From an uncultured Methanomicrobiales archaeon (GTDB lineage: Archaea; Halobacteriota; Methanomicrobia; Methanomicrobiales; Methanospirillaceae): DNA of 64,000 nucleotides. Below are positions 1 to 64,000 of this stretch, piece after piece. Each line of letters starts with the position of its first letter. Position 1 is the stretch's first letter. The position numbers and the translations under genes are program-made. The stretch lies in assembly GCA_903926075.1 (NCBI GenBank), contig CAIYHQ010000128.1, positions 62,001-126,000 of the forward strand, given 5' to 3'. The notes beneath the pieces are model-generated. The model was given only the letters and a program-made list of their open reading frames with translations, searched no databases and was not told where the DNA came from.

Positions 1-113
1 TCATACAAAGAAGAGTATGTGAACAGGGATTTCCTGTCGATTCGGGAAAGTCCCGAAAATAAGGAGGAGAAACGAGGGCTTGAGTCCGAGGAAAGAAAAA
101 AGATTTCCACCAT
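1..113 (-). CDS. Partial unidentified reading frame downstream of ehaO
   Basis: A minus-strand frame opens with ATG at 113 (MVEIFFLSSDSSPR...) and runs off the left edge after 37 codons. An AGGAGG lies 13 bases upstream, which is rather far. In canonical eha operons the next genes after ehaO encode polyferredoxin-type subunits, but these 37 residues contain no cysteine and are not recognisable. A competing complete 61-codon frame covers 1-186 on the same strand and overlaps ehaO. Either may be spurious. Confidence 0.25.
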   Translation of the reverse strand, partial: MVEIFFLSSDSSPRFSSLFSGLSRIDRKSLFTYSSLY

Positions 114-161
114 CGTAGCCGTGCAACCTCCTGGATATAGTAATATAGGGATACCATAAAG

Positions 162-1247
162 TTATCGCTCCGTGCAGGCAATGCATGGATCTATTGACAC
201 AAATACTGACGCAACGTCAGCAATTGATTCGAGTCCAGGGATCATTTTTTGCATACAGACCTCAATATTCATAATTGAGGGTGTCTCAATTGCAATGTCT
301 ATTATTCTCCCGGCATCATCAGTCTTAATAAAATAGGTGAGTTGTCCTCTGGGAGCCTCACCACTGTGCGTTATCTCCCCGGCTTTAGGAATGCCACCAA
401 AACGGACTAGACCCCCGGGAAGAGTCGCGAGGGCGGTTTTAATGAGATCAATACTCTGAATTATCTCTGAGAATCTCAACATGACTCTTGCATAGTTATC
501 CTTACCGTTACTGACTATGGACACAAAATCCAGTTTCTGGTATACAGGATGTTCAAGCCTGCAGTCGAAAGTTATTCCGCTTCCCCTGGCGAGGGGGCCG
601 ACTGCATGGTTTAACCTTGCAGATTCTTCAGTTAATATACCGATACCCCTGCTCCTTAAAGCAATCAATGGGCCTGTACTGAACATATTCATCCACTGAT
701 TAACATTCACTTCAAGCTTTTTAAGTCGAACTGGTATTGACCTCATTTCCTCATCTGAAATATCAAACCTCACACCACCTGGAATTATATACGAACAGGT
801 TACCCTTGCCCCGGTCAGCCTTTCAAGTTCATCCATAACTGATTCCCTTTCGTTGAGCAGGTACATGGCAAGGGTCTCATGACCTATCGTATTGCAGTAA
901 GAAATATTTGCAAGCAGGTGACTCTGAATCCTGTCAAATTCATTGGCTATAACTCTTAAGTAAAGTGCCCTTGGAGACACTTCGATTCCACTTATCTTCT
1001 CAATACTTTCTATAAATACCATGTTATGGATGACTGAGCAGACCCCGCATACACGTTCCGCAATGAACATAACCTCCTGCCATGGCTTTCCTCGCATAAT
1101 TCTTTCAATACCTCTTTTCATGTAGCCAAGCTCGGTTTCACATGAGAGGACATATTCACCTTTTGTCTCACACATTATTCTTACCGGCTCCCTGAAACAG
1201 GGATGCACAGGACCAAGCGGTATTGAGATATCAACGATTTTTTTCAT
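162..1247 (-). CDS. ehaO: Energy-converting hydrogenase Eha, large subunit (EhaO)
   Basis: This is the catalytic [NiFe] large subunit of a group 4 membrane-bound hydrogenase, which oxidises H2 and passes electrons to ferredoxin using an ion gradient. The 361-residue protein has the N-terminal nickel-binding motif RVCGVC (near residue 65) and the C-terminal DPCIAC motif, so all four nickel-ligand cysteines are present. The C-terminal tail after the last Cys is only TER, as expected for group 4 enzymes that need little or no C-terminal processing. The start overlaps the ehaN stop (TGATG at 1247-1251), indicating translational coupling. It is the last clear gene of the ehaJ-L-M-N-O run at the left edge. 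Confidence 0.9.
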   Translation of the reverse strand: MKKIVDISIPLGPVHPCFREPVRIMCETKGEYVLSCETELGYMKRGIERIMRGKPWQEVMFIAERVCGVCSVIHNMVFIESIEKISGIEVSPRALYLRVIANEFDRIQSHLLANISYCNTIGHETLAMYLLNERESVMDELERLTGARVTCSYIIPGGVRFDISDEEMRSIPVRLKKLEVNVNQWMNMFSTGPLIALRSRGIGILTEESARLNHAVGPLARGSGITFDCRLEHPVYQKLDFVSIVSNGKDNYARVMLRFSEIIQSIDLIKTALATLPGGLVRFGGIPKAGEITHSGEAPRGQLTYFIKTDDAGRIIDIAIETPSIMNIEVCMQKMIPGLESIADVASVFVSIDPCIACTER

Positions 1248-1699
1248 CAGGGTTCAGCCTTAAAGTCAGGAAAGATTTTTGGTATCTGGGCAAGAATCGC
1301 AGCGATAATCTCGGTTGGACGTGGAGGACATCCAGATACATTGGCATAAACCGGAATATGCTTTGAGACAGGCGGGTCGATATATGACCCTCTCCTATTG
1401 AATACTGAGCCGGATTGTGGACAATTGCCAATTGCTATTGCAGCCTTTGGCGCCGGAATTTTATCCCATAAAATACGAAGCTTATCATCCCATCCAGGAG
1501 TAAATGCTCCAGCGACAAGGAGTATATCTGCTTCCCTTGGGTTGTTATGGATAACTATACCATATTGCCCGATATCATACCTTGGAGCAAGGCATGCAAG
1601 CACCTCAATACCACATCCATTGCATGAACCTGCATCAACATAACACACATGGATGGAACGCCTCCTCACAATGTTCATTATAGATTGAAATGCTGTCAT
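1247..1699 (-). CDS. ehaN: Energy-converting hydrogenase Eha, small subunit (EhaN)
   Basis: This 150-residue NuoB-like small subunit carries the proximal [4Fe-4S] cluster that takes electrons from the NiFe site. Visible ligands are CNGC in the segment DAGSCNGCGIEVLA (about residues 26-29), the Cys of AIGNCPQSGS, and the Cys of VSGCPPRPTEI. It is compact like other group 4 small subunits. The ATG overlaps the stop of the DUF1959 gene upstream (ATGA), and its own stop overlaps the ehaO start. Confidence 0.9.
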   Translation of the reverse strand: MTAFQSIMNIVRRRSIHVCYVDAGSCNGCGIEVLACLAPRYDIGQYGIVIHNNPREADILLVAGAFTPGWDDKLRILWDKIPAPKAAIAIGNCPQSGSVFNRRGSYIDPPVSKHIPVYANVSGCPPRPTEIIAAILAQIPKIFPDFKAEP

Positions 1700-2085
1700 T
1701 TTCCAAAAATCTCCCTTAACTGGGAGAGGCCATCATTAATTGCCTTCTCGATTGACGTTCCGGCTGCAATTGACATTTCAACAGATCGGATAATGCCCTC
1801 CATCTGTTCCTTACGGTATAATGGGATATGCAATACAAAAAAACGGTATCCTATCTCATGGGCGACCCTGCTGACTGGCGTTTTATCATTTATTCCGGCT
1901 TGATAGTGTGTAGGAAGATTTTCAAGCGAGACCATATCAAAATTCTCTATCAGATATAGTCTTAATTTCTGAGGTGGTATTTTCAGCCTTTTAGATATTG
2001 CCTGAATTATACTCTCATGTCTTGAACTCGTGAGAATTGCATATTTCATTCCGGTAAGGTCATTTTCATGGAGGAACCGGGTCAA
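1696..2085 (-). CDS. ehaM: Eha subunit M (DUF1959 family)
   Basis: This soluble 129-residue protein lies between the small membrane subunit and the hydrogenase small subunit, the position of EhaM in canonical eha operons. The sequence resembles the DUF1959 family known only from methanogen Eha clusters (segments such as ISKRLKIPPQKLRLYLIEN and HEIGYRFFVLHIPLYRKEQ). No cofactor motif or membrane segment is seen, and its molecular role is unknown. The start is TTG, overlapping the preceding stop in a TTGA arrangement. Confidence 0.8.
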   Translation of the reverse strand: MTRFLHENDLTGMKYAILTSSRHESIIQAISKRLKIPPQKLRLYLIENFDMVSLENLPTHYQAGINDKTPVSRVAHEIGYRFFVLHIPLYRKEQMEGIIRSVEMSIAAGTSIEKAINDGLSQLREIFGK

Positions 2086-2324
2086 ATTAAACCCCCGAAC
2101 TTCATTATTCCATATAATGCAAAGATAAGTATACTCACCGAGAGAGCAGATATTTCAATCAAATGCAATTTCCATTCATTCCTTGAAAAGTAAAAGATTG
2201 TTCCAATTAGTGTGACACATATTATAAAAAGAGCCTGTATTGCTATTGAAGCCCTCTCCAATATTTGAATTATGATTATACAGATATATACTATCCCTGC
2301 TAATCCGATTACTTCCCTTATCAA
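2082..2324 (-). CDS. ehaL: Small membrane subunit of Eha (EhaL-like)
   Basis: An 80-residue protein with about three hydrophobic helices. The start chosen is TTG at 2324, which overlaps the ehaJ stop in a TTGA arrangement; a longer frame to 2363 would overlap ehaJ by 43 bases and is less likely. Size and position between the NuoH-like subunit and the DUF1959 subunit match EhaL (DUF2104 type), though ehaK in other methanogens is also small and hydrophobic, so the letter is by synteny. It probably forms part of the membrane arm. Confidence 0.65.
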   Translation of the reverse strand: MIREVIGLAGIVYICIIIIQILERASIAIQALFIICVTLIGTIFYFSRNEWKLHLIEISALSVSILIFALYGIMKFGGLI

Positions 2325-3163
2325 AGAAATACCCCCAGAATTACGAAATATGCAAGTGAACAACCGGTAACAAGCATCTCAATTGATACACTGTCATAAG
2401 GAGAAAGCACTGGTGTGAAAGCACAGACAAATGCAAGAATGACTATAAGGAGGACCATAAGGATTATCACTGGAATTATAGCAGTTATTCCAAAAAAAAC
2501 GACAATAAAGGTTGAAAGGAGCACAAATATTTTAAGGCCGTCGCTTATCATTAGTGCCGCCCTAAAAACCCCAAAATGTTCAGTTCTGCATCCACTTATA
2601 AACTCTTTTCCTTCAACAGCAGAGAATGGACCAGATGGCATCTTTGCGAGGATTACAAGGAACATTGCAACAGCTGCAGGGAATGCAATGATGATAAGGG
2701 GACTATGAGATAATTGATAATCTGATATCCCGTTGAGTAAAAGGGTATGGGTGAATATTACAATACCTGCAATACTTACAAATAAGGGGACCTCTGACAT
2801 TGCAGAAATAATAGACCTTGCTCCTGCAAATTTTCCGTAAGGGGAACCTGTTGAGAGACCAAGTCCATATTCTACAATTTTATCAAAGATATAAATTCCA
2901 AAAATTATTATCAGGTTTCCTCCGGTGAAAAGGACAATAAAACCCGTAGTCCAGATACCCAATTCTATAACAATTAGCCCTGCAAAAAGGCTTTTCCCTG
3001 CAGTGACAGGTATCCATGTTTTTTTCCCGCCAAATTTTAGCATATGCAGTATCTCCTGCCAGACCGGTGGCCCTGGGCGACCCTGGATCCGGGCTATAAT
3101 CTTTCTATGAATGCCAAGCAGGAGAAGTCCAAAAAAAATAGCAAAGATAAGTTCAGGAATCAT
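2321..3163 (-). CDS. ehaJ: Eha membrane anchor subunit J (NuoH/HyfD-like)
   Basis: This 280-residue polytopic membrane protein belongs to the NuoH/complex I subunit 1 family, which anchors the hydrogenase module and couples it to ion translocation. The characteristic segments RIQGRPGPPVWQEI (cytoplasmic loop 1) and the conserved acidic loop SAVEGKEFISG are present, with about eight hydrophobic helices. The start is taken as ATG 3163; a TTG two codons upstream is also possible. A TATA-like box at 3183-3194 sits about 26 bases upstream, so this gene seems to head a transcript now that ehaH lies 40 kb away. Confidence 0.88.
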   Translation of the reverse strand: MIPELIFAIFFGLLLLGIHRKIIARIQGRPGPPVWQEILHMLKFGGKKTWIPVTAGKSLFAGLIVIELGIWTTGFIVLFTGGNLIIIFGIYIFDKIVEYGLGLSTGSPYGKFAGARSIISAMSEVPLFVSIAGIVIFTHTLLLNGISDYQLSHSPLIIIAFPAAVAMFLVILAKMPSGPFSAVEGKEFISGCRTEHFGVFRAALMISDGLKIFVLLSTFIVVFFGITAIIPVIILMVLLIVILAFVCAFTPVLSPYDSVSIEMLVTGCSLAYFVILGVFL

Positions 3164-3182
3164 TTTCAACCGGACTACAATA

Positions 3183-3194
3183 GAAATTTATAAA
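3183..3194 (-). promoter_or_regulatory. TATA-like promoter element for ehaJ-L-M-N-O
   Basis: On the minus strand the sequence reads TTTATAAATTTC, centred about 26 bases upstream of the ehaJ ATG. That spacing is typical of archaeal promoters giving a leaderless or very short-leader transcript. Prediction rests on sequence and spacing only. Confidence 0.55.
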
Positions 3195-3218
3195 AAATAC
3201 GGGGAGTGTCATATTATT

Positions 3219-4148
3219 TTATATCCATTTAAACAGTGTGACAACATCTCCATAATCAATTCTTCCGTTTTGGTTGTAATCAAAAGAATTTAATGGCTCA
3301 TTTAAGCCAATCCATTCAATCTGCTGACTATAAAGGGTGACATCATTGTAATCATGCACAGAATTTCCATTAACATCGCGATAAAGTGAATCTCCATCAA
3401 TAGACTTAGGAGGATTATTTATTCCGGGAAGTGGCAGGATTTGCAATTGACCCGGGATTGTGGGTAGTGTTGTCACCCATGGTGTTGTCACCCCGGGTGT
3501 TGTTACCCATGGTGTTGTTACCTTGGGTGTTGCCGGAGGATAAGATCCAGATACAAGAAAAGCCCTGACAGTCGTCGCCTTGCCTGGATATACTATAACA
3601 GATTCCTGATACGGCATGTATCCAGGATATGTAAGTTCAATTACATGATTTCCAGTTAATACACCCATAAGGGTTGTCGGAGCGTATCCCTTTATTTCTC
3701 CATCTAGAGAGATGTGGGCTCCGGGTGGCTCGCTCATAACTGAAATCATACCTTGCCCGGATGAGGGAGATGGGGGAAGCATACCACCACCGATTCCTTT
3801 CGTAAGTGATGCAATTATAACATCAGTCTGTCCATTCAATATAGACCTCGTATCAGTCCAGTCCTTGTAACCCTCTTTTATTAACTGTATATAACGTTGT
3901 CCAGGGTATACATAATTCAGGGTCAGAGGAGTTGAACCTGCATATACGGTGTCTACGAAAACTGATGCTCCAGAAGGGATTGATTGGAAGACAAATGTGC
4001 CTCCTTCGCGAGAATTGTCATACGAGGTAAGGTCTGAAATACCTGTTACCGGGAGAATACTTAATCCTGCAATAAAGAAAAATAAAATTAGACATTTTAA
4101 AGTAATTTTATATGAAATTGTACTTTCACTCTTATGCCGCAGATTCAT
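3219..4148 (-). CDS. Secreted PEGA-domain protein with C-terminal dockerin/EF-hand-like segment
   Basis: This 309-residue protein has an N-terminal hydrophobic segment (about residues 18-36) that could be a signal peptide or anchor. Two PEGA-type beta domains follow (about 48-115, with IPSGASVFVDTVYAGSTP, and about 132-200, with EPPGAHISLDGEIKGYAPT). A Thr-Pro-Val linker with WVTTPGVTTP repeats comes next. The end has two D-x-N-x-N-x-x-D calcium-loop-like motifs (RDVNGNSVHDYNDV and FDYNQNGRIDYGDV), as in dockerins. PEGA domains are common in methanogen surface proteins and probably mediate envelope interactions. It lies just outside the ehaJ promoter and is the first gene of the accessory region. 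Confidence 0.75.
   Translation of the reverse strand: MNLRHKSESTISYKITLKCLILFFFIAGLSILPVTGISDLTSYDNSREGGTFVFQSIPSGASVFVDTVYAGSTPLTLNYVYPGQRYIQLIKEGYKDWTDTRSILNGQTDVIIASLTKGIGGGMLPPSPSSGQGMISVMSEPPGAHISLDGEIKGYAPTTLMGVLTGNHVIELTYPGYMPYQESVIVYPGKATTVRAFLVSGSYPPATPKVTTPWVTTPGVTTPWVTTLPTIPGQLQILPLPGINNPPKSIDGDSLYRDVNGNSVHDYNDVTLYSQQIEWIGLNEPLNSFDYNQNGRIDYGDVVTLFKWI
3467..3532. repeat. Short tandem repeat encoding a Thr-Pro linker
   Basis: About four units of 18 bases (GTTGTTACCCATGGT-like) repeat in tandem inside the PEGA gene and encode TTPWVTTPGVTT-type linker residues. Such repeats vary in number by slippage. Confidence 0.7.
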
Positions 4149-4187
4149 AAATCATCCTCTTTCGTATTCATCGTTCCCTTTGACAGG

Positions 4188-4889
4188 TTAATGCAGTCTT
4201 GTCGCGTTCCACGAATCGCTATCGTCTGTTTTTTGAAGGAAAATACTGTATGTTCCATTGAAAACTGATCCATCTTCTGAAAGGACAAAGTTAAAATTCC
4301 CACTTTCGGTCCATTTTCCTGATACCGTCTTTCCATCTTCAGAAACGGTCCCTTCAAATGTCCCTGGTTCGTCATTTATGTTTGACCATGGCTGATAAGA
4401 ACCAGTTACTACTGTTCCATTCTGGGTGAAAGTCTGGTTTGTCCGTGTTGAATTCCAGTTGCCGCTCCATGTGTTATGGGGGCCGGATACATTACCAACT
4501 CTCTTACCACCAGTTTTATAGGTTTCAGACGGGTTACGGCCTCCTTCAGGGCGTACTGCGCCAATTCCCGAGTAACTCATCCCGTCCTCTGACATAACAA
4601 GATTAAGAGGCCCGGATTCAGTCCACACTCCCGAAAAAGCCTTTCCTTCTGCCGATAAAGTCCCGGCTAATACACCTGGATCACTCGAACTGATATTATC
4701 AGGTTCATAATTCCCGCTTATTACTGAACCGCTCTGTTTGATGGACAGAGTATATAATTCAGATTTCCATGTCCCGTTCCAATTGTTACTCGAATGACTT
4801 ACCTCACCAGATTTCTGGCCGATAAAAGCAATACCCAGTAAAATTAGGGCAATTATAACAATTACTCCAATTATAATAAGATTTTTCAT
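4188..4889 (-). CDS. Membrane-anchored protein with two tandem beta-rich repeats
   Basis: The 233-residue product has one N-terminal transmembrane helix (about residues 3-22) and then two copies of a roughly 75-residue domain. Each begins WNGTWKS/WSGNWNS and passes through a G-x-Y-x-P segment, a short GTLSAEGKAFSG / GTVSEDGKTVSG turn and VWTESG / KWTESG. The periodic turns suggest a lipocalin- or beta-barrel-like fold facing outside. The start was set at ATG 4889, directly before the hydrophobic segment; a TTG seven codons upstream is possible. Function unknown. Confidence 0.7.
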   Translation of the reverse strand: MKNLIIIGVIVIIALILLGIAFIGQKSGEVSHSSNNWNGTWKSELYTLSIKQSGSVISGNYEPDNISSSDPGVLAGTLSAEGKAFSGVWTESGPLNLVMSEDGMSYSGIGAVRPEGGRNPSETYKTGGKRVGNVSGPHNTWSGNWNSTRTNQTFTQNGTVVTGSYQPWSNINDEPGTFEGTVSEDGKTVSGKWTESGNFNFVLSEDGSVFNGTYSIFLQKTDDSDSWNATRLH

Positions 4890-4910
4890 CCTTTTTACCA
4901 CACCTGGCAA

Positions 4911-5286
4911 TATAAATAGACTAATTTAACAGCATATAAAGGTTTTTATTCGTAATGGGACAAAAATAAGGACTATAGATAAAGAAGGGTAATAAGAATA
5001 ACCGGAATCCAACCAGGCGGACCTATATTATTTAAGCGATGAAAACGGGTTTATTCATTTCACGATGACCGGGAGGAAGAAGTAATTCCACTCCTTTATA
5101 AACCCTGGAGCGACCCTGCGGGGCACGCCACGACTCGATTCGCTCGTTCCCAGGCGTGCCCCTCCGGGGGGGTTTGTGTTGAAGTGAAACAAAATCACTT
5201 TTTGTTATCAAAATTGTAAATCATCATTTATGAGAATAAAAAAGATAGAGTCACACATTTAAATTACAACTGAACAACATTTAATT
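4911..5286. other. Intergenic region with a GC-rich element
   Basis: No gene is supported here. The middle (about 5090-5175) is GC-rich relative to its AT-rich surroundings and contains the inverted repeat annotated separately. It shares a GAGCGACC/GATCGCTCC-type motif with intergenic repeats near 40.5 and 42.0 kb. Confidence 0.5.
5120..5162. repeat. GC-rich inverted repeat (hairpin)
   Basis: Perfect 10-base arms GGGGCACGCC (5120-5129) and GGCGTGCCCC (5153-5162) flank a 23-base loop. It resembles a palindromic intergenic repeat of the REP type or a stable RNA hairpin. There is no poly-T tract directly after it. Confidence 0.7.
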
Positions 5287-5463
5287 ATGGATATTAAGAC
5301 GAGAAATTACTTAATAATCGCAGCAGGAATTGTCTTCCTTTTGATTGGCTTATTCAGTATAATGGCTTCACAGGGCATATGGTATTATATCACTTTCATC
5401 CTTGGCATAATTATTATAGTTCTTGGTCTAGTAGGACTGAAGCAGGGCCGAGTCATAGGATAA
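5287..5463 (+). CDS. Small two-helix membrane protein
   Basis: A 58-residue protein starting MDIKTRNYLIIAAGIVFLL has two hydrophobic helices (about 7-24 and 31-49) separated by a short polar turn and ends in KQGRVIG. A weak AT-rich promoter-like stretch precedes it. It is too short to identify; the two-helix pattern resembles small methanogen membrane proteins of unknown function. Confidence 0.55.
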   Translation: MDIKTRNYLIIAAGIVFLLIGLFSIMASQGIWYYITFILGIIIIVLGLVGLKQGRVIG

Positions 5464-5527
5464 TCTTTTTCCCAATTATTATTTTACTGGTATCCAATTT
5501 ATTAAAAGAGGAAAGAAAGTTTTTATT

Positions 5528-6160
5528 TTATGTTTGGAAACCTTTAATTTTTTGGGCAGCTGCTGATGCAAGTTCCTTTCCGGCAACAAGATCTGGATTT
5601 TTACCTGATATATGGAATATTTCATATACATTTCCCTTTCCGAATACGATAAAATAGCCCTGAAGACCTGGAGCAATATCGTTTGGTGCAATATATTTCC
5701 ATATTCTACTCACTTCGCCTATTCCGGGAGTTGGAAGTTCATTTATAATGTATGTTGAATATTCAGGATATCCCTCATTTAATACCTGTTCCAGTGTTCC
5801 ATTCGTTACGGGCTTTGAATAGATCATCACATTTTGTTCAACCGTCGTGTTTTTTCCATTATCCACGGTAACAGAATACCCTTCTTTCATACATAATGTG
5901 TCTCCTGTGCAGTTAAGATCAGGATTTAGCCAGTCGTTATGAGTAATTGAAGAACCTTTTGGAAGATCCTGCGGAAATAGAGCAAGTGTTACCACTGAGA
6001 CAGACTCATTTGCAGCCGGGACATTTGGAGTTGAAACGACTCTTGTTTGAGTCTCGTTGATACCATTTATTTTTACCTGGTTTGTTGAAGGAGAAGTACA
6101 ACCACTGAAAAACATCATACAAACAAGTGAAAGAAATACAAACAGACTAACCCACTTCAT
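5528..6160 (-). CDS. Secreted lipoprotein of unknown function
   Basis: The start is set at ATG 6160 because it gives a normal lipoprotein signal peptide (MKWVSLFVFLSLVCMMFFSGC), with the lipobox FSGC at about residues 19-22; the frame extends 27 codons further upstream. The mature part, about 190 residues, is polar with no recognised domain; the middle CTGDTLCMKEG could form a disulfide. A decayed duplicate of an internal piece of this gene is found at about 7096-7196. Confidence 0.7.
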   Translation of the reverse strand: MKWVSLFVFLSLVCMMFFSGCTSPSTNQVKINGINETQTRVVSTPNVPAANESVSVVTLALFPQDLPKGSSITHNDWLNPDLNCTGDTLCMKEGYSVTVDNGKNTTVEQNVMIYSKPVTNGTLEQVLNEGYPEYSTYIINELPTPGIGEVSRIWKYIAPNDIAPGLQGYFIVFGKGNVYEIFHISGKNPDLVAGKELASAAAQKIKGFQT

Positions 6161-6246
6161 AGTATATCGATGTAATGTGTATATCTGATAGGTTATAAAT
6201 TCCAACCAAAAGAAAATGAACACGATAAAGAGCCGGTCCAATTATT

Positions 6247-6462
6247 GTGGTACCTGATTGGACAGGCTCAAATCGATATGATTCTACCGGGACAAAGGTT
6301 TCAAGCAATGATTACCTACATCAGATCATTATGTTTGGACTTGATATGTCTCAATTAAATAAGCAATATGTTGTCAGCATGATGAACTATGTTGCAGCAG
6401 CCAAGTGGGTGGAAGAATCTGAAAAGTTATCCAAGTCCGAGGAAGAGAAGAAGAAAAAATAA
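6247..6462 (+). CDS. Short hypothetical ORF, possibly a 3' gene fragment
   Basis: The 71-residue frame ends in a highly charged KSEEEKKKK tail. The start (ATG 6247, MVPDWTGSNRYDSTGTK) does not look like a natural N-terminus and has no clear ribosome-binding site, so this may be the surviving 3' end of a larger gene. No family recognised. Confidence 0.35.
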   Translation: MVPDWTGSNRYDSTGTKVSSNDYLHQIIMFGLDMSQLNKQYVVSMMNYVAAAKWVEESEKLSKSEEEKKKK

Positions 6463-6553
6463 AAGTTTCAATAGTTTTTATTTCAATCATTAGGTGTAAA
6501 GATAGCCTTTTAAGATGTTGTCGTTATTTTTATCCTCTTTAATTTTTTCCTTT

Positions 6554-6690
6554 GGATAATCTTCTGAACGATCATAATTACAAACCTCACACTTTCACAC
6601 TATCTATAGGGAGCCCATTGATGATCTTGGGTTGTCCACAATAGTGAGAGGTGCAGTCTCGATGGGCCGATCTGTCGAAGAGATTAAGAT
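6554..6690 (+). repeat. Degenerate direct repeat, copy 1
   Basis: This segment is about 75-80 percent similar by eye to 7197-7334. Both share the core CACTTTCACAC...TATC and a tail that would encode GRSVEEIK/GRSVEELK. The reading frame (IDDLGLSTIVRGAVSMGRSVEEIKIWL) ends in a stop and has no start, so it is a gene remnant rather than a gene. Confidence 0.55.
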
Positions 6691-6817
6691 ATGGCTTTAT
6701 CAGTAATTCACCCATCAATAATTGTTTGTATTTGTTCCTTTGAGTTACGCCTCAACATCAAAGGGGCTCACTAAAGCTGCAGTTTATTAAACTAGTAAAA
6801 TAATATGAAAAAATTGT

Positions 6818-6997
6818 ATGACCGACGCACAACCACCCGATGTGATGAAAAAACTTGTCTTGTTTATCATTGGTATCGCAATTTTGGGCACGATTATTGC
6901 ACTGGCAGTGTACTTCACCGTTAACCTGCCGGCGCAGCAGGCTTTGCTTCACGCTCCCATGAACACTGGTATTATTTATCCTAAATTTCCAATATAG
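6818..6997 (+). CDS. Small single-pass membrane protein (family with copies near 27.4 kb)
   Basis: The 59-residue frame starts MTDAQPPDVMKKLVLFIIGI, has one long hydrophobic helix (about 12-32) and continues NLPAQQALLHAPMNTG before an early stop. The same pattern (polar start, x-x-D-x-(L/M)-K-K-L, one helix, PAQQ/PQQQ, HAP/QAPTN) is seen in two pseudogenes at 27054-27371 and 27414-27655. Those continue into a cysteine-rich tail, so this copy is probably truncated at the 3' end. Function unknown. Confidence 0.45.
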   Translation: MTDAQPPDVMKKLVLFIIGIAILGTIIALAVYFTVNLPAQQALLHAPMNTGIIYPKFPI

Positions 6998-7095
6998 TGA
7001 GCCGGTTATTGCTTCGATAGCGTAGATATTACTGTCGCCACTCCCGACATATACGACTCCATTCACTACTGATGGCGATGATCTACTTACGCTAT
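6958..7095 (-). pseudogene. Remnant of a PQQ-type beta-propeller repeat protein
   Basis: The minus strand encodes one recognisable propeller blade: SSPSVVNGVVYVGSGD followed by NIYAIEAITGSLYWKF. This matches the repeated blade of PQQ-like propeller proteins that are abundant in methanogens. Nothing else of the protein remains on either side, and the region is overlapped by another gene remnant on the plus strand. Confidence 0.6.
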
Positions 7096-7196
7096 GTTTT
7101 TTACATTATCCACGGTAACAGAATACCCTTCTTTCATACATAATGTGTCTCTTGTGCAGTTAAGATCAGATTTTAGTCAGTCTTTATGAATAATTG
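7096..7196 (-). repeat. Decayed duplicate of a segment of the 5528-6160 lipoprotein gene
   Basis: The run from the TTATCCACGGTAACAGAATA motif through TCATACATAATGTGTCTC and CAGTTAAGATCAG matches 5850-5950 with few mismatches. It is out of context and not part of an open frame, so it is a duplicated fragment. Confidence 0.7.
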
Positions 7197-7334
7197 GATA
7201 ACCTTCTGAATGATCAACATCATTACTAACCTCACACTTTCACACGGTCTATCGGGAGCTCATTGATGATCTCGAATTGTCCACACTAGGGGGAGGTGCT
7301 TTATCGATGGGTCGATCTGTCGAAGAGTTAAAGA
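7197..7334 (+). repeat. Degenerate direct repeat, copy 2
   Basis: This is the partner of the repeat at 6554-6690. Its translation contains YRELIDDLELSTLGGG followed by GRSVEELK and then stops. It directly follows the lipoprotein-gene fragment, which suggests the whole 5.5-7.3 kb stretch arose by duplication followed by decay. Confidence 0.55.
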
Positions 7335-7426
7335 TCTTTGTAAATGTTATCGCTAACAGGTGAAAGAAGACATCACGAGCTATTTTGGGATTGAACAGGA
7401 TTTATGCAGAACGAGTTATTCAAAAA

Positions 7427-7540
7427 ATGACGGCCAATAGCGAACTCACGTTTAGTGGACTGACTGACCCGCTGGAGGCAGTGGTTTTCTCAGTTCTCAT
7501 CGAGATGGAGAGAGACCTGGAGGAGATGAAAAACGCTTAA
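7427..7540 (+). pseudogene. Short gene remnant
   Basis: A 37-codon frame (MTANSELTFSGLTDP, ending EEMKNA) continues an open frame without a start upstream (RIYAERVIQK). The composition is that of a coiled, charged protein C-terminus. It is probably the last piece of a lost gene. About 190 bases without features follow before the first kinase gene. Confidence 0.3.
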
Positions 7541-7758
7541 TGGTGTTCATGGTTTATTTCCGGTTGAGGTGGGGTTTGCGATACGATTTCGTCAGATTCT
7601 ATTAAATTCATTGTCTCGTTTCAATTTTTCAAGCCTTGATAACTATAAATTTGTGTTCATAAACAGGAAATTATGCATTTAAGAAGGAAATAATCATAAA
7701 CAAAAAATGATCTATCAATACCGAAAGATATGTGCTGATAGACATACAACGGAGTGTA

Positions 7759-10407
7759 ATGGCAAGTGCTATCCGGGTACTCTATGTTGATGATGAAAAG
7801 GATCTTCTTGTAATCGGAAAGAGATACCTTGAGAAACTAGGTGATTTTTCAGTTAAAATAATTGATTCGGTATCTGCGGCATTAGACCTTTTAGGAAAAG
7901 AAAAATTTGATGTCATCATTTCTGATTACCAGATGCCTGGCATGGATGGAATCCAGTTTCTTGTTGAAGTAAGAACAATACTAGGGCAGATCCCATTTAT
8001 TTTATTTACAGGGAAAGGCCGTGAAGAGGTAGTAATCCAGGCTATTAATAATGGAGCAGATTTCTATCTCCAGAAAGGTGGTGAACTTAATTCACAGTTT
8101 GCTGAACTCGCACACAAGATTAATCAGGCTGCCTCTTATAAATTAGCTGAAGACAAACTGCGGATTACCCAGGAAAAATATACCAAAGCATTTCTTTTAA
8201 GTCCCGATGCAGTCATAATCAGTGATTTGGAAAACGGGAAATTTATCGAAGTAAATGATGCCACATCCCTAATATATGGATATTCCAGGGATGAGATGAT
8301 TGGAAAGAGTGCATTGGAACTTGATATTTGGATTGGATACGAAGATCGGGAAACTTTTTTTAACAAGGTGAGAATTCAGGGGCGTGTTGAAAGGTACGAA
8401 GTGATCGAACGTCGCAGGTCTGGAGAATTATTTAATGCATCGATTTCCGCCGATACTATTATTTTAGAGGGTAAAACACATCTTATCAGTACCATTAGAG
8501 ACATCACGGAATATAAAATAGCAGAGAAGGCGTTGCGTGATAGTGAGGAGCGTTATCGAAATGTTGTTGAAGATCAGACAGAGTTCATATGCCGTTTTCT
8601 TCCGGACGGAAGACATGTATTTGTGAACGAAGCTTATTGTCGTTATTTTGGGCTAAATAGAAATAAAATAATAGGAAGTAAATTTAGGCCACGAATGTCT
8701 CATGATGACATGCAGAATATTGCCCAGTCTATTGAGACCCTAACCCCTGATAAACCGTATGTAACAATCGAGCAACGAATTTTCATGCCAGATAACAGTA
8801 TCCGATGGCAAAGATGGGTTGACCGAGCTATTTTTGATACAAATGGTAAATTAAAGGAATTTCAATCAGTTGGCAGAGATATTACTGAACTTAAGGAACG
8901 CGAATTAGATTTACGCGAGAAAAATTATCAACTACAGACTGCATATGAGCAATTAACAGCTAATGAAGAGAAACTTCGGAAACAAATTGAAGAGAATAAA
9001 ATTGTAACAGAATCTCTTAGTGAAACTGAAGCCAGATATCATGAATTTTTTAAAACTGCAAGAGATAGTGTTTTTATTACATCTCCAGATGGACAATGGA
9101 TAGACTTCAACGATGCTACGGTGGAATTGTTCGGTTACGAAAATAGGGAACAATTGTCTAACGTTTCAGTTCCTTCTATGTATGCCAATCCTGAAGAACG
9201 GTCGGCATTTCTTAAAAAAGCTGAAATTGAAGGGTATGTAAAAGAATTTCCATTGCAACTCAAGAAAAGTAATGGCGAAATTTTTGATACCCTTATTAAC
9301 ATTGTCCCGCTTCGACAAAAGAACGGTTCGATAAAGGCATTTATTGGTACATTCAGGGATGTTACAGAACGCAAGCGAGCTGAGGAAGCATTGCGGGAAA
9401 GTGAGGAGAAGTACCGGGCACTCTTTGCAGCCGAGTCAGATGGCATTGTTGTAGTTGAGAGAGAAACCGGGATAATTATTGATTGTAATGATGCGTTCCC
9501 TCAAATGTATGGTTATCGAAAGGAAGAGATAATTGGAAAACTTAACACAACTTTGTCGGCTGAACCTGATGCAACAATTGCCACGACGAAGAGTAATATG
9601 AGTCAAGTCCCTTTCAGGCTTCACAGGAAAAGGGATGGGACGGTTTTTCCTGTTGAAATTACGACAAATATATTATCATTGCAGGGACGCGATGTTATGA
9701 TAGCGGCGGTCAGGGATATTACCGAACATAAGATATTAGAAGAGGCACTCATCCAGGTAAATAAAAAACTCAAACTTCTCTCAAGCATCACCCGGCATGA
9801 CATCAACAATCAACTTTCAATACTTCTTGGACAATTCTACATTTTAAAGATGGGAGATTTGGATTTTTCATTCAAAGAGGTTTTGTTGAAGATTGATACA
9901 GTTGTAAAACGGATTTCCTCTATGATCCGGTTTACAAAAGAGTATGAGCAAATCGGTATCAATGCTCCTGTCTGGCAGAATATAAATAAAATTGTCAGCA
10001 TTGTCACTAAAGATCTCTGTCTGGGAAATGTTCAGTTAAAAAATGATCTCCCCCCAGGTGCTGAAATATTTGCAGATCCATTAATTGAAAAAGTTTTTTT
10101 CAACCTAATTGATAATGCAGTTCGTTATGGCGGTAAGATTGCTAATCTTCGTTTATCTGTGCAGAAATCTGATAACGGCGTTGTAATAATATGCGAGGAT
10201 GATGGCGAGGGTATTCCTTTTAATGAGAAGGAAATGATCTTTGAACGTGGATTTGGGAAAAATACCGGTTTAGGACTTTTTCTTTCCCGAGAGATTTTGG
10301 GAATTACTGATATCAGCATTTGTGAAAAGGGGGAGTATGGGAAAGGAGCAAGGTTTGAGATTTTTGTAACGAGTGAAGCATTTAAAATTCGAGAAGAAGG
10401 AAAATAA
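7759..10407 (+). CDS. Receiver-PAS4 histidine kinase
   Basis: An 882-residue cytoplasmic sensor kinase. Order: receiver domain (about 1-120; acidic DDE near 11-13, phospho-acceptor D56 in ISDYQMP, Lys in LQKGG), four PAS domains (beginning near 138, 265, 425 and 545, each ending in an RDITE/RDVTE-type PAC motif), a DHp helix with H-box LLSSITRHDINNQ, and a HATPase domain (N-box NLIDNAVRYGG, G1 EDDGEGIP, G2 GFGKNTGLGLFL). ATG 7759 was preferred over ATG 7732 because two related genes at 31721 and 34285 start at the same place with the same upstream AGTATAATGG-like context. No membrane segment or output domain is present, so the signal is presumably intracellular and the phosphate acceptor is its own or another receiver. 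Confidence 0.88.
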   Translation: MASAIRVLYVDDEKDLLVIGKRYLEKLGDFSVKIIDSVSAALDLLGKEKFDVIISDYQMPGMDGIQFLVEVRTILGQIPFILFTGKGREEVVIQAINNGADFYLQKGGELNSQFAELAHKINQAASYKLAEDKLRITQEKYTKAFLLSPDAVIISDLENGKFIEVNDATSLIYGYSRDEMIGKSALELDIWIGYEDRETFFNKVRIQGRVERYEVIERRRSGELFNASISADTIILEGKTHLISTIRDITEYKIAEKALRDSEERYRNVVEDQTEFICRFLPDGRHVFVNEAYCRYFGLNRNKIIGSKFRPRMSHDDMQNIAQSIETLTPDKPYVTIEQRIFMPDNSIRWQRWVDRAIFDTNGKLKEFQSVGRDITELKERELDLREKNYQLQTAYEQLTANEEKLRKQIEENKIVTESLSETEARYHEFFKTARDSVFITSPDGQWIDFNDATVELFGYENREQLSNVSVPSMYANPEERSAFLKKAEIEGYVKEFPLQLKKSNGEIFDTLINIVPLRQKNGSIKAFIGTFRDVTERKRAEEALRESEEKYRALFAAESDGIVVVERETGIIIDCNDAFPQMYGYRKEEIIGKLNTTLSAEPDATIATTKSNMSQVPFRLHRKRDGTVFPVEITTNILSLQGRDVMIAAVRDITEHKILEEALIQVNKKLKLLSSITRHDINNQLSILLGQFYILKMGDLDFSFKEVLLKIDTVVKRISSMIRFTKEYEQIGINAPVWQNINKIVSIVTKDLCLGNVQLKNDLPPGAEIFADPLIEKVFFNLIDNAVRYGGKIANLRLSVQKSDNGVVIICEDDGEGIPFNEKEMIFERGFGKNTGLGLFLSREILGITDISICEKGEYGKGARFEIFVTSEAFKIREEGK

Positions 10408-10482
10408 ATAGAAATAAGTCATAGAACAATTGTTTTAACTCCATAGGTTTATTGCCTTAAACAACTTTCTTTTAAATATTGC

Positions 10483-13400
10483 ATGTCAATTTCAGTTCTT
10501 TATGTTGATGATGAACCAGATCTTTTAGAACTAGGAAAACTTTCCCTTGAAGAATCGGGAAATTTTTCAGTAAGAACTATAAATTCGGCTTCTTCTGCAT
10601 TGACACTTCTTGAGGAAGAAAATTTCGATGCGATTATTTCCGATTACCAAATGCCGAATATGGACGGAATCCAGTTTCTCGCGGAAGTACGTTCACGCTT
10701 TGGTCATATCCCGTTTATTTTATTTACAGGCAGAGGCAGGGAGGAACTCGTTATCCAGGCGATAAATAACGGTGTCGACTTTTACCTCCAGAAAGGTGTA
10801 GATCAGGAATCTCAATTTGCTGAACTCTCGCATAAAACTCAGATTGCAGTAGATCGTAGGAAAAATGTAAAGAAACTCAAAGACAGTGAAGAAAGATTTC
10901 GTTTAATGGTCGATGCATCACCAGACATAATTTGGGAGATTGATAACGAGGGAAATTTTACTTACATAAGTTCTCAGTGTTATGCAGACCTTGGTTATAC
11001 GCCGGAGGAAATGGTGGGAAAGTCATTTTTTTTACTTATTCACCCAGAATCTGTTTCAACCATTAAAATAGCCTTTTCTGAACATATTGATAATAAAATA
11101 TCATTTAATATTCTTGAAGTACCGGCAATTCGACATGATGGTAGCAATTGTATCATTGAGATCCGTTCAGTTCCATTAATTGGAAGTGAGGGACAACTGA
11201 GAGGATTTCAAGGTATCGCACGCGATATCACCAGGCGCAAACAAGCCGAGGAGGAACTGAAACGTCAGTCTGTAAGACTCTCAATTCTTAATGAGGTTAT
11301 CTCTACTGCAAATAAAGCCGATAATCTTGATCAGCTCTTCATCAATATATTAGAGGAATCGTTGCGGTTATTGGATTTTGACGCGGGAGGTATATACCAG
11401 GTCGACCCCTCTAAAAAAAATGCAAGTGTTGTTTATTCTAAAAATCTTCATCCTGAATTTCTTGCAGAAATTCAGACTGTCGCAATTGAACAAAAACCCT
11501 ATGATACAATTTTTGTTCAAAATGAATTAATCATTACTGATAATTATGTGAACTTTGCTCCCGAACGCTCTAAAAAATATGGCTTTCAATCAATGATTAG
11601 TATTCCAATAATTTCAAAAGGAGTAACTATAGGGGCAATGAATATAGCAAGTTTTAGGCGATATTCAATCTCTGAAGAAGAAAAACAGATCCTCATATCT
11701 ATCGGAAAAGAACTTGGTATTTCAATTGAGATGATGGCTGCCGAGGAGGAATTAAAAAAGGGTTTGAAAAATTTTGAGACCCTTTTTGACTCAATTGATG
11801 ATATGGTCTTTGTTCTGGACATGAATGGATGTATACTTGCAGCAAATAAGACTGTAGAGAAACGTCTATTGTATACACATGAGGAGCTTATCGGCACTAA
11901 TGTTTTGATGCTGCATGAACCTGAGCGGCGAGATGAAGCACTTCACATAGTACAGGGAATGATTACGGGAACGATTAATTCCTGTCCTGTGCCTGTTCTT
12001 ACAAAGGAGGGAAAACGTATAGAAGTCGAAACAAAGGTTACCCGGGGAATTTGGAATGGTCAGGAGGTGTTAATTGGAGTAACGAGGGATGTCACTGAAC
12101 GGAACCGTGTTGAATTAGAATTGATTTCTGCACATGAATCCCTCAAAGAGACTCATCATCTGGCCCATATCGGTACTTTTGACTGGGCTATAAAAACAGA
12201 TACTGTGACATGGTCAGAAGAATTATTCAATATCATCGGAATGGATCCTTCACTACCAGCACCTTCCTTTGCAGAACAATCAAATTTATACACTCCCTCT
12301 AGTTGGGAGCATTTAAATCAAGCAGTTTCAAGAACGCTATCTACAGAGGGACCATTTAATATTGAACTTGAAATCGTCCGTCCGGATGGGAGTATTAGAT
12401 TCACAAATACGTATGGGGATCTTAAACATGACACAAATGGAACAGTTATAGGATTTTTTGGAACTGTTCAGGACATAACCGAACTTAAGCTGGCTGAGAA
12501 AGCACTAAAAGAGAGTGAGGAGAAATACAGGGCACTTTTTGACGCTGGATCAGATGGAATTATTGTCATTGATAGTGAAACCGGAGTTATTATTGACTGC
12601 AATAATTCACTGCTTCAAATGTATGGTTACTGGAAGGATGAGATAATTGGTAAACCTGATACTATCACGTCAGCTGAACCGGATGCAACACGTGCTTCAA
12701 CAAAGGAAGGAATACATCACATCCCAATTAGGTATCATAGAAGAAAGGATGGCACAGTTTTTCCAGTTGAGATTATGTCAAATGCTATAACTCTGGATGG
12801 AAGGAGAGTTACTATCGGGGCTGTCCGTGATATCACCGAACGTAAACAGACAGAAGAGGCCTTGAAGCATGCAAACGAAAAGTTCATAAAAGTATACCTA
12901 GCCAGTCCTGATTCAATTACGATCACTGATTTGGAAACAGGGCGTTTCACAGAGGTTAACGATACAACCATCCAAATGTATGGGTACTCGCGGGACGAGA
13001 TGATAGGAAAAGGTTCAGTAGAGCTTGGTATCTGGTTTAATAATGCTGACAGGGAAGATTTTATCAATCAAGTCCGAACGAAAGGGAGGGTGGAACTTTA
13101 TGAGGCAATTGGGCGTCGAAAATCCGGGGAAATATTTTATGCATCGATTTCTGCTGATATCATTGTTATTGATGAAAGAATACATCTGATAAGCGTAATC
13201 CGTGACATCACCGAAAGCAAACGATCAGAAGCAGCCTTGAAAGAGAGTGAGGAACGTTTCAGGATATCTATCGAGAAAGCACCCGAGGCAATCCTTCTTT
13301 TTGATGTTAATCAGGATCGTTATATTGAAGCAAATGCTAGAGCAGAGTCTCTCTTTGCGTGCAATCGGCAGCAGTTGCTTGATTTGGGTCCCCAACAATT

Positions 13401-14286
13401 CTACAAATCCAATCAACCCGATAGACGATCAATAAATGAAACGGTACTCGAACATCGAAATCGCGCTCTAACAGGAGATGTAGTTACGTTTGAGAGGAGT
13501 ATTCACAATAATAAGGGTAAAGATCTTGAGATGGAAGTTCGCCTTGTTCAATTGGGATCTGGTGACCACAGGTTAATTCGGAGTAGTTTTGTTGATATTA
13601 CGGAACGGAAGCATGCGGAATTGGCAATTTATCAGGCAAACAAAAAAATTACGCTTCTCTATAGCATCACACGACACGATATTAATAACAAACTAGTGGT
13701 CATTCAAGGATATCTCAATATTCTTGAAAAAAAACAGTCCGACCTGACATCGAATCAATATTTTCAAAAGATAAATAATGCAGCAAGGCATATCAGCACG
13801 ATGATTAATTTTACCAAAGAGTATGAAACTATCGGTGTCAATGCTCCAGTTTGGCAATCCTGTCATAAACTCGTAGAAACAATGGCGAATCAAGCTCAGC
13901 TCGGAGATGTCTCGGTGAAAAATGACCTTAATCATAGAATAGAATTTTTTGCCGATCCCTTAATTGCTAAGGTTTTTTACAACCTGATGGATAACGCAGT
14001 TCGATACGGTGGAAAGATATCAACGATTCATTTCTCATCAAAGGAAAATGGTGACGATTATCTTATTGTATGCGAGGATGATGGGGAAGGTATTCCTGAT
14101 AATGAGAAGGAAATGATCTTTGAACGAGGTTATGGGAAAAACACGGGTCTGGGACTTTTTCTAGTACGTGAAATTCTCGATATAACCAGGATAACGATCT
14201 CTGAAACCGGAGAGCCCGGAAAAGGAGCAAGATTTGAGATGAAGGTGCCATATGGAAATTGGCGTATTGTAAATAACGATAATTAA
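10483..14286 (+). CDS. Receiver-PAS-GAF-PAS5 histidine kinase
   Basis: This 1267-residue kinase lies 75 bases downstream of the previous one. Order: receiver (phospho-acceptor Asp in ISDYQMPNMDG), PAS (KDSEERFRLMVDASPD), a GAF domain (about 265-425; LDFDAGGIYQV, ISIPIISKGVTIGAMNI), five more PAS domains, DHp with SITRHDINNK, and HATPase (MDNAVRYGG, EDDGEGIP, GYGKNTGLGLFL). PAS5 and the first PAS of the preceding kinase are close relatives (YGYSRDEMIGK in both), pointing to internal duplication of sensor modules. It is soluble, and the ligand is unknown. Confidence 0.88.
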   Translation: MSISVLYVDDEPDLLELGKLSLEESGNFSVRTINSASSALTLLEEENFDAIISDYQMPNMDGIQFLAEVRSRFGHIPFILFTGRGREELVIQAINNGVDFYLQKGVDQESQFAELSHKTQIAVDRRKNVKKLKDSEERFRLMVDASPDIIWEIDNEGNFTYISSQCYADLGYTPEEMVGKSFFLLIHPESVSTIKIAFSEHIDNKISFNILEVPAIRHDGSNCIIEIRSVPLIGSEGQLRGFQGIARDITRRKQAEEELKRQSVRLSILNEVISTANKADNLDQLFINILEESLRLLDFDAGGIYQVDPSKKNASVVYSKNLHPEFLAEIQTVAIEQKPYDTIFVQNELIITDNYVNFAPERSKKYGFQSMISIPIISKGVTIGAMNIASFRRYSISEEEKQILISIGKELGISIEMMAAEEELKKGLKNFETLFDSIDDMVFVLDMNGCILAANKTVEKRLLYTHEELIGTNVLMLHEPERRDEALHIVQGMITGTINSCPVPVLTKEGKRIEVETKVTRGIWNGQEVLIGVTRDVTERNRVELELISAHESLKETHHLAHIGTFDWAIKTDTVTWSEELFNIIGMDPSLPAPSFAEQSNLYTPSSWEHLNQAVSRTLSTEGPFNIELEIVRPDGSIRFTNTYGDLKHDTNGTVIGFFGTVQDITELKLAEKALKESEEKYRALFDAGSDGIIVIDSETGVIIDCNNSLLQMYGYWKDEIIGKPDTITSAEPDATRASTKEGIHHIPIRYHRRKDGTVFPVEIMSNAITLDGRRVTIGAVRDITERKQTEEALKHANEKFIKVYLASPDSITITDLETGRFTEVNDTTIQMYGYSRDEMIGKGSVELGIWFNNADREDFINQVRTKGRVELYEAIGRRKSGEIFYASISADIIVIDERIHLISVIRDITESKRSEAALKESEERFRISIEKAPEAILLFDVNQDRYIEANARAESLFACNRQQLLDLGPQQFYKSNQPDRRSINETVLEHRNRALTGDVVTFERSIHNNKGKDLEMEVRLVQLGSGDHRLIRSSFVDITERKHAELAIYQANKKITLLYSITRHDINNKLVVIQGYLNILEKKQSDLTSNQYFQKINNAARHISTMINFTKEYETIGVNAPVWQSCHKLVETMANQAQLGDVSVKNDLNHRIEFFADPLIAKVFYNLMDNAVRYGGKISTIHFSSKENGDDYLIVCEDDGEGIPDNEKEMIFERGYGKNTGLGLFLVREILDITRITISETGEPGKGARFEMKVPYGNWRIVNNDN

Positions 14287-14350
14287 TCAATTATTTTTTT
14301 CTCTAAATTGCTGAAGATGATAGGGTTATGATAAAGTAAAGGATCAGTTT

Positions 14351-16069
14351 ATGGATATTCAAACGGTTATCCTGTGTTTGGCATTTGGGAACATTGTATT
14401 TGGACTTGCACTATTTTTATTCCAAATTCGAGAACCCCCCTCAAAGCGAAATATATTCTGGACCGTAGCGAAGGTGCTACAGAGCATCGGGTGGTTCCTG
14501 ATATTTTTCCGTGGTTCAATTCCTCCTTTTCTCACACTCACCGTAGGTAATATCTGCCTCCTAACCGGGTTTGCATATGAATGCTGGGCGATGTACCTTA
14601 TATCCGGGCGTACTGTAAGTCGGACTCTTCATCTTTCCATTGTTGTACTAATCATCCTCGTTTGTAACCTTATCGATCCACTGATGTCTCCAACAAAAAT
14701 TGCAATTGCTTCCTTCATTCAGACTGTATTTTTAGTCCTTGCAGGGTATGTAACCTTGAATTTTCCCAGAAAACGGTCTGTTCTTCGGATATATATTGGT
14801 TTGAGCATGTGGGCACTTGCTGTTATCACAGGTTCCCGCGGTCTGTTGGCCTTGCTTTATCCAGATGGATTTTCCATTTTTTCTGCAAATATGATTCAAA
14901 TAGTCACTTTCTCCTCTCTCTATTATATAATGCTTGCAAATGGCTTTGGCATGTTGTTGTTGACTAAAGAGAACTCCGATAGTAACTTAAGAGAGAGCGA
15001 GGAAAAAATCCGTCTCCTGTTGAATTCAGCAGCTGAAGGAATATATGGTCTTGATATGGAAGGTAATTGCACTTTCTGTAATAATTCCTGTATCTATCTG
15101 CTAGGATACAAGCATCAAGACGAGCTGCTCGGAAAGAACATGCACTGGCAGATCCACTCAAAATACCAGGATGGAAAGCATTTTCCAATTGAAGAATGCC
15201 GTATTTTCCAAGCATTCAATAAAGGAGAAGGTTCGCATGTAGACGATGAAGTTCTCTGGCATGCTGATGGCACATCATTTCCCGCCGAGTACTGGTCTTA
15301 CCCGCAATTCTATGACGGTAGGGTTGTAGGGGCAGTAGTGACATTTTTAGATATTACTGAGCGAAAACGTCATGAGATTCAGATGAAGAACCATGAACAG
15401 GAACTTATACAAATTTCAACATCACTCGCTACTGCGAATAAGAAGCTCTCCCTCCTTTCAAGTATCACCAGGCACGATATAAATAATAAAGTGATAATTA
15501 TACAGGGTTTCCTGCGATTCGCACAAAAAGCAAAAAACATAGACGATGCTCAGCATTTTCTCGATAAAATACATGATTCTGTAAAAGGTATTATACAACA
15601 AATAGATTTCTCGAAAAATTATCAGGACATCGGAACAAAATCACCCAAATGGCTAAATTTCTCTAATATGATTATTTTTGCACATAATCCGGCACTTCAC
15701 ATAATTGATGAAACAGGAACTCTCCTGATATTTGCTGACCCACTATTTGAGAATGTATTGTATAACCTCATTGATAACACAATACGGCATGGAGAGACTG
15801 CAACAGAGGTTCATGTAACTGTTGTCACTGAAAAAGACCAAATTCGGATTATCTGGACGGATAATGGTGTCGGTGTGCCAGAAGATAAGAAAGAAATGAT
15901 ATTTCAGAAGGGTTACGGGAAGAACACTGGATTTGGACTTTTCCTTATCAGGGAAATCCTTGCAATTACAGGAATGATAATACAGGAAACTGGTGAGCCT
16001 GGAAAGGGTGCACGGTTCGAGATCACGGTACCGAATGGTAAGTGGCGTTTTGGAGATAATGTGGATTAA
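14351..16069 (+). CDS. Membrane histidine kinase: 7TM sensor-PAS-kinase
   Basis: This 572-residue kinase has no receiver. It begins with about seven hydrophobic helices (residues 5-215), then one PAS domain (LLLNSAAEGIYGLDMEG; about 230-345), a DHp helix with SSITRHDINNK and a HATPase domain (NLIDNTIRHGE, TDNGVGVP, GYGKNTGFGLFL). The kinase module is much closer to those of the genes at 31721 and 34285 (shared PKWLN, ETGTL-IFADPLFE, GEPGKGARFEITVPNG) than to the two kinases beside it. It is 64 bases downstream of the preceding gene, possibly in the same transcript. The 7TM part resembles MASE/7TM sensors generally; specificity is unknown. Confidence 0.85.
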   Translation: MDIQTVILCLAFGNIVFGLALFLFQIREPPSKRNIFWTVAKVLQSIGWFLIFFRGSIPPFLTLTVGNICLLTGFAYECWAMYLISGRTVSRTLHLSIVVLIILVCNLIDPLMSPTKIAIASFIQTVFLVLAGYVTLNFPRKRSVLRIYIGLSMWALAVITGSRGLLALLYPDGFSIFSANMIQIVTFSSLYYIMLANGFGMLLLTKENSDSNLRESEEKIRLLLNSAAEGIYGLDMEGNCTFCNNSCIYLLGYKHQDELLGKNMHWQIHSKYQDGKHFPIEECRIFQAFNKGEGSHVDDEVLWHADGTSFPAEYWSYPQFYDGRVVGAVVTFLDITERKRHEIQMKNHEQELIQISTSLATANKKLSLLSSITRHDINNKVIIIQGFLRFAQKAKNIDDAQHFLDKIHDSVKGIIQQIDFSKNYQDIGTKSPKWLNFSNMIIFAHNPALHIIDETGTLLIFADPLFENVLYNLIDNTIRHGETATEVHVTVVTEKDQIRIIWTDNGVGVPEDKKEMIFQKGYGKNTGFGLFLIREILAITGMIIQETGEPGKGARFEITVPNGKWRFGDNVD

Positions 16070-16255
16070 GAGTCTATTTGAATGATAATAAGTATAGTAA
16101 AGCACTTTTGAGATGAATGTTCTTCAAAATAGAAATGTGTAACTTTATATTTACTCAATTAATCCATGTGTCATCGGTTAATGTAAGGTGTAACACCGAT
16201 TACTCCTTAAAATTTTAGTTAGAATTTACTCACCCATTTAGCGTGGCCTTGTCAC

Positions 16256-17938
16256 CTACGTCGTAATCGAGGAAGCGAATAGGTGATCCAATCCAATAAT
16301 CTTCAATGTTTCTAGAAGGTCAGGAGTAAGATTTAGGTAAACCGTCCTTGGCTCACCGTCAATAGTAACTTCTGTTCTTTGCACCCTGTTCATTTTTTTG
16401 AGGAAAACAGAAACACACTCATTAGTATCGTTAGGGCTTATTGACTTGAACAAACAATTTAACGCGGCTAAAATTCTTAAAGAAAGTACATTAACCGAAA
16501 TAATTGACATTACACGTTCTTCTAACCTATGTCTGACCGGCATAATTTCTCTTTCAGATTTTAAATTTTGGAACTTCTTTTCGATGAAATCTTTGCCAAA
16601 ATATTCTTCCACTACTTCAGAAGCACTTAAATTATCATTCGTTGAGAGTATTGCCCATTTTCCATCTGCTTTTTGAGCCTTTTCAATTGCTTCATTGTTA
16701 AAATCCCATTTACCAGTTACTTGAGAGTTATCACATTCAAGCAAAATTGAAAAAAATTGATAATATGAGTTAAGAGTTGATTTAATAACTTTTTTTAACT
16801 TCTTTTCATCGAAATTGGAAGGATTTTTTAGTAATTCATCTAGTTTTTCTGAAAGAATGATCAGAGTTGAATTTCTGTCTTCAGTATTAACTGCCCCAGC
16901 CCGTTTATTCGCATACACGGTTATCGAACGCATTTTTCCAAAAACACGAGATGTTACTTTTTTAGCATAAATATGTCCACAAACTGTTGTTTTAACATGA
17001 TGTTGGGGAGTTAAGGGGACATCGGTTTCCAACAGAATATTTCGAATTGCGATAGATGTTTTTGGTAAACCACATATAACCTCCCAATGGAGCCTTTCCA
17101 TGGTTTTAATTGATTTATCAGATACATTACCTCTATCCCAAATTACTGTCCCTGGATTAACGCTGATATCACTTAATCGACAAAATAGATTATCAACTGT
17201 GGTAATTGACTGTCGGTTACCGGAATAAATGAAATGAGCAATGGGATATTTATCAAATTTTGAGACCAATATTGCTAAATTGACCTGTTTTCGACGAATA
17301 TGTTCTGCATTATAACCCATATCTGAAATTGGGCATGAATCGCCATGAAATAAAACAGCTGTCATATCATATGCAAGAACTTCACTTTCTCCAGATGGCA
17401 AAGGATGGGAATGACGCCAATGTTGATAGATTTCATCTTCGATTGCTGGTGATTTATCTATAAGTTTGTCAGTTTTTGGGTCTTTATAGCAAATAAAATC
17501 TAGGGATTCTAAAAAAATATCTTTTGAAAATGATTCTGGTGCTATTCCAGATAGTAGGGGTAGATCGGTAAATCGAACCCATTCTGATATTTGAGTTGCA
17601 CTTTCAGGGTCAATGACTCGATTTATTGCAAAAATTGAGATGATTTTCCCTGGTGTGACATCGGGCAATTGCTCACTCCCAAAATTCATCCTATCAATAA
17701 CCTCTCGTATTTTCAATTGTTCTGCCAGGTGCCAAAGAACTGTAACATCGCCAGATTGCGTCGTACGCGAAAAATTTACACTCCGATTAACATTAACGTG
17801 TTTTCGTGAAGGTATTTTTGGCTCTCCTTCCACTCCGATGTATCTGACATAGGTACTTTTAACCTTCCCGTTTACCCGTTCAGACTTGTACTCTGCCTGA
17901 TATACTCGACCACCTCGCTTATGTCGTTTAATTGCCAT
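16256..17938 (-). CDS. IS1634 family transposase
   Basis: This 560-residue DDE transposase starts MAIKRHKRGGRVYQAEY, a typical IS1634 N-terminus. Catalytic region candidates are the Asp of LAYDMTAVLFHG, the Asp of VIWDRGNVSDKS, and the Glu in FIEKKFQNLKSE. ATG 17938 was chosen over a start 17 codons upstream because the N-terminal MAIKR matches family starts and the upstream residues lie in the palindrome. The frame is intact, so the element may be active. Confidence 0.85.
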   Translation of the reverse strand: MAIKRHKRGGRVYQAEYKSERVNGKVKSTYVRYIGVEGEPKIPSRKHVNVNRSVNFSRTTQSGDVTVLWHLAEQLKIREVIDRMNFGSEQLPDVTPGKIISIFAINRVIDPESATQISEWVRFTDLPLLSGIAPESFSKDIFLESLDFICYKDPKTDKLIDKSPAIEDEIYQHWRHSHPLPSGESEVLAYDMTAVLFHGDSCPISDMGYNAEHIRRKQVNLAILVSKFDKYPIAHFIYSGNRQSITTVDNLFCRLSDISVNPGTVIWDRGNVSDKSIKTMERLHWEVICGLPKTSIAIRNILLETDVPLTPQHHVKTTVCGHIYAKKVTSRVFGKMRSITVYANKRAGAVNTEDRNSTLIILSEKLDELLKNPSNFDEKKLKKVIKSTLNSYYQFFSILLECDNSQVTGKWDFNNEAIEKAQKADGKWAILSTNDNLSASEVVEEYFGKDFIEKKFQNLKSEREIMPVRHRLEERVMSIISVNVLSLRILAALNCLFKSISPNDTNECVSVFLKKMNRVQRTEVTIDGEPRTVYLNLTPDLLETLKIIGLDHLFASSITT

Positions 17939-17958
17939 GTAGGTGATATAACACCTAC
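17939..17958. promoter_or_regulatory. Palindrome at the transposase start
   Basis: Perfect 7-base arms GTAGGTG and CACCTAC are separated by ATATAA directly upstream of the transposase ATG. It may be an operator, a transposase-binding site or an mRNA hairpin limiting expression. Confidence 0.5.
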
Positions 17959-18098
17959 AAAAAAATAAAGGTATCGATGAAATCCTCAAGTTGTTTCAAA
18001 AATTAAGCCAAAATATAGGTTTTAATTAAATTGTAGGCGTTACGCGCCACGCTAATAGTGTTACTCAAGTAGTAATAACTTCCACGAGTCATACTAGA

Positions 18099-19247
18099 TT
18101 GACAGTAAGTGAATTATGGCGAAGATATCGGCTTCTTGTTGATTCTACGATTTCTTATCAGAGTTTTTTTAATCGGATTGATAGCCGTTTTTGCATTTTT
18201 GTTCGCACTGTGCTGTTTAATTCGATTGAAAAAGTATCTGAAAACGCATTACCTGAAGTTAAAGCAAAATATCAGCGATTCCAATCAATTTTTATCAAGG
18301 ACAACACAGTCATCCGACTTCACGAAAAACTTGCAAAAAAATACCCCGCGACACGGTCGAGAAGAGTAATAGCCGGGTTAAAAGTTAGCGTTCTTTTCAA
18401 CGCTATCAGATTGACTCCGACAAGTATCTCATTCGTGAGTGAAAAAACTCATGACATAAAAACATTAAAAATTGGGCCATGGATTCGTAATTCATTGATT
18501 ATTATGGATCTGGGTTTTTATCGACATTGGACGTTTGCAAAAATTATCGAAAACAAAGGATTTTTTATTAGTCGGCTGAAAAAGAATGCAAAACCCCGAA
18601 TTGAAAAAATTCTAACACCCTGTCCGGATTTTTTCTTACAATCAATTAAGGGATTATCATGGAATGAAATTCTTGAAAAATACCCCTATGATCAGTTTGA
18701 AGCAGTTATTTCATTTCCATTTAAACGGCATAAAAATAATGGAAAACGTAAACAGGATATGCTAAAAGTCCGCTGTGTGGCTAGGTATAACCGAGAGTTA
18801 CAAACTTGGCATTCGTATATTACAAATCTGCAGAGAGATGAATTCTCAGTCGATGAAATTTATGAATTATATCGGTTTCGTTGGGAAATTGAGATGATAT
18901 TTAAAGAGTTAAAATCCGAGTTTGATCTAGGAAAAATCTCAACGAAAAAAAATAAGGTAATCGAATCACAAATCTACTGTTGTATACTAAAACTTGTTTT
19001 GAGTAGGCAATTATTCCTCATCCTTCAAATAAATAGTGCTGAAAAATCTGAACAGCATTATAGTCCATTGCTCTGGACACGAGTCTTTCAGGAAAATTGT
19101 TACAAAATACTTGATCTTATTCGACATGAATTGAAAGGAAATGTATTTCTTGATCAATTGTGGGGAGAATTATGTCATCAATTAACGGTTCTCTCAAAAC
19201 GATATAAAAAGGGACCCTCACTTCACCAGGTAATATTCACACTATAA
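18099..19247 (+). pseudogene. IS4-type transposase, 5' end interrupted by the IS1634 element
   Basis: A 382-codon frame (TTG 18099) encodes an IS4-type DDE transposase: FIKDNTVIRLHEKL, LIIMDLGFYRHW and the Y-x2-R-x3-E-x6-K signature YRFRWEIEMIFKELKSEF. The frame is open upstream (VITSTSHTR) right to the IS1634 right end at 18055, and a fragment at 22845-23081 shows what precedes this point in a related copy (YVIIFSTKSHTQMTVSELW). So the natural N-terminal part is missing or lies on the other side of the IS1634 element. The catalytic domain looks intact. Confidence 0.75.
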
Positions 19248-19486
19248 AAATAGAAGTGAACAGTTTCGTCATCAATTGATTGAGCCTGGGCTATAGAAAA
19301 AAAATGATGATATTTACGTTATTTCTCTTATTCTAATGTGTGAAACGTTTTAATTCGATTTATTATTGTATTTTTCCAGTTGTTGAATGTCATGAGAAAA
19401 AAAATTGGCATCTGACTTAATTTATCAATATGAATTAATATTACAAATCTTAAATTATGTGTGAATTCAAGGAAGATTTGACCTTA
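19248..19486. other. AT-rich gap between transposase and methylase remnant
   Basis: No gene is supported here. The stretch holds the presumed right end of the IS4-type element, but no matching inverted repeat could be identified because its left end is disrupted. Confidence 0.4.
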
Positions 19487-20597
19487 AACTGAGATACATG
19501 AAGGTGATCTAATTGCAGACTTCTTCGCCGGTTCCGGTACTAGCCTTGCAGTAGCCGAAAAACTTGGTCGTAAATGGATAGGTTCCGATCTCGGCAAATT
19601 TGCCATTCACACCACTCGCAAAAGGATGATTGGTGTCCAGCGGGAGATGAAAAAATCAGGAAAAGATTTCCGGGCTTTTGAAGTCCTCAACCTTGGCAAA
19701 TATGAACACCAGCACTATATTGGAATAAACGAAAATCTCGGTGATGAAGAAAAACAAAAACAACTCGAACAGAAGGAGAAAGATTTTGTTGCACTCATAC
19801 TTCACGCTTATTGGGCTGAAATTGTTACGAATTTCTCTACTTTTCACGGAAAGAAACAGAACAGGCTAGTATCAGTAGGACCGGTAAATCTTCCGGTCAC
19901 CCGGCTCTTTGTTGAAGAGGTTATCTCTGAATGTAGACAGAAAAGAATTACGAAAGTGGATATCCTTGGATTTGAATTTGAGATGGGACTATTCCCCAAC
20001 GTACAGGAAGAAGCAAAGTCTAAAGGTATCGACCTTTCACTCAAATATATTCCGCGTGAAGCCTTTGATAAACGGGCCATCGAGAAGAACCAGGTAGTAT
20101 TCCACGATGTCTCATACATAGAAGTAACTCCTCATATCAAAGGGAATTCAATATCAGTAGAACTCACTGACTTTTCAGTCCATTATAACCAGGACACGAT
20201 TGCAAATGCTGAAGCCATGCTTAAAGAAGGTTGAAGCAAAATTGTTGTTGATGACGGCCAGATTGTAAAAATTATTAAAGATAAAAGTGGAGTTGTAAAA
20301 AGACAAAATCTGACCAGTTCCTGGACCGACTGGATAGATTACCGGTCTGTGGATTTTGATTACGAAAGCAAAAAAGAGATTATCTCTATCAAAAACGAGG
20401 AAGCTATAATCGAGGTGATATGGTCTGGAGATTATATATTTGAAAATGAGTGGCAATCTTTCCGTACAAAGAGAGAACGGAGTCTCGAACTGAAAAGCAT
20501 CTCGAAGGAATGCCTGCTCGGAAGACGAAAGATAGCCGTAAAAGTGGTTGACATCTTTGGAAATGACACAGTGAATATAATCGATGTGTATATCTGA
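19487..20597 (+). pseudogene. mod: Type III restriction-modification methylase (Mod), truncated and interrupted
   Basis: The frame begins abruptly after a stop and encodes the SAM-binding motif I of an N-6 adenine methylase, [20 protein letters not shown], then [17 protein letters not shown] and the Mod C-terminal region. The N-terminal half with the catalytic DPPY-type motif is absent. An in-frame TGA at 20232-20234 interrupts the C-terminal part, after which the same frame continues (SKIVVDDGQIVKIIKDKSG...) to a stop at 20597. It is non-functional as it stands. The KilA-N and Res genes follow immediately, the usual order of such loci. Confidence 0.8.
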
Positions 20598-20605
20598 GAT
20601 AAATA

Positions 20606-21422
20606 ATGACATCAATCAAGGTACTTGATAAAGAAGTTGCTATATGTGTTCAGAATGAAGAGGATTATATCTGCATCACCGATATTGCACGCTATAAAGA
20701 TTCTGACCGAACTGATGATCTAATTCGGAATTGGATACGAAATAGGAATACTATTGAGTTTTTAGGGATCTGGGAACAATTGAATAACCCGAATTTTAAT
20801 CCCGTCGAATTCGACGGGTTTAGAAAACAGGCAGGACTCAACAGTTTCACCCTTACACCTAAACAATGGATAAAACAGACAGGAGCTATCGGACTTGTCT
20901 CGAAAGCCGGTCGATATGGTGGCACTTATGCTCACAAAGATATCGCTTTTGAATTTGCCTCCTGGATATCGGTAGAATTTAAACTATTATCTGATAAAAG
21001 AATTTCAGCGGCTCAAAGACGAAGAAAGAAGACAACTGGGCTGGGACATCAGACGCAACCTGTCAAAAATTAATTACCGAATTCATACTGATGCTATTAA
21101 AGAAAATTTAATCCCTGTTGAGTTATCCAAACAACAGATAAACCGGATATATGCATCCGAAGCTGACCTTCTCAACATGGCATTGTCCGGAATAACTGCG
21201 AAAGAATGGAGAGAAGAGAATCCTGATAAAAAAGGAAACATACGTGATTATGCATACATATCACAACTCGTCTGCCTGTCAAATCTTGAAAACCTAAATG
21301 CCCTTTTCATAAATGAAAACGTCTCTCAAAACGAAAGACTCTTGAAACTCAATAAAATTGCTATCCATCAGATGAAACTTCTGACAGAAGACTCAAATAT
21401 CACCCGATTAGGGAGGAAATAA
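20606..21422 (+). pseudogene. KilA-N domain protein, frameshifted
   Basis: The first part (MTSIKVLDKEVAICVQNEED..., about 20606-20985) is a KilA-N DNA-binding-type domain with the signature ITDIARY and later GRYGGTYAHKDIAFEFASWIS. Near 20985-21000 an extra base shifts the frame: the natural continuation EFQRLKDEERRQLGWDIRRN is found in the +1 frame and runs on to NITRLGRK with a stop at 21422. Genes of this type often sit between mod and res of type III systems; the role there is not established. Confidence 0.8.
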
Positions 21423-21423
21423 C

Positions 21424-22606
21424 ATGGCACTTCATCCAGAATTCCCAAGTGATCCATATGTTATCCTTGACCCCGATCACCGCTGGTTCCCTGCTGACGA
21501 ACTACTCCGAACAGAAGGATATGAAAAACTTCTGCCACCGCTTGTCGCAAGTCTCCGGAAAAAAGTCAAAACATGAAGAGACAAAGGGTATGAAGGTGCA
21601 AGCGAAACAAGCCGTGCACTAATCGAATGGTGGTTCAAAACAGAACACTTAATTCCACAAGCGGATGGATCATTCTTTCATTTCAGATACTATTTTGCAC
21701 AACGTGAAGCAATCGAGACTATCATCTACCTTCATGAAATAGCTGAGATAAAGGACAAATACGATCTCCTCCGCTACGACAGTTCTCAGGCTATTTCATC
21801 CGGGATGTTTCCTGAAACCTGGAACCGATATGTTGTAAAAATGGCGACCGGGAGTGGAAAGACCAAAGTAATGAGCCTGCTCCTGGCATGGAGTTATTAT
21901 CACAAACTCTATGAGGAAAACTCGATTACTATCCCGAAATTTTCTTGTCATCACCCCTAATATCATTGTGCTCGACAGGATTCGGGCTGATTTCGATGGG
22001 TTAAAGATCTTTTTTACTGATCCTATTCTCCCGGATAACGGATACGAAGGACAAAACTGGCAGGATGATTTTCAACTTACTTTGCATATCCAGGGCGAAG
22101 TCAACATCACACGAAAGACAGGGGATATCTTCCTGACCAACATTCACCGTGTCTATGACAGCAACACCAAACCACCAACCTTTGATGATGAAGACACGAT
22201 GGCATATTTCCTGGGTCCCAAACCCGTGGGAGCAACCACTGATTCTAAACTGGATCTCGGTGACATCGTAAGAGATATCGATGAATTAATGGTTCTAAAT
22301 GACGAGGCTCATCATGTCCGCGATGAAACACTTGCCTGGTTTAAATCAATTCAGGACATCCACAACCGCATTCTTCAAAAAGACGGCAGGTTCTCCATGC
22401 AGATAGATGTTACTGCAACTCCTCGTCATAATAATGGAGCTATATTTGTCCAAACTATTTCAGATTATCCTCTCGTTGAGACAATTTATCAGAACATAGT
22501 AAAACACCCGGTACTTCCTGATTCTGCTAGCAGGGCGAAACTTTCGGGAAAAAAGAAAGCGCTAAAAGAAATTCAACAGGAAATATCTTTTTTGGATCGG
22601 ATTTGA
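21424..22606 (+). pseudogene. res: Type III restriction enzyme Res subunit, truncated and disrupted
   Basis: The frame starts MALHPEFPSDPYVILDPDHRW right after the KilA-N gene. It shows the helicase Walker A motif MATGSGKTKV, the DEAH box LNDEAHHV and motif III VTATPRHN. It is broken by an in-frame TGA at about 21574-21576, by a frameshift near 21930-21940 (the continuation NFLVITPNIIVLDRI is in another frame), and by loss of everything after about residue 390, including the rest of the helicase and the nuclease domain. The whole restriction system is dead. Confidence 0.85.
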
Positions 22607-22844
22607 AATTTAGATTCTATTGCCGTTTTAGCAATTTCTTTAAAACAGACTGTTTTGCTAATTTTTTACTAAACAAGCTCTGATTTGAACCCAAATTAGG
22701 AACCAGGGCTACCATAGCATACTAATATATATACCAGCCGAATTGATTCATAAAAAAAATGGGAGTTGAGTATGGTCTTAAGCTGGATAAGGTTGTAAAC
22801 CAACCTATTCATTAACCGATGACATATAGAAATTCTTGATTAAT
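22607..22844. other. AT-rich junction after the res remnant
   Basis: No gene is seen. The region links the broken 3' end of res to the antisense IS4 fragment, so it probably contains the deletion scar. Confidence 0.4.
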
Positions 22845-23081
22845 CTAGGTGGAAAAACTTTGATACTTAACATCTGAATCAACAAGAAGCAGATAATGAC
22901 GCCATAATTCACTTACTGTCATCTGTGTATGACTTTTTGTTGAAAAGATTATCACATAGAGAAGATAAACTGAATGAATTTTTCTTAACCATTTAATATA
23001 TCTATTGTCGTTTGCCAGCGTATAAATCTCGGTATAACAAAGGATAGAATCAAATCTACCCTCTTTCTGACACCTGATCAT
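22845..23081 (-). pseudogene. 5' fragment of an IS4-type transposase
   Basis: The 78-codon frame ends YVIIFSTKSHTQMTVSELWRHYLLLVDSDVKYQSF. This matches the beginning of the IS4-type transposase at 18099 (LTVSELWRRYRLLVDS...YQSFF) in inverted orientation, and adds about 50 residues upstream that are missing there. It stops before the catalytic domain. Its presence next to the truncated res gene suggests IS-mediated deletion. Confidence 0.7.
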
Positions 23082-23206
23082 TTCAGGGAAGTAAATATAA
23101 CTTCCAAATTTATAAAAACGAAAAAAATATAAACTCTTGTAATTCTCGTGTTACTGACTAATTTTAGCTCACCTATATGACACTAAATTGAGATGCATGG
23201 TTCCGC

Positions 23207-23791
23207 TCACGGGATGGATCGGCTTCGCTCAAACTCATCGAACTCCTCGCTCGTCAGCCCGAAGAGCAGCTTGTCGAAGTAACGCCCATCCGTATAGAAG
23301 GCGCGTCGGATCCGACCTTCGTCCCGGAACCCGAAGATCCGGTGCAGACGCACAGACGGCTCGTTGCCGCAGAGCGTGATCGAGTTCGCCTTCTGACAGC
23401 GCAGCTCGTAGAACCCGTAGCGCAAGAGCAGCTGCACGGCTTCGGTCGCAAAACCTCGGCGTCGATATGCACGGAAGATGCGGATGCCGAACGTGAAGGT
23501 CCCGCTCCGGTTGTTCCAATCTCGGAGGTTCGCATCGCCCACCATCGTTCCGTCCAACGTCTCGACGACGAGACGAAGATCCTGGTCGGGCGGTTGCTTC
23601 GCCTCGCGCTCGATGCTATCTTTCAGTGTCTCTGGAGATTCGAGCGGTTTGATGGTTCCTTCCGAGAGACGGATAGCCTCGCTGTCCTGTTCCTCCGCCC
23701 GTAGCACCTCTACGTCTCCGACAGAGAATGCCCGCAATCGTATCTTGTCCCCCTGCCAGAAACACCCCAAGGGGGGCAGCTTGTCGCTCAT
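23207..23791 (-). CDS. GNAT N-acetyltransferase (RimJ/RimL-type), GC-rich
   Basis: The 194-residue protein has the RimJ/RimL-like pattern: an N-terminal GDKIRLRAFSVGDVEVL, LVVETLDGTMVGDANLRDWN, the acetyl-CoA pyrophosphate-binding segment FRAYRRRGFATEAVQLLLRYGF, and a C-terminal NEPSVRLHRIFGFRDEGRIRRAFY. It transfers an acetyl group to an amine of unknown identity. GC content and codon use (many CG-rich third positions) differ sharply from neighbours. The gene begins 6 bases after the stop of the Cys-rich gene, so the two form an operon and probably arrived together, likely from a bacterium. Confidence 0.8.
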   Translation of the reverse strand: MSDKLPPLGCFWQGDKIRLRAFSVGDVEVLRAEEQDSEAIRLSEGTIKPLESPETLKDSIEREAKQPPDQDLRLVVETLDGTMVGDANLRDWNNRSGTFTFGIRIFRAYRRRGFATEAVQLLLRYGFYELRCQKANSITLCGNEPSVRLHRIFGFRDEGRIRRAFYTDGRYFDKLLFGLTSEEFDEFERSRSIP

Positions 23792-23797
23792 GTCCAG

Positions 23798-25084
23798 TTA
23801 CCTCCTGCATCTCCGGACCCGTCGCGGATCCGCTCGGGGAATCGCCTTCGTCCTTTGGTCTTCCTCGTTCCATGCAGGTCTCGGCTCGGGCGGGACCATG
23901 CCCGGCAGGTGAAGCAGCGCTTCCGCTTTCAGCCGCACACGCCGCGTTTGGGCGATCTTGGGATTTCTTCCGCGGGTGCCGATGCGCCTCGCAAACAATC
24001 CCGGGCGTTTCGCCTCCACCAGGATTCCGAAGTCCAGCAGCTTGCGGATCAGCTTGGGTTCCATGTCGATCCCAGTCATCCTCCGCATGGCTCGCAGCGC
24101 CTCATTCACCGTGCGGCCTTCGAAGTAAGACAGCAATTCAATGATTACGGCCGGAACGGCGATCGGGTCGTAGCACGAGTACCCCACCACTTGCACGCGA
24201 CCGTCAGCTAGGGGGTGTACCTCGAATCGCCCCGGACAGACGGTACGCGGCAGTCTGGTGGAGCACAGGGCGCGATAGGCCTTGCGTGCCAAGCGTAGAT
24301 AGAGGGCTGCTTCCGGCCCTCCGATGGCGAGCACGTCCCAAGGAGAGAGTGCCGAGACGCGTCGGCCGCATTCGCAGTAGAACTCGGCCTCGCGACCGAC
24401 CCAAGGCCCCCAGAGCGCGAAATGTGCGGCGGGATCTCCGGTTTCCTCCAGCAGGCTGGAAGCGAATTTCGCAGGGATGCCACAATCGGCGGCCTCCATC
24501 GTTCGCTTCAGGTTCTCCTCTGGAAGGCGCAGTTGCGTCAGACACCAGAAGGCCAAGGCACGTTCCAGGCTCTTGAGCAGAGGCTCCATCGCCTCTCTCC
24601 AGAACGTAAAGCCCACCTGTCCTCGCGTATGCTTGCAGAACCACGTCGCACAAGTGGCGTTGCGATGATCCCAAATGCCACAGCGACCGCCAGCCGAATC
24701 CTCAACGTAGTAAGGACAGCACAGGCGAAGTGAGCATCCCATGTACGTGGCCCGGTCATAGAGCAGACGGTATACCGGTGGTTTCTTTAGCAACAGAGGC
24801 GTGGCCATGAACAGTGCGTTCACACGCTCCTCCATGACAGCGCGGGCCTGTGCCATGCCGCGTTCGGTCTCGTTGAGGACATTGCCAACCTGGAAGTTGA
24901 AGAGGTCGGGATGGTAACTACAGCACTTGGTGCGGGGATGGATGTTCCATGTCCCATCCCGTCCGTGTGCCGCGGACAGCAGGACACAGGGCTGACAGAC
25001 CGTCTCACTTTCCGATGGGATGGGACCACCCAAGAACTCGCGCACCCACTGGGCTTGGATAGAAGGGAGTGTGGTATTGGACAT
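23798..25084 (-). CDS. Cys-rich metal-binding-like protein with C-terminal PqqD-like segment, GC-rich
   Basis: This 428-residue protein has two parts. Residues 30-152 hold CxxC (30-33), CC (54-55), C117, CC (122-123) followed by PYY, C135, C145 and C150; the spacing C-P-Y...GGRCGIWDHRNATC is like the YkgJ-type metal-chelating domain (C-P-F...G-x-C-x-I-Y-x-x-R-x-x-x-C). Residues about 315-370 (PAVIIELLSYFEGRTVNEAL, then a helix ending KLLDFGILVE) look like a small winged-helix domain of the PqqD/RiPP-recognition type. The last 50 residues are basic. No signal peptide. It is GC-rich like the GNAT gene downstream and clearly foreign. Family and function were not recognised; the domain readings are by eye. 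Confidence 0.6.
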   Translation of the reverse strand: MSNTTLPSIQAQWVREFLGGPIPSESETVCQPCVLLSAAHGRDGTWNIHPRTKCCSYHPDLFNFQVGNVLNETERGMAQARAVMEERVNALFMATPLLLKKPPVYRLLYDRATYMGCSLRLCCPYYVEDSAGGRCGIWDHRNATCATWFCKHTRGQVGFTFWREAMEPLLKSLERALAFWCLTQLRLPEENLKRTMEAADCGIPAKFASSLLEETGDPAAHFALWGPWVGREAEFYCECGRRVSALSPWDVLAIGGPEAALYLRLARKAYRALCSTRLPRTVCPGRFEVHPLADGRVQVVGYSCYDPIAVPAVIIELLSYFEGRTVNEALRAMRRMTGIDMEPKLIRKLLDFGILVEAKRPGLFARRIGTRGRNPKIAQTRRVRLKAEALLHLPGMVPPEPRPAWNEEDQRTKAIPRADPRRVRRCRR

Positions 25085-25715
25085 GTCTATTGCTATTAAT
25101 TCGTCATTTTTCGGTATTTATAATTATTTGCAGATTAAATTTACCAATAAGTGCCTTTCCAATTAGCAAAATTGTAAAAAAAAAAGTATCGATTTTATTA
25201 AAATCGAGGAGCTTTATACTCTAATTTTTGAAAACGTTATGTCTCCAGGACATATCGGTATATTTATATACTGATATGTCACCAAAAATGGTCCCATTCA
25301 CTGAAGAGTTATATTCAAAGGTTTTTGAAGAAAAACTTCAATCCATTTTAATGCTTGAAATACGTTCCTTGTTTTTTGTGGAACCTTATGCAACAGCAAA
25401 AAATTTCCCATTTTCCCAATTAAAGGCCAATTACCTCTACTGTTCTGATACCTTTATCAAAACGACGAGGAATTTTTACTTTACCCCTTTATAAACTCTT
25501 CACAAAATGATATAACCAAACTGTTTTGAAATAAAGGCAAAAATAATCTATAAAATATCTGCAGTAATTCTATCTTTAAATAGCCCTATTTTATCACTTT
25601 ATCTTAACTGAGAAACGTCACCTGTTTTACTACAAGCAAATGTTCACCTTCAAAATTTAAACCCAGTATAACCCCAATAAATCACCCTAAAAATGGTTAT
25701 TTTTGGAAGGCATTA
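25085..25715. other. AT-rich region after the GC-rich cassette
   Basis: GC content drops sharply at about 25090. Apart from the doubtful reading frame at 25228-25494, nothing recognisable is present. Confidence 0.4.
25228..25494 (+). CDS. Doubtful hypothetical ORF
   Basis: An 88-codon frame; a start at the internal Met (MSPKMVPFTEELYSKVFEEKL) would be more natural. No family, motif or clear ribosome-binding site is visible, and it may be a remnant. Confidence 0.25.
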   Translation: MKTLCLQDISVYLYTDMSPKMVPFTEELYSKVFEEKLQSILMLEIRSLFFVEPYATAKNFPFSQLKANYLYCSDTFIKTTRNFYFTPL

Positions 25716-25973
25716 CTACCTCCCCAAATCAAGCCCCAAAACCTCAACCTTTTCAAAGAACCGGACCGACTGCAGCCCAAGGTACTTGAGCTCGTCATTG
25801 TTGAGGGAACCAGTTTGTTTAAACTTGATATAACAAGCTGTTTCGTCACCAAAGGCGAGAATTACATCAGTTAAGGCTTTGATTCTTCTATTCTTCAAAA
25901 AGGAGGTGAGACCTCCCACCAGGGCAAGAGACCCGGTGAGAAGATGGAACACCTCCTCTGTTCCTATGTTCAT
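25716..25973 (-). CDS. Small hypothetical protein downstream of a secreted-protein pseudogene
   Basis: An 85-residue protein, MNIGTEEVFHLLTGSLALVGGLTS..., with a short hydrophobic stretch near residues 8-24 and a mixed charged C-terminal half. Its ATG follows the stop of the upstream gene within 6 bases, indicating co-transcription. The frame is intact although its partner is frameshifted. No family recognised. Confidence 0.5.
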   Translation of the reverse strand: MNIGTEEVFHLLTGSLALVGGLTSFLKNRRIKALTDVILAFGDETACYIKFKQTGSLNNDELKYLGLQSVRFFEKVEVLGLDLGR

Positions 25974-25979
25974 TGTGTT

Positions 25980-26640
25980 TTATCTCCGTACATTCATGGA
26001 ACGGTTCATTTTGAATTTTCCGTTTGCAAATGTCAGGTCGTCATACTTCATGTGGGAGCTGGTATTCGTCTTGTTGCTGGTTTGAGTGTCCACATGGAAT
26101 TGGGAGAATATCGCACCAACACCCTGAGCGGATAGTGCATAACCCACCCCAGAAGAACTACCGCTGCCGTGCAAAACCACACTTCCTGATGAAAGGAAAG
26201 CGTCAGTTCCGGCAGTGATGCGGCTCGATTCGGCCTTACTGTTTTTCGATCCAGATTGCGAGCCAGAAGGACATAGGTTGGAATCGTCAGAAGATGAGCC
26301 GACAGAATCCGATCCTGTTTCATCGCTATAGACTGATTCACCACCGTCCTGGCTGAAAGCAATGGTGTGGTCTACTCCGTTATTCCCTAATGACATTTCA
26401 CGCGAGAGACGGGATTTGCCGTCTCGCGAAAGGACATTCAGGCTTGAGCCTGACATTTGGTAACTGTCATTCGAGAAGTTTTCAAGGGAACTGGATACAA
26501 TCGACCCCATACTCCCTTCGGTCTCTAACATCTGAACTTACTGTGAGGACTGCAGCTATTGACTCGTATGACAGGACTACTGTCACACCGAGCACCACGA
26601 CAACTACCGTCTTGTAGAGCGTTACTCCAAATGGTTGTTT
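25980..26640 (-). pseudogene. Ser/Gly-rich secreted protein, frameshifted near its signal peptide
   Basis: A signal-peptide-like segment (LYKTVVVVVLGVTVVL, then SYESIAAVLTVSSDV) is encoded near 26530-26625. About 26520-26530 the frame must shift to continue as LETEGSMGSIVSSSLENFSND and a Ser/Gly/Asp-rich body with SGSSSGVGYALSAQGVGA, ending MNVRR. The body is low-complexity, like surface or S-layer-associated proteins. Without the shift the mature part would lack an export signal. The exact start is uncertain. Confidence 0.5.
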
Positions 26641-26786
26641 CTGCCAAAAGTTTTCTACCCCCTGTTGAGTTTCTGTTTCAGCTGGCTGAAAGGCGAGAAG
26701 TAAATGAACGAGAATAAGAAGTATTTTGTGACCATTTACCACTTTCAAATTCGGGAATGCATTAAATCAGGTAAAAGTTTCGATGG

Positions 26787-27053
26787 ATGTCGATTAGGGA
26801 GAGTGGGGGACTTCTTTTGCGTATTGCCCCTGCATCTGTCAGTATGAAATCAGTGACGGCACCCTCACCACTACTGTCGCCAATGCCCTTGCTTCAGACA
26901 CGGACTATATTTTCGCAGCTTGCGGGCCGGTTGATGCAGCGACAACCAGGAAGGCGATCGACCACTCAGGAAAGACCAATAGGACAGTTTCTTGTCGATG
27001 CTGCTGCCACCCCGGTCCTCGTCAGTACCCGGGAAGCGGAAAGAAGCCGGGAT
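26787..27053 (+). other. Decayed coding remnants
   Basis: One plus-strand frame contains YEISDGTLTTTVANALASD, then TDYIFAACGPVDAATTRKAI and ends in a Cys-rich piece. It has no natural start, and a second frame is open in parallel. The protein-like composition suggests the remains of a gene, but no family could be named. Confidence 0.25.
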
Positions 27054-27371
27054 TTATCTAAATCCAGATTTATTAAAAACCTGTTTACCCTGGTTCTCAG
27101 GTTGTTTCGTGGTTGAATACTCTGTTTTCGGTGTATTAATTGACGAACATCCATTTTCCTCTTTGCACTTTGTTTTCAGGTATATATCCTGTATACTTGC
27201 ACATCGTGTACATTCATCTATTGCGTTTGTGGGAGCTTGCATTGACTTCTGTTGCTGTGGGAGATCTACGGCGAAATGTCAGATGGTAGCTATGATGGTA
27301 CCGAGAATTGCCAGTGCGATAATGAATACGAGCAGTTTCTTTAATGCATCAGGTTGTTTTACTTCTGACAT
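27054..27371 (-). pseudogene. Small membrane protein with Cys-rich tail, nonsense mutation
   Basis: Reading from ATG 27371 gives MSEVKQPDALKKLLVFIIAL, a single transmembrane helix, then a TGA at 27279-27281. The same frame resumes HFAVDLPQQQKSMQAPTNA and a tail with several cysteines (DECTRCASIQD, TKCKEENGC) to a stop at 27054. It is homologous to 6818-6997 and to the facing copy at 27414. One base change would restore it. Confidence 0.6.
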
Positions 27372-27413
27372 TCTACGATCACATCCTCATGATTACCCTA
27401 TTTTACAAAATAC

Positions 27414-27655
27414 ATGAAAAAACTTCTTCTGTTTATCATCTGAATCGCCATTTTTGGCACACTCATTGCACTGACGGTGTTCTTAACCGCTAACCGGCCG
27501 GCACAGGACAGCATTAAGGCACTGAGCAACGGCCATATGGCAACTGTGATCTGTCAAAATGCGACTGGTCGAGTAAATACGAAGCAAATCTGAATACCTG
27601 CATGAATAATTGAAATAATAATGCCGAATGCAACCTTAATTGCACAAAAAAATAA
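27414..27655 (+). pseudogene. Second degraded copy of the small membrane protein family
   Basis: ATG 27414 begins MKKLLLFII, then TGA, then the same frame gives IAIFGTLIALTVFLTANRPAQDSIKALSN. After that a frame change is needed to reach a Cys-rich tail (CDLSKCDWSSKYEANLNTC, later NNNAECNLNCTKK). It lies tail-away from the copy at 27054-27371, with the two starts only 42 bases apart. Confidence 0.5.
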
Positions 27656-27770
27656 GATTGTTGCCGACACCGCGTATGCCTGTTAAAGGGTAGTACCCTG
27701 ATCACATGCCCTGCAGAAAACACACCTTGCTTTCTTTAAAATCAGGGTCTGAAGCAAAGACATTCACATT

Positions 27771-28199
27771 TCATCCAGCTGTAAAGAATCCTTTAACCAG
27801 GATCCAAATGCCGATGAGGATTAAAAACCCGGCAATTTCATACGGCCAGATTGCAACCGGTGCCATGACAGTGCTGACTCCAATAGCTACCAGGAAGGCA
27901 CCGATAAAAAGATTCGTAATATCCATGGTTCCCGGTTGTGTATCCTTACTTTCTCGTAATTTTCTAATAAGGGGGAATAATCCCGTGCCTAAAAATCCGG
28001 ACCCAAGCCCTAAAAGAAAACCAACACCCGCCTGACCGACAAGTAAACCTATTCCAAGGCCGACGAGGACACCAGCTGGAATGAAAAATCCACAATTTTG
28101 GTGTTGTTTCCCCGTTTCAGTTAACTGATTGTTCAATTCCCTATCACCGGTGTCTTTCATTTCAACACAATGGTTCATATTCATCACTTGATTTCTCAT
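27771..28199 (-). CDS. Hypothetical four-helix membrane protein
   Basis: A 142-residue protein from ATG 28199 (starts further up or 5-7 codons down are possible). Polar N-terminus with HCVEMKDTGDREL, then four hydrophobic helices: two Gly-rich (GVLVGLGIGLLVGQAGVGFL) and two after a charged loop (LIRKLRESKDTQPG). It is divergent from the Bat-type regulator gene at 28292 and may be its target. No family recognised. Confidence 0.55.
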   Translation of the reverse strand: MRNQVMNMNHCVEMKDTGDRELNNQLTETGKQHQNCGFFIPAGVLVGLGIGLLVGQAGVGFLLGLGSGFLGTGLFPLIRKLRESKDTQPGTMDITNLFIGAFLVAIGVSTVMAPVAIWPYEIAGFLILIGIWILVKGFFTAG

Positions 28200-28257
28200 A
28201 GAATAGATAAAGAAAAGGATGGGGAAGATGTTATGAATTGAGCCATACATGTACGGT

Positions 28258-28267
28258 CATATTTATA
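28258..28267 (+). promoter_or_regulatory. TATA-like element upstream of the HTH-10 regulator
   Basis: The sequence CATATTTATA lies about 27-30 bases upstream of ATG 28292, the spacing expected for a leaderless archaeal transcript. Confidence 0.45.
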
Positions 28268-28291
28268 CCCCTTGCGTGTATTAGTTCAAGT

Positions 28292-28927
28292 ATGAAAAAG
28301 ATGCGGGTGAGACTTTCAGCGGACATCTTCGAGTACTGTAAATCCTATGGCCATGTAATAGAACGATTCGAGGTAATCTCTCTTTTCAATATGGTCGACG
28401 ATATGCATAGCGAAGTATGCAAATTTACCATCAGAGAAGGGGTCCCGGTTGATCAGATCAAATGCAATTACGTCTCGAACCTTATAGTACTTCAGAATAA
28501 AGGACGCGAATTTATTTGTCTTGTCAAGGGGGCGTTTTCGGAGGATATTGCGAAATTTCTACACACATATGGATCAAAATTCGAGCCTCCGGTTGTATTT
28601 GAGAATGATTGCCTGACCTTCAACATGGTCGGGACCCCGGAGGATTTCAATTTGTTCATATCTGACGCCATCGAAAAGGGGTGGGGCCTTGAAATTTTAT
28701 CGATGGGTACCTACAATCCTGAGATTACCGCAATCCTCGATGTCCTCACGCCGCGACAAAGGAATATCCTGATCGAGTCCTACCGTCTGGGATATTTTGA
28801 TCATCCCCGCAAGGTAAACGCGAGTGATCTTGCAGATAAGATGGAAGTTAATAAAAGCACCCTTCTAGAGCACATTCATAAGGCAGAAAAACGGCTGATC
28901 GGTCATATCCTTGAACAGATCGCATGA
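28292..28927 (+). CDS. Bat-type HTH-10 transcriptional regulator
   Basis: This 211-residue protein ends in an HTH-10 (Bat) domain: LTPRQRNILIESYRLGYFDHPRK followed by ASDLADKMEVNKSTLLEHIHKAEKRL. The N-terminal 150 residues form an alpha/beta ligand- or effector-type domain with two-fold VxxF patterns, as in other archaeal Bat-like regulators. ATG 28292 was chosen over a start 18 codons upstream because the TATA element lies between them. Target unknown; the divergent membrane protein gene is a candidate. Confidence 0.8.
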   Translation: MKKMRVRLSADIFEYCKSYGHVIERFEVISLFNMVDDMHSEVCKFTIREGVPVDQIKCNYVSNLIVLQNKGREFICLVKGAFSEDIAKFLHTYGSKFEPPVVFENDCLTFNMVGTPEDFNLFISDAIEKGWGLEILSMGTYNPEITAILDVLTPRQRNILIESYRLGYFDHPRKVNASDLADKMEVNKSTLLEHIHKAEKRLIGHILEQIA

Positions 28928-29088
28928 TTACCTGATCAAATGCTCTTACAAAATGGTTCGTGGAAATTGTTCGATAATACCACCCCATTAAGATAGCACA
29001 AAAGACAAATTCAGGGTGTCTCTCAAAGATTTTTTAAGAGTGAAAAAATCCGTGGATGGTAGGGAGAGTCATCGATCCCTTTCACCTG

Positions 29089-29544
29089 TTATTGTTCAAG
29101 ACGGACTATATGCTCCCCACTGGTTAATTGGACTCCATTCCGTGTTATAGTGAGATTAAGTGGATAATCACCAGGATCTATACCTGTACACCTGGAACAG
29201 GTTGGGAGCTCGTATTCGAAAATCACGGTATTGGATCCTGAGATGAGATTAAGGGTGGAATTTTTATTAAGATGGAGGTCTCCATATCTGTCTTTTATCC
29301 CATGTACAGCCACATCCGTATCATCAAGGTTCGATTTTGAGGAAAGGTTTACCTGAATTTTCATTATTTCATTTGAGTGATAGAGGTCCTTGTCTGTCTG
29401 GAATGAAGAGATTGAAACTGCCAGTCCTGGGGTGAACGCACCTGTGGTAACAAGAGCGATTCCCCCTAACACGAGAAACAGAACGATAATGGCGACAACG
29501 ATGATCATTTTTTTCTGATCGAATGCGAGTTTGTACATAAACAC
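29089..29544 (-). CDS. Membrane-anchored extracellular hypothetical protein
   Basis: The 151-residue product has one N-terminal transmembrane helix (about residues 13-32, KKMIIVVAIIVLFLVLGGIAL). The roughly 115-residue outer domain has beta-sheet character (alternating hydrophobic residues, IMKIQVNLSSKSNLDD) and a CSRC pair that may bind metal or form a disulfide. It resembles small Ig-like exported domains of methanogens; function unknown. Confidence 0.6.
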   Translation of the reverse strand: MFMYKLAFDQKKMIIVVAIIVLFLVLGGIALVTTGAFTPGLAVSISSFQTDKDLYHSNEIMKIQVNLSSKSNLDDTDVAVHGIKDRYGDLHLNKNSTLNLISGSNTVIFEYELPTCSRCTGIDPGDYPLNLTITRNGVQLTSGEHIVRLEQ

Positions 29545-29574
29545 TTATATCAATATACATTGATTAAAAAATAA

Positions 29575-30130
29575 TCAATCTTTCTTATCCTGCCTTTTCT
29601 TCAGATGTTCGATTAACTCCAGGGCTTTCTGACTGGCAAACCTTTCATTCTCATCCTTTGATTCGGACCACGGTTGGGTTACTTTCCAGGCCAGGGTACC
29701 GCTTATAGGGGGTTCTGGAAATGCACCGATGTCAAAGATTGTCTGGCCACGGAATTCGGTAGGGTTTCCTGGTAACATGACCAGACCGCATTCCGGATCA
29801 CGGTCTCATTCTGGAACTGGGTATGATACAACTGTATTTCCTGCATCGGTAGACCCTGCATCAATAAGCATATTATGGCCATTATATTGGATTAATTCTG
29901 AATCACTCTGACCTAAATCAATATAATGGACCGTCATTCCGTTATTGATAGGTGCTACTGCCACCGAAGTTTCTGTAATTGTGCCGATTGAATAGTTATT
30001 GGAATTCCTGTAGTTACCACAGTGGATGAGATAACCACTGGATTTACTGTGGCCACTGGTCGTTGTGAACTAACCCAGGTCTGAAACCCAATCAGCACCC
30101 ATGATAATATTAACACCCCTGAAACCAGAA
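29575..30130 (-). pseudogene. Decayed membrane-anchored metallo-beta-lactamase-fold protein
   Basis: Three frames together recall one protein. An N-terminal membrane segment (SGVLILSWVLIGFQTWVSSQRP) is followed in another frame by the start of a ComEC-like MBL domain: MTVHYIDLGQSDSELIQYNG and HNMLIDAGSTDAGNTVV. The metal-binding HxHxDH part is missing. After a stop, a 67-codon frame (29575-29778) ends EHLKKRQDKKD and may be the tail of the same or another gene joined by deletion. Confidence 0.55.
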
Positions 30131-30155
30131 GGACTCAGGTAAGTATCACCATACT

Positions 30156-30839
30156 TTACCGGGTCGGAGGTTCAAAGCCATCGCGGTTATCATAATTGTT
30201 TAGATAGAATATCTCATGACGTTTATAGAGGTAAAGGAGATAAGCGATAACCCAGAGCAAAATAACAAACAAAACCCATTTAGAAGGGGATATATCGTTT
30301 AGGATGCCATGCCCTTTTTCGGTCCCAGCATTGATATTTTTCGCATCGATATAGACGAAAACCCCGCTGAGAATGGCATACAGCAATAATGAGGGTGGAA
30401 AGAGGCAGAAGAGAATGATGCAACTGAACCATATGTAAAGGAAATAGTTACGATGATATTCGTCTGCGTAATTGTAGGGTTCAGTTTCAGTTTCAGGAGC
30501 AGGTTGTTGTTTTATAGGAGGAACAGAGATCGGTTTCTTCGGTTCTGGATTGAACGGCCCCAGTTTTGCAAAAACTTTCTGCCTGTTTAACCTGGCCTTC
30601 TCGTTCATCGGGTTCAGTGATATAACCTGATCAAATGTGACAAGAGCATCTGATTGCATACCTAATGCAAATAGAACCACTCCTTTTGCATTGAGAGCAG
30701 ATTCATATTTTGGGTCTTGTTCAAGGGCCTCATTGAATAGGGCCAATGCGGTAGGGTACTCTTTTACCTTATATGCTAGCAAACCTTCTTTGAAAAGATC
30801 TTCGGCATTTCGCTCATCAATTGATATATCCCCCACCAT
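30156..30839 (-). CDS. TPR-repeat protein with C-terminal membrane helices
   Basis: A 227-residue protein from ATG 30839 (a frame extends 30 codons further upstream). Residues about 8-85 contain two TPR units (AEDLFKEGLLAYKVKEYPTA; ALNAKGVVLFALGMQSDAL). A Pro-rich linker follows, then three hydrophobic helices, with VFVYIDAKNINAGTEKG between the second and third. It probably scaffolds protein complexes at the membrane. Intact among pseudogenes. Confidence 0.65.
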   Translation of the reverse strand: MVGDISIDERNAEDLFKEGLLAYKVKEYPTALALFNEALEQDPKYESALNAKGVVLFALGMQSDALVTFDQVISLNPMNEKARLNRQKVFAKLGPFNPEPKKPISVPPIKQQPAPETETEPYNYADEYHRNYFLYIWFSCIILFCLFPPSLLLYAILSGVFVYIDAKNINAGTEKGHGILNDISPSKWVLFVILLWVIAYLLYLYKRHEIFYLNNYDNRDGFEPPTR

Positions 30840-30929
30840 ATGTCTCAATTGTTTTAGATTAAAGAGGCAGATAAAAGTATTTTTTCCCAATTTAATGGCT
30901 TTTAATAAGTAACTAATATTATTTGTCAT

Positions 30930-31171
30930 TGAATTGGTGTTAAAGAGAAAATTGTGTTTATTGAAAAAATTGGAATAAACGGCTTATTCATTCCAGTTTG
31001 GCAAACTTAACTCGCCCCGACGGCCACCCAACCCCCCAGCGCCACTCCTGCTTGGGGGGGGCCAGCCTGCCTACCGGAACCTTCCCCCTGCCGGTTAGCT
31101 GCGGTGAACGAAATGTTGAGACGTTTCCTACGGCAGGGAGGAAGGACCACCGTGTACTCATAATTGCGGGA
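30930..31171. other. GC-rich noncoding stretch
   Basis: Positions about 31010-31150 are markedly GC-rich, with C-runs and G-runs (CCCCCCAG...CTTGGGGGGG) able to pair into a hairpin. Frames here are open on both strands but have skewed composition, and no protein is recognised. It resembles the GC-rich intergenic elements at 5.1 and 42.1 kb. Confidence 0.4.
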
Positions 31172-31354
31172 TTAGACCGTTGGTCGACAAACAATGAGTA
31201 TTTGTCTTTTGCAGCAAGGACACTTCAATTCAATTTCAATGGGTGACTGGATATCAAACAAATGACCTGAAATTGTATTTGTGGTTATAATTCCGTTACA
31301 AACCGGGCAGTTAATTTCATTGATCTGTCGAGGAATGTTAACGGTAGGGATCAT
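31172..31354 (-). CDS. Small zinc-ribbon protein (Com-like)
   Basis: A 60-residue protein with two Cys pairs, CPVC (16-19) and CPCC (45-48), framing a short beta-rich segment (IITTNTISGHLFDIQ). This is the layout of a single zinc ribbon, like phage Mu Com-type translational regulators (C-P-x-C ... IEIKCPRC). It could bind nucleic acid. No operon partner. Confidence 0.5.
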   Translation of the reverse strand: MIPTVNIPRQINEINCPVCNGIITTNTISGHLFDIQSPIEIELKCPCCKRQILIVCRPTV

Positions 31355-31527
31355 GGTTGTTTAGTCTTACCTTGTCACAGTTAATAATCATCGTCCTTCT
31401 CTAATCGTCTGCTGATTAATACTACTTGTTTACATCGGGAGGATGCCTGTTTATTGAGAGAACACATTACCGGGTAATCTTGTAAGGTTCATCAATTGCC
31501 CGATAGTTAATTGGGTGTTAATTTCCC

Positions 31528-31720
31528 GTCGGTTATCCGTGTGAACAGTTCTGCCTACCCACCCCGTAAGTACTTACACGCATTGAGATGGGCTACCATG
31601 TATCGCCAATCAACTGATGCACCTTATTGCCGGGATAAAATCGTGGGTGTCTAGGAAACAAAGATATCCGAAATCTTTATACAAAAAATGTATGTACCAT
31701 GAAACAGACAATAGAGTATA
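31528..31720 (+). repeat. 193-bp direct repeat upstream of a kinase gene, copy 1
   Basis: The sequence from CGGTTATCCGTGTGAACAGT down to the AGAGTATA just before the ATG is about 90 percent identical to 34093-34284. It includes a TATA-like CTTTATACAAA about 40 bases before the ATG. It is the duplicated promoter/leader of the two kinase genes. Confidence 0.8.
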
Positions 31721-33856
31721 ATGGTAGATGCTATCCAGGTTCTCTATGTTGACGACGAACTTGGTCTCCTTGAAATCGCGAAACTTTACCTTGAGGAATC
31801 AGGTGAATTTTCTGTTGCAACTATTGATTCGGTATCTGCAGCATTAGACATCCTAGAGAAAGAAAAATTTGATGCCATTATTTCCGATTACCAGATGCCA
31901 GGGATGGACGGAATCCAGTTCCTTGTTGAAGTAAGGGCACGTTTTGGAAAGATTCCATTTATTCTGTTCACAGGCAAAGGCAGGGAAGAGGTGGTCATTC
32001 AGGCAATCAATAACGGTGCTGATTTCTACGTCCAGAAAGGCGGTGAACCCAATGCACAGTTTGCTGAACTCTCGCACAAGATCAAGCAGGCTATCTCACG
32101 AACACAGGCGGAAGTGGCACTCCACCGGAGCGAGAGACTGTACCAAACACTTGCAGAGTCAAGCCCTGACATGGTTTTCCTTATTGACCATGAAGGTGTT
32201 ATAGAGTATATCAACCCACAAGCTGCGAAGGTATTCAGATACACTCCAGCAAATCTCATAGGTAAACGGACCGACCAGGCTTTTCCGCACGAGATTGGAA
32301 TTCGCTTCATGAAGATGATCAATCTTGTTATTGCTACCAAAAAGTTATATTTCACTGAGGAATTATATCAGTTCGCTGATGGAGAACGCTGGGCTAGTAC
32401 ACGCCTTGTCCCGATCACCGGTCCGGGGGGTGAAGTGGTCAAAATCCTTGGCATTGCCACTGATGTCACCGAAAGCAAACGGGCAGAAGAGGCATTTATA
32501 GCAAGTGAGGCACAAAAAACTGCAATCCTTGACGGTATTACCTCAAACATTGCCTTTGTTGATAAAGATTTGAAAGTCCTATGGGCGAACAAGGTCGCCT
32601 CAAAATCTGTTAACAAACCGACTGCGGAAATGATTGGTCACACCTGTCACTCTCTTTGGGCAGACCCGTCCGGACCATGTGAAAATTGCCCGACATTAAG
32701 GGCATTTGCGACAAAAAAGTCCGAACATGCAATTATGCAGACCCCCGATGGTAGGGTTTGGGACGAGAGGGGTGAGCCGGTATTCGATAAACGAGGAAAT
32801 CTTATAGGTGTAGTGGAAATCGCCCAGGATATCACCGATCGTAAAGTGGCAGAAAAGGCATTAAAAGAGAGTGAGGGACGTCTCCACAGTTACATCAATA
32901 ATGCACCTGATGGTGTTTTTATCACTGATGAAACTGGCCACTACCTTGAAGTCAATCCTGCTGCCTGCAGGATTACCGGGTACGAAAAGGAGGAACTTCT
33001 AGGTATGCATATACCGGACATATTACCGGCAGAAACACATGAAGTGGGTGCAAAGCATTTCAACGAAGTTATCGAACAAGGCTATGCAACTGGTGAATCA
33101 CTCTTTCGGCACAAAAGTGGCACCATCAGGTACTGGTCAGTTGACGCCGTCAGACTATCGTCCACACGCTTTATGGGTTTCGTCAAGGACATAACCGAAC
33201 GCAAGCAGAATGAGGAGGCACTAAGCCAGGCGAATAAGAAACTCAATCTTCTCTCTGGTATTACCCGACATGATATAAAGAATAAAGCGATAACGATAAA
33301 TGGTTTTTTACGATTCGCTCGAAAAACAAAAGATATTGACGAAATTCAGAAATTTCTTGATAAAATACAAGATTCAACAAAGGACATTGAACACCAGATA
33401 GATTTTACGAAAGACTATCAGGATCTTGGAATCGAATCACCAAAGTGGCTGAATTTATCTAATATGATTACATTAGTGAGTAACCCTGCAATTCATATTT
33501 TTGATGAAACTGACACTCTCCAGATATTCGCAGACCCACTCTTTGAAAATGTGATGTATAACCTAATAGATAACACAATACGGCATGGAGAGACCGCAAC
33601 GGAAGTCCTTGTATCGGTAGTCACTGAACAGGATGACATCCGGATTATCTGGACGGATAATGGTGTCGGTGTGCCGGCAGATCAGAAAGAAATGATATTT
33701 CAGAAGGGTTACGGGAAGAACACTGGCTATGGCTTGTTTCTAGCTAAAGAAATCCTTGAAATTACGGGAATGACAATACAGGAGACCGGAAAGCCGGGGA
33801 AAGGGGCACGGTTCGAAATCACTGTGCCGAATGGGAAGTGGCATTATGGAAATTAA
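31721..33856 (+). CDS. Receiver-PAS3 histidine kinase
   Basis: A 711-residue soluble kinase: receiver (about 1-122; VDDE, ISDYQMPGMDG, VQKGG), three PAS domains (HRSERLYQTLAESSPD; the second, about 265-385, with GHTCHSLWADPSGPCENC; the third beginning KESEGRLHSYINNAPD), DHp with SGITRHDIKNK and HATPase (NLIDNTIRHGE, TDNGVGVP, GYGKNTGYGLFL). The three Cys in the second PAS match a recurring C...PCxxC pattern of PAS sensors that may hold a metal or redox centre. First and last thirds closely match the giant kinase that follows. Confidence 0.88.
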   Translation: MVDAIQVLYVDDELGLLEIAKLYLEESGEFSVATIDSVSAALDILEKEKFDAIISDYQMPGMDGIQFLVEVRARFGKIPFILFTGKGREEVVIQAINNGADFYVQKGGEPNAQFAELSHKIKQAISRTQAEVALHRSERLYQTLAESSPDMVFLIDHEGVIEYINPQAAKVFRYTPANLIGKRTDQAFPHEIGIRFMKMINLVIATKKLYFTEELYQFADGERWASTRLVPITGPGGEVVKILGIATDVTESKRAEEAFIASEAQKTAILDGITSNIAFVDKDLKVLWANKVASKSVNKPTAEMIGHTCHSLWADPSGPCENCPTLRAFATKKSEHAIMQTPDGRVWDERGEPVFDKRGNLIGVVEIAQDITDRKVAEKALKESEGRLHSYINNAPDGVFITDETGHYLEVNPAACRITGYEKEELLGMHIPDILPAETHEVGAKHFNEVIEQGYATGESLFRHKSGTIRYWSVDAVRLSSTRFMGFVKDITERKQNEEALSQANKKLNLLSGITRHDIKNKAITINGFLRFARKTKDIDEIQKFLDKIQDSTKDIEHQIDFTKDYQDLGIESPKWLNLSNMITLVSNPAIHIFDETDTLQIFADPLFENVMYNLIDNTIRHGETATEVLVSVVTEQDDIRIIWTDNGVGVPADQKEMIFQKGYGKNTGYGLFLAKEILEITGMTIQETGKPGKGARFEITVPNGKWHYGN

Positions 33857-33861
33857 TTTGC

Positions 33862-34030
33862 TGTAGATCGCTACAGTCGGACACATGCTGATGCATCAGT
33901 CCTAGCTGAATGAGCGGTTGAGGGCAACTGAGTTTCCGTTTAACCCTGGAGAACCACCAAGTAAACCTAATAAGGCTTGAACAATCCGGACATCTCGCAA
34001 TGAAAGCTTAATAGTTATGTTAATAAATTG
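33862..34030 (+). repeat. Dispersed intergenic repeat, copy 1
   Basis: This starts with GCTGTAGATCGCTACAGTCG just after the kinase stop and includes TGAGCGGTTGAGGGCAACTG, GAACCACCAAGTAAACCTAA and AGCTTAATAGTTATGTTA. The same blocks recur in order at about 41995-42300, and the first block also follows the kinase stop at about 40515. Noncoding. With the adjoining duplicated promoter it fills the gap between the two kinase genes. Confidence 0.65.
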
Positions 34031-34092
34031 AAGACGGAAGTTTTTATCGTGAATATTATTTTCCCGATGTTTATCCAGGTAAAAAAAAGACC

Positions 34093-34284
34093 GTCGGTTA
34101 TTCGTGTGAACAGTTCTGCCTACCCACCCCGTAAGTACTTAAATGCATTGAGATGGGCTACCATGTATCGCCAATCAACTGATGCACCTTATTGCCGGGA
34201 TAAATCATGGATGTCCGGGAAACAAAGATATCCGAAATCCATATACAAAAAAAGTATGTATCATGAAACAGACAATAGGGTATA
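34093..34284 (+). repeat. 193-bp direct repeat upstream of a kinase gene, copy 2
   Basis: Partner of 31528-31720, ending immediately before ATG 34285. Most differences are single bases and short indels. A TATA-like CCATATACAAA is retained. Confidence 0.8.
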
Positions 34285-37200
34285 ATGGCAGATACAATCC
34301 GGGTTCTCTATGTTGACGATGAAACAGGTCTTCTCGAGATAGGTAAATTATTCCTTGAGGAATCCGGAGATTTTTCTGTTACCACTATCACTTCGGCACC
34401 TGCTGCATTAGAACTCCTCGAAAAAGAACAATATAACGCCATCATTTCCGATTATCAGATGCCAGATATGGATGGCATAGAGTTCCTTATTGAGGTAAGA
34501 GCACGCTTTGGGTCCATTCCGTTCATCTTGTTCACCGGTAGAGGGCGGGAAGAAGTGGTCATCCAGGCAATTAACAACGGAGTGGACTTCTACCTCCAGA
34601 AAGGTGGGGAACTCGGCTCACAGTATGCCGAACTATCTCACAACATCAAGTCGGCAGCGTTGCGAAAAAGGGCGGAGGAGGCACTCCGTGAGAGTGAGCG
34701 AACCTTCAGAGTGCATATCGAAAACTCTTTTGATGTAATTTTCACGCTTAATGATGAGAGTAATTTTGTTTTCATATCCCCTGCATGGGAACGACATTTC
34801 GGCTATCCCGTAAGTGATGTAATTGGGAAATCCTTGATGCCATTCGTACACCCGGACGATATAGCACCTCTGGTTGAATATTTAAAGAGGGTTCTCACCA
34901 CCGGTCAGAGTGAGACGAGCCCGGCTTATCGCGTCAGGCATGCAAATGGCAGATGGTTATGGTTTGTTGCTAATGGCACTCCCTATTCTAACAATAAGGG
35001 CGAGCGGCAATTTATTGGTGTTGGCCGGGACATCACAGAGCGCAAAGTCGTCGAGGAGGAGCTTCGTTTAAGTGAAGAAAAATTTAGGAAAGCTTTCTTT
35101 ACGAGCCCCAATTCAATCTGCATTACCCGTCTTAATGACGGCATGTTTATCTCAATTAATAAGGGATTTACCGAGATAACCGGATATACAGAAGAAGATG
35201 TTATTGGTAAAACTTCTTTGGAAATTAATATCTGGAAGGACCCGGAGGACCGGAGAAAGATTGTCGAAGGGTTGCAAGCCAACGGTGAAGTCAGAGATTA
35301 CGAAGCCAGTTTTCTTACAAAAACCGGAGAGATTTATGGCTTGATGTCCACTTCAATTATCGAATTAAATGGTGTACCGCACATTCTTAATATTACCCAG
35401 GACATCTCCGACCGAAAGCAAGCGGAAGAGGCGCTGCAGGAAAATGAGGAGCGGTATAAATACATCTCCGAAATGACAACGGATTTTGTATTCTCCTGTA
35501 TCAAACCTGATGGAGCCCTCTATTCAATCAACTGGATGGCTGGGGCGGTTGAACAAATTACGGGATACACGATTGACGAACTCCTTGCCATGGGGTGTTG
35601 GAGGTGCATCGTCCATTCTGATGATGCTTCGGTTTTCGATGAAAATATTACAAATCTTCCTAAAGGATCATCCGCAGTCTGCATACTTCGTATCCTGACA
35701 AAAAGCGGGACGGAACGATGGCTTGCAGTCAACACAGCACATTTACCTACCAAAGATTCCTCAGCATTCAGCCAGGTTTTTGGGGGTTGCCGCGACATCA
35801 CCGAACGCAAACGGACGGAACTAGAACTGATATCTACTCAGGATCGTCTGAAAGAGGCCCATCGTCTGGCGCACATTGGGATCTGGGACTGGGTTATAGA
35901 AACTGATACAGTGACCTGGTCAGATGAACTGTGCAGTATAGCCGGATGGGACCCATTACTACCGGCTCCCACCTATGCAGAGCTTCCACGGGTCTATACA
36001 CCTGCCAGTTGGGTAAGTCTTAGTGGTGCTGTTACAAGAGCACTTACGACCGGTGAACCTTACAATCTTGAGCTCGAAATGATCCGACCCGATGGCAATA
36101 TAAGATGGACAAATGCGTTCGGAGGTGTGAATCGTGACAGGGAAGGAAAGATTATTGGGCTTCATGGAACGGTGCAGGACATCACACAGCGCAAGCTAGA
36201 GGAAGAAGCACTTCGGATAAATGAAAACCGACTTCAGATGACTCAGGAGATCGGCCATATCGGATGTTGGGAGTACGATATAAAAACGAACCAGATGTGG
36301 GGTTCTGAAGAAGGTTGTTACTTATTCGGATATCCCAGAGTGGCAGTTAGTTTCCCGGTTGAAAATTTTGCATCCTGCATTACTGAACCTGAATTGGTTC
36401 TTAAAGCGTTCAATGACCTGATTATGGAGGGAAAAGAGTATGACCTTAATTTTGTAATCAATCCAAAAGACGGCTCTGCCCAAAAGACCCTCCATTCAAT
36501 TGGCAGACTCGAAAAGGATGAACAAGGCAACCCGGTCAAAGTTAAGGGTATTAACCAGGATATCACGGAACGCAAAGCGGCTGAGGAAGCGCTGCGTCAG
36601 AGCGAAAACCGTTACAGTACAATTTATAATCAATCACCTATTGCCATTGAACTCTATGATGCTGCCGGAATACTGGTACATGCCAACAATGCGTGTCTGA
36701 AACTGTTTGGCATAGAGAATATACATGCAATCCGGAATTTCTCTCTTTTTGCTGACCCGAACATTAATGGTGAGCAGAAGGAGAATCTGCTTGAGGGAAA
36801 GACAGTTCACTATCAGGGACCTTTCGATTTTGAAAAGGTAAAAACCCTGAACCTCTATCCTACCAGTCGAAAAGGGATAATCTGGCTGGATGTTCTCATC
36901 ACCCCTCTGGTAGAAAGTGTGGATTCGAAAACTGGGTTCCTCGTGCAAATCAAGGACATAACCGAGCGAAAGCGAGTTGAAGTCACGTTGCAGGAGACAA
37001 ATGAGTACCTTAATAAACTTATCAACTATGCCAGTGCACCCATTATTGTATGGGACCCGGATTTTAGGATTATCCGGTTCAACCATGCGTTCGAGGATCT
37101 CACTTTAAAATCTGATCAGGAAGTCATTGGGCAACCACTTGAAATTCTTTTTCCCAAAGAAAGCAAGGAGACATCACTTATTCAGATCAAAAAGACCCTG

Positions 37201-40200
37201 GAAGGAGAACGGTGGGAGAGTGTTGAGATCCCAATTCTCGCTAAAGATGGCAGTGTTCGAACGATATTATGGAATTCTGCAAACATCCTGGACTCCGAGG
37301 GAATGATTATATCCACAATTGCTCAAGGGGTTGATATAACCAAACGCAAAAAGGCTGATGCGGCATTAAAAGAATTATTTGCGACATTCAAAACAGTCAT
37401 GGACAGTCTTGATGCACTCGTATATGTAGCGGATATGAAAACTTTTGAAATATTGTTTGTAAACGAGTACGGAAGAAAAATTTGGGGTGATCTTACAGGA
37501 AAAACGTGTTGGAAAGCACTCCAAATGGATCAAAAGGGTCCCTGTCCATTCTGCACGAATGAAAAACTGTTGGACCCGGATCGCAATCCAGCCGAAATCC
37601 TGATCTGGGAATTCCAAAATACAATCACCAAACAGTGGTACGAATGCCATGATAGCGCTATCCGGTGGATTGATAACCGAATTGTACGGCTTGAAATTGC
37701 AACTAACATCACTGAACGAAAATGTGTTGAGGAAAAACTTTTTGAGACAGAACAGCGATTGGGTGACATTATAGACTTCCTTCCCGATGCTACATTTGCT
37801 ATTGATAGTGAGGGGAAAGTGATTGCATGGAATCATGCAATTGAAGAGATGACCGGTATCCAATCGGTAGATATGCTAGGTAAGGAATACTATGAGTATT
37901 CACTTCCTTTCTATGGAGAACGCCGCCCAATTCTTATCGATTTCGCTATAATGCCAGACCCATTAATGGAGTTTCCCCACTATTCCAATGTGCGAAGGGA
38001 AGGTGACACCATTACTGCCGAGACCACTCTTGCTTATCTGGGTGGAAAAAACCTATATCTTTGGTGTAAATCAATCCCTTTAAAAAATAACGAAGGCAAA
38101 ATAGTGGGAGCTATCGAATCTATCCGGGATATTTCAGACCGTAAGACCGCAGAGGATCTCCTCAAAGAGAGCAGAAAAAAATACAAGGAACTAGTTGAGA
38201 GCATCAGCGATGTCATCTATGAAATTGACAGTCATGGAATCATAACCTATATCACTCCAAGTGTTAGGAATATCCTGGAATTTGAATCCGAAGAGATTAT
38301 CGGAAGAAATTTTATCGATCTTATCTATTCTGAAGACCGTGACCTGCTGCTAAACAGGTTTTCTGAGATTACTAAAGGAATTGAATATCCCTTGGATTAT
38401 CGTGTCCTTACAAAATCCGGAGAGGTCAGATGGGTGAGGAGCCTGACGAAACCAGTAACGAAGAGTAATACGTTTTTCAGAGGGCGGGGAACACTTATTG
38501 ACATTACCGACCGTAAACTGATGGAAGAGGCACTTAAAATAAGTCAGTTCCAACTTTCAGAAGCGATGAACCTGGCACATATGGCTAACTGGCAATTTGA
38601 TGTTAATTCAGGTATATTCACCTTTGACGATTCATTCTATTCTCTTTATGGCACCAATGCGGAGTTCGAAGGAGGCTATGAAATGACGGCGGAGATGTAT
38701 GCAAACAAATTCGTTCACCCTGACGATTTACATACAGTAGCCGATGAAGTGAATAAAGCCATAGAGGCTACCGACCCTGAGTATGAGTCAAAATTGGTGC
38801 ACCGAATAATCCGTCGGGACGGTGAAATCAGGCATATTATCGTGCTTATAGGAATAACGAAAGACGAAAATGGTAAGACTATCAAGACCCACGGTGTGAA
38901 CCAGGATATATCCGAAAGCAAGCAGATGGAGGAAACAATAAGGGAGAACGAGGAAAAATTTCGCACAGTTGCTGATTTTACCTATGACTGGGAATTCTGG
39001 ATTACTCCTGATGGAAACTATAAATATGTCTCTCCGTCCTGCGAACGAATTACCGGTTATCGTCCTCTAGAGTTTATTCTCGATTCGGATCTCCTGATGA
39101 AAATAGTACATAACGATGACCGGGATAAAATTGTTAACCATTTTTCTTCATTACAGGAATACCATAGAGATACTGACTCTCTTGAATATCGGATTATTGC
39201 AAGAAACGGAGAAGAAAGATGGATAGGTCATGAATGTCAGCAGGTATATAATACCGATGGAGATTACATCGGAATTCGCGGCAGCAATCGTGATATTACC
39301 GAAAGAAAACGGGCTGAAAGAAACCTTGTTTCGACATTGAAAAGGACCCAGAATCAGCAGGCGGTGCTGGCAATGATTTCTTTGTCACCCCACCTTTTTT
39401 CAGGTGATGTGGATGCATTATCAGTTATACTTACTCAGGTTTCATCAGGAGTGCTGGGTGTAGAGAGGGTTAGTGTCTGGCTTTTTAACAAGAAAGAGGA
39501 TGAATTACGGTGCATTGACTTATTTGAAAAATTAGAGGATCGACATTCGCGGGATCTTGTATTGAAACGCCATGAATATGTAAATGAATTTGACGAGCTA
39601 AGCAAGGCAAATTTTATCGATGCACATGATCCATTGACTGACCCACGTACGGCTGGATATGTAGAGGGGTATCTCAAACCGAATCGCATTACTTCAATGT
39701 TGGATGCGGTGATACGGGTCTCAGGACAGAATCTTGGGGTAATATGCTTTGAACATGTTGATCGTCCACATCACTGGGAGAGTGATGAGATAGCATTTGC
39801 CTGCCAGCTTGCCGACCAGATTGCAATTACATTACTGAACCATGATCGCAAGGAGGCAGAAGATGCTTTACAGCAGGCAAATAGAAAGCTCAATCTCCTC
39901 TCCGGCGTCACCAGACACGATATTAAGAACAAAGTGATGACGATACAGGGTTTTTTACGATTCGCTCGAAAAACAAAAGACATTGACGAGGTTCAATCAT
40001 TCCTCGATAAAATACAAGATTCAGCAAAGGCCATTGAACATCAGATAGATTTCTCAAAGAATTATCAGGATCTTGGAGCAAAATTACCAAAATGGCTGAA
40101 TCTATCAAATATGATTATATTAGCAGGTAACCCTGCAATTAATATTTTTGATGAAACCGGTACTCTTCAGATATTCGCAGACCCGCTCTTTGAGAAGGTT

Positions 40201-40512
40201 CTGTATAACTTAACGGATAACACAATCCGTCATGGAGATACTGCAACCGAAGCTCATGTATCTGTCATCACCGAACAGGATGACATCCGGATTATCTGGA
40301 CGGATAATGGTGTTGGTGTCCCGGCTGATCAGAAGGAAATTATATTTAACCGGGGCTTTGGAAAGAACACAGGTTTAGGTCTTTTCCTCATCAGGGAAAT
40401 TCTTGCAATTACTGGAATGTCAATACAGGAGACCGGTGAGCCGGGGAAGGGTGCACGGTTCGAAATCACGGTGCCGAATGGGAAGTGGCGTTATGGGAGT
40501 GAAGCGAATTAA
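34285..40512 (+). CDS. Giant receiver-PAS12-GAF histidine kinase
   Basis: At 2075 residues this is the largest gene here. Order: receiver (about 1-122; ISDYQMPDMDG, LQKGG), twelve PAS domains in tandem to about residue 1680, a GAF domain (about 1690-1860; VLGVERVSVWLFNKKED, NLGVICFEHVD), DHp with SGVTRHDIKNK and HATPase (NLTDNTIRHGD, TDNGVGVP, GFGKNTGLGLFL). Most PAS units end in D-I-T-E/Q-R-K PAC motifs. PAS8 carries GKTCWKAL...GPCPFC, the same Cys pattern as PAS2 of the previous kinase. PAS4 and PAS11 start with an LAHIG/LAHMA-type helix. It is soluble, so it must integrate many internal cues. The frame is intact over 6.2 kb, which argues for selection. Confidence 0.9.
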   Translation: MADTIRVLYVDDETGLLEIGKLFLEESGDFSVTTITSAPAALELLEKEQYNAIISDYQMPDMDGIEFLIEVRARFGSIPFILFTGRGREEVVIQAINNGVDFYLQKGGELGSQYAELSHNIKSAALRKRAEEALRESERTFRVHIENSFDVIFTLNDESNFVFISPAWERHFGYPVSDVIGKSLMPFVHPDDIAPLVEYLKRVLTTGQSETSPAYRVRHANGRWLWFVANGTPYSNNKGERQFIGVGRDITERKVVEEELRLSEEKFRKAFFTSPNSICITRLNDGMFISINKGFTEITGYTEEDVIGKTSLEINIWKDPEDRRKIVEGLQANGEVRDYEASFLTKTGEIYGLMSTSIIELNGVPHILNITQDISDRKQAEEALQENEERYKYISEMTTDFVFSCIKPDGALYSINWMAGAVEQITGYTIDELLAMGCWRCIVHSDDASVFDENITNLPKGSSAVCILRILTKSGTERWLAVNTAHLPTKDSSAFSQVFGGCRDITERKRTELELISTQDRLKEAHRLAHIGIWDWVIETDTVTWSDELCSIAGWDPLLPAPTYAELPRVYTPASWVSLSGAVTRALTTGEPYNLELEMIRPDGNIRWTNAFGGVNRDREGKIIGLHGTVQDITQRKLEEEALRINENRLQMTQEIGHIGCWEYDIKTNQMWGSEEGCYLFGYPRVAVSFPVENFASCITEPELVLKAFNDLIMEGKEYDLNFVINPKDGSAQKTLHSIGRLEKDEQGNPVKVKGINQDITERKAAEEALRQSENRYSTIYNQSPIAIELYDAAGILVHANNACLKLFGIENIHAIRNFSLFADPNINGEQKENLLEGKTVHYQGPFDFEKVKTLNLYPTSRKGIIWLDVLITPLVESVDSKTGFLVQIKDITERKRVEVTLQETNEYLNKLINYASAPIIVWDPDFRIIRFNHAFEDLTLKSDQEVIGQPLEILFPKESKETSLIQIKKTLEGERWESVEIPILAKDGSVRTILWNSANILDSEGMIISTIAQGVDITKRKKADAALKELFATFKTVMDSLDALVYVADMKTFEILFVNEYGRKIWGDLTGKTCWKALQMDQKGPCPFCTNEKLLDPDRNPAEILIWEFQNTITKQWYECHDSAIRWIDNRIVRLEIATNITERKCVEEKLFETEQRLGDIIDFLPDATFAIDSEGKVIAWNHAIEEMTGIQSVDMLGKEYYEYSLPFYGERRPILIDFAIMPDPLMEFPHYSNVRREGDTITAETTLAYLGGKNLYLWCKSIPLKNNEGKIVGAIESIRDISDRKTAEDLLKESRKKYKELVESISDVIYEIDSHGIITYITPSVRNILEFESEEIIGRNFIDLIYSEDRDLLLNRFSEITKGIEYPLDYRVLTKSGEVRWVRSLTKPVTKSNTFFRGRGTLIDITDRKLMEEALKISQFQLSEAMNLAHMANWQFDVNSGIFTFDDSFYSLYGTNAEFEGGYEMTAEMYANKFVHPDDLHTVADEVNKAIEATDPEYESKLVHRIIRRDGEIRHIIVLIGITKDENGKTIKTHGVNQDISESKQMEETIRENEEKFRTVADFTYDWEFWITPDGNYKYVSPSCERITGYRPLEFILDSDLLMKIVHNDDRDKIVNHFSSLQEYHRDTDSLEYRIIARNGEERWIGHECQQVYNTDGDYIGIRGSNRDITERKRAERNLVSTLKRTQNQQAVLAMISLSPHLFSGDVDALSVILTQVSSGVLGVERVSVWLFNKKEDELRCIDLFEKLEDRHSRDLVLKRHEYVNEFDELSKANFIDAHDPLTDPRTAGYVEGYLKPNRITSMLDAVIRVSGQNLGVICFEHVDRPHHWESDEIAFACQLADQIAITLLNHDRKEAEDALQQANRKLNLLSGVTRHDIKNKVMTIQGFLRFARKTKDIDEVQSFLDKIQDSAKAIEHQIDFSKNYQDLGAKLPKWLNLSNMIILAGNPAINIFDETGTLQIFADPLFEKVLYNLTDNTIRHGDTATEAHVSVITEQDDIRIIWTDNGVGVPADQKEIIFNRGFGKNTGLGLFLIREILAITGMSIQETGEPGKGARFEITVPNGKWRYGSEAN

Positions 40513-40629
40513 TTTGCGGTAGATCGCTCCAGTCGAACCTGACAAATTTTTAAAAACAATTTATAATTTTGCATCTGTACCAAGATAATATCAATTGAAG
40601 GGACAAACATTATTCCCTGGAAGTATATA
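40513..40629. other. Intergenic region with the start of the dispersed repeat
   Basis: GCGGTAGATCGCTCCAGTCG directly after the giant kinase matches the first block of the repeats at 33862 and 42000; the remaining blocks are absent. Confidence 0.5.
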
Positions 40630-41403
40630 ATGAGAAGACTCGTCATTCTTACTGCAACTATAATCTTCCTTATATTGGGACTGACAGTTGCTGCCGTATC
40701 ACTATCACAGACACCTCTCACAAATGAAATTGCTAATCTTACGAAAAATGTTTCAGTGAAGGTAACCCCGACAAATACCATCTCATCAAAAATTCAGGGT
40801 TCAGTCACAGCGAAGGCTGCTGGAGGAAAACAAACAGTAAACGGTACGAGCACTAGAAGTACCGGATTAGTTACTCGAATTTCACCATCTGTTCAAACAA
40901 AAATACAGTCGGTTCTGACACCCAATATCACGAAAACTACGGTCACTAATATATCTAATCAGGCTAAAACAACCACAATTGATGATTTTCTTTACCTTAA
41001 CAATAAAAAGAATGCCAATATAACAACCATTAATGATTTTGTTATATACTGGAACAGAACGGATAGCAATCCTTTTACCAATATGAAAGGAACCGGAACG
41101 TCTGAACTATTAGATCTTATCTATCTAGACGGTACAAGGATTATAATTGTCGCCAAATCGAGTCAACCAGTCCAGGTTTCTGTTGGCGGCTCGAACCCGA
41201 CTATTCTTCTATCAGAAGGTGATACGATTATCGAATTTCCAGATGGGACCTATGATGTAATAAAAAATAATAGCACGTTTGTCTCCTATATGAATAAGGT
41301 AAAAGATAGTATCAGGGCAGCACGGAAGCCCTTAACACGCCAAACAACCCCGGCAAAAAATGTGCCTATAGAGACTGAATCACCAATAATTGAAATCCCA
41401 TGA
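40630..41403 (+). CDS. Secreted Thr-rich hypothetical protein
   Basis: A 257-residue protein with a signal peptide or anchor (MRRLVILTATIIFLILGLTVAA), a long Thr/Ser/Lys-rich low-complexity stretch (about 30-150) and a compact beta-rich segment (about 165-215; RIIIVAKSSQPVQVSVGG, SEGDTIIEFPDGTYDVI). It is probably an extracellular, possibly glycosylated, envelope protein. The small duplicated phrases TTIDDFLYLNN and TTINDFVIYWN hint at an internal repeat. Confidence 0.6.
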   Translation: MRRLVILTATIIFLILGLTVAAVSLSQTPLTNEIANLTKNVSVKVTPTNTISSKIQGSVTAKAAGGKQTVNGTSTRSTGLVTRISPSVQTKIQSVLTPNITKTTVTNISNQAKTTTIDDFLYLNNKKNANITTINDFVIYWNRTDSNPFTNMKGTGTSELLDLIYLDGTRIIIVAKSSQPVQVSVGGSNPTILLSEGDTIIEFPDGTYDVIKNNSTFVSYMNKVKDSIRAARKPLTRQTTPAKNVPIETESPIIEIP

Positions 41404-41697
41404 ATTGGTTAACACCCTTCTTTTTTCAGGCTGTAATGTTTCAATGGTATTGGATAATTTAGAACTATATTTCCATTGAAAATTCGTATCGATGCATTGG
41501 TTAGGTCCGACAAAAAAATCCATGAAATTTAAATCTGACTTAGAAAAACCATAAGTTTCATCTCGAAAATATAAAATACACTTTACCTTTGTAAAACATG
41601 TAACATTTGTAACAGATTCATCGGAGTACACTGCCATCATTTTTTCCTCAGATACTTTGCCTAAATTTCTATTGGAGAAATTTTCAAGCACGAACAA
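41380..41697 (-). CDS. Doubtful hypothetical ORF
   Basis: A 105-codon frame overlaps the 3' end of the preceding gene by 24 bases. It is moderately protein-like (SDLNFMDFFVGPNQCIDTN) but has no recognised family and no clear ribosome-binding site. Confidence 0.25.
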   Translation of the reverse strand: MFVLENFSNRNLGKVSEEKMMAVYSDESVTNVTCFTKVKCILYFRDETYGFSKSDLNFMDFFVGPNQCIDTNFQWKYSSKLSNTIETLQPEKRRVLTNSWDFNYW

Positions 41698-42285
41698 GTA
41701 CAGTTTACAACAGGAACAACCACCAGGTATTTCATCATCTCAGTTAACCGAGAAGAATTTGGACTTTCGCCATCCTCATATGAGCTCTCCGCTTACCTCC
41801 ACTCCCTCACACTGTGATTTAGAAGCGGACACATTCCAGAGAATGAATAGGAAGCCACCACACACATGACCGAAGAGCGTATTTTTCATTGTATAAACCA
41901 TCTGATGGTTTATATTAGAGTAGGACAGTAGAGAAGCACCGTGATAACCAATAGGTAAATTGCCATGTGATCATGTGGTAGGACATCAATTGCTATAGAT
42001 CGCTCCGGTCCTCCCTTCGTTCCCTAGTATGTTTGTAACGCTCGTCGGTCACATGCTTTCCATCGGTCCTTCTCGCTACTTTAACAGATTAACCTCCGGG
42101 TTAGCTTCGCTCACTAACCGGCTCGGCCACGCCTTCGCTCGTCGCCGCAAATCGTTGATACTATTTCTGCCTCCTCGCTGGATGAGCGGTCGAAGCAACT
42201 GCGTTCCCGTTTTCTCCGAGGGAACCACCAGGTAAAACAATAGGCACGGATATCACGCTCGTAGCCCAATGAAGGCCTGATAGTT
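41698..42285. other. Noncoding accessory stretch
   Basis: No gene is supported. It contains the palindrome at 41894-41916 and the dispersed repeat at about 41995-42300. Short open frames within the GC-rich part have repeat-like composition. Confidence 0.5.
41894..41916. repeat. Perfect 23-bp palindrome
   Basis: TATAAACCATC, one T, then GATGGTTTATA. Arms of 11 bases are perfect. It could be a regulator-binding site, a recombination site or a transcript hairpin; no gene starts nearby. Confidence 0.7.
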
Positions 42286-42300
42286 GTGTTAGTAAATGGA
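41995..42300 (+). repeat. Dispersed intergenic repeat, copy 2 (with GC-rich insert)
   Basis: Blocks GCTATAGATCGCTCCGGTC, GGATGAGCGGTCGAAGCAAC, GGAACCACCAGGTAAAACAA and GCCTGATAGTTGTGTTAG match the repeat at 33862-34030 in the same order. A GC-rich insert with ACCGG...TTAGCTTCGCTCACTAACCGG palindromes lies between the first and second blocks. Its end runs into the start of the next reading frame. Confidence 0.6.
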
Positions 42301-42618
42301 AACACAGTAAAATTAACAAACATTAATGGATTTGAACGGGATATATTTAGCAACCTTGATATCGAGATAGACGGAAAAAAGATTGGTGAATTAGGACTTG
42401 AAAAAGGTACTAAAAGAGTAATATCATATGAAATTCCAATAAATAATTGTGAGGTAAGCATTGAAATTCGGACACAATATAAAAAAGCCTCACATAGTCG
42501 ATATACTCCAGGAGCAAGGATATCAATTGCCCAAATTTACGTTTCCGATAATGATATTTGTGAATTTAAAAAATCGCACTGGAAGACTTCTATAAAGATT
42601 CTATCTGGAAGTTTATGA
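42286..42618 (+). CDS. Hypothetical protein, probably 5'-truncated
   Basis: The 110-codon frame begins with GTG inside the end of the dispersed repeat, so the original N-terminus may have been replaced. The body (NINGFERDIFSNLDIEIDGKKIGELGLEKG...) looks like a soluble beta-rich domain. Its stop overlaps the next ATG (ATGA), so the two are coupled. No family recognised. Confidence 0.5.
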   Translation: MLVNGNTVKLTNINGFERDIFSNLDIEIDGKKIGELGLEKGTKRVISYEIPINNCEVSIEIRTQYKKASHSRYTPGARISIAQIYVSDNDICEFKKSHWKTSIKILSGSL

Positions 42619-43274
42619 AAAACAAGCAGTTTTTTATCCATTTTTTTATAGTCAGCCTGGTTATGCTTCTGGGTATCAGCCTGGGTTTACTGCATGGTTT
42701 CATTAACCAGCCGGTAGTTATTCCATTAAATCAAACAGACCTTGGAGTAAGATATGATCTACAGATTAAATATGTAATTCCCCATATGAAGGAGGTATTT
42801 CCTCTGCTAACTCTTTTCAATATTGGAGTAGCTATGCTGATTCTCATATTCCCTCTCTACTGGGTCTGGGTCTCCAGGTTTAGTAATAATATCCTATCTC
42901 TAAAATCCGTCCCAATGAAAGCCACAGTATATTTTCTTATTTTGGCGGTTGGGCATAATACATTTTTTAAAACATATGCACAATACAAAACTTTTCCATT
43001 TTCGGTTTTCACAAGTATGTATATTTTCCATGGTTTTTTAGAGATATTGGCCTATATCCTGGCAGGTACATTCTCATTGCTGTGTATTGATGCTGTTAGA
43101 AAGGTCCTGGAAGATTCAGGAAAACTAAAATCCGGAGATATCTGCTTATTTCTATTCCAAAAATTGTCTAGGTTTGTCCTGATTATAATTTTTTTGGTGC
43201 TTTTAGGAGCTTTTTTAGAATGCTACATAACCCCTGTAATGGTGGGAAAATCAATGGGGGCTCTGCTACAGTAA
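42615..43274 (+). CDS. Integral membrane protein, SpoIIM/DUF95-like
   Basis: A 219-residue protein with about five hydrophobic helices. The segment FTSMYIFHGFLEILAYILAG resembles the P-H-G-x-x-E-x-P-A motif region of the stage II sporulation protein M-like (DUF95) membrane family, with H and E retained. The role of such proteins in archaea is unknown; many are linked to membrane remodelling. It is the last gene before the eha half-operon and on the opposite strand. Confidence 0.45.
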   Translation: MKNKQFFIHFFIVSLVMLLGISLGLLHGFINQPVVIPLNQTDLGVRYDLQIKYVIPHMKEVFPLLTLFNIGVAMLILIFPLYWVWVSRFSNNILSLKSVPMKATVYFLILAVGHNTFFKTYAQYKTFPFSVFTSMYIFHGFLEILAYILAGTFSLLCIDAVRKVLEDSGKLKSGDICLFLFQKLSRFVLIIIFLVLLGAFLECYITPVMVGKSMGALLQ

Positions 43275-43447
43275 TTCGATGAAGACAATGGAGATTTCAA
43301 AAAGAGATAAAGAAATGATTGATACCGATGTCAGCCATGCCTAAAGGCCTATTACCACAATAAACGGTATATTTGATACCCAAGGTCACTTTCCTTTTCT
43401 TTTGACTTGAAGTACTGTTAAGGAAATAATTTGTTTTGAAGCGTCAT

Positions 43448-44104
43448 TCATATAACCAAAATTATCTCAATAGCCCTTATAAAAATCAGAAACGATGATA
43501 ATGAACATATTAGAAGATATGATGATCCTCCGCTTCTGAATAAATCCGTTTTTGCTGCGTAGAATGGTGCCATACCCTCACCAGCAACTCCTAGCAAAAG
43601 TAGTAACTTTGCGATAACCGGAACTGGTGTTAAAACAGATTTTGAAAGTTCTAATATCGAAAGAGAACCTGATACTGCAAGAGCAACTGCAGCTCCTGCA
43701 AACAGGGGTAAAGTTGCCGCAAATACTACAAGTCCGTATTGAAAAGAAGCATCCTTTACATGCTGTTCCTTGATTATAGCAAAAGTTCCGACATTTATGA
43801 TTCCGACTAGGGCACAAAAAAGTGAAAAGTTAAAGAGATCACCGGTAACAGCTGCTCCAATAGACGCAAGACCACATCCAATAGCTAAAAATCTATGGAA
43901 TCTTAATTCCGAATCAGAAAAATCTTTTGTAACCGATGCATCCTTGCCAGACGAAATCACGATTTGGCGTCCGGGTTTACTTATTACAACGAAAATTGTA
44001 AAGATTAATGCAATTATAAATAGTGAAATAGTGAAGGGGGTGAAATAAATTATTTCATCACCAAATCCAAGATTATAAAGAGACAAGCCCCCTAGGCTAC
44101 TCAT
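43448..44104 (-). CDS. ehaH: Energy-converting hydrogenase Eha subunit H (NuoL/M-like fragment)
   Basis: This 218-residue membrane protein has about six helices related to part of the antiporter-like subunits of complex I (GDLFNFSLFCALVGIINVGTFA; TPVPVIAKLLLLLGVAGEGMAPFYAAKTDL). EhaH is naturally short compared with full NuoL. The start ATG 44104 overlaps the ehaG stop (ATGAGTAG). The product is probably an ion-translocating part of the membrane arm. In canonical clusters ehaI/ehaJ follow directly, but here the next eha gene is 40 kb away on the same strand. Confidence 0.8.
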   Translation of the reverse strand: MSSLGGLSLYNLGFGDEIIYFTPFTISLFIIALIFTIFVVISKPGRQIVISSGKDASVTKDFSDSELRFHRFLAIGCGLASIGAAVTGDLFNFSLFCALVGIINVGTFAIIKEQHVKDASFQYGLVVFAATLPLFAGAAVALAVSGSLSILELSKSVLTPVPVIAKLLLLLGVAGEGMAPFYAAKTDLFRSGGSSYLLICSLSSFLIFIRAIEIILVI

Positions 44105-44702
44105 GATACCCTTCCCACATTGTTCCAGCAAGCGCTAATTTTGCCAATACCTGAAAAAGAATCCCTGTTGCTGCCCCCATTAGTGCAAAGAGCCAGTATT
44201 GAGGAAGGAACATAAATACTAAAAATGAGATTATCCAGATTGCAAATGAGAGCCCTGCGGCAATTTCTATTATTGCAAAAGGTTCCCTGTATCCGTTACA
44301 CATAAAGAAAAAGACTATCCCCAGCCCTGCAATTATTCCTCCGGCAAGACCAGAAAGGACTATTCCATAACATATCAATAGTACCGAAAGTATTACAGGG
44401 GCTTTTCCCAGTGTTATTACCTCGATATCAAGACTCCTTACCCTTTTGCACGTTATCCCTTCTTTATTGACAAATATCTGTGTAAGGGCAATAATCTCCG
44501 CAATACCTACCAATAAAACTGCGAGGACCATAGCTTCTGCAAGGTCAGTGCCTATAAGTGCAATGATTCCAATTAACAAAATTTGCAGCAGGAGGAGGAG
44601 CAGAAGCTTATGTAAATCATCCTTCTCACGGATAAGTGCAATAAATGTGATAAGTGCTGAAAAAAATACGAGTAAAAGCCCTAATGAAAATGAATCCCAC
44701 AC
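44097..44702 (-). CDS. ehaG: Eha membrane subunit G
   Basis: 201 residues with about six hydrophobic helices, starting with GTG that overlaps the ehaF stop. The segment AEAMVLAVLLVGIAEIIALTQIFVNKEG is typical of this family (DUF2105-type by position). It is a probable component of the membrane arm; charged residues within helices (Glu in VGIAEI) may take part in ion transfer. Confidence 0.75.
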   Translation of the reverse strand: MWDSFSLGLLLVFFSALITFIALIREKDDLHKLLLLLLLQILLIGIIALIGTDLAEAMVLAVLLVGIAEIIALTQIFVNKEGITCKRVRSLDIEVITLGKAPVILSVLLICYGIVLSGLAGGIIAGLGIVFFFMCNGYREPFAIIEIAAGLSFAIWIISFLVFMFLPQYWLFALMGAATGILFQVLAKLALAGTMWEGYHE

Positions 44703-45145
44703 TATTCATCCCTCCTAAAAAGGTATGAGGCTATGGAAAATGCGATAAAGAAAATAGCAAGTCCGACCACAGTATCAAGACCGCGGGTATTATATTGGAT
44801 CTCATCAAGAATTCCTCCAGGGTGTGCTGCAATCGTTGTGCCAAGGTGCAGTGTGGAATCTTTCATCCATCGTGAAAATGGCGTCAGGTATGAAGTGACA
44901 TATCCAGAGTAAAGTGAATTTTGCGGATATTGTGAGTTTAGGCTGACCTGTGTGGATGAAAGTCCACTCCTGTCATATGGATCAAGAGGGCTTGTCCTGT
45001 CAACTTTTTTTGGATATAAATTATAGCCGCCAAAATGAAAAGGGATCGAGGCTAAACCAACGATAATTACAATTACACAGGCAAATGCAAATAAGGGCAA
45101 TATGTTTTCATAATTTGCGAATATTCTGGAAATTCTACGTATCAT
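44702..45145 (-). CDS. ehaF: Eha membrane subunit F
   Basis: A 147-residue protein from ATG 45145, which overlaps the ehaE stop (ATGA); a frame extending 22 codons upstream would overlap ehaE. It has one helix near the N-terminus and one near the C-terminus with a roughly 65-residue external loop (YPKKVDRTSPLDPYDRSGLSS, ...HLGTTIAAHPGGILDEIQYNTRG). Matches EhaF by position and topology. Confidence 0.75.
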   Translation of the reverse strand: MIRRISRIFANYENILPLFAFACVIVIIVGLASIPFHFGGYNLYPKKVDRTSPLDPYDRSGLSSTQVSLNSQYPQNSLYSGYVTSYLTPFSRWMKDSTLHLGTTIAAHPGGILDEIQYNTRGLDTVVGLAIFFIAFSIASYLFRRDE

Positions 45146-45381
45146 CCGGTTTCGCCTCTTTTCTGGATAACCCTGATAAAAATAAATGTTGAAAATGCTA
45201 AAACTCCACAAAAAGAAAGAAGTGCCAGTGTTTCATCAAATGAGAGCATGACAAGGAGTAGCCCCCAGCCAGGAACCTGGAGATTTATGAGCCTCGTAAC
45301 GTAATCATCTGGTTTAGGAAATGCAGCCCCGACTGAACCGAGAAGGATTAGAATAAGGCCAAGGATCAACTCAGGGTTCAT
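45142..45381 (-). CDS. ehaE: Eha membrane subunit E
   Basis: 79 residues, two to three hydrophobic helices, with the conserved-looking loop AAFPKPDDYVTRLINLQVPG between the first two. Overlaps its neighbours by 4 bases on both sides. Corresponds to EhaE (DUF2107-type) by size, order and the loop. Confidence 0.75.
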   Translation of the reverse strand: MNPELILGLILILLGSVGAAFPKPDDYVTRLINLQVPGWGLLLVMLSFDETLALLSFCGVLAFSTFIFIRVIQKRGETG

Positions 45382-45605
45382 ACATTCCTCCTGCAGGCAA
45401 GCAAAATAAAAAATGTGGAAATAGGAACGATAAGCGAAATTACGGTAAGAACGTCCAGATAACCCTTTTCTGCAAGAAAAGGCATTACACCGGCAACAAT
45501 AAGAGACAGATAAATAAGTTTCTGATACCTGTCCCGAACGGTGATTGCCATTACAGCCCCGATGAGCACTATACTCCCTGCTCCAATTACTACGAGCTCA
45601 TTCAT
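45378..45605 (-). CDS. ehaD: Eha membrane subunit D
   Basis: 75 residues, three hydrophobic helices, with AITVRDRYQKLIYLSLIVAG in the centre, similar to MnhC/MrpC- or NuoK-like small subunits. ATG overlaps the ehaC stop (ATGA). Corresponds to EhaD (DUF2108-type). Confidence 0.75.
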   Translation of the reverse strand: MNELVVIGAGSIVLIGAVMAITVRDRYQKLIYLSLIVAGVMPFLAEKGYLDVLTVISLIVPISTFFILLACRRNV

Positions 45606-45856
45606 CCCTCTTCATCACCTGCTAATGTACTTGCAATAGCATTGGATCCAAGGGCCGTCCCTATGAGATAAGCGCCGGCTGCCAGGAGAGCGAGTGGTTG
45701 AGGGATAATAAGCACAATTATTCCTGATACCGCAAATGAAACAACATTTAAAAAAGGGAGCTTTCTTAGTGTATTTTTCTCAAACACAACACGAAATGCG
45801 GCGTAGATTGCGACAACAACACATATCTGAAGTGCTATCAAAATCTGTACCTCCAT
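45602..45856 (-). CDS. ehaC: Eha membrane subunit C
   Basis: 84 residues, three helices, with KNTLRKLPFLNVVSFAVSGI, a segment characteristic of the DUF2109/EhaC family. Its start lies inside the end of ehaB (19-base overlap), showing tight coupling. Confidence 0.78.
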   Translation of the reverse strand: MEVQILIALQICVVVAIYAAFRVVFEKNTLRKLPFLNVVSFAVSGIIVLIIPQPLALLAAGAYLIGTALGSNAIASTLAGDEEG

Positions 45857-46275
45857 ATGCGTTCAATCAGCCTGCTTGAAAAAGGGTGCCAGATACCCTG
45901 GATTAAAAGTATTGAAAGGACGACACCGACAATGAAATCTATTCCCTGAAACCCGATAAAACCTGATAAAAATATGATGAAAGTCGCTATAACCGCTCCG
46001 GACGTGCCGGCATATCCTTTATCGCAGCAGACCCTGCTTCCAATATAAATTAGTAGTGCTGCAAAAAGTCCACCCGGTATTCCTGCAACAGTTACTCCGC
46101 ATGCGGCAAGCAGAGTCCCTGCTGAAGCATCCGGAGACGAAACGATATTTCCCATCAAATATCCGCCACTAATGTCTCCGCCACCCTTCTCTATTGCATT
46201 TCCTATTGCAGTTGCACCAGATACAATTCCATCTTCAGGGAGCCTGAAGAAAAGATCAACTGTGACGCAAAGCAC
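45838..46275 (-). CDS. ehaB: Eha membrane subunit B (start uncertain)
   Basis: At least 145 residues from GTG 46275, with about four helices; SGGYLMGNIVSSPDASAGTLLAACGV and SRVCCDKGYAGTSGAV are typical loops. The frame stays open upstream for about 33 codons and encodes hydrophobic residues (ELLRICAAAIVSF) that complete the first helix, so GTG 46275 probably cuts the protein. No ATG/GTG/TTG exists in that extension, so a non-standard start or a GTG within the helix must be used. No ehaA is found upstream; atpD follows instead. Confidence 0.7.
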   Translation of the reverse strand: MLCVTVDLFFRLPEDGIVSGATAIGNAIEKGGGDISGGYLMGNIVSSPDASAGTLLAACGVTVAGIPGGLFAALLIYIGSRVCCDKGYAGTSGAVIATFIIFLSGFIGFQGIDFIVGVVLSILLIQGIWHPFSSRLIERIWRYRF

Positions 46276-46373
46276 AAAAGAGACAATAGCTGCAGCACAA
46301 ATGCGAAGCAGTTCCGGGAGAATCGTAGGAATGTCGATACATTCACTTGGATGTGTATTAAAGATAAGATTTA

Positions 46374-47027
46374 TTATTGTGCCATCTCTTCTTCAGTTGT
46401 TCTCCTCTTCTTTTTAAGAAGAAAAAGCCGTGAAAATTCCTCCCTCTCTATCTCGTCCCTTCGTTCTTCTACATAAGCAAGGGTATCAAGGAGGTTTGGG
46501 ATTATATTGTATTCAAGAGCATTTACCCTTCTGCGTGTTTTTTCGATCTCTGCTGCAATCAATCTCGTAACACATTCTTTCTCAGCACATGTGACGATAT
46601 TTATGACAAGGTCCTCAAAGAGGGTCGCTAGATCGTCAATAAGCGCAGTAGTGGCGAGGAGGCCATATCCACGTTGAAGAAGTGGTTTTTTCACATTTTC
46701 AGGGAATAATTTCGGTATAAACAGACCCATGACCGAATGGGTTTCAGACCTGATATTAGGTTCGGTCTCTACCGATTCGGCGGCAATTCTTACGCCGAAT
46801 GTGCCCTCAAGCATATATGCGAGGGCGGTTCTCGCTTCAACAGTTTCATACAGTTTTTGGAGTTCGCGTCTCGCAGCCTTTGCTTCACGAACCGTTCTTA
46901 CAAGTTCTATTGTAAGTGCACCAACTTTTAATTTAAGGATTTTATGAGCCCTTTCTGACAAGGCAATCTTTCTTTTGAGGGCCAGTTTTTCAGCCCTTGT
47001 AGCTTGTACCTGGGTGTAAGCCTTCAT
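46374..47027 (-). CDS. atpD: A-type ATP synthase subunit D
   Basis: A 217-residue coiled-coil central-stalk subunit. The N-terminal helix (ATRAEKLALKRKIALSERAHKILK) and the C-terminal signature (EKTRRRVNALEYNIIPNLLD, then EEREEFSRLFLLKKKRR-like end) identify the family. It would rotate inside the A3B3 head. It lies 8 bases after atpC and 98 bases before the ehaB GTG, so it may be co-transcribed with eha. The usual neighbours F, A and B are missing here. Confidence 0.88.
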   Translation of the reverse strand: MKAYTQVQATRAEKLALKRKIALSERAHKILKLKVGALTIELVRTVREAKAARRELQKLYETVEARTALAYMLEGTFGVRIAAESVETEPNIRSETHSVMGLFIPKLFPENVKKPLLQRGYGLLATTALIDDLATLFEDLVINIVTCAEKECVTRLIAAEIEKTRRRVNALEYNIIPNLLDTLAYVEERRDEIEREEFSRLFLLKKKRRTTEEEMAQ

Positions 47028-47035
47028 TGATTGAT

Positions 47036-48172
47036 CTAACCCCGGTATCCGTTGGATGGCATGACAAGGTATTTGAAAATTTTTTCAGATGCTATTCCAT
47101 ACTCTTTACCCCTTACTATAGCGCGAAGGTTATAGACCTCGTATTTTTTCTCTTCAAGGTAAGAAATTATCGGGAGAACACTAAATGGTGACATAGTGGC
47201 CATTTGTGAAAGTTTTTTCAATCTTATCTTAATCGCTGCAATTAGGACAACCTGTACAGGATATTCTTTTTTTTGCCACTGTTCCCACACTTTCAATGCA
47301 GCATCATCACCAATAAGGGCAGGATTATTAAGTGCTCCTTGAAGGACCGGCAGGAGATCATCAATTAACCTTGTATTTTTGAATTCAGTAATAAATTCAT
47401 CTTTATCTTCAATTCCTGCAATCTTGGAAAACTCTTCAGGGGGGATAAAACCTCCAGATATCATGTAACCAGATATATCTGTGTTTACCCCGCTGCTTCG
47501 GATACGAAAGAGATTTTTAATATTTGTAGTATCGATTTCATATCTAAGATACCCTAAAAATTCATTAGCTCCGATTATTCCTTTCTTAAGGTCATGAATA
47601 AGTATCTCATAGAATTTCTTGTAAAGTTCATTCTCAAGGTCTGATAACTTCTTTCCACTGGAATCTCGATTCAAGTAATCTTGTAGAAACGGATAATACC
47701 TCCAGTGAGATAAAGCGTCCATAACCTGTTCAACGCTCGTTTTCATCAATAAAAGATTTAATTGAGCGAGACCTATTTCCCCTGCCGGAATCAGCATCTC
47801 TTCAATTGAGTTATAAGGGAGCCCGTGTTTTTTTCCCCTGATTATTGACATAACATTGATAATATCCCATTTATTGAGATACATTCGGGTCAATTCATTA
47901 AGTAAACCTGAGGTTGTACGCATACAGTCATAGGATGCCCTTCCAAGGTGCCATGTAAGTGCAGTTTCAGCAAGGTTGATCCCTGTGAACTGGCTATGAA
48001 GATGATGTATCTCCCTGGAGTACCCGTTTTCACCCATAAAACGGATAATTTGAGGAATTTCCATGTTTAGAAGCCTGCGGTACTGCTGATAGTTTATGAG
48101 TGAACTCTTGCGTATTCTTAACCGGGTGCAGCTATAAATATATGAAGGTGAAAAAACAGGAATTCTGTGCAT
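47036..48172 (-). CDS. atpC: A-type ATP synthase subunit C
   Basis: A 378-residue V-type subunit C (AC39-like), the link between the rotor ring and the central stalk. It shows YIYSCTRLRIRKSSLI near the N-terminus, repeated three-helix modules, and the C-terminal YNLRAIVRGKEYGIASEKI. In canonical A-ATPase operons C is followed by F-A-B-D; here it is followed directly by D. It is divergent from the hydantoinase-like gene at 48268. Confidence 0.88.
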   Translation of the reverse strand: MHRIPVFSPSYIYSCTRLRIRKSSLINYQQYRRLLNMEIPQIIRFMGENGYSREIHHLHSQFTGINLAETALTWHLGRASYDCMRTTSGLLNELTRMYLNKWDIINVMSIIRGKKHGLPYNSIEEMLIPAGEIGLAQLNLLLMKTSVEQVMDALSHWRYYPFLQDYLNRDSSGKKLSDLENELYKKFYEILIHDLKKGIIGANEFLGYLRYEIDTTNIKNLFRIRSSGVNTDISGYMISGGFIPPEEFSKIAGIEDKDEFITEFKNTRLIDDLLPVLQGALNNPALIGDDAALKVWEQWQKKEYPVQVVLIAAIKIRLKKLSQMATMSPFSVLPIISYLEEKKYEVYNLRAIVRGKEYGIASEKIFKYLVMPSNGYRG

Positions 48173-48267
48173 AGAAGATGTACGACATTATTCACTAATA
48201 GAATAAAACCAATCCTTTGATGACATTCAATAAGAGATGAAAATATTGATATGAGGAGATAAGTGCA

Positions 48268-49713
48268 TTGCTGCTGGGACTCGATATAGGGGGGACAAAT
48301 ACTGACCTTGCAGTTGTGGGAGAGACGATAGAGACTTTCAAAGCACCTAATGGAGAAAGTCCTGAAAAAATTTTAGGTCTCACAGAAAGACCCGGCCGGC
48401 TCTGCATCAGTACAAGCCAGCCCCTAAATCTTATTTTGACCGGATACGGCCGTGGAGTAGAAGAGATACTGATCCCGGGACCTGGTTTACATTACGAAAA
48501 TACTATACCAGGATATATTGATCACAGGGGCGATATTCTCGAACCACTTGATAACGAAGCAATTGAGAACCGATTAAAAAATTCTGGTAAGGAATCAGTA
48601 TCCATCACTGCAAAATTTTCGGTCAGAAACCCGGCTATTGAACTTGCAGCCTATAATATTGCTCTAAAGTATTTTCCAGAGGATTGTATTGCTTTGAGTT
48701 ATAAAACCGGGGAACTTAACTTTCCTGCAAGAGCTGCAACAACATTTCTTAATGCAATTATCTTACGTTCAGTTCACTCTATTAAAAAGATGATCTCGTC
48801 AATACGCCCTGATTTTTACTTTTTTAAAGGGGATGGGGGTATCCTTCCCCCCCACGAGGTCATTTTAAACCCCTCACATCTCCTGAACTCCAGTGCCGCC
48901 GCTGTTTCACTTGGAGCATTCTATTTAACGAGGAAAGAAAATGCACTTGTGATAGATATTGGAGGTACAACGACTGATTTTATTCCGTTAAAAGAGGGGA
49001 AACCTCTATTTGAACGCCTTGCTTTTCAAGGGCGAAAAACACTCAATAATGGTATTTTGACATCATCACTCCCATATGGTGGCGATTCAGTTGTAAGTGA
49101 TAAACTTGAACCACGCAGGGAAGGAAACTCACTTGCATTCGGGGGAAAGCTCCCGACTTTAACGGATGCGTTGAACTGCTGCGGGTTTACTTTTGGTGAT
49201 TTTGAAAAGTCCTACTCAATAAAAAACATCATAGCACAAAACGCACTCGAGCAGTATACAGGATATGTAAAAGAACGTGTCAGACTTTACTCTCCTTCAT
49301 TTTTGATAGGAACCGGATATCTTGCGCGTTTTCTTATACCTGCCATTGCAAAAGAGGTTAACTGCCCTTATTTAGTCCCTGATCATGCAGAATCTGCAAA
49401 TGCAGTCGGAGTTGCTGTATCAAGGATGAGCCTTGTAGTTCATATCCACGCAGATACTGGGAAAGGCCGGATCCTATTCAATGGTACACCCGGTAAACTG
49501 AATGGTCTTTATAGAAAAGAAGATATTATTGAATATTCGGTCAGGAAAGTAAGCGAAAAAGCGATATCACTCGGGGCTTCGTTATCAGAGGTTAATCAGA
49601 TTGAAGTTACTGACCTCCGCGAATTCGATGTGATAAAGAGTGGAAGAAGGGAAGGTTCTATAATTGATTTGGTTGTACGGCTTCCACCTGGAATTTCTGA
49701 GGAGGCTATATGA
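48268..49713 (+). CDS. Hydantoinase/oxoprolinase-family protein
   Basis: A 481-residue protein of the hydantoinase A/5-oxoprolinase (ASKHA) superfamily. It has an N-terminal phosphate-1-type motif LLGLDIGGTNTDLAVV and a second ATPase motif ALVIDIGGTTTDFIPL near residue 230. It is shorter than bacterial HyuA (about 680 residues). Members would hydrolyse a cyclic amide with ATP; the substrate is unknown. The start is TTG, with GAGGAG-like sequence about 9 bases upstream. The stop overlaps the next ATG (ATGA), so it is coupled to the deacetylase. Confidence 0.75.
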   Translation: MLLGLDIGGTNTDLAVVGETIETFKAPNGESPEKILGLTERPGRLCISTSQPLNLILTGYGRGVEEILIPGPGLHYENTIPGYIDHRGDILEPLDNEAIENRLKNSGKESVSITAKFSVRNPAIELAAYNIALKYFPEDCIALSYKTGELNFPARAATTFLNAIILRSVHSIKKMISSIRPDFYFFKGDGGILPPHEVILNPSHLLNSSAAAVSLGAFYLTRKENALVIDIGGTTTDFIPLKEGKPLFERLAFQGRKTLNNGILTSSLPYGGDSVVSDKLEPRREGNSLAFGGKLPTLTDALNCCGFTFGDFEKSYSIKNIIAQNALEQYTGYVKERVRLYSPSFLIGTGYLARFLIPAIAKEVNCPYLVPDHAESANAVGVAVSRMSLVVHIHADTGKGRILFNGTPGKLNGLYRKEDIIEYSVRKVSEKAISLGASLSEVNQIEVTDLREFDVIKSGRREGSIIDLVVRLPPGISEEAI

Positions 49714-50795
49714 CAACCGGTATTGTTGTACATGATGCTTACCTGGACCATGAACAACATCCCCTTCACCCTGAACGAAGGGAACGCCTCCGATATACCC
49801 TTGACCAGATAACAGAGGAAGGGTTATGGGATGACACTCGTATAATCAGATTTACACCTCATCCTGCAAAAGAGGCTGAACTCCTTCTGATTCATGAACC
49901 TGGATATCTGAATTTTTTAAAACATTCAAGCATTTCGGGGGGATTTATCGACCAGGACACAATCGTTCCGAAAGGGCTCTGGGAAGGTGCTTTGCTCGCA
50001 GCAGGTGGCGCTATTACTGCAGGGGAAGTCGTTCATAACAGGGTTGTATCAAATGCCTTTGCACTGGTCCGTCCACCAGGCCATCATGCAAAACCCTGGA
50101 CAGGAGCTGGTTTCTGTTACCTGAACAATGTTGCAATTCTTGTGCGGTCCCTGCAAAAAATGGGGTATGCGAAGGTCCTCATTCTTGACTGGGATGCACA
50201 TCATGGCGATGGGACACAGGTGATTTTTTATGATGACCCTTCTGTCCTTTTTATCTCGATACATGAACGACCCCTGTATCCAGGTACTGGCGATATAACT
50301 GAAATTGGGTCACATAGAGGAGAAGGTTATACAGTCAATATCCCAGTCCCCCACGGGACAACTGACGATTCATATCAACTGATTATGGGGGAGATAATTA
50401 TTCCTCTTGCATTAGAATTTAAACCGGATTTTATTGTTGTCTCGGCGGGTCAGGACAATCATTACACTGATCCTATAACCGGACTTGCCCTGACCGCGAA
50501 AGGTTATGCATGGCTCATGCAGGAGACAGTGTTACTCTCCCAGAAAGTCTGCAAAGGTAGGCTAGTCGCGGTCCTTGAAGGGGGTTATAGTATAGAAGGC
50601 GGTTTACCTTATATAAATCTTGGAATAATAGCCGCAATGGCAGGAATCGATATTCGAAATATTAGGGAACCATCTTCTTACCTGGATTTGTATAAAGAAT
50701 CCATTGATCCAGAAGCATATGCAAGAGTAGAAAATGTGATTGCAGATTTGAAAAAAATTCAACAAAGATTCTGGACCTCTTTTTCAATAAAATAA
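49710..50795 (+). CDS. Histone deacetylase-superfamily amidohydrolase
   Basis: 361 residues of the zinc-dependent HDAC/AcuC/acetylpolyamine amidohydrolase fold. Catalytic parts: LVRPPGHHAKPWTGAGFCYLNN (His-His dyad), LILDWDAHHGDGTQ (zinc ligands Asp and His), SAGQDNHYTDP (third ligand Asp) and LEGGYSIEG. It removes acetyl groups from lysines or polyamines; which is not clear. Coupled to the hydantoinase-like gene by a 4-base overlap. Confidence 0.85.
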   Translation: MTTGIVVHDAYLDHEQHPLHPERRERLRYTLDQITEEGLWDDTRIIRFTPHPAKEAELLLIHEPGYLNFLKHSSISGGFIDQDTIVPKGLWEGALLAAGGAITAGEVVHNRVVSNAFALVRPPGHHAKPWTGAGFCYLNNVAILVRSLQKMGYAKVLILDWDAHHGDGTQVIFYDDPSVLFISIHERPLYPGTGDITEIGSHRGEGYTVNIPVPHGTTDDSYQLIMGEIIIPLALEFKPDFIVVSAGQDNHYTDPITGLALTAKGYAWLMQETVLLSQKVCKGRLVAVLEGGYSIEGGLPYINLGIIAAMAGIDIRNIREPSSYLDLYKESIDPEAYARVENVIADLKKIQQRFWTSFSIK

Positions 50796-50829
50796 GTTTA
50801 CAAACAAAGAATTATTAAAAAAATACAAC

Positions 50830-50840
50830 ATATATAAATA
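50830..50840 (+). promoter_or_regulatory. TATA-like element of the small HTH gene
   Basis: ATATATAAATA lies about 25 bases before the AGGAGG ribosome-binding site of the gene at 50869. Confidence 0.5.
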
Positions 50841-50868
50841 TAGAAATAATTATTAGGAGGCGAAGAAA

Positions 50869-51042
50869 ATTCCCATAGAGAGAGCACTTACTCTCGAAGA
50901 AACCGCAAAACTCCTGAAACTTTCACCACGTGGAGTGCAGGAACTTATCAGGAGCGGTAAAATTAAGGGGTTACGTCTGCAGGGTACGTTCAAGATAAAA
51001 TCAGGGGACGTCCAGGCATATCTGAATTCACAGCGAAGATAA
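50869..51042 (+). CDS. Small excisionase/MerR-type HTH protein with probable ATT start
   Basis: A 57-residue protein: (M)PIERALTLEETAKLLKLSPR, then GVQELIRSGKIKGLRLQG and KIKSGDVQAYLNSQRR. This is a textbook excisionase-type winged helix (helix-turn-helix, GxIxGxR wing, DVxxYL end). A perfect AGGAGG (50855-50860) sits 8 bases upstream of ATT 50869, and no ATG/GTG/TTG occurs between the in-frame stop at 50854 and the conserved domain, so ATT is the likely start codon. No integrase is near, so it is more likely a regulator than a true Xis. Confidence 0.75.
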   Translation: MPIERALTLEETAKLLKLSPRGVQELIRSGKIKGLRLQGTFKIKSGDVQAYLNSQRR

Positions 51043-51112
51043 GATTATTTTCACTGTTTTAGCAGAAATACGTTAAGTTTTGTACTTCCTCTTTCATTCA
51101 CTTAAATAAAAA

Positions 51113-51562
51113 ATGTCTGAAGATTTTTTTGATGAAGTAAAAATGGATACAATTGTTGTAAATATAGTGGATACCTGGGACCACCAGCAGCTTGTTGAAC
51201 TTTACAGGGCCGGGGGATGGTGGGATGAATCATGGGAATCTCACCGGTTATCAGATCTTATACTGGGCTCTTTTGCTCTTGCAATTGCATCTGTTAAAGG
51301 AGAAAACACAGCGGTTGGTATGGGAAGAGTAATATCTGATAGCGTTTCAGATGCTTATATTCAGGATCTTGTTGTGCTTCCCTCCTGGCGAGGGAAAAGA
51401 ATAGGGTGCATGATTGTTGAGAAACTATTGGCATATTGCAGAAAAAGGGGCATCCACTGGATATCACTTATTGCAGAACCCGGGACTCTCCCATTCTATG
51501 AGCAACTTGGATTCCAGATAATGGACAGTTGCGTCCCATTACATTATAAAATAGAGTACTGA
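51113..51562 (+). CDS. GNAT-family N-acetyltransferase
   Basis: 149 residues with the GNAT core: AVGMGRVISDSVSDAYIQDL, the acetyl-CoA motif VLPSWRGKRIGCMIVEKLL and EPGTLPFYEQLGFQIM. The compact single-domain form resembles small-molecule or protein N-acetyltransferases; substrate unknown. It starts one base before a tandem partner (DUF2156) on the same strand, so both are probably one operon. Confidence 0.8.
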   Translation: MSEDFFDEVKMDTIVVNIVDTWDHQQLVELYRAGGWWDESWESHRLSDLILGSFALAIASVKGENTAVGMGRVISDSVSDAYIQDLVVLPSWRGKRIGCMIVEKLLAYCRKRGIHWISLIAEPGTLPFYEQLGFQIMDSCVPLHYKIEY

Positions 51563-51563
51563 C

Positions 51564-52472
51564 ATGAAAAACCTATCAGAATGGCTTCCAGTAAGCCTTG
51601 AAGACCGGGCACTCTTTGTTTCACATTACCTGGAATATCCCCAGGTCCATAGCGACAACACCTTTGTAAATATGGTTGTCTGGAACTCCTATGCAAATTA
51701 TTCATTTCTTTTTGAAAATGATTTATTAATAATTGCAAGCACTATTGACGAAAAAACCGTATATAGATATCCGGTAGGGCCGGATAACCCGGAGATCCTA
51801 AAAAGACTACTTCGACTATGCATCGAATCAAAGAGTGATGAACCACTTGTCATATTCGGAGAAAACGATAAAACGAGGATTTTATCGCATTATCCAAACC
51901 TTGTCCTTCATCCGGCGCGGGACTATTTTGAATATGTTTACCGTTCAGAAGACCTTGCTTCGTTGTCAGGAGGAAAATATCTGACAATACGACGCCAGCT
52001 CCATAAATTCAAAAGAAACTGCCAGTACTCTGTCGAAGAGGTAGTGCCTGAAAACCTGGATGAAGTTCATGAGTTTCTCGTACGATGGTGCGAATGGAAA
52101 GGCTGTGAACAGGAAGCTTTCCTTTCATATGAACGTGATGCTGTCTTTTTTGCGGTAGAACACTTTTTCTCACTAGGCCTGTCCGGGATACTGATACGGG
52201 TAAGAGGCAGGGTTAGTTCTGTTGCAATTTATGAACCCTTAAACCCTGATACAATTGTTGTTCACTTTGAGAAAGGACACTCGGACTGTGAAGGGGTCTA
52301 TCGGGCTATCAATGTTGAAACTGCCCTTGCAGTCAAAGATAAGTACACCTATATCAACAGGGAGAGTGATATGGGCGTTGATGGACTTCGTGAAGCAAAA
52401 AGACGCTATTACCCGGATCATATGGTCGAAGTCTACACAATTCCAAGAGAATCGATTAAAAACTGCTTATAA
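51564..52472 (+). CDS. DUF2156 (phosphatidylglycerol lysyltransferase C-terminal-like) protein
   Basis: 302 residues made of two GNAT-like halves, as in the DUF2156/LPG-synthase C-terminal family. Typical parts are the early VWNSYANYSFLFENDLLII, the central LRKxxxxFK-like RRQLHKFKRNCQYSVEEV, and the C-terminal INRESDMGVDGLREAKRRYYPDHM. No membrane part is present, unlike MprF. It may transfer an aminoacyl group from tRNA or an acyl group; substrate unknown. Two bases separate it from the GNAT gene. Confidence 0.75.
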   Translation: MKNLSEWLPVSLEDRALFVSHYLEYPQVHSDNTFVNMVVWNSYANYSFLFENDLLIIASTIDEKTVYRYPVGPDNPEILKRLLRLCIESKSDEPLVIFGENDKTRILSHYPNLVLHPARDYFEYVYRSEDLASLSGGKYLTIRRQLHKFKRNCQYSVEEVVPENLDEVHEFLVRWCEWKGCEQEAFLSYERDAVFFAVEHFFSLGLSGILIRVRGRVSSVAIYEPLNPDTIVVHFEKGHSDCEGVYRAINVETALAVKDKYTYINRESDMGVDGLREAKRRYYPDHMVEVYTIPRESIKNCL

Positions 52473-52522
52473 CTGATATACTGGTGGGAATCTGGTAGTT
52501 TTCATGACCCACCAATATAGGT

Positions 52523-53029
52523 TCAGTCTGTTTTTTTATTTATAGAAGCTGTTATCGAATCGATATCTTTTTTGAACCATGAAATTACGCGTTTTTCTGC
52601 TTCCAAATAGCCCCCGTCCAGAAATATTGCACCTACAAGGGCTTCTATAGTCTCAGCAAGCACATATGGCTGTTCAGATGCTCCCTGCCGTTCTTCTCCC
52701 TTTCCCAGGAGTAAAAGGGGACCGATATTCATTTCAGCCCCTATTCTTGCAAGATGTTCTTCGCGTTCGAGTTCAATTTTTAACCTGGTAACGACTTCAG
52801 GGGTTTCACAACCCCGAAGAACGAGTGAATGAACGAGAATTGTTCGCAACACTGCATCACCAAGTGTTGAGAGGACTTCCTGGTCCATACAAGGGACTTT
52901 TCTCTGTTTTGATTCAATTGCAAATGCTTTCCTTGTGAGTGCCCTTAAGAGTGTATCTTCATTTATAAATTTGTACCCAAGGGCAGATTCTGCAAGCCTT
53001 ACCTTATCTTTCAAAGTTTCCTGTTCCAT
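52523..53029 (-). CDS. rnc: Ribonuclease III-like single-domain protein
   Basis: 168 residues with an RNase III catalytic domain only; the dsRNA-binding domain is absent. The signature motif is QEVLSTLGDAVL (50-61): Glu51 and Asp58 keep two catalytic positions, but the position equivalent to E. coli Glu41 is Ser54. Later VLAETIEALVGAIFLDGG keeps the last Glu, with Asp replaced by Glu at the third catalytic position. It may cleave with changed metal use, act on a structured RNA like MiniIII, or be a non-cleaving binder. Operonic with the MarC gene (8-base gap). Confidence 0.75.
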   Translation of the reverse strand: MEQETLKDKVRLAESALGYKFINEDTLLRALTRKAFAIESKQRKVPCMDQEVLSTLGDAVLRTILVHSLVLRGCETPEVVTRLKIELEREEHLARIGAEMNIGPLLLLGKGEERQGASEQPYVLAETIEALVGAIFLDGGYLEAEKRVISWFKKDIDSITASINKKTD

Positions 53030-53037
53030 TTTACCCC

Positions 53038-53628
53038 CTAAACAAGAGCGCGAATTCCATCTGATATTATCTTAATTGCAATTGCTGCAGTAAACATCCC
53101 AAGCATCTTTCCAATTACTTCCGTGACTGTGTCACCAATTAGACTCCTAATCTGTTGAGAGTACCTTAAGACGAGCCATGAAGCAACAAGACAAAGTGCG
53201 GTCGATAAAGCAACGACAAGAACTCCATATTGTTTGGAAAGAAGCATGACAGTTGTTATTGTCCCTGGCCCACAGAGAATAGGAGTCCCGATAACAACGC
53301 CTGCAACCGACTGAGGGCCCTCTCTCTCTTTTCCAATTGTTACCCCCAGTGTCATCTGCATACCAAGAATGAAGAGGAGAATACCGGACGCTGTTTGAAA
53401 TTCGGGCAGGGTTATACCAAGAACGTCAAAGATGAGTATGTTAAAGAAGAGAAAGATATACATTAAAAATCCAGCCACACCTATTGCAATTAATGCTTGT
53501 TTATTTATTTCACCCGGAGTCATTCCCTTTGTTAGTGAAGTAAAGATAGGAAGTGAGAGGAGCGGGTCTAGAATTACAAATAATGCACTGAATGTATAAA
53601 TAACTGAAGGGAGGAACTCAGACATACT
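53038..53628 (-). CDS. MarC-family membrane protein
   Basis: 196 residues with six hydrophobic helices. The start ATG 53628 gives a standard MarC N-terminus (SVIYTFSALFVILDPLLSLP); a frame 17 codons longer adds a polar leader. AGFLMYIFLFFNILIFDVLG and GVVIGTPILCGPGTITTVMLL correspond to family motifs, including the P-x-x-x-G-P-G stretch. Transport substrate is uncertain; some relatives move amino acids. Confidence 0.82.
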   Translation of the reverse strand, partial: SMSEFLPSVIYTFSALFVILDPLLSLPIFTSLTKGMTPGEINKQALIAIGVAGFLMYIFLFFNILIFDVLGITLPEFQTASGILLFILGMQMTLGVTIGKEREGPQSVAGVVIGTPILCGPGTITTVMLLSKQYGVLVVALSTALCLVASWLVLRYSQQIRSLIGDTVTEVIGKMLGMFTAAIAIKIISDGIRALV

Positions 53629-53725
53629 CTGTCTCTTTATTTGTAATGGTTCTGGGATAAATACAAAGGTCTTTCCCATCAGTTTCAGATGAGATTATAT
53701 TATCAGAAAGAAGATATGGGAAGGT

Positions 53726-54178
53726 ATGAATTCTAAATCTGTACTTATTGTTGCTTCCATAATCTGTTTTATTTTAATAGCTGGATGTACTGACACCGGA
53801 AAAAACTCAGGCGGGACAACAGAACAAACGACCGTGCCCATAGCATCTCCTTTAACCAGTGCAGAGCCAGGCATAACAGACAAAGTGCCTTCAATTTATG
53901 AAGTAGCTGTCCAGGTAGAGAAAAGTACACTCGCAAATGACCCTGCAATCACAACAACATTCAGAGGAGGAGCCGGAATGAATTCTCTATCCAAGATATC
54001 CATGACTGTGACTCATCCGGACGGTAGTATCGCATCAGGTTCAATTGATCATCCTCTCGTCGGTAATACCCTGACCCTTGCGGGTTCTCTTGGAAAAGAC
54101 AGGGTAGTTATCATGTCAGAACTGCCAAATGGGAAGAAATACAGGATATATGACGAATATTTAAGTTACAGGGGTTAA
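53726..54178 (+). CDS. Small secreted lipoprotein
   Basis: 150 residues with a lipoprotein signal peptide (VLIVASIICFILIAGC, lipobox IAGC at about 18-21), a short Thr/Ser linker and a beta-rich outer domain of about 100 residues (VQVEKSTLANDPAITTTFRGG, ISMTVTHPDGSIASGSI). Similar short lipoproteins are frequent in Methanomicrobiales. The next gene follows after 10 bases. Confidence 0.65.
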   Translation: MNSKSVLIVASIICFILIAGCTDTGKNSGGTTEQTTVPIASPLTSAEPGITDKVPSIYEVAVQVEKSTLANDPAITTTFRGGAGMNSLSKISMTVTHPDGSIASGSIDHPLVGNTLTLAGSLGKDRVVIMSELPNGKKYRIYDEYLSYRG

Positions 54179-54188
54179 GGCGGAAGAG

Positions 54189-54992
54189 ATGAAGTCTTTT
54201 AACTTGAAACTGACAACCGGCATAAAAGTCATTTTTTTTCTTTCAATAATCAGTATTATCATTATTTGTCCAGGTTACTGTGCAGAATTAAATATTGGAA
54301 AATTATTGAACGATACCATAGAAGCTGATGGAGTTATTACCTATATTGACCTTGAAGGTGGTTTTTACGGTATAATAACTGGATCAGGCGATGATTACCT
54401 CCCTAATAATCTCCCTGTGCAATATAAAAAAAACGGGACTAATGTACATTTTCAGGGAATTATTAATGACGATGGCGTCTCTTTTATGCAATGGGGCACA
54501 CCTGTTACAATAACAAAGATTGAGCCGAAAATTCAGGTAATTCCAACAATAGAACTCTATAATAAAGGAAAAAAAGTAATATTATCATCATCACAAAAAT
54601 CAATGCTCATCCCTCTAATCAATTCTGCTCTCTCGGCAGTTGACACGGTTTACCGTTGTATCACTCCGGTAACAGAAGTTGAACAGAAGAAGAAGACAGA
54701 AAGAATTATGCTTGTTTCATATGGCAAACCTATTGACCTCTCAACCTCGCTCGGTATAGGGGAGGGCCCTTCAAAGAATAATTCAGGAAGTTCTGTGATT
54801 TCAAAAGTCAGGCGTGTAGCCTTTTTAATTCCTGAAAACGAGTCACTTGTCCCAACCGCAGACATTCTTATTATGCAGGATAAAAAAACCTATTATGGCT
54901 GTTATTCAGAGGGCCGGTACCAGAATGAGACGAATAGTACCAATTGGATAGAAGATATCGAATTAATAATATCCCAGTCAAACACAAAATAA
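54189..54992 (+). CDS. Secreted hypothetical protein
   Basis: 267 residues with an N-terminal signal peptide (about 12-31, VIFFLSIISIIIICPGYCA). The N-terminal half (DTIEADGVITYIDLEGGFYG, PVQYKKNGTNVHFQGIIND) resembles a small beta-barrel (OB-like) domain. The second half has a long helix (QKSMLIPLINSALSAVDTVY). No family name can be given. Probably co-transcribed with the lipoprotein gene. Confidence 0.6.
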   Translation: MKSFNLKLTTGIKVIFFLSIISIIIICPGYCAELNIGKLLNDTIEADGVITYIDLEGGFYGIITGSGDDYLPNNLPVQYKKNGTNVHFQGIINDDGVSFMQWGTPVTITKIEPKIQVIPTIELYNKGKKVILSSSQKSMLIPLINSALSAVDTVYRCITPVTEVEQKKKTERIMLVSYGKPIDLSTSLGIGEGPSKNNSGSSVISKVRRVAFLIPENESLVPTADILIMQDKKTYYGCYSEGRYQNETNSTNWIEDIELIISQSNTK

Positions 54993-55054
54993 AATAAAAA
55001 AGGAACTGGCATCCTCCCATATCTTTATTACTAACTGAAAAAGAAAAAAATACT

Positions 55055-55363
55055 ATGGTTCAGGACGAAGCAGCGTACAGGGAGGCAAGGAGACACGTTA
55101 AAAATTTACGACATTTTTACTGGCACCTTGTTGTGTATATCATTGTCAATGCCATGCTTGTCATTATAAATCTTATTGTAAGTCCGCATACACTCTGGTT
55201 CTATTGGATAACAATATTCTGGGGAATTGGTGTTGTAATGAACGCGGTACAGGTATTCTCTCACGACAAAGTACTTGGGAAAGACTGGGAAGAGCGGAAG
55301 ATACAGGAGTACATAAACTCCCACAGAGATGACAATGTTCATGAGGAAGAGGAAAGTGATTAA
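55055..55363 (+). CDS. 2TM-domain protein
   Basis: 102 residues; the core YREARRHVKNLRHFYWHLVVYI with two helices, a conserved YWITIFWGIGVVMNAVQVF and the end GKDWEERKIQEYIN match the 2TM domain family found at the C-termini of many membrane regulators and as stand-alone proteins. The tail is acidic (HEEEESD). Confidence 0.8.
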   Translation: MVQDEAAYREARRHVKNLRHFYWHLVVYIIVNAMLVIINLIVSPHTLWFYWITIFWGIGVVMNAVQVFSHDKVLGKDWEERKIQEYINSHRDDNVHEEEESD

Positions 55364-55427
55364 GATATATTTTTTTAAAAAACAACCAAAAGACCATAAT
55401 AGAAAAACGTGATACCTGGTAATTAAA

Positions 55428-55961
55428 ATGGTTGTAACAGATTCAGAACTGGCTCTCGTTATTCCATATGAGATGCGTTGGAAGTTGGTTTCAGAGTTAG
55501 TGGCGTCTATTCCGGCTATGTACGACAATCTCTTTTCAGATATAGTCGGAAAGGAATATACTGAAATTGCAGGTGCAGTATCAATTGAGGTTGCACGAAG
55601 GGCCAGGTTGATAGCATTAAATCTTGGATTGTTATTCGGAGACGGGCCTGATCTAGCACATACACTGTCACTTATTCTAACAATATTTTATGGTCCGAAT
55701 TATAGGCTTGAAGAGCTTCCAATTTCAGAAGAGAGTGCAGTCCTCCTTTGTACAAGGTGCCCAAGGCTAACAGAGACCCAACTTGTCCACTCTGACACAC
55801 AAAATCTTTTTCACCGTTGTCTTGGCTTTATAGTGTATACAGTTGAAGGGCTTAACCCTGAATATACTGTAAGATTCGTAAGGGCATCCTGTACCGGAGA
55901 CAGGCACTGTGAGATAAAGGTGCAAAAAAAGAGTGATAAAAAGGATGTTTCAATAAAATAA
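55428..55961 (+). CDS. Hypothetical protein with conserved Cys in the C-terminal half
   Basis: 177 residues, soluble. The N-terminal half is helical (MRWKLVSELVASIPAMYDNLF). The C-terminal half is beta-rich with CTRCPRL, HRCLGFIVYTVEGL and ASCTGDRHCEIKV. The end pattern C-x-G-D-x-x-C-E resembles V4R and ATC-hydrolase-like small-ligand or metal-binding domains, but this is not certain. It ends one base before the convergent moaE stop. Confidence 0.5.
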   Translation: MVVTDSELALVIPYEMRWKLVSELVASIPAMYDNLFSDIVGKEYTEIAGAVSIEVARRARLIALNLGLLFGDGPDLAHTLSLILTIFYGPNYRLEELPISEESAVLLCTRCPRLTETQLVHSDTQNLFHRCLGFIVYTVEGLNPEYTVRFVRASCTGDRHCEIKVQKKSDKKDVSIK

Positions 55962-55962
55962 A

Positions 55963-56391
55963 CTATTCATGTTCGGATGATACCCACCGTTCTCCCTCAC
56001 CAGTATATTCTTTCTTCCAGATAGGGACTCTCTCCTTTATCCTCTCTATTATGTATTCACTACCCAGGAATGCTTCTTTCCTGTGACCTGCCCCGCATAC
56101 AATGAGAACAATGATCTCGCCTATAAAAAGCGTTCCAATTCTATGCTCAACATGAACATATGTCAGATTGTGCTCTTTCTGGGCATCCGCTGCAATTGTT
56201 TGCAGGTCAAGAAGGGCCATCTCTTCATCCGCTTCCACCAGGAGTTTTGATATTCCATCATCCCTTACAATACCACAGAATGTAACGATAGCTCCGGCAG
56301 ACGGCCCTTTTGCTTTTTCTATTGCTATATTTGAATCAATTTTTCCTTTTTTTATAAAAACCTCAACTGACCTTGCTTCTATCACTTTCAA
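55963..56391 (-). CDS. moaE: Molybdopterin synthase catalytic subunit MoaE
   Basis: 142 residues. Typical MoaE parts: GPSAGAIVTFCGIVRDDG, VHVEHRIGTLFIGEIIVLI, CGAGHRKEAFLGSEYII and the end VPIWKKEYTGEGERWV with the catalytic Lys pair. Together with MoaD it converts precursor Z to molybdopterin, needed for tungsten/molybdenum formylmethanofuran dehydrogenase and formate dehydrogenase. Overlaps the moaD stop by 4 bases. Confidence 0.88.
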   Translation of the reverse strand: MKVIEARSVEVFIKKGKIDSNIAIEKAKGPSAGAIVTFCGIVRDDGISKLLVEADEEMALLDLQTIAADAQKEHNLTYVHVEHRIGTLFIGEIIVLIVCGAGHRKEAFLGSEYIIERIKERVPIWKKEYTGEGERWVSSEHE

Positions 56392-56666
56392 CCACCTGAT
56401 ACAGGCGGATAGAGTGCGACTTCATCGCCTTCCTTAAGTGAAAAGGTAGGAAAGTCATCTCTGTCCAGGCGTACTCCGTTAACTGCCACAATGACATGCC
56501 CCAGTATGTTTCCCTCCTTCCCGCAAAGAGCGTCCTGTTTTTCTGGATCGTTCCCGCAGATACCTGAAACGAGACCGGTAATTCCGGTTCCTTCCGGTAG
56601 ATCTATTGCAAGATCACTTCCGAATAATTCCCGAAACCTGGCAAATGTCTTTACTTTTACCTTCAT
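56388..56666 (-). CDS. moaD: MoaD/ThiS-type sulfur carrier
   Basis: 92 residues with the beta-grasp pattern VKVKTFARFRELFGSDLAID and the C-terminal YPPVSGG, whose terminal Gly-Gly is adenylated and thiocarboxylated. It lies between moeB and moaE, so MoaD is more likely than ThiS. Confidence 0.88.
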   Translation of the reverse strand: MKVKVKTFARFRELFGSDLAIDLPEGTGITGLVSGICGNDPEKQDALCGKEGNILGHVIVAVNGVRLDRDDFPTFSLKEGDEVALYPPVSGG

Positions 56667-56687
56667 CTTTCTTCTTCTCCAATACTT

Positions 56688-57440
56688 TCAATCTTCCATG
56701 CTATATTCATTACCACAAACTGGACAATCCGGCCTTTTTTTCAGTTTTATCTCTTCAAGTCTGCCAGTTAAACCGTCCCATAGAAGAAGCCGGTTCCCAA
56801 GACCTTCTCCAATACCGAGAAGATGTTTTATCACTTCGTTAGCTTGTAATAGGCCGATAATTCCCGGTGTGATCCCGATAACAGGAACTTTGTCCGAAAC
56901 CTTAACATCAGGAAATATACAGGCGAGACAGGCACTCTTACCTGGAATGACTGTTGTAACCTGTCCATCAAAAGACCTCACTGCACCATGGACAAGAATT
57001 TTTCGGTTTTTCACTGCAAATGAGTTTAAGATATACCTTGTTTCAAAATTATCCATTGCATCAACAATAACTGATGCATCGCCTATGAGTGAATCTACCG
57101 ATGAGGGATCTATGTTTTCTGATTTTGCATGGACGGTTATATGCGGGTTTATTCTTTTAAGTTTAATAGACGCAGACTCAACCTTTTCTATCCCTATATC
57201 CTCATCATAATGGAGTATTTGTCGATTGAGATTCGATAGTTCAACTACATCCTTGTCAATTATAGTTAGTGACCCGACCCCGGCCACTGCAAGATAGTAT
57301 GCAACCGGAGAGCCAAGTCCTCCGGCACCCGCAATTGCAACATGGGAATTCTTTAGTCTGTTCTGCCCTTCCTCGCCAAAAATTAATAACTGCCTGCAGT
57401 AACGCTCACTTTCTTCAACCGAAATTTTTGAACCTTCCAT
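56688..57440 (-). CDS. moeB: MoeB/ThiF-type adenylyltransferase
   Basis: 250 residues of the E1-like family: RYCRQLLIFGEEGQNRLKNS, the ATP-binding VAIAGAGGLGSPVAYYLA, DKDVVELSNLNRQILH, and DAMDNFETRYILNSFAV. Zn-binding Cys pairs are CLAC and CPVC near the end. It activates the C-terminus of MoaD. ATG 57440 was taken as the start because an AGGAT lies 10 bases upstream; a GTG two codons earlier is possible. No rhodanese domain is fused. Confidence 0.88.
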   Translation of the reverse strand: MEGSKISVEESERYCRQLLIFGEEGQNRLKNSHVAIAGAGGLGSPVAYYLAVAGVGSLTIIDKDVVELSNLNRQILHYDEDIGIEKVESASIKLKRINPHITVHAKSENIDPSSVDSLIGDASVIVDAMDNFETRYILNSFAVKNRKILVHGAVRSFDGQVTTVIPGKSACLACIFPDVKVSDKVPVIGITPGIIGLLQANEVIKHLLGIGEGLGNRLLLWDGLTGRLEEIKLKKRPDCPVCGNEYSMED

Positions 57441-57497
57441 GAACACTCAGATCCTAACTTGGGGGTATTTTTGAGGAATATTTCTTCATCTTTACAA

Positions 57498-57509
57498 TAT
57501 TATAAATTA
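57498..57509 (+). promoter_or_regulatory. TATA box of the cdh operon
   Basis: TATTATAAATTA is located about 25-30 bases before the expected transcript start, leaving a short 5' leader of about 25-35 bases with an AGGGAGG ribosome-binding site at about 57545-57551. Confidence 0.55.
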
Positions 57510-57559
57510 GAGCATAAGGGAATACTGAGTTAGAAATTGTTGAAAGGGAGGCGGGCATC

Positions 57560-59917
57560 ATCACCACAAAAGACTTAAATATTCGTATTAAGGAGTTGGA
57601 GACCGGCATCGGCTTTATTCGTGATCTTGAAGTCTCTGTGGGGCACATGAACATCGAAAGATGGGATGAGCCACAGGGGCCCACTCCTTTTCCTACCATA
57701 ACAACGTTTCGTAACTGGGACCGCCAGCTTCTTTCCCGTTATAAACCATTTTATATGCCATTTTGCGACCTTTGCTGCCTGTGCACTTTTGGTAAATGTG
57801 ACCTCACCGGCACTAAACGCGGGGCCTGCGGAATAACAATGGCAGCGCAGCAGTCGAGGATAGTCCTTCTTGCAAGTTGTATCGGTGCTGCAACACATGT
57901 GAGCCATGCCCACGAACTGGTTTCAGAGCTTATAAAACGGTTCGGACCCGACTTCAGGCTGGACCCTGGCGGACTCTCGGTTGGAGTGGAAGCACCGCTT
58001 ATTCGTCTTGTATGCGGGCTCAAACCTGAAACACTCTCTGACCTTGAGACAGTCGTCAGTTATCTTGAGCGAGAGGTTACAAGCCTTCTTTCTGCAACGC
58101 ATACCGGACAGGAGGGTGACCCACTGGACCTTGAGTCAAAAGTATTCCATTCTGGCATGATTGATCATGTGGGACTGGAAGTTGCTGACATTGCACAGAT
58201 TTCCGGCTTTAATTTTCCAAAAGCCGACCCAGATGCACCGTTAATAAGACTGGGTGTAAAGGGAATAGATACAAAAAAACCGGTTATCCTTGTTATCGGT
58301 CACAATGTGACACCTTCTGTCAGCATCATGGAGTATCTGAAAGAGTTCCATTCAGCTGATTCAGCTGAGGTCACAGGGATATGCTGCAGTGCGATTGATT
58401 TATCCCGTAATAATAAGAAAGCCAGAATAATTGGACCCATTTCCTGGCAGATGAGATATATCCGGAGTGGAATACCGGATGTCATTGTAGTTGACGAACA
58501 GTGCATCAGAACAGATGTGATTAATGAAGCAGGGGCAGTGAATACCCGCGTAATCGCGACGAGCGAAAAAAACTGCATAGGTCTCCCTGACAGGACAAAT
58601 GACACGGCAGAGAGTATAATTAATGATCTTGTATCAAATAAACTTCCGGGCGTTCTTATACTCGACCCATTAAAATCTGCTCAGGTTGCAGTGGAGACTT
58701 CATTGCGGATCTTCGAAGAGAGAAGAAGGACTCACCGACCTTTTTCAGAGGCTGAAGCGAATGAGGCCGCCCTGAACTGTACAGGATGCATGGAATGTGT
58801 CAGGTCCTGTCCAAATGAACTTCCCATTCCTGACGCAATTCAATCATTCAGGGATGGTAACCCGGTAAATCTTCGGGAATTGCTCGACTTATGCAATGGC
58901 TGCATCCGGTGTGAACAAGCATGTCCTAAAGGTATTCCTGTGCATCGCCTGATCGTCTATTCAGGCTGGGAAAAACTGAATAATGAGCAGTTTACAGTTA
59001 GAGCCGGAAGGGGAGCAATCCAGGACACAGAAATCAGGACTGTCGGTGGGCCGCTCGTCCTTGGTGAAATCCCTGGAATAATTGCATTTGTAGGATGTGC
59101 CAATTATCCAAACGGCGGCGAGGAAGTTGCAAGGATGGCAGTGGAATTTGCACATAGAAAATACATTGTCTGCACTTCAGGATGCTCGGCTATTACTATC
59201 GGCATGTACCATGACGAAGACGGAAAGACTCCATATGAGGCTTATAGCGGAAAGTTTGATGCCGGTTGCATCCTGAATGTCGGGTCCTGCGTTTCAAATG
59301 CACATATTTCAGGAGCTGCTGTTAAGATTGCAAACATATTTGCAAAAAGGAATCTCAGGGGTAATTATGAGGAAATTGCCGACTATGTCCATAACAGGGT
59401 CGGTGCAGTTGGAATCGCCTGGGGAGCAATGTCACAAAAAGCAGCAGCGATTGCAGCCGGTTTCTGGAGACTCGGAATCCCTGTAATTGTAGGCCCGCAG
59501 GGGACCAAATACAGGCGTATGCTTCTTGGAAGGGGAGATATTGATTCCGACTGGACGGTAATGGATTCAAGAACAGGTGAAGAAGTATATACCGGACCTG
59601 TTCCGGAGCATCTCTTTTATGCGGCTGAAACAGAAGAAGAAGCTATGATGATGGCAGCAAAACTCTGCATGCGACCCAATGACACGGGTAAAGGGAGAAT
59701 TATAAAAATTACCCACTATATCGACCTTTACAGAAAATTATATGGAAAAATTCCTGACGATATTTACAGATTCATACGAAAAAAAGGCGATATACCCCTG
59801 ACCCTGAAGGATTCAATCGAAGAGAACCTAAAAATGCATAACTGGAAAGAGTCCCCAATTCCAGACCCAACAAGAATCCGGAGTTATGAAGGGAAGAGTG
59901 GAGAATCAAAGAGATGA
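57560..59917 (+). CDS. cdhA: CODH/ACDS alpha subunit (carbon monoxide dehydrogenase), CdhA
   Basis: This is the Ni-Fe-S carbon monoxide dehydrogenase subunit that reduces CO2 to CO for acetyl-CoA synthesis. Cluster ligands: FCDLCCLCTFGKCDLTGTKRG near the N-terminus, two ferredoxin motifs (CTGCMECVRSCPNELP and CNGCIRCEQACPKGIP), and C-cluster residues VDEQC, GCANYPNGG, TSGCSAITIGMY and NVGSCVSNAH. At about 770-785 residues it is of normal length. A TTG at 57596 is the first standard start, but its GGAG is directly adjacent and it would remove conserved N-terminal residues. The AGGGAGG at 57545-57551 points to ATC 57560 ((M)TTKDLNIRIKELETG). Confidence 0.9.
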   Translation: MTTKDLNIRIKELETGIGFIRDLEVSVGHMNIERWDEPQGPTPFPTITTFRNWDRQLLSRYKPFYMPFCDLCCLCTFGKCDLTGTKRGACGITMAAQQSRIVLLASCIGAATHVSHAHELVSELIKRFGPDFRLDPGGLSVGVEAPLIRLVCGLKPETLSDLETVVSYLEREVTSLLSATHTGQEGDPLDLESKVFHSGMIDHVGLEVADIAQISGFNFPKADPDAPLIRLGVKGIDTKKPVILVIGHNVTPSVSIMEYLKEFHSADSAEVTGICCSAIDLSRNNKKARIIGPISWQMRYIRSGIPDVIVVDEQCIRTDVINEAGAVNTRVIATSEKNCIGLPDRTNDTAESIINDLVSNKLPGVLILDPLKSAQVAVETSLRIFEERRRTHRPFSEAEANEAALNCTGCMECVRSCPNELPIPDAIQSFRDGNPVNLRELLDLCNGCIRCEQACPKGIPVHRLIVYSGWEKLNNEQFTVRAGRGAIQDTEIRTVGGPLVLGEIPGIIAFVGCANYPNGGEEVARMAVEFAHRKYIVCTSGCSAITIGMYHDEDGKTPYEAYSGKFDAGCILNVGSCVSNAHISGAAVKIANIFAKRNLRGNYEEIADYVHNRVGAVGIAWGAMSQKAAAIAAGFWRLGIPVIVGPQGTKYRRMLLGRGDIDSDWTVMDSRTGEEVYTGPVPEHLFYAAETEEEAMMMAAKLCMRPNDTGKGRIIKITHYIDLYRKLYGKIPDDIYRFIRKKGDIPLTLKDSIEENLKMHNWKESPIPDPTRIRSYEGKSGESKR

Positions 59918-60447
59918 CATCTCACGGGAGCTGGATGAGAGCAGAAATTGCAGGACCAAAGAAAGCTGTCGTAATCAATAAAACTGAAGTTGTTACAGCT
60001 CTCTTAAAACGCTTCCGTTCTCCAGTTCTCATTATTGGCTCCCGTTCGACAGAAATTGAACTGAATGGCGGAAAACTTATTTCTTACCTGGCCAGAATTG
60101 CAGAAGTCTGGAAGATACCAGTTGTAACAACGAACAGGAGCGCCTCACTCTACTTTGCAGAAATCCGACGCCATTCATTTCCAATTCCGGTTATTGAGAT
60201 TGCAAATCTGCTTTCAGATCCAGGTTGGAAAGGAATTTCGGAAAACGGGACACCAGACCTTGCTATCTTCAGTGGACTCCCGTATTCAATGGAATGGACC
60301 CTCCTTTCAGGACTAAAACACTTTGCTCCACATTTAAAAACACTCTCGCTGGAGTACGGGTATGAACCTCAGGCAGATTATTCTCTTCCAAACCTTGATA
60401 TGAATAAATTCCATGAAATTTTATCTTTTATAGGCCGGGGTGAATAG
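59914..60447 (+). CDS. cdhB: CODH/ACDS epsilon subunit CdhB
   Basis: 177 residues. It forms a Rossmann-like complex with CdhA and may carry FAD or stabilise it. Segments: SPVLIIGSRSTEIELNGGKLI, IPVVTTNRSASLYFAEIRRH and PDLAIFSGLPYSMEWTLLSGLKHF. Starts within the cdhA stop (ATGA). Confidence 0.88.
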   Translation: MTSHGSWMRAEIAGPKKAVVINKTEVVTALLKRFRSPVLIIGSRSTEIELNGGKLISYLARIAEVWKIPVVTTNRSASLYFAEIRRHSFPIPVIEIANLLSDPGWKGISENGTPDLAIFSGLPYSMEWTLLSGLKHFAPHLKTLSLEYGYEPQADYSLPNLDMNKFHEILSFIGRGE

Positions 60448-60453
60448 AAAGAA

Positions 60454-61860
60454 ATGTTTGAAGAGATTCCGGTTGAAATAGGGCTAGTCCACGAGGGCGA
60501 ACGCATACGAAAGAGCAACATGCACTGTGAACTCGGCGGGCCAGGCATTAAGGAAAAATTTGAACTTGTCAGGGTATGCCAGGCTGAAACTATAGTTCAT
60601 GGTAAGATCAGTATAATTGGTCCGGACCTACCGGATATCCCGGCATCTTCCAGCCAGCCTTTTGCAATTCTTGTTGAAATTGCAGGTGAAGGGCTTGATT
60701 CAGATATTGAAGGAGTTCTCGAACGAAGAATTCATGAATACTGCAATTATATTCAGGGGTTCATGCACCTTAACCAGCGTTACGATATCTGGTGCAGGTT
60801 GTCGACCCAGGCATGGAATAAAGGATTCCGGACACTCCGCTATATAGGCGAAGTACTTATTGCTCTCCTTTGCAGTGAACTCCCTCTCATTAAATCAGCA
60901 CAGGTCACATTCTTTACTGACCCGGTTGAGATCCATAAACGATACGACGATGCCCTTGCGATATATGAATCGAGAGATGCCCGTGCACGAGGTCTTCACG
61001 ATGAGGACGTTGACGTTTTTTACGGGTGTGCCCTCTGCCAGTCTTTTGCTCCTACACATGTGTGTGTTATAACTCCGGAGAGATATGCAAACTGCGGGGC
61101 GATAAGCTGGTTTGATGGTAGGGCAGCGGCCAGGATTGACCCGAAGGGCCCGATTTTTGCAATTGAAAAGGGAGTTTGTATCGACCCGGTTCTTGGAGAA
61201 TATTCAGGTGTGAACGAAAGCGCCCGTGACCGTTCTATGGGTGAAGTAACCCGGGTATGCCTTTATTCAGCATACACCTGGCCTCACACGTCATGTGGCT
61301 GCTTTGAGGGAATTGCATTTTTCATTCCTGAAGTTGAAGGCTACGGTATCGTCCACCGTGGTTTTCAGGAAGTGACGGTTAATGGACTCCCTTTCTCAAC
61401 AATGGCTGATTCAACTGCAGGAGGCAGACAGGTAGCTGGCTTTCATGGCATATCCATAGAATATCTTAGATCAGGAAAGTTTCTTGCAGCTGAAGGAGGT
61501 TACGCGAGGGTTGTATGGATGCCTGAATCATTGAAGGAGAAGATTTATTCGTTCATCCCGGCGGAATTGTGCGATGTCATACCAACTGAGGCTTCTGTAA
61601 CATCAATTAACGAACTTCGGGAATTTCTAAAAAAGAATAATCACCCGGTAATTCAGTACTGGAACAGTTCAGAAATAAACAATAATGAAAGTGAAGAGAG
61701 GGCAGGGTCAGGGAATAATCCTGTTTTTACTTTTAAAGAACTGCCATTTACCGGAAACGGTATAAAAATTACTTTGAAAAACGCAAAGATATATGCGGAA
61801 AAAGTGATTATTGAACCGGTAAGGCAGAAAAGGTCAGATAAAGGAGATAATCATGAGTGA
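60454..61860 (+). CDS. cdhC: Acetyl-CoA decarbonylase/synthase beta subunit CdhC
   Basis: 468 residues; the acetyl-CoA synthase that joins CO, methyl and CoA at the Ni-Ni-[4Fe-4S] A-cluster. Ligand region: DVFYGCALCQSFAPTHVCVI, ERYANCGAISWFDG and TWPHTSCGCFEGIAF. It is shorter than bacterial AcsB because archaeal CdhC lacks the N-terminal CODH-binding domain. The last 70 residues are variable. ATG 6 bases after cdhB; its stop overlaps cdhD by 8 bases. Confidence 0.92.
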   Translation: MFEEIPVEIGLVHEGERIRKSNMHCELGGPGIKEKFELVRVCQAETIVHGKISIIGPDLPDIPASSSQPFAILVEIAGEGLDSDIEGVLERRIHEYCNYIQGFMHLNQRYDIWCRLSTQAWNKGFRTLRYIGEVLIALLCSELPLIKSAQVTFFTDPVEIHKRYDDALAIYESRDARARGLHDEDVDVFYGCALCQSFAPTHVCVITPERYANCGAISWFDGRAAARIDPKGPIFAIEKGVCIDPVLGEYSGVNESARDRSMGEVTRVCLYSAYTWPHTSCGCFEGIAFFIPEVEGYGIVHRGFQEVTVNGLPFSTMADSTAGGRQVAGFHGISIEYLRSGKFLAAEGGYARVVWMPESLKEKIYSFIPAELCDVIPTEASVTSINELREFLKKNNHPVIQYWNSSEINNNESEERAGSGNNPVFTFKELPFTGNGIKITLKNAKIYAEKVIIEPVRQKRSDKGDNHE

Positions 61861-63103
61861 GGAGACCCGAAAAGAAGGTATAATTCCAGGTCTACCTGTC
61901 ACCCTCGAGTCAAGACTTCTATCTCTCTTAAAAGGGACTGACAAAGTTATATTAGAAGGTGTAGAACTTGAGTTAGGTGAACTAGAGCTCTTCTTACCTC
62001 TAAATCTTAACGGACCACAAGTCTTACATCAGTCAGTCGAAAAGGCCCTGCCTCAAAAAGAAAGACATTTCCCTGATTCTCTCGTTGATATGCAGTTTCT
62101 TCCGGTCCAGGAAAAATATCCAGGCAGGGTAAGAGAGGTTCTTCTTGGAGCAACAGCAAAAAACGGGGGAACACGCTCCCATTCTGTTACAATCGGCGGT
62201 TCCACGTCTACAGCCCTAAGTTCACTGGCAAATCCTTATAGTAACCCCCCTTTAATCTCCCTTGATGTCTTTGACATGCATGTCCCTCTCCCGAGAGCAC
62301 TTCGTGCAAATATTGAAGATGTCATGGATGACCCGGGCGAGTGGGCTAAACGCAATGTGGAGAAATTCGGGGCAGACCTTGTTACTATCCACCTGATGAG
62401 TACAGACCCTTTGATAAGTGACACATCACCCAGGTCTGCAAGTGAGACTGTTGAGTGTATCCTGTCAGCCGTAAAAGTCCCGGTTATAGTCGGAGGCTGC
62501 GGTGACCCAAAGAAGGATGCCCTTGTCTTCTCTGAAATTGCTGAAATGGCTTCAGGGGAAAGATTGCTGTTTAATAGTGTCACCCTTGAAATGGCTGAAG
62601 CAAGGACCCTTGAGCCACTTATAGAAAAAGTAAAGGAACACGAACATACAGTTCTAGGGTTCACTGGTCTAGACCTTAACCGTGCCAAAGAGTTGAACAG
62701 GCGACTCTATGATAGCCTGTCACCTGATCAAATCGTGATGGACCTCACCACTGTGGCTTTGGGCTATGGCCTTGAATACTCATTCACAATTCATGAAAGG
62801 GCAAGGCTTCTCGCACTCATTGGCGACACTGAACTTCAGCACCCGACAATCTCTGCATCAACAAATGCCTGGTCAGCCCGTGAGGCCTGGATGAAGATGG
62901 ACCCGCTCTACGGTGACACTGCAATCAGGGGCCCTTTGTGGGAGACTGTCAATGTATGCACCCTGCTCCTCGCCGGTGTCGACCTCTTTCTGATGATGCA
63001 CCCTGCAGCAATTTCTACTGTGAGGGAAATAGTAAATAGTTATAAACAAGGAATATCGAAAGTTCCTGCTCATATTTATGACTGGACAGGGATGAAGACC
63101 TGA
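61853..63103 (+). CDS. cdhD: CODH/ACDS delta subunit CdhD (corrinoid protein small subunit)
   Basis: 416 residues, a TIM-barrel subunit that pairs with CdhE to form the corrinoid iron-sulfur protein carrying the methyl group. Recognisable parts: LISLDVFDMHVPLPRALRAN, KFGADLVTIHLMSTDPLISD, VPVIVGGCGDPKKDALVF and MDPLYGDTAIRGPLWE. The stop overlaps the cdhE start by one base. Confidence 0.92.
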   Translation: MSEETRKEGIIPGLPVTLESRLLSLLKGTDKVILEGVELELGELELFLPLNLNGPQVLHQSVEKALPQKERHFPDSLVDMQFLPVQEKYPGRVREVLLGATAKNGGTRSHSVTIGGSTSTALSSLANPYSNPPLISLDVFDMHVPLPRALRANIEDVMDDPGEWAKRNVEKFGADLVTIHLMSTDPLISDTSPRSASETVECILSAVKVPVIVGGCGDPKKDALVFSEIAEMASGERLLFNSVTLEMAEARTLEPLIEKVKEHEHTVLGFTGLDLNRAKELNRRLYDSLSPDQIVMDLTTVALGYGLEYSFTIHERARLLALIGDTELQHPTISASTNAWSAREAWMKMDPLYGDTAIRGPLWETVNVCTLLLAGVDLFLMMHPAAISTVREIVNSYKQGISKVPAHIYDWTGMKT

Positions 63104-64000
63104 TGAGCAGCACACAAGTAAAGAGAAAAAAAGTCAGAGGTGTACATGAAGTCTCTCCAATTGATGTATACCGGCTTCTTCCTGGTACTAATTGCGGGGA
63201 ATGCGGAGAGGCGAACTGTATGGCTTATGCAGCACGCCTGGTGAATGGTGAGTACACCCTGGAAAACTGCCCGCCTTTAAATGAAGAGAACAATAAAAAA
63301 CTGAGAATTTCCCTTGGTGAACTTACTGCACCACCGGTCAGGGAGATCAGTTTTGGGGATGCAAGGAGTTCAATTAAGATTGGGGGCAAACATGTACTCT
63401 TCCGGCATGAATTTACATATCATAACCCTGTGCCTATAGCAATAGATGTGGAAGACTCTCTTTCTGGGGAAGAAATTGTAAAAAGAGTCAACAGTATTGA
63501 GAATTTCTTATATAATTACATCGGCCGGGAAATGAGGCTGGATGCAATTGCGATCCGTGATACAACAGGTGAACCTGAAAGGTTTGCAAATGCAGTCAGA
63601 ATCGCGAGGGAGCACTCGGATAAACCGCTTATTCTCTGCACATACAACCCGAAAGTTATGGAAAAAGCCATCAGTCTCATTCCAGATTCAAGACCACTCC
63701 TCTATGCGGCAACGACTGAAAACTGGAAGGAGATGGCAGAAATTGCTTTGAATTTCTCTTCACCTCTTGTTGTATCATCACCAGGTGATATGGGAAAACT
63801 GCTGTCGCTCGCAACAACACTAGAAGCGTCAGGTGTTCCTGATCTGGTTCTTGACCCTGGGACATTTCTGGAAGAGGACATTGCAATTACAATCTCAAAT
63901 TTCACTGCACTAAGAACATCAGTTTTCAGGGACGGCTCCCAAAACATAGGTTACCCGCTCCTTGGGACACCCATAACAGCCTGGGCAGGAGAAGACCTTT
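63103..64000 (+). CDS. cdhE: CODH/ACDS gamma subunit CdhE, cut by the window edge
   Basis: About 299 residues are visible of an expected 460 or so. The N-terminal 4Fe-4S domain shows NCGECGEANCMAYAARLVNG followed by the fourth Cys in LENCPP. The TIM-barrel part then follows (NPVPIAIDVEDSLSGEE, LDAIAIRDTTGEPERFANAV, PLILCTYNPKVMEKAI). With CdhD it transfers methyl from tetrahydrosarcinapterin/H4MPT to CdhC via cobamide. The C-terminal corrinoid domain lies beyond the window. Confidence 0.9.
   Translation, partial: MSSTQVKRKKVRGVHEVSPIDVYRLLPGTNCGECGEANCMAYAARLVNGEYTLENCPPLNEENNKKLRISLGELTAPPVREISFGDARSSIKIGGKHVLFRHEFTYHNPVPIAIDVEDSLSGEEIVKRVNSIENFLYNYIGREMRLDAIAIRDTTGEPERFANAVRIAREHSDKPLILCTYNPKVMEKAISLIPDSRPLLYAATTENWKEMAEIALNFSSPLVVSSPGDMGKLLSLATTLEASGVPDLVLDPGTFLEEDIAITISNFTALRTSVFRDGSQNIGYPLLGTPITAWAGEDL

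What the first reader, a model, noticed from the sequence alone, without database searches (positions are those of the whole stretch)
23190..25090. Imported GC-rich cassette: Cys-rich YkgJ-like/PqqD-like protein plus acetyltransferase
A sharply GC-rich 1.9-kb block with two tightly coupled genes is embedded in AT-rich DNA between a dead restriction locus and pseudogenes, yet both genes are intact. The larger protein combines an N-terminal Cys pattern (CxxC, CC, CCPYY, C, C, C) with a C-terminal small winged-helix segment resembling RiPP recognition elements. This pairing next to a GNAT enzyme is not one I can name. It could be a peptide- or metal-modifying pair, or a toxin/resistance function.
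Basis: partly seen in the sequence, partly recalled or inferred. Interest (0 to 1): 0.7.

Follow-up and report, generated by a model that had tools for sequence, protein, structure and literature searches.

The report
Imported peptide-modifying enzyme candidate in archaeon
A methanogen-like archaeon carries two bacterial genes, one from an unannotated protein family that joins a likely iron-sulfur domain to a peptide-grabbing domain and that, in bacteria, sits beside small bacteriocin-like peptide genes, so it may be an overlooked kind of peptide-modifying enzyme.

Summary
A 61% GC block (23200-25084) in a 41% GC archaeal window holds two intact minus-strand genes: a 428-aa Cys-rich protein and a GNAT acetyltransferase.

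The 428-aa protein belongs to a real but unannotated family: no Pfam, NCBIfam or PADLOC match, about 50 relatives in several bacterial phyla, none in 294 other genomes sampled from its own archaeal phylum. Eight cysteines and one arginine are invariant in 42 of 42 sequences. The N-terminus is a distant YkgJ (CxxCxxCC) relative. The C-terminal 83 residues fold like a RiPP recognition element (RRE): the credible fold matches are RREs (TruD, LynD, TbiB1, TigE, ThcOx).

In 9 of 50 loci, across four phyla, a short double-glycine-leader peptide gene, often Lys-rich, lies within 500 nt. Two of these loci also carry ABC exporters of the bacteriocin type.

The GNAT partner does not recur beyond chance, and no precursor was found in the window. 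The block abuts the terminal repeat of a decayed insertion sequence.

Best reading: a new RRE-guided, probably Fe-S, peptide-modifying enzyme family, present here as an orphaned import.

The parts
23200..25084 (.). GC-rich imported block holding two genes
   Evidence: GC 0.59-0.64 against 0.415 window mean; GC3 0.70/0.74 against 0.29-0.42 in other genes
23798..25084 (-). 428-aa protein: YkgJ-like 8-Cys domain, helical middle, C-terminal RRE-like domain, unique basic tail
   Evidence: ORF; family of about 50 bacterial relatives, 28-41% identity for those; AlphaFold2 pLDDT 79, pTM 0.77
24617..25012 (-). YkgJ-like Cys domain (residues about 25-156), with invariant C30 C33 C54 C55 C123 C135 R141 C145 C150
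   Evidence: 42 of 42 sequences keep all eight Cys and R141; hhalign to PF03692 members, probability 92%
24011..24259 (-). RRE-like winged-helix domain (residues 276-358)
   Evidence: Domain model pLDDT 93; Foldseek top hits TruD, LynD, TbiB1, TigE, ThcOx
23801..24010 (-). Basic, predicted disordered C-terminal tail (residues 359-428) absent from relatives; 17 Arg and 4 Lys in 70
   Evidence: Aligned relatives end near residue 358-366 apart from short unrelated tails; pLDDT about 38-41 over most of it; composition
23207..23791 (-). GNAT acetyltransferase (Acetyltransf_3, RimJ/RimL/SpeG-like), with a Shine-Dalgarno sequence at 23800-23806
   Evidence: PF13302 E=1.5e-18; sequence
22853..23200 (-). 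Decayed insertion sequence: transposase start (22845-22925 minus) and terminal repeat CACTAAATTGAGATGCATGG at 23181-23200, which abuts the GC-rich block
   Evidence: Matches other copies in the same genome (C18, C46, C110) ending at the same terminal repeat

Best explanation
The 428-aa protein is a member of an undescribed bacterial family of peptide-modifying (RiPP-type) enzymes. The C-terminal RRE-like domain would bind the leader of a short double-glycine precursor peptide. The N-terminal YkgJ-like domain, with eight invariant cysteines, would hold an Fe-S cluster (by analogy with FliB, whose related Cys motif binds [4Fe-4S]) and carry out the chemistry on the core of the peptide, possibly on lysine side chains. 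The leader would then be removed and the product exported, in some bacteria by a C39-type ABC exporter. In this archaeon the gene arrived by transfer, together with a GNAT gene that may acylate the same or another substrate, into an insertion-sequence-rich region. No precursor came with it in the region examined, so here it is either orphaned, uses a precursor elsewhere, or has taken another substrate. Shown: family, conserved Cys, RRE-like fold prediction, neighbouring precursor-like genes in relatives, import. Inferred: metal, chemistry, substrate, activity in the archaeon.
For: Invariant eight Cys plus R141 in 42 of 42. YkgJ relationship by profile comparison, with the same C-x-[IV]-[WY]-x-x-R-x-x-x-C spacing. 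RRE fold: domain model pLDDT 93; the Foldseek matches with probability over 0.5 in the listed top 50 are all RiPP proteins with RREs: TruD 0.96, TbiB1 0.92, TigE 0.91, LynD 0.89, ThcOx 0.57. Precursors: GG-leader ORFs with a Shine-Dalgarno are 7-fold denser within 500 nt of the gene than farther away (12 in 48 kb against 18 in 504 kb, p=4e-6), in loci L002, L005, L009, L016, L017, L020, L130, L183, L184; several are tandem paralogues with a constant leader and variable core (L002, L183, L009). NCBIfam best matches are RiPP/bacteriocin leader models, CTB bacteriocin NF038167 best E=1.4e-6 in 5 of 17. C39-peptidase ABC exporter plus HlyD in L009, and ABC exporter genes in L183. FliB [4Fe-4S] lysine methylation: PMC8598068.
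Against: Foldseek E-values are weak (best 0.085) and PF05402 (PqqD) does not match by sequence. 41 of 50 loci show no clear precursor and there is no other conserved neighbourhood. The precursor pattern was defined after seeing examples, so its p-value is optimistic. No precursor-like gene in the window. RREs resemble DNA-binding winged helices (PMC7470986). Metal content is untested.
Confidence: 0.55

Rival explanations
1. A metal-sensing or Fe-S DNA-binding regulator: the Cys domain senses metal or redox and the winged helix binds DNA.
For: Winged helices are mostly DNA-binding; RRE-Finder authors note HTH regulators as the main false positives (PMC7470986). Neighbours in most loci are unrelated genes, as for a stand-alone regulator.
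Against: The domain search retrieved RREs and no DNA-binding winged helix with comparable probability, although DNA-binding winged helices are common in the PDB (general knowledge). Adjacent GG-leader peptides are not explained.
Confidence: 0.15
2. A protein-modifying enzyme of FliB type acting on a whole protein, not a RiPP; the neighbouring peptides are coincidental or themselves basic substrate proteins.
For: YkgJ/FliB-type Cys domain; many loci without precursors; Lys-rich small proteins in L005, L184, L016, L020, L002.
Against: Double-glycine leaders with variable cores, tandem paralogues and C39-ABC/HlyD exporters are RiPP hallmarks.
Confidence: 0.15
3. The two genes in the archaeon are a decaying accidental import with no function.
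For: Located among insertion-sequence remnants and a broken restriction locus; no precursor; GNAT pairing not conserved; a unique unstructured tail suggests a shifted stop codon; absent from relatives.
Against: Both frames are intact and all eight invariant Cys and R141 are kept in spite of a long branch, which implies selection for at least part of its history, though that may have been in the donor.
Confidence: 0.35
4. Assembly chimera or contamination.
For: Sharp GC edges, one lying at a repeat; no copy in 294 other genomes of the phylum.
Against: Internal to a contig of at least 126 kb; contamination estimate 0.19%; the insertion-sequence copy at the junction is only about 72% identical to the other copies, so it is a poor site for misassembly.
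Confidence: 0.08

Closest known systems
YkgJ / CxxCxxCC family (PF03692)
   Same: Eight Cys in order CxxC...CC...C...C-x-I-Y/W-x-x-R-x-x-x-C...C, with identical spacing around the R; profile-level similarity
   Different: First CxxC and the CC pair are about 20 residues apart instead of 2-3; added middle and RRE-like domains; below the Pfam cut-off in every member tested
FliB flagellin lysine methyltransferase ([4Fe-4S]; PMC8598068)
   Same: Eight conserved Cys of the CxxCxxCC kind in a protein of about 400 aa that modifies a protein substrate
   Different: No direct sequence comparison was made here; FliB's cluster motif is CX4CX3CC; no RRE is described in the passages read; no flagellin gene was sought or seen near this family
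RRE-containing RiPP enzymes (PqqD, TbiB1, LynD/TruD, TigE; RRE-Finder PMC7470986)
   Same: Fold of the C-terminal domain; short double-glycine precursors next door; C39-type exporter in some loci
   Different: The fused enzyme domain is YkgJ-like. [quoted passage not shown]
GNAT acyltransferases that act on RiPP lysines (selidamides, nostolysamides; PMC13060382 abstract)
   Same: A GNAT next to a RiPP-type enzyme
   Different: Window GNAT is RimJ/RimL/SpeG-like; no precursor and no conserved linkage

Membership tests
YkgJ-like CxxCxxCC (PF03692) | Sequence match to PF03692 above the curated cut-off | tested here: not met
   No match in the window protein; best weak match among 22 relatives E=0.067
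YkgJ-like CxxCxxCC (PF03692) | Profile-level homology with the same Cys order and C-x-I-x-x-x-R-x-x-x-C core | tested here: met
   hhalign score 50.2, probability 92%, shuffled controls at most 21.9
YkgJ-like CxxCxxCC (PF03692) | Binds Fe-S or Zn | not testable with these tools
   Eight invariant Cys only
RiPP recognition element | Predicted fold: beta strands, three helices, final strand, closest to RREs in the PDB | tested here: met
   E-values weak but hits specific
RiPP recognition element | Sequence match to PqqD PF05402 | tested here: not met
   No hmmscan match; profile comparison score 22.7 against at most 12.5 for shuffles, probability 37%
RiPP recognition element | Binds a leader peptide | not testable with these tools
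   No assay possible
RiPP biosynthetic cluster (bacterial relatives) | Short precursor peptide gene adjacent | tested here: met
   9 of 50 loci; enrichment p=4e-6, post hoc pattern; NCBIfam leader models
RiPP biosynthetic cluster (bacterial relatives) | Leader peptidase or exporter nearby | tested here: inconclusive
   C39-ABC and HlyD in L009, ABC exporter genes in L183; no related exporter found close by in most others
RiPP biosynthetic cluster (archaeal window) | Precursor peptide gene in the locus | tested here: not met
   No credible candidate in the 64-kb window
GNAT acetyltransferase | Match to GNAT Pfam models over the cut-off | tested here: met
   PF13302 68.3 bits against cut-off 25.4
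Conserved GNAT plus YkgJ-RRE pair | Recurs in other genomes | tested here: not met
   One lineage (L134/L136), different GNAT subfamily; matches to the window GNAT in 22 relative genomes are not adjacent

The most novel reading that the evidence does not exclude
A new RiPP class: the YkgJ-RRE protein is an Fe-S enzyme, unlike the known RiPP maturases, that modifies (perhaps N-methylates) lysines of double-glycine-leader peptides; in the archaeon it works with the co-transferred GNAT on the same side chains, making it a cross-domain transfer of a RiPP tailoring pair.
Probability: 0.25. Interest if true: 0.88.

Novelty: new variant of a known kind. Interest (0 to 1): 0.7.

Why it matters
RRE domains are the most common shared feature of bacterial RiPP pathways, and new enzyme domains fused to them mark new chemistry. 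This family has no Pfam or NCBIfam model, so genome mining tools that rely on those would not see it. If the enzyme acts as proposed, it would give a function to a YkgJ-type Cys domain, a very widespread group with hardly any known activity, and give precursor-enzyme pairs that can be tested at once (L005, L184, L016, L183). The archaeal copy would be a case of a peptide-tailoring enzyme crossing domains.

Tried and rejected
Conserved neighbourhood by all-against-all BLAST of about 45 loci: only three related Myxococcales loci share genes (a gcvP-like gene downstream), nothing general. GNAT linkage: rejected. Viral contig, phage and plasmid searches with the 428-aa protein: no match. Defence-system models: nothing credible. 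DUF6001 weak match in one member (E=0.0038): not reproduced in the ten members inspected in detail. PDB sequence profiles: nothing. Homology of the C-terminal tail (residues 359-428) to relatives, suggested by tblastn: rejected, the alignments run past stop codons. Integron cassette: considered because of the exact gene edges, but there is no room for an attC between the GNAT stop (23207) and the insertion-sequence end (23200). Archaeal TATA-like box 32-40 nt upstream of the start (25116-25124 minus): present, but such matches are barely above chance in this AT-rich DNA.

Full report
OBSERVATION. The GC-rich block is real. It spans about 23200-25084, with 0.59-0.63 GC in 500-base windows against 0.415 overall, and it is the only such stretch in the window. 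It holds exactly two genes, both intact and both on the minus strand: a 428-aa protein (23798-25084) and a 194-aa GNAT (23207-23791). A strong Shine-Dalgarno sequence overlaps the stop of the first gene. The rest of the window looks archaeal: acetyl-CoA synthase/CO dehydrogenase genes including the epsilon subunit family PF02552, A/V-type ATP synthase subunits and a bacterio-opsin-activator HTH. The gene is absent from the 60 nearest relatives and from 294 other genomes of the same phylum.

EDGES. On the left the block touches, to the base, the terminal repeat of a decayed insertion sequence (CACTAAATTGAGATGCATGG, 23181-23200). The same end occurs in other copies in this genome, where the flanking DNA then differs (L172, L173), and an inverted, slightly different version marks the other end of a copy in C18. 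The transposase start (22845-22925 minus) is left, the rest is lost. On the right the block ends at the start codon of the 428-aa gene, and the DNA beyond is AT-rich. No repeat was found at that edge. The region as a whole is a graveyard of insertion sequences and a broken restriction locus. The window is internal to its contig, and the copy at the junction is only about 72% identical to others, so misassembly is unlikely but not excluded.

THE FAMILY. The protein has no Pfam, NCBIfam or PADLOC match, and neither do its relatives beyond chance. The genome-contig scan found 25 relatives at 28-41% identity in Acidobacteriota, Myxococcota, Planctomycetota, Gemmatimonadota, Chloroflexota, Bacteroidota and a Desulfobulbaceae bacterium. 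Sampling of phyla gave about 25 more: 5 of 297 Acidobacteriota, 4 of 299 genomes of another class and 20 of 237 genomes of the Myxococcota sample (some already known). In a tree the window protein joins an acidobacterial sequence (L005) with moderate support and a long branch. All 42 aligned sequences keep C30, C33, C54, C55, C123, C135, C145, C150 and R141.

N-TERMINAL DOMAIN. Comparison with an alignment of 28 YkgJ proteins taken from archaeal genomes gave hhalign probability 92% and score 50.2. Thirty column-shuffled controls reached at most 21.9 and the reversed profile 15.5. The aligned part runs from the CC pair to the last Cys. The core C-x-[IV]-[WY]-x-x-R-x-x-x-C has the same spacing in both. 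The related enzyme FliB binds [4Fe-4S] through a CX4CX3CC motif and methylates lysines of flagellin (PMC8598068). An Fe-S role here is inference.

C-TERMINAL DOMAIN. AlphaFold2 gives a good model of the whole protein (pLDDT 79, pTM 0.77; residues 366-428 disordered) and a very good one of residues 276-358 (pLDDT 93). Foldseek E-values are not significant on their own (best 0.085). However, the listed hits with probability above 0.5 are all RREs or RiPP enzymes that contain them: TruD, LynD, TbiB1 bound to its leader, TigE, ThcOx; CteB follows at 0.3. Profile comparison with PqqD proteins from related genomes scored 22.7 against at most 12.5 for shuffles. Known caution: RREs resemble DNA-binding winged helices (PMC7470986).

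PRECURSOR PEPTIDES IN RELATIVES. A look at short ORFs around the gene in bacterial loci showed small genes of RiPP-precursor type. L183 has four paralogues with leader MSE(K/Q)NEK..ELS.EEL..VAGG and different cores. L009 has five with ...K..VKGG or ...KQLKGG. L002 has three in a row with a constant leader ending IVQPNGGAL and variable basic cores. L005, L184, L020, L016, L017 and L130 have one each, several with lysine-rich cores. Counting with a fixed pattern, GG-leader ORFs with a Shine-Dalgarno occur 12 times in 48 kb within 500 nt of the gene and 18 times in 504 kb elsewhere, a 7-fold difference (p=4e-6); some of the 18 are further paralogues of the same loci. Two of the 11 near-loci (L135, L146) are probably chance, so I count 9 of 50. 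The pattern was chosen after seeing examples. NCBIfam places these peptides nearest to bacteriocin/RiPP leader families (CTB bacteriocin 1.4e-6, CCRG-2, bacteriocin signal, Nif11, NHLP). L009 also has a C39-peptidase ABC exporter and an HlyD protein, and L183 two genes related to such exporters. Lys-rich short ORFs are likewise concentrated near the gene (8 of 522 against 13 of 3859, p=0.002).

THE GNAT. It is an ordinary RimJ/RimL/SpeG-like acetyltransferase. The nearest plasmid-borne relatives are 33-37% identical. In 22 genomes with the 428-aa family, matches to it are on other contigs or far away. One Myxococcota pair (L134, L136) has a different GNAT just downstream. With about 90 neighbouring gene slots examined, one GNAT is roughly what chance would give (my estimate). 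GNATs do acylate RiPP lysines elsewhere (nostolysamides, PMC13060382 abstract), so the pairing in the window is not absurd, only unsupported.

MECHANISM. Most likely, in bacteria the RRE-like domain holds the leader of a GG-type precursor while the YkgJ-like Fe-S domain modifies the core; the peptide is then cut after GG and exported. In the archaeon no precursor-like gene was found in the window. The protein keeps all invariant residues but carries a unique basic tail, so it may be orphaned, may act on a precursor elsewhere, or may be on its way to decay.

NOVELTY. RRE-dependent RiPP pathways are known; a YkgJ-type domain as the fused enzyme is not described in the papers I could search. I therefore call it a new variant of a known kind.

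Noticed in passing
L009:6930-7627 (minus), L009:43-4541 (minus): Gemmatimonadota RiPP-like cluster: several VKGG/KGG precursors next to a C39-peptidase ABC exporter with cyclic-nucleotide-binding domains and an HlyD protein.
   Followed up: partly
L183:4645-7483 (minus), L183:3-4044 (plus): Acidobacteriota locus with four paralogous VAGG precursors with variable cores around the YkgJ-RRE gene, and two ABC exporter genes on the other strand.
   Followed up: partly
L011, L012, L014 (about 90-590 nt downstream of the family gene): In three related Myxococcales loci the family gene lies just upstream of a large gene that looks like gcvP (glycine dehydrogenase; identified by eye from its start, not by a model).
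   Followed up: no
L128, L129, L132: Myxococcota members carry an extra C-terminal stretch that looks like a second winged helix after the RRE-like domain.
   Followed up: no
window 18099-19501 and 16256-17989: A transposase copy (DDE_Tnp_1) with its terminal repeat at 19482-19501, directly followed by what reads like the interrupted part of a DNA methyltransferase, and next to it another transposase-like ORF without a Pfam match.
   Followed up: partly
window 25670-26100: A segment repeated elsewhere in the genome (90% identity over 367 nt in C43, 81% in C102) begins about 600 nt to the right of the block; function unknown.
   Followed up: no

Follow-up and report, generated by a model that had tools for sequence, protein, structure and literature searches.

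We analyzed a window of 64,000 nt (the whole stretch, positions 62,001-126,000 on the forward strand of contig CAIYHQ010000128.1, assembly GCA_903926075.1), and coordinates are positions within this window unless stated otherwise. The window carries a short HTH_17/excisionase-type gene and, further downstream, cdhA, which encodes the alpha subunit of CO dehydrogenase/acetyl-CoA synthase (Table 1). Direct reading confirmed the layout described in the initial annotation: in each gene a Shine-Dalgarno (SD) match is followed after 8 bases by a non-standard codon, ATT or ATC; the HTH gene has no standard start before its conserved domain; and the first standard codon of cdhA lies directly against a GGAG. 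The genome is a 134-contig draft of 3.14 Mb, and same-genome comparisons use a 464-kb sample (~15%) that includes the window and contains 396 predicted genes.

Table 1. Features of the HTH gene, cdhA and the ParA-like ATPase gene
Feature	Position	Strand	Basis and remarks
SD of HTH gene, AGGAGG	50855..50860	+	Direct reading; 8 nt before ATT; spacing typical of the genome
ATT, proposed HTH start codon	50869..50871	+	Aligned with L033 ATG (IPIERALTLEE / MPVDRILTIDE); no upstream standard codon in frame
HTH_17/excisionase-type gene, 57 aa + stop TAA	50869..51042	+	Pfam HTH_17, E 8.7e-12; TIGR01764, E 8.7e-9
SD of cdhA, AGGGAGG	57545..57551	+	Direct reading; 8 nt before ATC 57560
Second ATC, possible alternative or additional cdhA start	57557..57559	+	Direct reading; 5 nt from SD; relatives favor 57560
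ATC, proposed cdhA start codon	57560..57562	+	Standard start in column for 11/21 relatives
cdhA, CO dehydrogenase/acetyl-CoA synthase alpha subunit, 785 aa + stop TGA	57560..59917	+	TIGR00314, 1075 bits
TTG, first standard codon of cdhA	57596..57598	+	Abuts GGAG 57592-57595; start there would lose 12 conserved residues
ParA-like ATPase gene, source genome	G000:C111:28042-28881	-	AAA_31, E 6.2e-47

Reading frames and relatives of cdhA and the HTH gene

Read directly, the cdhA frame contains no ATG, GTG or TTG between its upstream stop and TTG 57596. A first contig scan with CdhA found no relative. The CdhA search used here covered 61 genomes, with no congeneric genome (genus g1) among those listed, and provided 22 loci for comparison besides the window's own; 21 cover the N-terminus, and L022 was left out of the count as it covers residue 104 onward only. 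CdhA is 57-67% identical to these relatives. The column of ATC 57560 is a standard start in 11 of the 21 (GTG in 6, ATG in 4 and TTG in 1), and the remaining 10 have ATG at +2 (four relatives), ATG at +3 (five) or, in one, CTG in the column with GTG at -3 and -2. All 21 relatives have a standard start no more than three codons from the column, and none has an ATH start, which among these cdhA genes is confined to the source genome. Judged by these alignments, ATC 57560 fits the relatives better than ATC 57557, and we conclude that AUC is very probably a real start codon of cdhA.

The HTH frame reads TAG gag gcg aag aaa ATT ccc ata, with an in-frame TAG just upstream, and its first in-frame ATG, GTG or TTG is a GTG within the HTH domain; the Pfam HTH_17 match spans residues 7-56 of the 57-aa product. 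At a threshold of E 0.001, matches to the protein occur in 28 of the 232 genomes of the order, its own genome counted, and the best of the others share 38-40% identity with it. By ungapped projection, the ATT column is ATG in 4 of 25 distant homologues (L033, L034, L363 and L375). L033 is the only one of the four aligned from the first residue (MPVDRILTIDEA vs IPIERALTLEET); L034 has two consecutive ATGs, and L363 has a GTG further upstream. The other 21 lack a start in this column, their starts lying at least one codon away or their N-termini being extended, and an ATH start was found in none of the 25 homologues compared, only in the source genome. AUU is probably a real start of the HTH gene. 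The initial annotation had proposed that both codons are truly used, and that relatives should be inspected for ATG in the same column; the inspection gave the predicted answer (ATG, GTG or TTG in 11/21 for cdhA, ATG in 4/25 for the HTH gene), which gives the proposal strong support in the case of cdhA and moderate support in that of the HTH gene, where the evidence is thinner.

An ordinary explanation is that translation begins downstream, at TTG 57596 in cdhA and at the GTG inside the HTH gene, leaving the upstream residues untranslated; these are the first codons open to a standard gene caller. However, the 12 residues preceding TTG 57596 are conserved among the relatives (ITTKDLNIRIKEL / MGTKEINISIKEI / VSSKDINIRIGEL), none of the 21 starts near the corresponding +12 position, the TTG abuts its GGAG with no spacer, and a start at the GTG would cut the HTH domain. 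We regard downstream initiation as highly improbable. Decay of both genes, with start codons lost by mutation and little or no protein made, also has a very small chance of being correct: the decay of a small HTH gene whose relatives are all distant might escape notice, and the ATH codons of both genes are confined to the source genome, but neither frame is broken, each gene has a strong SD, and cdhA retains its identity to relatives and its high score to the protein family model.

The weight of the case for AUU and AUC rests on reading frame and homologues, not on motif or spacing. The AGGAGG-N8-ATY pattern occurs twice in the window, a chance-level count versus 1.33 times expected from shuffles, and 93 times genome-wide, versus 58 for a reversed control pattern, and its count was dropped as evidence. 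The initial annotation counted the identical 8-base spacing as extra support, an argument with little force because an SD-to-ATG spacing of 6-10 nt is the norm in the source genome (464-kb sample); equal spacing adds little and was likewise set aside.

The start column of a ParA-like ATPase gene

A ParA-like ATPase gene in the same sample came from a screen listing 58 of the 396 predicted genes, nearly all of which reach an ordinary start codon after a few codons. It is followed on the same strand by genes for a PAS-CheW protein and CheR, and its 5' end reads TAG ggt gga acc ATC tca atc gtc aca ttt gcc cat cat aaa ggc ggg acc ggc aag. In the source genome, no ATG, GTG or TTG occurs before the Walker A motif, and the first standard-start ORF opens at a GTG past it.

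A search of the order with a DTN-column pattern, which allows GTN and TTN and is blind to ACG or CTG, gave 106 matches in 104 of 232 genomes, and the column is ATN throughout among the matches listed. We then left the column codon free while requiring the downstream HHKGG, and compared 97 distinct 5' regions from Methanomicrobiales, the Methanoculleus-like family included. The column holds ATT in 51, ATC in 20, ATA in 15, ATG in 10 and ACG in 1, so that 86 of 97 are ATH; the sequences are related by descent, and these counts are not independent events. An SD match of at least 4 nt lies 5-10 nt upstream in 90 of the 97 regions, versus 22.4 expected from shuffled upstream sequence, and its spacing is 7 nt in 36 regions and 8 nt in 38 (74 together). 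The ATT-rich column is unlike ordinary isoleucine because internal isoleucine codons prefer ATC (ATC 699, ATT 264 and ATA 248 in 60 full-length ParA-like genes); the fourth residue of the protein, by contrast, swaps between Ile and Val (GTN in 25/97).

Upstream standard codons are the natural competitors of this column. Without the Methanoculleus-like family, 43 of 59 ATH regions have no ATG, GTG or TTG upstream in the open frame; three Methanoculleus-like rows were excluded from this count, the GTG of their GGGGTGCTGGAT-ATT being a rival start. In Methanoculleus species this GTG lies three codons upstream of the column. Methanoculleus sp. FWC-SCC1 also has ATT after a GGGGTG, but there the GGGGTG is not in frame, which favors an SD role for it. 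The named carriers include Methanoregula, Methanolinea, Methanoculleus, Methanogenium, Methanomicrobium, Methanofollis and others. In a further set of 80 loci, out-of-order loci included, 74 have the motif, with ATT in 36, ATC in 14, ATA in 5, ATG in 5 and other codons in 14; for Methanomicrobium mobile BP and Methanogenium cariaci the column is ATT, and the frame upstream of it lacks any standard codon. A fetch of 87 ParA loci reduced to 83 distinct rows. Eleven of these rows represent relatives outside the order, in which ATG lies upstream of the column in 10 (by two codons in nine, by four in one) and in the column in one. The non-canonical codon is conserved among relatives in the ParA-like gene, and is not in cdhA or the HTH gene. 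Because ATG is so scarce in its start column, the ParA-like gene may be under selection for weak initiation.

These observations bear on sequencing or assembly error, by which an ordinary ATG would have been read as ATT at 50869 and as ATC at 57560. The draft is the one available assembly of its species, a base error is possible at either site individually, and the ATH starts of cdhA and the HTH gene occur in the source genome only. Against this, the same sample contains the unambiguous ParA case, whose ATH start is found again in dozens of separately assembled genomes, those of isolates among them, and at least three erroneous start codons in 15% of the genome, all with intact frames, would imply errors far more frequent than is usual in drafts. 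We consider such errors very unlikely.

Further candidates in the order and beyond

Screens for strong SDs with no standard codon returned mostly internal or frameshifted frames. In one screen with 13 'non' rows, inspection by eye judged three genes promising: RNase Z (ATA), an ABC ATPase (CTG) and a gene on contig C133 (ATC, then ATG). Orphan-start genes number 22 of 396 in the source genome, 25 of 270 in genome G037 and 21 of 268 in an outgroup sample; these counts do not separate the genomes, and we therefore claim no genome-wide rate.

In the source genome, RNase Z and the ABC ATPase have good SDs and each has an in-frame GTG three codons upstream, which could be the true start, making ATA and CTG internal codons. 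We take this as a serious, minority possibility for these two genes. An RNase Z pattern matched 201 of 232 genomes, and nearly all ATA-bearing genes have GTG at -3 (ATG in L107 and L117, TTG in L114); RNase Z was accordingly rejected as a clean case, G037 excepted. However, the RNase Z GTG belongs to a GAGGTG SD match, and in G037, which has AGGAGG, 8 nt and ATA, the -3 codon is GAA and no standard start occurs among the open frame's first 34 codons. Column usage also speaks for a start at ATA: with 12 codons allowed, 56 distinct regions have ATA in 23, ATG in 22, GTG in 5, ATC in 4 and TTG in 2, with no ATT, GTH or TTH, versus ATC 268, ATA 77 and ATT 70 for internal isoleucine in the ATA-bearing genes.

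Outside the order, a LeuA-like gene in a Methanosarcina-like genus (a label assigned here) has ATT in 24 of 24 loci, and in 22 it is the second codon after an in-frame stop. Its next standard codon falls within DTTLRDGE, where two genomes have TTA instead. An SD-like GAGG lies too near the ATT, and the mode of initiation may therefore differ, for example through a leaderless mRNA. The ornithine carbamoyltransferase gene of this genus has ACG in 2 of 25 genomes and ATG in the other 23. Such recurrence elsewhere, and order-wide conservation in one gene, lay beyond the view of the initial annotation.

Probable near-cognate initiation and its known parallels

By the sequence evidence assembled here, near-cognate starts recur in these archaea and one appears conserved across an order. 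With good confidence, we read the HTH gene as starting at AUU and cdhA at AUC, as lineage-specific cases of near-cognate initiation that recurs in these methanogens; the order-wide cases establish that non-AUG starts occur, and do not prove their use in cdhA or the HTH gene. In the proposed mechanism, the strong SD match 8 nt upstream would hold the 30S subunit, the CAU anticodon of the initiator Met-tRNA would pair with the first two bases of the near-cognate codon, and the third-position mismatch would be tolerated, so that the proteins would still begin with Met. Initiation in these genes is probably real and probably weak, its efficiency being presumably low. Long-kept non-AUG starts would belong to the same habit, as for the ParA-like gene in most Methanomicrobiales possessing it, and in conserved cases selection may favor weak initiation, for example by keeping the ATPase at low levels compared with the Che proteins. 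More tentatively, and at less than even probability, Methanomicrobiales may possess a conserved class of AUU, AUC and AUA starts that is kept by selection, with output set by start discrimination through aIF1 and aIF2; this class would be an archaeal counterpart of infC and sigR, led by the ParA-like ATPase, perhaps with RNase Z, and would have recruited cdhA and the HTH gene in a lineage-specific way.

Gene callers limited to ATG, GTG and TTG would systematically truncate conserved archaeal genes that begin with AUU, AUC or AUA, if such starts are indeed used; in the ParA-like ATPase of the source genome, standard calling would drop the Walker A motif. The archaeal initiation core is eukaryote-like. 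A natural, conserved set of near-cognate codons would allow the roles of aIF1, aIF2 and the SD in archaeal start-codon stringency to be tested, and the isolates Methanomicrobium mobile BP and Methanogenium cariaci both carry the ParA ATT start.

The initial annotation invoked the response of AUU and AUC starts to bacterial initiation factors, and also a limiting effect on translation, which for CdhA is conjectural. The host is an archaeon whose named relatives are Methanomicrobiales, and the argument does not carry over directly because, in the consulted parts of two reports, aIF1 and not IF3 is described as discriminating against non-canonical starts in archaea (PMC6237735, PMC8211752). SD-led initiation here is as in other archaea, and the start codons differ: the available part of a review on initiation in archaea gives AUG, GUG and UUG as start codons and contains no AUU, non-AUG or near-cognate terms (PMC7531240). 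Across the titles and abstract openings covered, conserved AUH starts in archaea are unreported; subscription journals lay mostly outside this scope, and absence is unproven. Ribosome profiling of Methanosarcina mazei, as excerpted, offers a likeness in non-standard initiation in a methanogen, with 5% of unannotated small ORFs starting with CTG, but the excerpt concerns small ORFs and CTG only, with no AUU, AUC or AUA and no conserved enzyme genes (PMC11456600).

An ordinary archaeal gene has a standard codon at its conserved N-terminus, and cdhA and the HTH gene do not. Both instead resemble infC and sigR: no ATG, GTG or TTG lies between the upstream in-frame stop and the conserved N-terminus, an SD stands at a working distance of 8 nt, and relatives start in the homologous column, exactly so in 11 of 21 for cdhA and, more weakly, in 4 of 25 for the HTH gene. 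According to the sections consulted of one bacterial study, infC starts with ATT in Escherichia coli and ATC in Streptomyces, the sigR gene of Streptomyces has a AGGAGGTG SD and starts with GTC in 32 of 34 species and GTT in the other two, and selection for weak initiation has been demonstrated for both (PMC5472188). As there described, infC shares with the archaeal genes a near-cognate start codon in a real gene; it differs in being bacterial and part of an IF3-repressed autoregulatory loop, whereas the archaeal genes have unrelated functions and any trans-acting factor for them is hypothetical. On the same partial view, sigR is the closest parallel to the order-wide ParA case, with the difference that sigR is bacterial, uses GUC or GUU and has been experimentally tested, whereas the archaeal column is ATH and is so far a pattern read in genomes.

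Starts within Methanomicrobiales

An ATH start (ATT, ATC or ATA) is kept across the order Methanomicrobiales in the ParA-like ATPase, whose gene adjoins PAS-CheW and CheR genes and whose first standard-start ORF lacks Walker A. The second ParA-like copy in Methanogenium cariaci (locus L506) also has an ATT start; because its motif reads HHKGGVLE, the frame seems to be broken past HHKGG. In RNase Z, ATA predominates at the aligned start position in several families of the order, and the rival start is an in-frame GTG three codons upstream (-3). The ABC fusion likewise has a rival GTG at -3, and four relatives carry ATG where it has CTG.

Coordinates of the features (G000, genome of the window; L, fetched locus)
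Feature	Location	Strand	Source
ParA-like ATPase, ATC start	L079:8042-8881	(-)	contig G000:C111
RNase Z, ATA start after AGGAGGTG	L082:18046-18981	(-)	contig G000:C111
ABC ATPase/permease fusion, CTG in start column	L071:2399-3703	(-)	contig G000:C128
DNA-methyltransferase-like frame	window 19488-20232		identified by eye
Response-regulator gene	L301:6315-8412		genome G037
Ornithine carbamoyltransferase, ACG in start column	L326:2170 and L381		Methanosarcina-like genus
LeuA-like gene, putative ATT start	L313:14551 and L405-L428		Methanosarcina-like genus

Further frames

The methyltransferase-like frame has no standard start across 46 codons; it looks like an interrupted gene, and an ATT start seems less likely. 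The response-regulator gene is a further candidate for a non-standard start, with no standard start ahead of LYVDDEP and with AGGGGTTGG followed by ATA AAT ACA GTT CTC.

Starts in the Methanosarcina-like genus

Two genomes share the ACG of ornithine carbamoyltransferase; at this position the other 23 of the 25 congeners carry ATG. Upstream of the DTTLRDGE motif, no standard start was found in the 24 loci of the LeuA-like gene; its ATT is invariant (24/24), almost touched by an SD-like GAGG.
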